Below are positions 1 through 11,513 of a DNA stretch of 11,513 nt, piece by piece. The DNA comes from Bryobacterales bacterium (GTDB lineage Bacteria; Acidobacteriota; Terriglobia; Bryobacterales; Bryobacteraceae). Position 1 is the stretch's first letter, and the number at the start of each line of letters is the position of its first letter. The DNA lies in assembly GCA_003132905.1 (NCBI GenBank), contig PKZC01000130.1, positions 58,630 through 70,142 on the forward strand, given 5' to 3'. The position numbers and the translations under genes were made by a program. Below the pieces are notes generated by a model that worked only from the letters and a program-made list of their open reading frames with translations, ran no database searches and was not told the origin of the DNA.

Positions 1-125
1 TGAAGAGCATTCAGCAAGCCGAGCGATTCAAGTCCTTCTTGGAAAACAAAGGTTTGGCGGTGAGCACGGTTCCATGTGGACTAGACAGAGTTCGCATAAC
101 CGGCAAAAGCAGCAGCGTAAGCTAG
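1..125 (+). CDS. 3' part (or nearly all) of a small hypothetical protein
   Basis: An open frame runs from base 3 to a TAG at 123-125 and encodes about 40 residues beginning KSIQQAERFKSFLENKG. The window opens with the bases tg followed by AAG, so the true start could be an ATG missing only its first base, giving a 41-residue protein; equally it could be the tail of a longer gene. The amphipathic helical start followed by a short strand-like stretch (LAVSTV, DRVRITGK) resembles a small alpha/beta protein, but I recognise no family. The next gene starts 22 bases downstream with its own ribosome binding site. Confidence 0.55.
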   Translation, partial: KSIQQAERFKSFLENKGLAVSTVPCGLDRVRITGKSSSVS

Positions 126-147
126 AACACTCAAGGAGACAGGGAAA

Positions 148-378
148 ATGGCCGGGAATACTGGAAAGATGACGCGGGATGCTGTTCTTGAGCGCGGACC
201 GCGGATGCAACTTATTCGCGCGTACAGCGGTACCACCCCGCTTGGATTCGTTGTGATGGGTGGACGGGATTCGGCAATCGGACTGGGTGTAACCAAGATT
301 GATCGCCCGTCCTACCGCACTTACGCGGAATCGTACACACTCGGGTACCTCCTCCGCATCGGGAGGGCCCAACAATGA
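148..378 (+). CDS. hypothetical small protein
   Basis: Encodes 76 residues. The ATG at 148 lies nine bases after a clear AAGGAG ribosome binding site (133-138). No family is recognised. The middle holds beta-strand-like stretches rich in Gly, Val and Ile (LGFVVMGG, IGLGVTKI) and the end a Tyr-rich run (ESYTLGYLLRIG). There is no signal peptide, membrane segment or Cys cluster. Its stop overlaps the next start by four bases (ATGA at 375-378), so the two are probably translated together. Confidence 0.6.
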   Translation: MAGNTGKMTRDAVLERGPRMQLIRAYSGTTPLGFVVMGGRDSAIGLGVTKIDRPSYRTYAESYTLGYLLRIGRAQQ

Positions 379-614
379 AGCTCATTGGTTGCAACTTCCG
401 AAGCCTTCTAATTGAATTAAAGGCAAACCAGATGCCGCGTAAGCCCAACTGGGGCGGGCGCCGCGCTGGAGCTGGCCGGCCGCGGCTCAAGGTGGAGCGC
501 TGCGCTTGTGGCGTGATGCCGCTGAGCCGAGCTAAGACGCGCGGGCATAAGTGCGAAGCCTTCGTTTTACCCGTTCCAGCTTTCTCGCTGGTGCCGCCCG
601 GTTCTATTAACTAG
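375..614 (+). CDS. small basic protein with GGRRAGAGRP motif and CxC...HxC cluster
   Basis: Encodes 79 residues. The ATG at 375 overlaps the preceding stop and follows GGGAGGG at 361-367, which favours it over an internal ATG at 432 (residue 20). Residues 23-37 carry the Gly/Arg-rich motif WGGRRAGAGRPR, widespread near the N-terminus of small phage proteins, including some terminase small subunits and unnamed DNA-binding proteins. Residues 43-60 carry C43-x-C45 and H58-x-C60, which could hold one zinc ion. The length is far too short for a terminase small subunit. A nucleic-acid-binding role is inference from the basic motif. After the stop there is no further + strand gene until 1109. Confidence 0.6.
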   Translation: MKLIGCNFRSLLIELKANQMPRKPNWGGRRAGAGRPRLKVERCACGVMPLSRAKTRGHKCEAFVLPVPAFSLVPPGSIN

Positions 615-634
615 CCACCGGCAAGCACTCAGGC

Positions 635-928
635 TCAAGCGATCACCGGGGCTGCCACGGCGCCTGGCGTTCCGCGGAGTGCGAATACGCGGCCAGATTC
701 CAGCGCTTGAACATAAACTTCGCCAGCTCTGGAGAGCGGTGCCAAGCTTTCGCGCTGTTTCAGTTTAGCTGACCGAATGCGCCTGTCTCGAACATGGATG
801 TCGTAGTGTCCAACATTGAGCAGCACCGCGCCTAGAGCGTGCGCGCGGTCAATCAGACGGCCTTTGGCGGTGCGCAGTTCGATGGTATCAGGCTGGTTTA
901 TCCAGTCGATGTCGAGGTTTAGGGACAC
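635..928 (-). CDS. probable antisense-strand hypothetical protein
   Basis: A 97-residue frame on the - strand begins at a GTG (926-928) immediately preceded in frame by TAA, so the frame cannot start earlier. It ends with TGA at 635-637. The composition looks protein-like, with an alternating strand/helix middle (residues about 18-50: ELRTAKGRLIDRAHALGAVL) and balanced charge; competing frames over the same bases are Arg/Ala-rich and unconvincing. No good Shine-Dalgarno lies before the GTG, which is the main doubt. A promoter-like pair on this strand lies about 65 bases upstream. It is the only gene facing left in the window, as expected of a repressor or maintenance gene set against an early operon, but no DNA-binding motif is recognisable. 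It may also be a decayed remnant. Confidence 0.5.
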   Translation of the reverse strand: MSLNLDIDWINQPDTIELRTAKGRLIDRAHALGAVLLNVGHYDIHVRDRRIRSAKLKQRESLAPLSRAGEVYVQALESGRVFALRGTPGAVAAPVIA

Positions 929-993
929 TTACGGAAGGAACCGATGCGCTCGCGCGCGACTTCTCGCCGTCGGTGCAGCGTTCGTTGAAGCCA

Positions 994-1023
994 ATGATAA
1001 GCATAGATTCCGCCGCGCGTCAA
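994..1023 (-). promoter_or_regulatory. candidate leftward sigma70-like promoter
   Basis: Read on the - strand, TTGACG (complement of 1018-1023) is followed after 18 bases by TATCAT (complement of 994-999). Transcription would begin near 987 and reach the - strand gene starting at 928. The match is fair rather than perfect; its value comes from its place opposite the stronger rightward promoter at 1055-1083. Confidence 0.45.
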
Positions 1024-1024
1024 C

Positions 1025-1039
1025 ATAAATTGCATTTAT
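1025..1039. promoter_or_regulatory. 15-bp palindrome between divergent promoters (candidate operator)
   Basis: ATAAAT-TGC-ATTTAT is a perfect inverted repeat of 6 bp with a 3-bp centre. It lies two bases from the leftward -35 and 15 bases before the rightward -35, a position from which one bound repressor dimer could control both promoters. The RHH-like protein of the rightward operon (1320-1571) is the nearest candidate ligand. Confidence 0.5.
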
Positions 1040-1054
1040 AGGCTCACTTTGCTA

Positions 1055-1083
1055 TTGACACTTTTGGACACTAGGGTTATAGT
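1055..1083 (+). promoter_or_regulatory. strong sigma70-like promoter of the 1109 operon
   Basis: A perfect TTGACA (1055-1060) is followed after exactly 17 bases by TATAGT (1078-1083). Transcription would start near 1090, leaving a leader of about 19 bases before the ATG at 1109. It is one of the two best promoter matches in the window. Confidence 0.7.
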
Positions 1084-1108
1084 TAGATTGTAAGCGGAGA
1101 TTTTCACC

Positions 1109-1381
1109 ATGTCTACAGCAACACCCAACGGTTACCCCGTGGTTAAGCGCGAAGCGGATGCTTTCGCGGTCTATGACGCCGACGCGCGCGAAGTCATAGC
1201 TTATGCGCCAGGCGTTCCCTGGACTTTGGCTAAGTCTAAAGCATTGCGCGAGCGTGGGACGGGGCACAAGTGCTACTACATTGGCTTCCCGCTGGCACGC
1301 GGAATTGAGGAGTGTGAGCATGATTACAAACGAAGAACAAAGAATCCGCCAAACCAACATCGAGAAAGCCTTTGGAATTGA
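1109..1381 (+). CDS. hypothetical small protein, first gene of operon
   Basis: Encodes 90 residues from an ATG that follows AGCGGAG at a nine-base distance, directly downstream of the promoter at 1055-1083. The sequence looks like a compact alpha/beta protein (residues 10-35: PVVKREADAFAVYDADAREV; then a WTLAKSKALRERG helix). No family is recognised. The last 20 residues (DYKRRTKNPPNQHRESLWN) are coded by bases that also encode the start of the next gene in another frame, a 62-base overlap, and have lower sequence quality. A premature-stop or frameshift history at the 3' end is possible. Confidence 0.6.
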   Translation: MSTATPNGYPVVKREADAFAVYDADAREVIAYAPGVPWTLAKSKALRERGTGHKCYYIGFPLARGIEECEHDYKRRTKNPPNQHRESLWN

Positions 1382-1571
1382 ACCGAAGGCTTCGGCGCCG
1401 GCGCTGGTACTCCATTTGAAGCTACCGCCCGAGCTTTACGCGAGCCTCAAGGCGCTGGCCGCGGCCGATCAGCGCACCTTGCACAATTACTTGACGCTGC
1501 AACTGCTGGCCGTGGTGAAGCGCAGGCAGCCCAAGCCTCGCGCGGCCGAGGGCGCAAAGGAGCAGCCATGA
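1320..1571 (+). CDS. candidate ribbon-helix-helix DNA-binding protein
   Basis: Encodes 83 residues. I chose the ATG at 1320 because it follows GAGGAG at a suitable distance; the frame stays open further upstream but inside the previous gene. Residues 29-35 form a beta strand (LVLHLKL). They are followed by PPELYASLKALAAADQRTL and a second helix (HNYLTLQLLAVV), the strand-helix-helix order of Arc/CopG/MetJ-type repressors, with P36 and the Leu/Ala spacing typical of them. The tail (residues 66-83) is basic and Pro-rich. Being second in an operon whose promoter lies beside a perfect palindrome, it could be an autoregulator of Cro type; that is inference. Its 3' end overlaps the next gene by four bases. 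Confidence 0.6.
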   Translation: MITNEEQRIRQTNIEKAFGIEPKASAPALVLHLKLPPELYASLKALAAADQRTLHNYLTLQLLAVVKRRQPKPRAAEGAKEQP

Positions 1572-1756
1572 CCCAACTGATTTGGACCACCGTTATCCAG
1601 CAGAAAATCAACGGGCACTGGACGTACTTTAGCGAGCAGTGCATCAAAACCGGCGACGACGGGATGTCCGACCGGGAATATCTTGCGGTTTGCCAGGAAC
1701 TTGAACCGGGTGCTGAATTACGGATTCGGCCCACTCCGCGGGAGATGTCTCTATGA
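1568..1756 (+). CDS. hypothetical small protein
   Basis: Encodes 62 residues, with an ATGA overlap to the gene before and AAAGGAG at 1556-1562. The N-terminal half is beta-like with several Trp and Tyr residues (QLIWTTVIQQKINGHWTYFSE); the second half holds an acidic helix (DREYLAVCQELEPG). No family recognised. The ordered overlaps on both sides argue that it is a real translated gene. Confidence 0.6.
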   Translation: MTQLIWTTVIQQKINGHWTYFSEQCIKTGDDGMSDREYLAVCQELEPGAELRIRPTPREMSL

Positions 1757-1998
1757 TCGACAACCAGTGCATCTGCAACCAAGGCTTTGGGGTGAACCTG
1801 AGTTGTCCCGAACATCCCACGCGGTTCGTGCCGCGGGCGTATGCCGACAGGCTCGAAGCCCTGCGGGAGAGCCGCACCCGCTTGGTCTGGACGCTATCGC
1901 AGCTCATGGGGAGCCTGCCTCAAAAGCGCGATTGGCTGGACCCCGCGATAGAGGCAGAGGCGCGCGAGCTACTGAAAGAGTTCTGGAGGGTGAAATGA
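1753..1998 (+). CDS. small protein with N-terminal Cys/His cluster and a coiled-coil-like helix
   Basis: Encodes 81 residues. Start and end both overlap neighbours by four bases, and GGAG at 1741-1744 sits eight bases before the ATG. Residues 6-21 hold C6-x-C8, C18 and H21, a plausible zinc site. Residues 30-78 are a long charged helix (YADRLEALRESRTRLVW, later IEAEARELLKEFW). No family recognised; zinc-binding is inferred from the residues only. Confidence 0.6.
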   Translation: MIDNQCICNQGFGVNLSCPEHPTRFVPRAYADRLEALRESRTRLVWTLSQLMGSLPQKRDWLDPAIEAEARELLKEFWRVK

Positions 1999-2282
1999 GC
2001 GATCCGATCGAAGAAGCGTCTAAGTCGCTGGCCGTGTGGCGTGGTGACCACTACGAACCAAATATCGAGATTGACGAATTAGCCCGACTCAAACAAAGCC
2101 ACGGCGAACTACTCGCAGCGCTGAAGGTATTCATGGAAATGCTAACAGACGGACGGCTGGTCCGTGACATAACGCGCGATGGAGAATCCAGCTTCAGCTT
2201 GCGAATGGTCGACTTTGTTCGTGAGTTGAACAAGGCGCAGCAAGCTATTCGGAACGGGGAGGCCATATGTCCACCGAAATGA
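1995..2282 (+). CDS. hypothetical small acidic protein
   Basis: Encodes 95 residues. The frame is open upstream, but the ATG at 1995 has GGAGGG (1985-1990) before it and a four-base overlap with the preceding stop, so it is the start used. Residues 26-52 form a helix (EIDELARLKQSHGELLAALK, continuing to MEMLT) and residues 75-90 another (DFVRELNKAQQAIRNGEA), a helical-hairpin or coiled-coil outline. No catalytic motif or Cys cluster. It overlaps the next gene by 16 bases. Confidence 0.6.
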   Translation: MSDPIEEASKSLAVWRGDHYEPNIEIDELARLKQSHGELLAALKVFMEMLTDGRLVRDITRDGESSFSLRMVDFVRELNKAQQAIRNGEAICPPK

Positions 2283-2512
2283 AGCTCACGCCGGTCGAGG
2301 CCGAGGCGACAACCGAGGAATGGTACGAGGTGCAATATTCGTATGGTGGTGTACACTGGGTCGCCTCGATGGGTAAATACGCGATAGAATCAGCGAAGCG
2401 TGAAATGGCTACCTGTATCCAGAGGGCAAAGGGGCCTAGCGAACTGCGTCCCGCGTATCGCATTGTCCACAAGCGCCTCACCACCACGCCGATGAGGGAG
2501 GCCACCGAATGA
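2267..2512 (+). CDS. hypothetical small protein
   Basis: Encodes 81 residues, with a strong GGGGAGG just before the ATG. Residues 17-45 have the look of a beta hairpin followed by a helix (EEWYEVQYSYGGVHWVASMG, then KYAIESAKREMATCIQ), ending in a strand (AYRIVHKRL). This strand-strand-helix-strand order is seen in small phage proteins of unknown role; I cannot assign a family. The stop overlaps the next start by four bases. Confidence 0.6.
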   Translation: MSTEMKLTPVEAEATTEEWYEVQYSYGGVHWVASMGKYAIESAKREMATCIQRAKGPSELRPAYRIVHKRLTTTPMREATE

Positions 2513-2700
2513 TTCGACGTACCTGTACGGAATGCCATCAGTCAAAGCCAATCCATTGCACTGAGCAACAGTTGGCTGCATATGAAGCTGGAGAACTAAT
2601 TCAGAGAGCGATGCCCGACGTCTCCGAGGATGAGCGTGAATTACTGATCTCTGGGGTTTGTGGCCAGTGCTTTGACGAACTCTTCAAGGAGGCCGAATGA
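2509..2700 (+). CDS. zinc-ribbon miniprotein
   Basis: Encodes 63 residues and carries C6-x-x-C9 near the start and C51-x-x-C54 near the end, with C17 between, the layout of a treble-clef or zinc-ribbon fold. The C-terminal ISGVCGQCFDELF resembles a pattern I associate with small zinc-binding phage proteins. Between the Cys pairs is an acidic helix (residues 19-47). Function unknown; protein- or nucleic-acid-binding is likely. Coupled by four-base overlaps on both sides, with GGGAGG before its ATG. Confidence 0.65.
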   Translation: MIRRTCTECHQSKPIHCTEQQLAAYEAGELIQRAMPDVSEDERELLISGVCGQCFDELFKEAE

Positions 2701-2861
2701 CCCCAGAACTTGTTCCCGTAGCTGGAATCGCCGCAGTTTGGCTAATTCTCTCTATCGGTCACCTCCGACAGCGCGCCAAGGCCCACCGGAAAGCGGTAGC
2801 CGAGCGCGACAAGCTGCCCTTGATACGGCAGCGCGTCAGATTACCAGAGAGGCCGTTGTGA
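2697..2861 (+). CDS. single-pass membrane miniprotein
   Basis: Encodes 54 residues from an ATG at 2697 preceded by AAGGAGG (2686-2692). Residues 5-21 are a hydrophobic segment (LVPVAGIAAVWLILSIG), followed by a strongly basic tail (HLRQRAKAHRKAVAERD), which predicts one membrane helix with the C-terminus in the cytoplasm. The size and outline resemble small inner-membrane or spanin/holin-accessory proteins, but nothing specific supports lysis, and it lies among early-type genes. The overlaps at both ends (ATGA, GTGA) support it. Confidence 0.6.
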   Translation: MTPELVPVAGIAAVWLILSIGHLRQRAKAHRKAVAERDKLPLIRQRVRLPERPL

Positions 2862-3082
2862 ATCGCAACATCCCGCCAGATCGCCGCGAGTTGGAGCGCC
2901 GGCTAAGCGAGCATATCGCCGCGGGCACGTGGACCTATTATGGCGCTCACTATTATGGCGCTCACCGCTCCTGTGCCGCATGCGTGGAGTTGCGCCGCAA
3001 ACTGGCGGAAGCCATCGAGCGCGAGGCCCCGCAAGACGACGAAATGGAGCGCTCCCGCTTCGAAAGAAAGGGCGGCGCATGA
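2858..3082 (+). CDS. hypothetical protein with in-frame 5-residue tandem duplication
   Basis: Encodes 74 residues from a GTG at 2858 that overlaps the preceding TGA; GAGAGG at 2847-2852 fits as its ribosome binding site. The frame is open upstream but inside the membrane-protein gene. The N-terminal half is a charged helix (DRRELERRLSEHIAAG). Then comes YYGAH repeated twice in tandem, C-x-x-C in SCAACVEL, and a second charged helix rich in Glu and Arg. The repeat is exact at DNA level (15 bp twice). No family recognised; His and Cys residues around positions 28-41 could bind metal. Confidence 0.6.
   Translation: MNRNIPPDRRELERRLSEHIAAGTWTYYGAHYYGAHRSCAACVELRRKLAEAIEREAPQDDEMERSRFERKGGA
2936..2965 (+). 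repeat. perfect 15-bp tandem duplication
   Basis: TATTATGGCGCTCAC occurs twice head to tail at 2936-2950 and 2951-2965, in frame, adding YYGAH to the coded protein. Exact identity of the two copies points to a recent slippage event or to variation between strains. Confidence 0.9.
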
Positions 3083-3120
3083 CTGCCCTCCTGCTTGGCC
3101 ACGGACACACTACCGCTTGA
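3079..3120 (+). CDS. possible 13-residue leader peptide or gene remnant
   Basis: An ATG overlapping the preceding stop (ATGA at 3079-3082) opens a frame of 13 codons (MTALLLGHGHTTA). It continues the chain of coupled genes but is cut short by a TGA that lies within the -35 of the next promoter. It may be the stump of a truncated gene, a by-product of coupling, or a leader peptide; there is no way to tell from sequence alone. Confidence 0.3.
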   Translation: MTALLLGHGHTTA

Positions 3121-3145
3121 CAAATTCATGCTTCGGTATTAATAT
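3117..3145 (+). promoter_or_regulatory. strong sigma70-like promoter
   Basis: A perfect TTGACA (3117-3122) and a near-perfect TAATAT (3140-3145) are separated by exactly 17 bases. Transcription would start near 3152. No gene with a ribosome binding site begins within the next 280 bases, so the first product is likely an RNA or a long leader. Confidence 0.7.
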
Positions 3146-3438
3146 GTAGGTGGAATCTGAACGTTGGCACCGTCTGACTAGTAGGATCCCACCGGGGGGC
3201 AGAAATGCTCCCTTCTTCCTCGTGATGCGGCATCGCAAGCCGCCGCACTGTGTTGCAGCAATGTTGTCCACCACGAACCTAGCCGGTTGCTCCAATCAAG
3301 CAATTACTTACCGGCTGGGTTCTTCCGGTTTTAACCCCCACCGTCGGCTAACTGGGCAGCAAAGGCTACGTTCCTCGAGCCGACGCCTGGTTATGGAAGG
3401 GGCTTACTCGCGCCCTGGAGCGACAGCGCGGAAAAGAA
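3146..3438 (+). ncRNA. candidate structured leader or small RNA downstream of strong promoter
   Basis: This 293-base stretch has no convincing gene. Frames crossing it are rich in Arg, Ser and Pro and lack ribosome binding sites. Transcription from the promoter at 3117-3145 would enter it. Visible folds are a 7-bp hairpin closed by a GAAA tetraloop (3195-3212) followed by a pyrimidine-rich tract, a TGCGGC/GCCGCA hairpin (3227-3247), and a long-range GTCGGCT/AGCCGAC pairing (3343-3349 with 3378-3384). A short RNA of roughly 65-70 bases ending after the first hairpin, or an attenuated leader for the 3439 gene, are the two readings. From 3352 on, the frame of the 3439 gene is open and looks protein-like, so the last 87 bases may be coding. 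Confidence 0.4.
3195..3220 (+). terminator. terminator-like hairpin with GAAA tetraloop
   Basis: GGGGGCA (3195-3201) pairs with TGCTCCC (3206-3212) around a GAAA loop: seven pairs including one G-U. It is followed by TTCTTCCT (3213-3220). The stem is strong; the tract is mixed pyrimidine rather than pure T, so intrinsic termination would be partial. Confidence 0.4.
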
Positions 3439-3780
3439 ATGTATGCCTCCACCTACAAATCTATATACGGGCCGCATAACAATCGCGGGCACGAGTTTAA
3501 CTCCGTTTCCGGAATTAAGGCGAAGACGCCGGCAGCTATTAGCTTTGTGGTTGAACCGCTTCACGGAACAATCGTGAATGTTCTCAAGGCTGGTGGCTTT
3601 CTGTCAACGCGCCAGGAACACCGCAGACCTGGCGCAATGATAAATTGCTTTATGTTCTACCTCGTTAATTCAAGAGGATTTACCGTTGGCCAATTTTACC
3701 GACAAACCGTCGAGAAATGGGCTCGGCGCGGGCTGCTGGTGCGCCAAGGCGACCGCTACGTATTGCCGCCTCACGACTAG
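3439..3780 (+). CDS. unrecognised protein with possible C-terminal winged helix
   Basis: Encodes 113 residues from the first ATG; upstream GGAAAAG is only a weak ribosome binding site. The same frame is open back to 3352, and those 29 codons look protein-like (GYVPRADAWLWKGLTRALER), so the true start may be non-standard, or the 5' part may have been lost to a frameshift or stop at 3349-3351. The C-terminal half has Arg-rich and aromatic stretches ending in TVEKWARRGLLVRQGDRYVL, which resembles the recognition helix and wing of a winged-helix domain. This suggests DNA binding, on weak grounds. It lies just before the promoter of the replication genes, where a regulator would fit. Confidence 0.5.
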   Translation: MYASTYKSIYGPHNNRGHEFNSVSGIKAKTPAAISFVVEPLHGTIVNVLKAGGFLSTRQEHRRPGAMINCFMFYLVNSRGFTVGQFYRQTVEKWARRGLLVRQGDRYVLPPHD

Positions 3781-3817
3781 CCGCATTTTCCACTTGCTCC
3801 GCGCCGCGAGAAATCTG

Positions 3818-3846
3818 TTGCAAACGTCGCGCAGCTCGTGCATAAT
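3818..3846 (+). promoter_or_regulatory. sigma70-like promoter of the DCL-primase operon
   Basis: TTGCAA (3818-3823) and CATAAT (3841-3846) are separated by 17 bases. Transcription would start near 3853, giving a leader of about 90 bases to the start at 3944. It lies between the 3439-3780 gene and the replication genes. Confidence 0.55.
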
Positions 3847-3875
3847 AGTTCGGTCAACGCTGAAAAGTAAAGACC

Positions 3876-3915
3876 GGATCGGCTGATCCACGGCGGGGTG
3901 CTTGCCCATCCCGCC
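3876..3915 (+). promoter_or_regulatory. two hairpins in the leader of the DCL-primase operon
   Basis: The first hairpin is GGATC-ggct-GATCC (3876-3889). The second is stronger: bases 3892-3900 pair with 3907-3915, GGCGGGGTG against CATCCCGCC, nine pairs with one G-U and a 6-base loop. There is no T tract, so a simple terminator is unlikely; an attenuator, RNA stabiliser or protein site is possible. The TTG at 3902, the furthest upstream start for the DCL gene, sits in its loop. Confidence 0.5.
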
Positions 3916-3943
3916 TCAGCCTTACCTCGGCAAGGAGGAGTTT

Positions 3944-4639
3944 TTGGAAATCCAACTCGGTTCGCTTGTTTTTATCAACAAGACCAAGGCCGAAGAATAT
4001 ATCCGCAACATCCTATCCCGCTACAACTCGATGCGGCCACTCCAAGGCCGTGACCGCGAGATTATCGATTCGGTTCTGGACCTGCACCCCAACAAACACG
4101 TAATCGTTGATTGCGGTATAAAAGACATTCTGGTTCAGTGGCTCGACGACCGCGGCGAGAAAAGGCGATTCATCGCCAAGCGCGTCGATTCCTCGATCCG
4201 CGACTTCACCTGGCGCCACGCACTTTATCCGCGTTCGGAAATCCAGAGTCTGAGGCGAACCTGCCGCACTCTCGTTCAAGATCAGATCGCATACTTCCGA
4301 CGGCAGGCCTTTGGCCGCGATCTTGCGCTAGAGTGCCTGATCACTGGCGATCGCATCACTGAACAAACCTGCGATGTGGACCACGCCGCGCCGGACACGT
4401 TCAATGCGCTGGTTGATCGCTGGCTTAGCAGTTGCGGAATCAATGCGGAGGATATCGAGATAGTGCCTTCGCGCCATTACCAATTCCCGGATGCGTTTCA
4501 AGATGAAGTACTGGCGCAAGCGTGGCGCGAATTTCACAAGATCAACGCACGCCTGAGGGTCGTTTCCATCACCGCCAATCGATCCATACTCAGGAAGACG
4601 AAGGAACGATGGGCAACGCCATTCTTGACGCAGCTCTGA
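3944..4639 (+). CDS. DUF3223/DCL-domain protein fused to HNH-like domain
   Basis: Encodes 231 residues from a TTG at 3944, chosen because AAGGAGG (3932-3938) lies five bases before it and the domain begins right there; a TTG at 3902 would add 14 residues but sits in a hairpin loop. Residues 3-97 match the DUF3223 (DCL) pattern: strand plus FxxKxxAE at 10-17, helix, RYxxxxxLxGRD (26-37), LLxxHP-like (44-49), G58 IxDIxV, then FxxxRxDxSxxDFTW (76-90). DUF3223 is known from the plant plastid rRNA-maturation protein DCL and from bacterial and phage proteins; its biochemical role is unsettled. Residues 108-165 resemble an HNH-type core: CLITGD (131-136) and DVDH (144-147), followed by FNALVDRWL. 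A second metal-binding His or Asn is not obvious. It overlaps the primase start by 31 bases, implying a role in replication or nucleic-acid processing. Confidence 0.75.
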   Translation: MEIQLGSLVFINKTKAEEYIRNILSRYNSMRPLQGRDREIIDSVLDLHPNKHVIVDCGIKDILVQWLDDRGEKRRFIAKRVDSSIRDFTWRHALYPRSEIQSLRRTCRTLVQDQIAYFRRQAFGRDLALECLITGDRITEQTCDVDHAAPDTFNALVDRWLSSCGINAEDIEIVPSRHYQFPDAFQDEVLAQAWREFHKINARLRVVSITANRSILRKTKERWATPFLTQL

Positions 4640-6405
4640 GGTATGCTGCTATGGGCTTAGCTGTGATTCCAGTTGAACCGGAAACCAAGGCACCTTACTT
4701 CAAGGCGTGGACGGAAGTGGCCACTACCGACCAATCGCTAATCCAGAAATGGTGGACCCAGGACGCGCGCGCCAATGTCGGGATCGTGACGGGGAAGCGC
4801 TCGCAGGCCTTCGTGGTTGACGTGGACCCGCGAAACGGAGGGGAAGAGTCCATTGATACCCTGTTCTCAAAGAACGGTCGGTTCCCAGACACTTGGCAGG
4901 ATATAACGGGCTCTGGCGGCCGGCACTACTGGTTCCGGTATCCGGCCTTCCCTGTCGGGAACAAAGCCGGCATCCTCCCTGGCATTGACATCCGCGGCGA
5001 TGGCGGCCAGGTAGTTGCGCCGCCGAGCCTGAACCCTACAACCGGAAGGCGCTACATTTGGGATGGCTTAAAAGAGCCGTGGGACGATCAACAAGGACTT
5101 GCCGAGGCGCCGGCTTGGCTGCTTGACCTTCTCCACCCCCACGAACGCACCAATACGTTTGTCGAAATCGCAACCCGGATTCCGCACGGCGTCCAACACC
5201 AAACCCTTGTTTCCTTGGCTGGCGCGATGCGCCGAATGGGGTTATCGCCAGGAGAGATATTCCCCACCCTTCAGCACGTCAACTTGAATCGCTGCGAACA
5301 GCCTGGCCCGGAAGTCAACATACGAAAGATTGCCGAATCAATGGCTCGGTATCAACCAAGCGACCGCAGTTTGTATCAAGAAGCCAGCAAACTATGGCGC
5401 CTTACCAGATTTGCTGAGGAGCGCACCAAAGAAGCCGACACTGCCGACAAAGGGCGCCGCCGCCCAATCGACGCCTATTCTCTCCTGACAAACGAAATGG
5501 AAGGCGTTAAGGCCATGATCGAGGGCGTCCTTCACAACGGCGTCACGCTGTTGGCTGGCCCTCCTAAATCGGGTAAGTCATGGGTTACTTTAGGCATGGC
5601 AATTGCCGTAGCCACTGGCGGTAAGTTTCTGAGTAAGTTGGGCATAAAAAGGCCAGGTCGCGTCGCTTATTTCGCTCTCGAAGAATCCGAAAACAGAACG
5701 CACAACCGCTTAAAGATGCTTGTTGAAGGTCGCCCTATAGCTTTGCAGAATATAGAGTTTTCATACGGCATTAGTTCGATGGACAACGGCGGCATGAAAG
5801 AGTTAGATACTTACCTCTCACTTACTCTTCCGAACTTAGTCATAATCGATACCTTGATGGCATTTGTTACTGGGAATAAGTCATCCCGGAACGATGTGTT
5901 CAGACAAGATTACCGTGAAATAAAAGCGCTCCAGGAACTAGCCGTTAAGCACGATACCTGCATACTAGTGGTTCACCATACAAATAAGGTGGGGGGAACC
6001 GGCGTTACGGCCGTAGCTGGCACTCACGGCGTAACCGCGGCGGCTGATGCTGTATGGACTATGAAGCGCCAGGCCGATCGGCGGGCCATCCTGGACATGA
6101 CTGGTCGAGAGATCGAGGATCAGACCCTTTTGATCGAACTGGAACTTAGGCAGCCCATAGGATGGTTCATTGTTGAAGCAGGCAGCGGCGCCAAGACGTC
6201 GGAAGAACGCCAAGAGATACTTGAGTTGCTGACCGACGAGGGCGCTTTGGAGCCATCCCGGATCGCAACGCTACTTCGGAGAAACGCGGTAACAGTTCGG
6301 CGCCTTCTCATGAAGCTTACGGCCGCTAATTTGGTTGTAAAAGATGGCAAACGTTACAGGATAGTGAATGTGGAGTCAATCTCCCGTGGGTACCGTGATG
6401 ATTAA
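4609..6405 (+). CDS. bifunctional primase-polymerase / RecA-like helicase replication protein
   Basis: Encodes 598 residues from an ATG at 4609 with AAGGA at 4601-4605; the frame is open 29 codons further, but these lie inside the DCL gene. Residues 1-200 are a prim-pol domain (Prim-Pol family): catalytic D71-x-D73 in VVDVDPRNGG, SGGRHYW with H106, and GIDIRGDGGQVVAPPS with D127 and D131. Residues 184-248 match a primase C-terminal (PriCT-like) helical module (IPHGVQHQTLVSLAGAMRR). Residues 288-520 are a RepA/AAA_25-type RecA-fold ATPase: Walker A GPPKSGKS (317-324, K323), Walker B LVIIDT (D414), and the VVHHTNK motif (H456, H457). Residues 531-590 form a winged helix ending in NLVVKDGKRYRIV. 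Such proteins prime and unwind DNA for phage, plasmid and integrative-element replication. It borders the iteron origin directly downstream. Confidence 0.93.
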   Translation: MGNAILDAALRYAAMGLAVIPVEPETKAPYFKAWTEVATTDQSLIQKWWTQDARANVGIVTGKRSQAFVVDVDPRNGGEESIDTLFSKNGRFPDTWQDITGSGGRHYWFRYPAFPVGNKAGILPGIDIRGDGGQVVAPPSLNPTTGRRYIWDGLKEPWDDQQGLAEAPAWLLDLLHPHERTNTFVEIATRIPHGVQHQTLVSLAGAMRRMGLSPGEIFPTLQHVNLNRCEQPGPEVNIRKIAESMARYQPSDRSLYQEASKLWRLTRFAEERTKEADTADKGRRRPIDAYSLLTNEMEGVKAMIEGVLHNGVTLLAGPPKSGKSWVTLGMAIAVATGGKFLSKLGIKRPGRVAYFALEESENRTHNRLKMLVEGRPIALQNIEFSYGISSMDNGGMKELDTYLSLTLPNLVIIDTLMAFVTGNKSSRNDVFRQDYREIKALQELAVKHDTCILVVHHTNKVGGTGVTAVAGTHGVTAAADAVWTMKRQADRRAILDMTGREIEDQTLLIELELRQPIGWFIVEAGSGAKTSEERQEILELLTDEGALEPSRIATLLRRNAVTVRRLLMKLTAANLVVKDGKRYRIVNVESISRGYRDD

Positions 6406-6440
6406 CTTATGGTTATTATTTTAAACAACTTACGGACAAT

Positions 6441-6477
6441 CGTTCACGCTGTTCACGGTCGTTCTCTAGCGTTCACA
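6441..6477. repeat. iteron cluster I (three GTTCACG/A units)
   Basis: GTTCACG occurs at 6442-6448 and 6451-6457, nine bases apart, and GTTCACA at 6471-6477. Between them a degenerate GTTCTCT stands at 6461-6467, so the spacing is nearly regular at 9-10 bases. The 19-bp block 6441-6459 recurs exactly in cluster II. The sequence CGGACAATCGTTCACG leading into this cluster (6433-6448) recurs, minus one A, at 6518-6532. Confidence 0.85.
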
Positions 6478-6525
6478 GGGGGATTGATTAAGTTTGGCTT
6501 TTGTTTTCAACATCTTGCGGACATC

Positions 6526-6573
6526 GTTCACGGTATCGTGAACGGAGCCGTTCACGCGTTCACGCTGTTCACG
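6526..6573. repeat. iteron cluster II (four direct and one inverted GTTCACG)
   Basis: GTTCACG occurs at 6526-6532, 6550-6556, 6558-6564 and 6567-6573, and in inverted form (CGTGAAC) at 6537-6543. The direct and inverted units at 6526-6543 form an imperfect palindrome with a 4-base centre. The last three units are spaced 8 and 9 bases. Bases 6557-6575 repeat bases 6441-6459 exactly. Confidence 0.85.
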
Positions 6574-6638
6574 GTTGGGCAACTGGCCGGCGCTTACCCA
6601 AGGGCATGTCTTCGGTATCTGTTGACGCGCGCAAGCCG

Positions 6639-6709
6639 TACGGTACGGGACGCTAAGGCGTTGCCGTTACGGGCAGATACGGGGCGTATGGCGGTAGATC
6701 ATACGTGGG
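6639..6709. repeat. second short-repeat array (TACGGG and variants)
   Basis: TACGG(G) occurs at 6639, 6644, 6668 and 6678, with variants TATGG at 6687 and TACGTGGG at 6702. Spacing is irregular (5-24 bases). It is weaker than the GTTCACG array and could be a second protein site within the origin or compositional chance. Confidence 0.45.
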
Positions 6710-6737
6710 CCTGATCCGCAGGCGTTAAGTCCGGGGA

Positions 6738-6800
6738 GGTCCCGCGGAGGACCGGATCGGATCGGCGGATCGAATCGGGCGAGTATCCCCCTTAGGGGGA
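6738..6800 (+). promoter_or_regulatory. GGATC repeats and two hairpins before the 6821 operon
   Basis: A GGTCC-cgcgga-GGACC hairpin (6738-6753) runs directly into GGATC units at 6754, 6759 and 6767 and a GAATC variant at 6772. A second hairpin pairs TCCCCC (6786-6791) with GGGGGA (6795-6800) around TTA. It stands just before the ribosome binding site of the 6821 gene, so it may shape translation or RNA stability. No T tract follows, so it is not a standard terminator. I found no convincing -35/-10 pair for this operon. Confidence 0.45.
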
Positions 6801-6820
6801 AGTGTATACAAAGGAGGAAC

Positions 6821-7057
6821 ATGAAAGCACTTCGTAAGATTGACCGAGCCGATATTGAAGCGGTGTTTCGTCGCGCCGGATTGCGTCTGGCAGACCTGGA
6901 CCCAAACGCTGTCGGCGTGCCGATGAAGGATTGGATACTCGAGGACCAACGCCGGCAGTGCGATGCGTGGCTGGAGACGCAGGACAATACCGCGGCGCCG
7001 CTGAGCAGCCAGCGGATAGCCGGAAGTAGGGACAATTACGGATGGAAAAGCGCATGA
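6821..7057 (+). CDS. hypothetical small protein, first gene after the origin
   Basis: Encodes 78 residues from an ATG with a full AAGGAGG just before it (6811-6817), one of the best ribosome binding sites in the window. Residues 5-25 are a helix (RKIDRADIEAVFRRAGLRLA) followed by an acidic turn and a second helix (MKDWILEDQRRQCDAWLE); the tail is polar and probably disordered. No family recognised. It leads a row of coupled small genes running to about 8909. Confidence 0.6.
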   Translation: MKALRKIDRADIEAVFRRAGLRLADLDPNAVGVPMKDWILEDQRRQCDAWLETQDNTAAPLSSQRIAGSRDNYGWKSA

Positions 7058-7284
7058 CAAGCCACGCGACGAACGAACCGCCACATACAGAACCGCAAAC
7101 GGAATACGAGCGGATGCTCGACAGGCTGGAACTAGATTGTAGCCAGTATCAGTGTTGGAACCCGATCGCGGTTTTTGTTCTCGTTGAGCATGGCCACGGG
7201 TGTGGGCGCGGTGCGGATAACGAGAAAGGCGTCTGCGCCGAGCATGTCAGCGGGAGAACGGTAAGCAGATGGTTGGAAACATGA
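7054..7284 (+). CDS. hypothetical small protein with Cys-rich C-terminal half
   Basis: Encodes 76 residues from the ATG at 7054, preferred because it overlaps the preceding stop (ATGA) and follows GGAAAAG; an in-frame ATG at 7042 would add four residues. The first 20 residues are polar and likely disordered. Then come four Cys (in DCSQYQCWN, HGCGRG and GVCAEH), which could bind metal or act in redox, and a short helix at the end. Family unknown. Confidence 0.55.
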   Translation: MTSHATNEPPHTEPQTEYERMLDRLELDCSQYQCWNPIAVFVLVEHGHGCGRGADNEKGVCAEHVSGRTVSRWLET

Positions 7285-7490
7285 CTAGGCCAATTTGGGA
7301 ACTTGTGATTAAAGACATGACGGCTAGGAACCGGCTAGGACTAAAACGCTATGGAGAGCGATTGCGCGCTGGCAACGGAGGGGACGCACTCCAGAATGCT
7401 TACGAGGAATCGCTTGATCTATGCGTTTACCTTCGGCAAGCCATCGAGGAAAGACGCATTACCGAGCGCGGGGCGAAGGGGGCGAGATGA
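7281..7490 (+). CDS. small helical protein resembling MazG-like/dNTP pyrophosphohydrolase fragments
   Basis: Encodes 69 residues; the ATG at 7281 (ATGA overlap, GGAAAC before it) is favoured over one four codons upstream. The sequence WELVIKDMTARNRLGLKRYG, then NGGDAL and AYEESLDLCVYLRQAIEE, follows a pattern I associate with phage proteins tentatively linked to all-alpha NTP pyrophosphohydrolases. The EExxDL part recalls half of their metal site. The full ExxE...ExxD set is not present, so enzymatic activity is uncertain; a structural or regulatory helix bundle is the alternative. Confidence 0.6.
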   Translation: MTRPIWELVIKDMTARNRLGLKRYGERLRAGNGGDALQNAYEESLDLCVYLRQAIEERRITERGAKGAR

Positions 7491-7705
7491 GAAAAGCGGA
7501 AGAATTGAGCAACCCGAATAGCTGCATCAATCGCGCGAAGTTGACGGAGATGACGTTCGTCCTCCTAGCACGAGATATCACGGCTCCTGCGACTATTCGT
7601 GAATGGTGCCGACTCCGCTGTTTGTACGGCAAGAACACTGCCAAAGATGAGCAGATCCAGGAGGCTCTTGCTTGTGCTGACGCTATGGAAAAGGAGAGAG
7701 CGTAA
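7487..7705 (+). CDS. hypothetical small protein
   Basis: Encodes 72 residues from the ATG at 7487, which overlaps the previous stop by four bases and follows a purine-rich GAAGGGGG; the frame is open upstream only inside the previous gene. Four Cys residues are spread along it without a clear metal motif. A helix near the middle (TIREWCRLRCLYG) and an acidic C-terminal helix (DEQIQEALACADAMEKER) are visible. No family recognised. Confidence 0.55.
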   Translation: MRKAEELSNPNSCINRAKLTEMTFVLLARDITAPATIREWCRLRCLYGKNTAKDEQIQEALACADAMEKERA

Positions 7706-7908
7706 TGTGGCTACGATTAACTCAGGCCAATGAATCTGGAGAAGAGGTCGGCCCGATGAGCGTGAACAGCGACAACATCGCGGCCATTATTCCGCTTGAA
7801 CGGAGCGGCATTGCCTTCTCCGTTTTACGGACAACGGATTGCAGAGTGCTCTGGACGATGGAAACGCTGGAGCAAATCGAGGCGAAGATGAAGCAGGCGC
7901 GAACATGA
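7705..7908 (+). CDS. hypothetical small protein
   Basis: Encodes 67 residues. The start shares one base with the previous stop (TAATG), and AAGGAG at 7691-7696 lies eight bases before it. The body reads as a beta-rich mini-domain (MWLRLTQAN, NIAAIIPLERSGIAFSVLRT, RVLWTM) with a C-terminal helix (TLEQIEAKMKQA). This resembles small beta-barrel proteins common in phages (residues that bind a metal or ligand are absent), but there is no firm family. Coupled to the HAD gene by a four-base overlap. Confidence 0.6.
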   Translation: MWLRLTQANESGEEVGPMSVNSDNIAAIIPLERSGIAFSVLRTTDCRVLWTMETLEQIEAKMKQART

Positions 7909-8312
7909 ACGGATGGATAGGAGTAGACCTTGACGGCACGCTTGCCGAATATAACGGCTGGGTGAGCGAGGAGCATATTGGCGCCCCGATAGGCCCGATG
8001 TTAACGCGCGTGCGCCAGTGGATCGCGGAAGGCAAAGACGTGAGAATCTTCACTGCTAGGGTGGATGGCGGGGAAGTCGCCATCGCTATGGGTAATCAAG
8101 CCGGAGAGCGGTATAGAGACGTCCAGCGTATTCGCGGTTTTATTGAGAACTGGTGCATTGCTCACGTTGGGTGTGTGCTGCCTATCACCAACAAAAAAGA
8201 TTACGGGATGATCGAATTATGGGACGACAGGTGCGTTCAGGTTGTCCCAAATACCGGCCTTACTTTGATGGAGGCGCTAGTCAAGCAGGCGCGAGAGGCG
8301 GGAACGCCGTGA
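7905..8312 (+). CDS. HAD-superfamily phosphatase
   Basis: Encodes 135 residues from the ATG at 7905 (ATGA overlap; the upstream open frame lies inside the previous gene). The four HAD motifs are visible: motif I DLDGTL with D8 (nucleophile) and D10 (acid/base), motif II T50 in FTARVDG, motif III Lys at K97/K98, and motif IV D107/D108 in LWDDRCV. No large cap domain is present; the short insert between residues 20 and 45 is only a minimal cap. Small cap-less HAD phosphatases of this kind are frequent in phages and are thought to act on nucleotides or nucleic-acid ends, but the substrate cannot be read from the sequence. The start lacks a strong ribosome binding site, so coupling to the gene before it probably matters. 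Confidence 0.85.
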   Translation: MNGWIGVDLDGTLAEYNGWVSEEHIGAPIGPMLTRVRQWIAEGKDVRIFTARVDGGEVAIAMGNQAGERYRDVQRIRGFIENWCIAHVGCVLPITNKKDYGMIELWDDRCVQVVPNTGLTLMEALVKQAREAGTP

Positions 8313-8482
8313 GTAAATCATTCAAGATTGCGGGGGTTTTCGGATGGCTGGCGGTGGGTTTAATGGTGACAGCGGCGGGGATGGAACCTAACTCAGTCCG
8401 GAGAGCAACAGAATGGACTGAGGCCGGTCTTTACGTGGTGGCCCTTGGAGCATTTATCTACAGCCAGCGAGGAAAATCGTGA
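8309..8482 (+). CDS. two-helix membrane miniprotein
   Basis: Encodes 57 residues from a GTG at 8309 that overlaps the preceding stop. Two hydrophobic segments, residues 6-24 (KIAGVFGWLAVGLMVTAAG) and 38-51 (AGLYVVALGAFIYS), are joined by a short polar loop and followed by a basic tail, which predicts a hairpin in the inner membrane. Small two-helix proteins can be holin-like, but the place among accessory genes gives no support for lysis. Function unknown. The start lies inside the first of two near-identical 17-bp junction repeats. Confidence 0.6.
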   Translation: MSKSFKIAGVFGWLAVGLMVTAAGMEPNSVRRATEWTEAGLYVVALGAFIYSQRGKS

Positions 8483-8649
8483 CCTACGAAGTGCGGGCGA
8501 CATTCACACTGGACGCCGACAGCAAGCAAGAGGCTTTGCAAATGGTCTCGGCTTGTATCGAATGCTGGGACGAACAAAGCGGCATCGCCAATCTGCAAGG
8601 CGTTGGCGGCGCGCAGGGTTATGTCACGATCAAGGCGGAAACGCCGTGA
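8479..8649 (+). CDS. hypothetical small protein
   Basis: Encodes 56 residues from a GTG at 8479, with GAGGAAAA before it and a GTGA overlap to the membrane protein. It has a strand-helix-strand layout: MTYEVRATFTLDADSKQEAL, a helix with Cys and Trp, then GYVTIKAE. This resembles a small ferredoxin-like or dodecin-like fold, but length and motifs allow no family call. It is short enough to be missed by a length-filtered gene search; the overlaps on both sides are the main support. Confidence 0.55.
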   Translation: MTYEVRATFTLDADSKQEALQMVSACIECWDEQSGIANLQGVGGAQGYVTIKAETP

Positions 8650-8909
8650 GCACTCAACCAAAGCCCGAATATAGTTTCAAATTCGACAAGGCGAAAAACA
8701 CCTGGGTGTGCTGCGTCCATGGCGAGGTGGACTTCACTGGCTGGATTCCCTGCTGGGCTGGCTGTGATGGAGGCTTCTTCGATGATTACGAGGAAGATCC
8801 GCTTATGTATGATCCCGGAGACATGTCGCCATGCCGAGAGTGCCGCGGCAAAGGAGGCTGGAGAGTCTGCGGAGAATGCGTGGCTGACAATCCTGATGTC
8901 GAATGGTAG
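8646..8909 (+). CDS. zinc-finger protein with DnaJ-like CxxCxGxG motif
   Basis: Encodes 87 residues from a GTG at 8646 overlapping the previous stop. Residues 63-78 read CRECRGKGGWRVCGEC, i.e. CxxCxGxGG...CxxC, the pattern of the DnaJ central zinc domain and of many small phage proteins. C36 and C40 in CWAGCDGG and C22-C23 could add a second site. Between them is a strongly acidic linker (DDYEEDPLMYDPGD). Likely a zinc-stabilised adaptor that binds protein or nucleic acid; the precise role is unknown. Confidence 0.65.
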   Translation: MSTQPKPEYSFKFDKAKNTWVCCVHGEVDFTGWIPCWAGCDGGFFDDYEEDPLMYDPGDMSPCRECRGKGGWRVCGECVADNPDVEW

Positions 8910-9105
8910 CCACAACCGACCGGGTGACCCTCCCCGTGCAGATCCGTCACCATCCGCGACCGACCGGATCCTCCCGCTCAGCACGCGAGAGCGCCGCGAG
9001 ATGGCCCGCGCGATCGCGCTAGAGACGCTGATGCGCAGCATGGAACCGCGAGAGGCGCGTGTGGTTGGGAGACATCCCGATGTTCTAGACAGCGAGGAGG
9101 CGTGA
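8896..9105 (+). CDS. hypothetical small basic protein
   Basis: Encodes 69 residues from an ATG at 8896, overlapping the previous gene by 14 bases; no clear ribosome binding site is visible. A later in-frame ATG at 9001 would give only 34 residues. The first 30 residues are Pro/Ser-rich and probably disordered. Residues 35-55 are an Arg-rich helix (STRERREMARAIALETLMRS), and the end is acidic. No family recognised. The stop is followed at once by the ATG of the DUF4326 gene. Confidence 0.5.
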   Translation: MSNGSHNRPGDPPRADPSPSATDRILPLSTRERREMARAIALETLMRSMEPREARVVGRHPDVLDSEEA

Positions 9106-9408
9106 ATGCCAAAGAGAATACAACGCAAGCGAACGCGCGGCTACAAGCTACCCCCAAATACAGTCTGCGTGACCAGGCCGAGTAAGTGGGGTAATCCGTT
9201 CAGAGTCGGAGATACCTGCGGCGCCGTCGTAATAACGAATGCTCAGATGGCTGTGGATCTGCATCGCGACATGGTGCTCGATATTTTCTGCGCCTATGAT
9301 TTTCGCCTGCGGCTTCGCAAAGAACTGCGCGGTAAGAATTTGGCCTGCTGGTGTAAAGTCGGGACTCCCTGTCATGCAGATATCCTTCTCCGAATTGCAA
9401 ACTCGTGA
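9106..9408 (+). CDS. DUF4326 family protein
   Basis: Encodes 100 residues from an ATG directly after the previous stop, with GAGGAGG at 9094-9100. It matches the DUF4326 family across its length. The N-terminal RKRTRGYKLPPNTVCVTRPS is followed by KWGNPF (27-32). Residues 74-98 read LRGKNLACWCKVGTPCHAD and on to LLRIAN, with the conserved C81, C83, C89 and H90, which look like a metal or catalytic site. The family is common in phages and bacteria and has no firmly assigned function that I know of. The length is normal for the family, so this is an intact gene. Confidence 0.9.
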   Translation: MPKRIQRKRTRGYKLPPNTVCVTRPSKWGNPFRVGDTCGAVVITNAQMAVDLHRDMVLDIFCAYDFRLRLRKELRGKNLACWCKVGTPCHADILLRIANS

Positions 9409-9426
9409 CTAGGGCAGTTTTTATAT

Positions 9427-9588
9427 ATGAAAATCACCGAAGAATCACTCGAATGTTCCGAATGCTCATGGCGCGGCTACGAGAGGGACGCTATCCCGCG
9501 TCGATACGGGGAGGATGACGCTTGGTACGAGTGCCCAGCCTGCCACGCCGGGTGCGCGCACTTCCCGCTGGATGAGCTAGACGCCTGA
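9427..9588 (+). CDS. zinc-ribbon miniprotein
   Basis: Encodes 53 residues with C10-x-x-C13 and C36-x-x-C39, plus C43 and H45, a classic zinc-ribbon spacing. The start is an ATG after a TA-rich stretch with only a weak AGGG upstream. The last base of its TGA is the first base of the next ATG (TGATG), so the two genes are coupled. Small zinc ribbons of this kind in phages are usually presumed nucleic-acid-binding; nothing more precise can be seen. Confidence 0.6.
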   Translation: MKITEESLECSECSWRGYERDAIPRRYGEDDAWYECPACHAGCAHFPLDELDA

Positions 9589-9854
9589 TGTACAGCGAAA
9601 GCCATTGGCGAAATAGCGCGGCCCCCATCATCGCCAAGGTGCTGGAGGAGACGCGCGACGAACCAGAGAAGATCATCAAAGCGCGGCTACGCGATGCCTA
9701 CCCGTTCGGGCAAAGGAAATACCATCCGTATCAAATCTGGTGCTCTGAGGTTGCAATCCAGCGTGGCAAGAAGCCAAAGCTCGGCACGTTCGGGGCTAAA
9801 ACCAAAGCAGTCAAGGAAGCACTGATTGTGGCCGGCCAACAGGATTTGTTCTAG
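9588..9854 (+). CDS. conserved-looking phage hypothetical protein
   Basis: Encodes 88 residues. The sequence order W(R)NSAAPIIAKVLEE, helix KIIKARLRDAYPFGQRKYHP, then YQIWCSEV resembles a family of small phage and prophage proteins I have seen annotated only as hypothetical, in which the AYPFG.R..HPY.IW core is kept. The C-terminus is basic. The function is unknown. The core with Trp, Tyr and His residues suggests a nucleic-acid-contacting surface, which is inference. It is the last gene before the promoter at 9890. Confidence 0.65.
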   Translation: MYSESHWRNSAAPIIAKVLEETRDEPEKIIKARLRDAYPFGQRKYHPYQIWCSEVAIQRGKKPKLGTFGAKTKAVKEALIVAGQQDLF

Positions 9855-9889
9855 CGCGGCGCGGGAACGCCGAGGACGCAAGATTTCGC

Positions 9890-9918
9890 TTGACAAACCG
9901 ATTTTAAATCGTTTAATC
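9890..9918 (+). promoter_or_regulatory. sigma70-like promoter of the 9928 operon
   Basis: A perfect TTGACA (9890-9895) is followed by a T-rich -10 region; TTAATC at 9913-9918 gives a 17-base spacer, and TAATCT one base on gives 18. Either places the transcription start at about 9925-9927, at most a few bases before the ATG at 9928. Confidence 0.6.
9899..9911. promoter_or_regulatory. 13-bp palindrome in promoter spacer (candidate operator)
   Basis: CGATTT-T-AAATCG is a perfect inverted repeat lying between the -35 and -10 elements. A protein bound here would block RNA polymerase. The RHH-like product of the next gene is the obvious candidate. Confidence 0.6.
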
Positions 9919-9927
9919 TCATTTTAG

Positions 9928-10098
9928 ATGAAACCAGAAGACACGATTAGCACGGTGCTTGTCAGGGTCCCCACCAAGCTACACTTAGGGGCGAAGCGGA
10001 TCGCCGGCGGTAGGGGCGTTAAACTTGCCGTGGTATATGCTGAGGCGCTGGCGCTGTTGCTGAAAGAGCGGCGCGCGCTGGAAGGCGGGAGGCAATGA
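9928..10098 (+). CDS. candidate ribbon-helix-helix regulator, possibly leaderless
   Basis: Encodes 56 residues. Residues 9-15 form a strand (TVLVRVP), followed by the helix TKLHLGAKRIAGGRG and a second helix KLAVVYAEALALLLKER, the order and size of Arc/MetJ-type RHH proteins that bind palindromes as dimers. No Shine-Dalgarno precedes the ATG, and the promoter predicts transcription starting within three bases of it, so the message may be leaderless. The palindrome in the promoter spacer suggests autoregulation. It overlaps the next start by four bases. An antitoxin role is possible for such proteins, but the next gene is not a recognisable toxin. Confidence 0.65.
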   Translation: MKPEDTISTVLVRVPTKLHLGAKRIAGGRGVKLAVVYAEALALLLKERRALEGGRQ

Positions 10099-10373
10099 AG
10101 GATTGGGACTGGGAAGACACGTGGCAATTGCTGTGCGTTATAGCCCTAGCGGCGCTGATGGCATTCCTGGTTACCCTGGTTATCAGCCCGAAAGCGGTGG
10201 ACGATTACTACCTTTCTCGGGGTGGTTCCAGCAACTTGGACGTTGGAACCTGCGTGTATGCGCATTGGACGTGGCACACGGACGAGAAAGCGTACTGTAC
10301 CAACGACGCCGCGCAAGCCGTGGACCTGCTTGCAAAACTAAAAGCTACGCTCAACACGAAAGGCGCAAAATGA
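10095..10373 (+). CDS. single-pass membrane protein of a phage-associated family
   Basis: Encodes 92 residues. An acidic Trp-rich start (MKDWDWEDTW) is followed by a membrane helix at residues 11-31 (LLCVIALAALMAFLVTLVI) and a soluble C-terminal part. That part contains YYLSRGG, CVYAHWTWHTDEKAYC and a helix AQAVDLLAKLKATL. The VYAHWTWH..EK.(Y/F)C signature is one I associate with small phage proteins of unknown function. C53 and C69 could form a disulfide if this part faces the periplasm. Coupled to both neighbours by four-base overlaps. Confidence 0.65.
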   Translation: MKDWDWEDTWQLLCVIALAALMAFLVTLVISPKAVDDYYLSRGGSSNLDVGTCVYAHWTWHTDEKAYCTNDAAQAVDLLAKLKATLNTKGAK

Positions 10374-10585
10374 GTGGGTTAAACACACGCGAGAAACAAC
10401 CGGCCACCAAAGCGCAGCTCCGCGAGGAGATACGGCAACTGCGCGTAGTCGGAGCGCAAATGGCGAATCTTTGCTACAACTGGGGCCAGCGCGGTTTCGT
10501 GGAGATTCGAGAAAGCGATTGCGAGATGCTGAAGGAACTACAGACGGAGTGGGACGCGATCAAGAGAGCGGAGAAAGCAGCATGA
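10370..10585 (+). CDS. hypothetical small coiled-coil-like protein
   Basis: Encodes 71 residues from an ATG overlapping the previous stop, with AAAGG before it. Nearly the whole protein is predicted helical: residues 10-35 (QPATKAQLREEIRQLRVVGA) and 48-69 (ESDCEMLKELQTEWDAIKRA), joined by an aromatic segment (LCYNWGQRGF). A helical hairpin or dimeric coiled coil is likely. No family recognised. Confidence 0.6.
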   Translation: MSGLNTREKQPATKAQLREEIRQLRVVGAQMANLCYNWGQRGFVEIRESDCEMLKELQTEWDAIKRAEKAA

Positions 10586-10824
10586 GCGAAACCCACAAAG
10601 AGCAGATCGCCCGCGTGGAGATGGCGGCCAGTGATCGCGACACTTGGGATCTCAGCGACAATGACGTGCTGGCGCTGAAGGCGGTGCTGGAAGATCGCGC
10701 AGCGCTGCTGGCCGCGTGCGCTTCGGCTAGCCAGTGTGAGGGACTCCAGAATTGGGGCGGCGGGCGTTCACTAGCGCTTGAAGAAGTACGTGAGGCTATC
10801 GACAGAGCGGAGGGACGAAAATGA
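10582..10824 (+). CDS. hypothetical small acidic helical protein
   Basis: Encodes 80 residues from an ATG overlapping the previous stop, with GCGGAG upstream. Helices at residues 1-18, 26-48 (DNDVLALKAVLEDRAALLAAC) and 63-78 (LALEEVREAIDRAEG) are separated by a Gly-rich loop (NWGGGRS). Charge pattern and length match its neighbour at 10370, but the sequences are not clearly related. Function unknown. Confidence 0.6.
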   Translation: MSETHKEQIARVEMAASDRDTWDLSDNDVLALKAVLEDRAALLAACASASQCEGLQNWGGGRSLALEEVREAIDRAEGRK

Positions 10825-11039
10825 GTATCGAACTGACCGAGTTGGACATCGTGGTGCTGGCAGAGCGCGTCCCACATTCCTGTACCGAGAATTTGGAATG
10901 GCGGGAAGCAACCAGCGTCGAACCTCACGGCGAGCACTTCGATGATGCGGGATGGGCCTGCGCTATCTGTGGCGAGGTGTACAGCTTGGAAGAACTGGCG
11001 GCGGTGGCTGAGAGAATGGAGGGCGGTCATGAAGATTGA
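10821..11039 (+). CDS. small protein with CxxC zinc-like motif
   Basis: Encodes 72 residues; GGAGGG lies six bases before its ATG, which overlaps the previous stop. An acidic N-terminal helix (LTELDIVVLAERV) is followed by a polar middle with H19, C21 and H36, then WACAICGEVYSLEELAAVAERM. The C-x-x-C with C21 and upstream His could form a zinc-ribbon half site. It overlaps the next gene by 11 bases. No family recognised. Confidence 0.6.
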   Translation: MSIELTELDIVVLAERVPHSCTENLEWREATSVEPHGEHFDDAGWACAICGEVYSLEELAAVAERMEGGHED

Positions 11040-11280
11040 GGTTGTGAATATTCCCGACAAGCGCACCGTTTCCTGGGCGGAATTGGCGAAGAGCATTGCC
11101 GGTCTCGCTCCAGGAAAGGCGGCAAAGATTCTAATCAAGGACTTGTCGCAAGCCAAAACAAAGCAATCCGCTCAATCTGTCATTTACTCTTGTCTGCAAC
11201 GGTACGGGTTATCGATCGACACGCACACTGAAGGCGAATACATCTACATTTCGAACAGGAGGAGTGATGCTCAGAAATAG
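11029..11280 (+). CDS. hypothetical small basic alpha/beta protein
   Basis: Encodes 83 residues from the ATG at 11029, which follows GGAGGG at 11018-11023; the frame is open upstream only inside the previous gene. The order is a strand (KIEVVNIP), a helix (SWAELAKSIAGLAPGKAAKI), a basic stretch, a helix (SAQSVIYSCLQRYGL) and a final strand pair (SIDTHTEGEYIYISNR). The helix-helix-hairpin outline recalls a winged-helix or KOW-like nucleic-acid binder, but no family is recognised. It overlaps the next start by 14 bases. Confidence 0.6.
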   Translation: MKIEVVNIPDKRTVSWAELAKSIAGLAPGKAAKILIKDLSQAKTKQSAQSVIYSCLQRYGLSIDTHTEGEYIYISNRRSDAQK

Positions 11281-11513
11281 AACGGAGATCCCGCTGCTAG
11301 ATGAGCTTTATCCGCTTCGTCAGCGCACACCAATCCGAAAGAAGCGCGCGAAGCCCCGGCGCGGGCGTGTGATCGATAAAGACTTTCTGGCATGGATGCA
11401 CACTCAGTCATGCTTGGTGCGCACGTTTCCACGGCTTTGCAGTGGCGACCTTGAGTTCCACCACGTCCGCGAGTTCGGATCGCCAAAGAGTGACCGCCGC
11501 GGGCTCGCGCTTT
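11267..11513 (+). CDS. HNH nuclease, DUF968-like, cut by window end
   Basis: The first 82 residues are present, from an ATG at 11267 with AGGAGG at 11257-11262 (a GTG one codon upstream is also possible). After a strongly basic start (residues 18-34) come C49 and C58, then LEFHHVREFGSPKSDRR with H65-H66 at the centre. This matches the front half of the HNH/treble-clef core in DUF968-type and NinG/Rap-like phage recombination nucleases, in which C..C and HH..fGspk.D are followed by a C-x-x-HH pair. That second half would lie beyond the window. A role in recombination or Holliday-junction processing is family-based inference. Confidence 0.75.
   Translation, partial: MLRNRTEIPLLDELYPLRQRTPIRKKRAKPRRGRVIDKDFLAWMHTQSCLVRTFPRLCSGDLEFHHVREFGSPKSDRRGLAL

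Follow-up and report, generated by a model that had tools for sequence, protein, structure and literature searches.

The window, a stretch of 11,513 nucleotides of the Bryobacterales contig PKZC01000130.1, carries on its forward strand a putative initiator gene (4609..6405) whose product consists of Prim-Pol (aa 9-170), PriCT-1 (192-250), a RecA-type, RepA/DnaB-like hexameric helicase ATPase, AAA_25 (293-462), and a C-terminal winged helix (about 531-585). Prim-Pol and AAA_25 were recognized by Pfam, and the complete domain set places the protein among the Prim-Pol/RepA-type helicase/winged-helix replication proteins. Its closest homologues by sequence among those listed (P0002-P0018) are 53-62% identical to it. 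The winged helix, encoded at 6172..6366 (+) and with a recognition helix of about RRNAVTVRRLLMKL, is the candidate iteron-binding domain. Its AF2 model has a pLDDT of 89.8 and its best fold matches in the PDB are winged helices of the MarR/IclR/Zalpha type; the origin-binding domain of P4 alpha is not among the listed fold matches, though the two may be kin. The start of the initiator gene is overlapped by 31 nt by the gene of a DUF3223 protein (phrog_28887, 3944-4639), and this overlap suggests that the two are co-expressed. A DUF4326 protein (phrog_464) is encoded at 9106-9408 and has short-stretch matches in two of the homologous loci described below (L008 and L245), while positions 7914-8312 show a weak match to the phage polynucleotide kinase and phosphoheptose isomerase families (phrog_415 and phrog_1238). 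No Rfam family or tRNA was found in the window.

Directly downstream of the initiator gene, beginning 36 nt past its stop, lies an array of eight GTTCACG copies that spans 6442-6573. Six copies are direct and exact (+ strand, starting at 6442, 6451, 6526, 6550, 6558 and 6567), one is the direct variant GTTCACA at 6471 (+) and one is exact and inverted (6537-6543, minus strand). The copy number, orientations and position next to the prim-pol/helicase gene given in the initial annotation (eight copies, seven of them direct counting the variant) were all recovered, as was its 19-bp block, CGTTCACGCTGTTCACGGT, a tandem iteron pair in 9-nt phase which is repeated exactly at 6441..6459 and 6557..6575 (both +). 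The copies form cluster 1 (6442..6477, +, with the iterons at 6442, 6451 and 6471) and cluster 2 (6526..6573, +, with those at 6526, 6537, 6550, 6558 and 6567). Start-to-start distances are 9, 20, 55, 11, 13, 8 and 9, so that a spacing described as mostly 8-10 bases holds within the tandem pairs and not elsewhere. Likewise, the two clusters are real, while the 48 bp between them (6478-6525), described as AT-rich, are only moderately so (about 58% AT versus 44% window-wide). The AT maximum of the whole 11.5 kb is situated before cluster 1: no other 40 nt are as AT-rich as 6401..6440 (77.5% AT), a candidate unwinding element.

Two further features had been missed by the initial reader. An AT-rich leader of 29 bp is present at 6410..6438 (+), where it ends with CGGACA, and again at 6495..6523 (+), with 23 of 29 positions identical, and none of 2000 shuffle pairs scored equally high. 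Iterons begin within a few bases after both leader copies, and the duplication of the leader indicates that clusters 1 and 2 go back to one leader-plus-iteron module that was duplicated and then diverged. The second feature is the inverted iteron pair CGTTCACG-GTAT-CGTGAACG at 6525..6544, a perfect inverted repeat with arms of 8 bp and a loop of 4 nt, which makes an 8-bp hairpin possible; the DNA fold of 6400-6620 has a z of -3.55. The array has seven exact copies within 132 nt. When the whole window was shuffled 200 times with its dinucleotides preserved, no 7-mer had more than four copies per 200 nt, and when 6406-6600 was shuffled 2000 times, none exceeded three. The density of repeats is beyond chance, as had been claimed. 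Since shuffles never reach the observed copy number, the explanation by chance is refuted for the window. That the repeats are a by-product of repetitive coding sequence has some basis in homologues whose clusters lie in the coding tail and spell VTPVTP or QQHQQH, but the window's array lies past the stop and such clusters are found at only 9 of 197 control ORF ends, which leaves chance and by-product together as a hardly credible explanation.

Homologous loci were found with alignment queries (A1 made of 33 and A2 of 12 of the 120 homologues listed); scanning viral contigs with a single sequence turned up no relative. We used the best 80 of 334 viral matches, the best 80 of at least 531 genome matches and the best 80 of 92 further viral matches, some contigs of the second viral scan being the same as in the first. 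As the best 80 loci per scan were taken, all locus counts describe the nearest relatives. In Acidobacteriota 13 of 396 genomes have a match at E <= 1e-40; among six of 18 Acidobacteriota loci inspected, one (L251) has a usable 3' end, and its cluster is not significant (14/100 shuffles).

Eleven homologous loci were inspected by eye. Arrays of TGAAC/GTTCA are situated at or just past the gene stop in two viral contigs (L003 and L005) and two Acidobacteria (L085 and L089), whose proteins are 37-45% identical in the matched segments. A different repeat word was read at or just past the gene stop of L082, L083 is truncated by the contig end, and no evident TGAAC array is present in L002, L004, L008, L092 and L094. 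L165 and L166 stand for the places already named L085 and L089. The tandem GTTCACGCTGTTC, the same word in 9-nt phase, is common to the window, L005, L165 and L166. In L002/L170 (46% identical) the gene is kept with no array 3' of it, one case of what the initial annotation had named as refuting its proposal; two TGAAC, 6 nt apart, are found within the coding end only, and in the 64-kb record the pair GTTCA-N2-10-GTTCA occurs just once, some 13 kb away from the gene. A separate word, GATTCTAAAGCAA, is exact at L003:7825 and L005:3276, 61 and 173 nt past the stops of two distant homologues, and is not present in the window. The sole exact match of the 19-mer in viral contigs, L001, lies within a reading frame, where it spells AFTLFTV, and was taken as chance; the surrounding frame is presumably that of a lysozyme-like protein. 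To look at the neighbourhood we tried 25 window ORFs, two of which were dropped because of stops, and of the remaining 23 proteins only the DUF4326 protein matched the fetched loci, in short stretches. The array thus stays with the initiator gene and not with a conserved neighbourhood.

The 3' ends of the genes were then compared family-wide. A 7-mer cluster of at least five copies is present in 51 of 91 non-redundant AAA_25-type loci (window excluded), and the strongest cluster of the locus falls within -300..+400 of the stop in 38 of these 51, versus 3.6 expected by length. For loci matching in other parts only the corresponding figures are 11 of 19 versus 1.4 expected; 8 of the 161 sequences in this survey lack a usable 3' end. 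A 6-mer cluster between -300 and +450 of the stop was called significant when no more than one of 100 shuffles reached it. By this measure the gene 3' end bears a significant cluster in 63 of 105 non-redundant homologous loci, the window among them, compared with the above 9 of 197 other ORF ends that these loci supplied as controls, and P4 alpha as positive control has nine copies (0/100 shuffles). The search for repeats beside homologous genes, proposed initially as a check, is therefore mainly positive, with 42 of the 105 loci lacking a significant cluster.

The repeat word varies from homologue to homologue, and in many of them the array extends into the coding tail of the gene. In L023, L039, L097, L100, L098, L051 and L080 the cluster is inside the last 20-310 nt, and such clusters sometimes spell protein repeats (VTPVTPVT in L023, QQHQQH); they give the impression of an origin placed within the gene. 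In L018/L020 and L026 strong clusters lie about 400-525 nt before the open frame of the gene (AAGAGTA nine times and GGGACCC seven times), a possible alternative position of the origin. About 5.1 kb past the gene of L108 there is a tandem 7-nt repeat, GTTTCAC, with 17 copies in about 119 nt.

Whether the repeat word follows the protein was examined in 50 loci, that is the 63 significant ones without the 13 that have no winged-helix HMM hit, and in a stricter set of 42, from which eight more loci were dropped whose array overlaps winged-helix codons; the alignment A3 comprises 35 of 75 winged-helix stretches. Among the 50 loci motif similarity correlates with winged-helix identity with r 0.360 and with helicase identity with 0.276. 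Given the helicase, the value for the winged helix is 0.248 (0/2000 permutations), and given the winged helix, that for the helicase is 0.067 (190/2000). The stricter set gives partial correlations of 0.274 (0/5000) and 0.036 (1256/5000), respectively, and here the recognition helix given the rest of the winged helix reaches 0.356 (0/5000), versus 0.082 (373/5000) for the rest given the recognition helix. The 16 loci with the cluster wholly past the stop show a weaker partial correlation (0.197, 200/5000). In pairs with less than 0.45 helicase identity the word can be predicted from the nearest neighbour by recognition helix (0/2000), but below 0.35 this neighbour does no better than chance (461/2000). 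L003 has the TGAAC word though its recognition helix is 20-33% identical to those of L005, L165 and L166. On these comparisons the repeat word tends to change together with the recognition helix, more than with the helicase domain.

We regard it as probable, at roughly 0.8, that the protein encoded just upstream recognises the array as its cognate site, and that the array serves the element as its origin or as an essential cis site close to the origin. Binding of the iterons by the initiator is supported by the covariation; that the site would be an origin, and not merely a binding array, we infer. The origin that the initial annotation had assigned to the adjacent replication protein is in this way supported, through the 3' arrays of the homologues and the covariation, as far as binding is concerned. 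The C-terminal winged helices of several protein copies would bind the GTTCACG iterons, and the array, judging by the fold, would nucleate a RepA/DnaB-like helicase ring. Strands would probably open in the adjacent AT-rich leader, the helicase would load, and the fused Prim-Pol, as expected from the identity of this domain, would make the primer. Ring assembly, melting and priming are modelled on the domains and on P4 (PMC4234260), SaPI and Cch2 (PMC7581432) and PICIs (PMC6092414), as far as these sources describe them. In the simplest reading the replicon would be of a one-polypeptide initiator type.

The main rival to the origin reading is a role like that of P4 crr, in which the same protein binds the array for copy control or another cis-required accessory function and synthesis starts elsewhere. 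P4 has type-1 repeats in crr, behind alpha, and again about 4.7 kb off in the annotated origin; with this second group so far from crr, cis site and start point need not coincide. The GC skew, proposed initially as a quick check, fails to mark the array and speaks for such a role, as its cumulative minimum over 2001-9000 is at 5493, within the gene, with no turn at 6500; moreover, the visible part of the element is 11.5 kb only. However, the AT-richest stretch of the window adjoins the array, and a PICI rep-ori of like layout is described as supporting plasmid replication (PMC6092414). We regard the accessory role as a possible but rather unlikely explanation of the array.

Much less probable still is that the repeats are operators or the partition site of another, separately encoded DNA-binding protein. 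Short repeat arrays also act as centromeres and operators, and AspA and a pNOB8 centromere-binding protein are among the fold matches of the winged helix. On the other hand, the word tracks the initiator's own recognition helix across the family, the array stays with the initiator gene while the other tested window proteins, bar the one with short matches, do not recur, and neither a sigma-70-like promoter nor an intrinsic terminator was found in 6200-7000.

Beyond this locus, we lean slightly towards a wider view of the origin reading, in which Prim-Pol/RepA-helicase/winged-helix proteins, of phages as well as other elements, would form a large class of one-protein replicons that has hardly been recognised. 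Each would carry an iteron origin of its own, either at the gene's 3' end or within it, and a readable code would link the recognition helix to the iteron word. Examples of such pairs would be [KR]N-x-x-T-[VI]-RRLL with TGAAC, RNN[VI]KQLLFKM with GATAACC and [VA]RQTCRRM with GTGACA. If the code is true, origins would be predictable from sequence, and specificity would have been re-tuned many times. Prim-Pol genes are common in mobile elements, yet in the sources consulted we found no origin described for the Prim-Pol/RepA-helicase type, which is why the question is important. The relevant parts of PMC4234260, PMC7581432, PMC7145576, PMC7157519, PMC5862659 and PMC6092414 describe none. No description of an iteron origin for this type was found in the open-licence literature, which does not prove its absence; the one paper found there for iterons together with PrimPol is on SCCmec.

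Classical iteron plasmids are of the Rep_3 type and DnaA-dependent, whereas the window protein has no Rep_3 domain in Pfam and 6400-6620 contains no DnaA-box-like site within one mismatch, which suggests that initiation is independent of host DnaA. In RSF1010, RepA, RepB' and RepC, which work with an iteron origin, are three separate polypeptides, compared with one in the window. A close likeness in layout is P4 alpha/crr, where GTTCAC iterons likewise follow directly on the initiator gene and belong to a duplicated module: crr begins 45 bp past the stop of alpha, against 36 nt for the array in the window, its core word is TGTTCAC, and its iterons are in two 120-bp direct repeats, comparable to the duplicated leader-plus-iteron module. 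Both have a 9-nt tandem with the core GTTCAC, TGTTCACACTGTTCACC in P4 and CGTTCACGCTGTTCACGG in the window. The helicase of P4 alpha belongs to SF3, and the window protein differs in having Prim-Pol and a RepA-like AAA_25 helicase instead of Toprim and SF3. P4 alpha is described as a multidomain primase-helicase with a winged helix and a Toprim primase (PMC4234260).

In SaPI Rep and Cch2 the C-terminal domain is reported to recognise repeats directly downstream of their gene (PMC7581432), and in the PICI pri-rep-ori the initiator gene is followed immediately by two iteron sets that flank an AT-rich region (PMC6092414), as clusters 1 and 2 flank the 48 bp between them 3' of the window's gene. 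These are other proteins, of small satellites and islands (PICI/SaPI, SCCmec Cch2), whereas proteins of the window's type are present on contigs of up to 71.8 kb; none of the PICI gene set (int, regulators) was recognised among the window proteins scanned, a part of the ORFs in 11.5 kb. pRN1 ORF904 also joins primase, helicase and C-terminal winged helix and has an essential region 3' of its gene, but with an SF3 helicase and a large stem-loop without iterons (PMC4234260), as opposed to AAA_25 and iterons. In the part of that paper concerned with them, the primase/SF3/winged-helix proteins of pRN1 and phage BIP-1 are argued to use a stem-loop behind the gene and not iterons, and this printed model for related proteins counts against the iteron-origin reading.

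By domains only, the window protein can be likened to the PrimPol-PV1 supergroup, with which it shares a RepA-type helicase and a winged helix that was suggested to take part in origin recognition (Kazlauskas 2018, PMC5862659). The word "iteron" is absent from the main text of that paper. The domain set and the suggested origin-finding winged helix are thus already in print there, and the layout is already known from P4 crr and, as far as described in PMC6092414, from PICI origins. That recognition helix and iteron word are paired across the family would be the part new to specialists, and the published prediction that such winged helices recognise origins gains support at the level of sequence.
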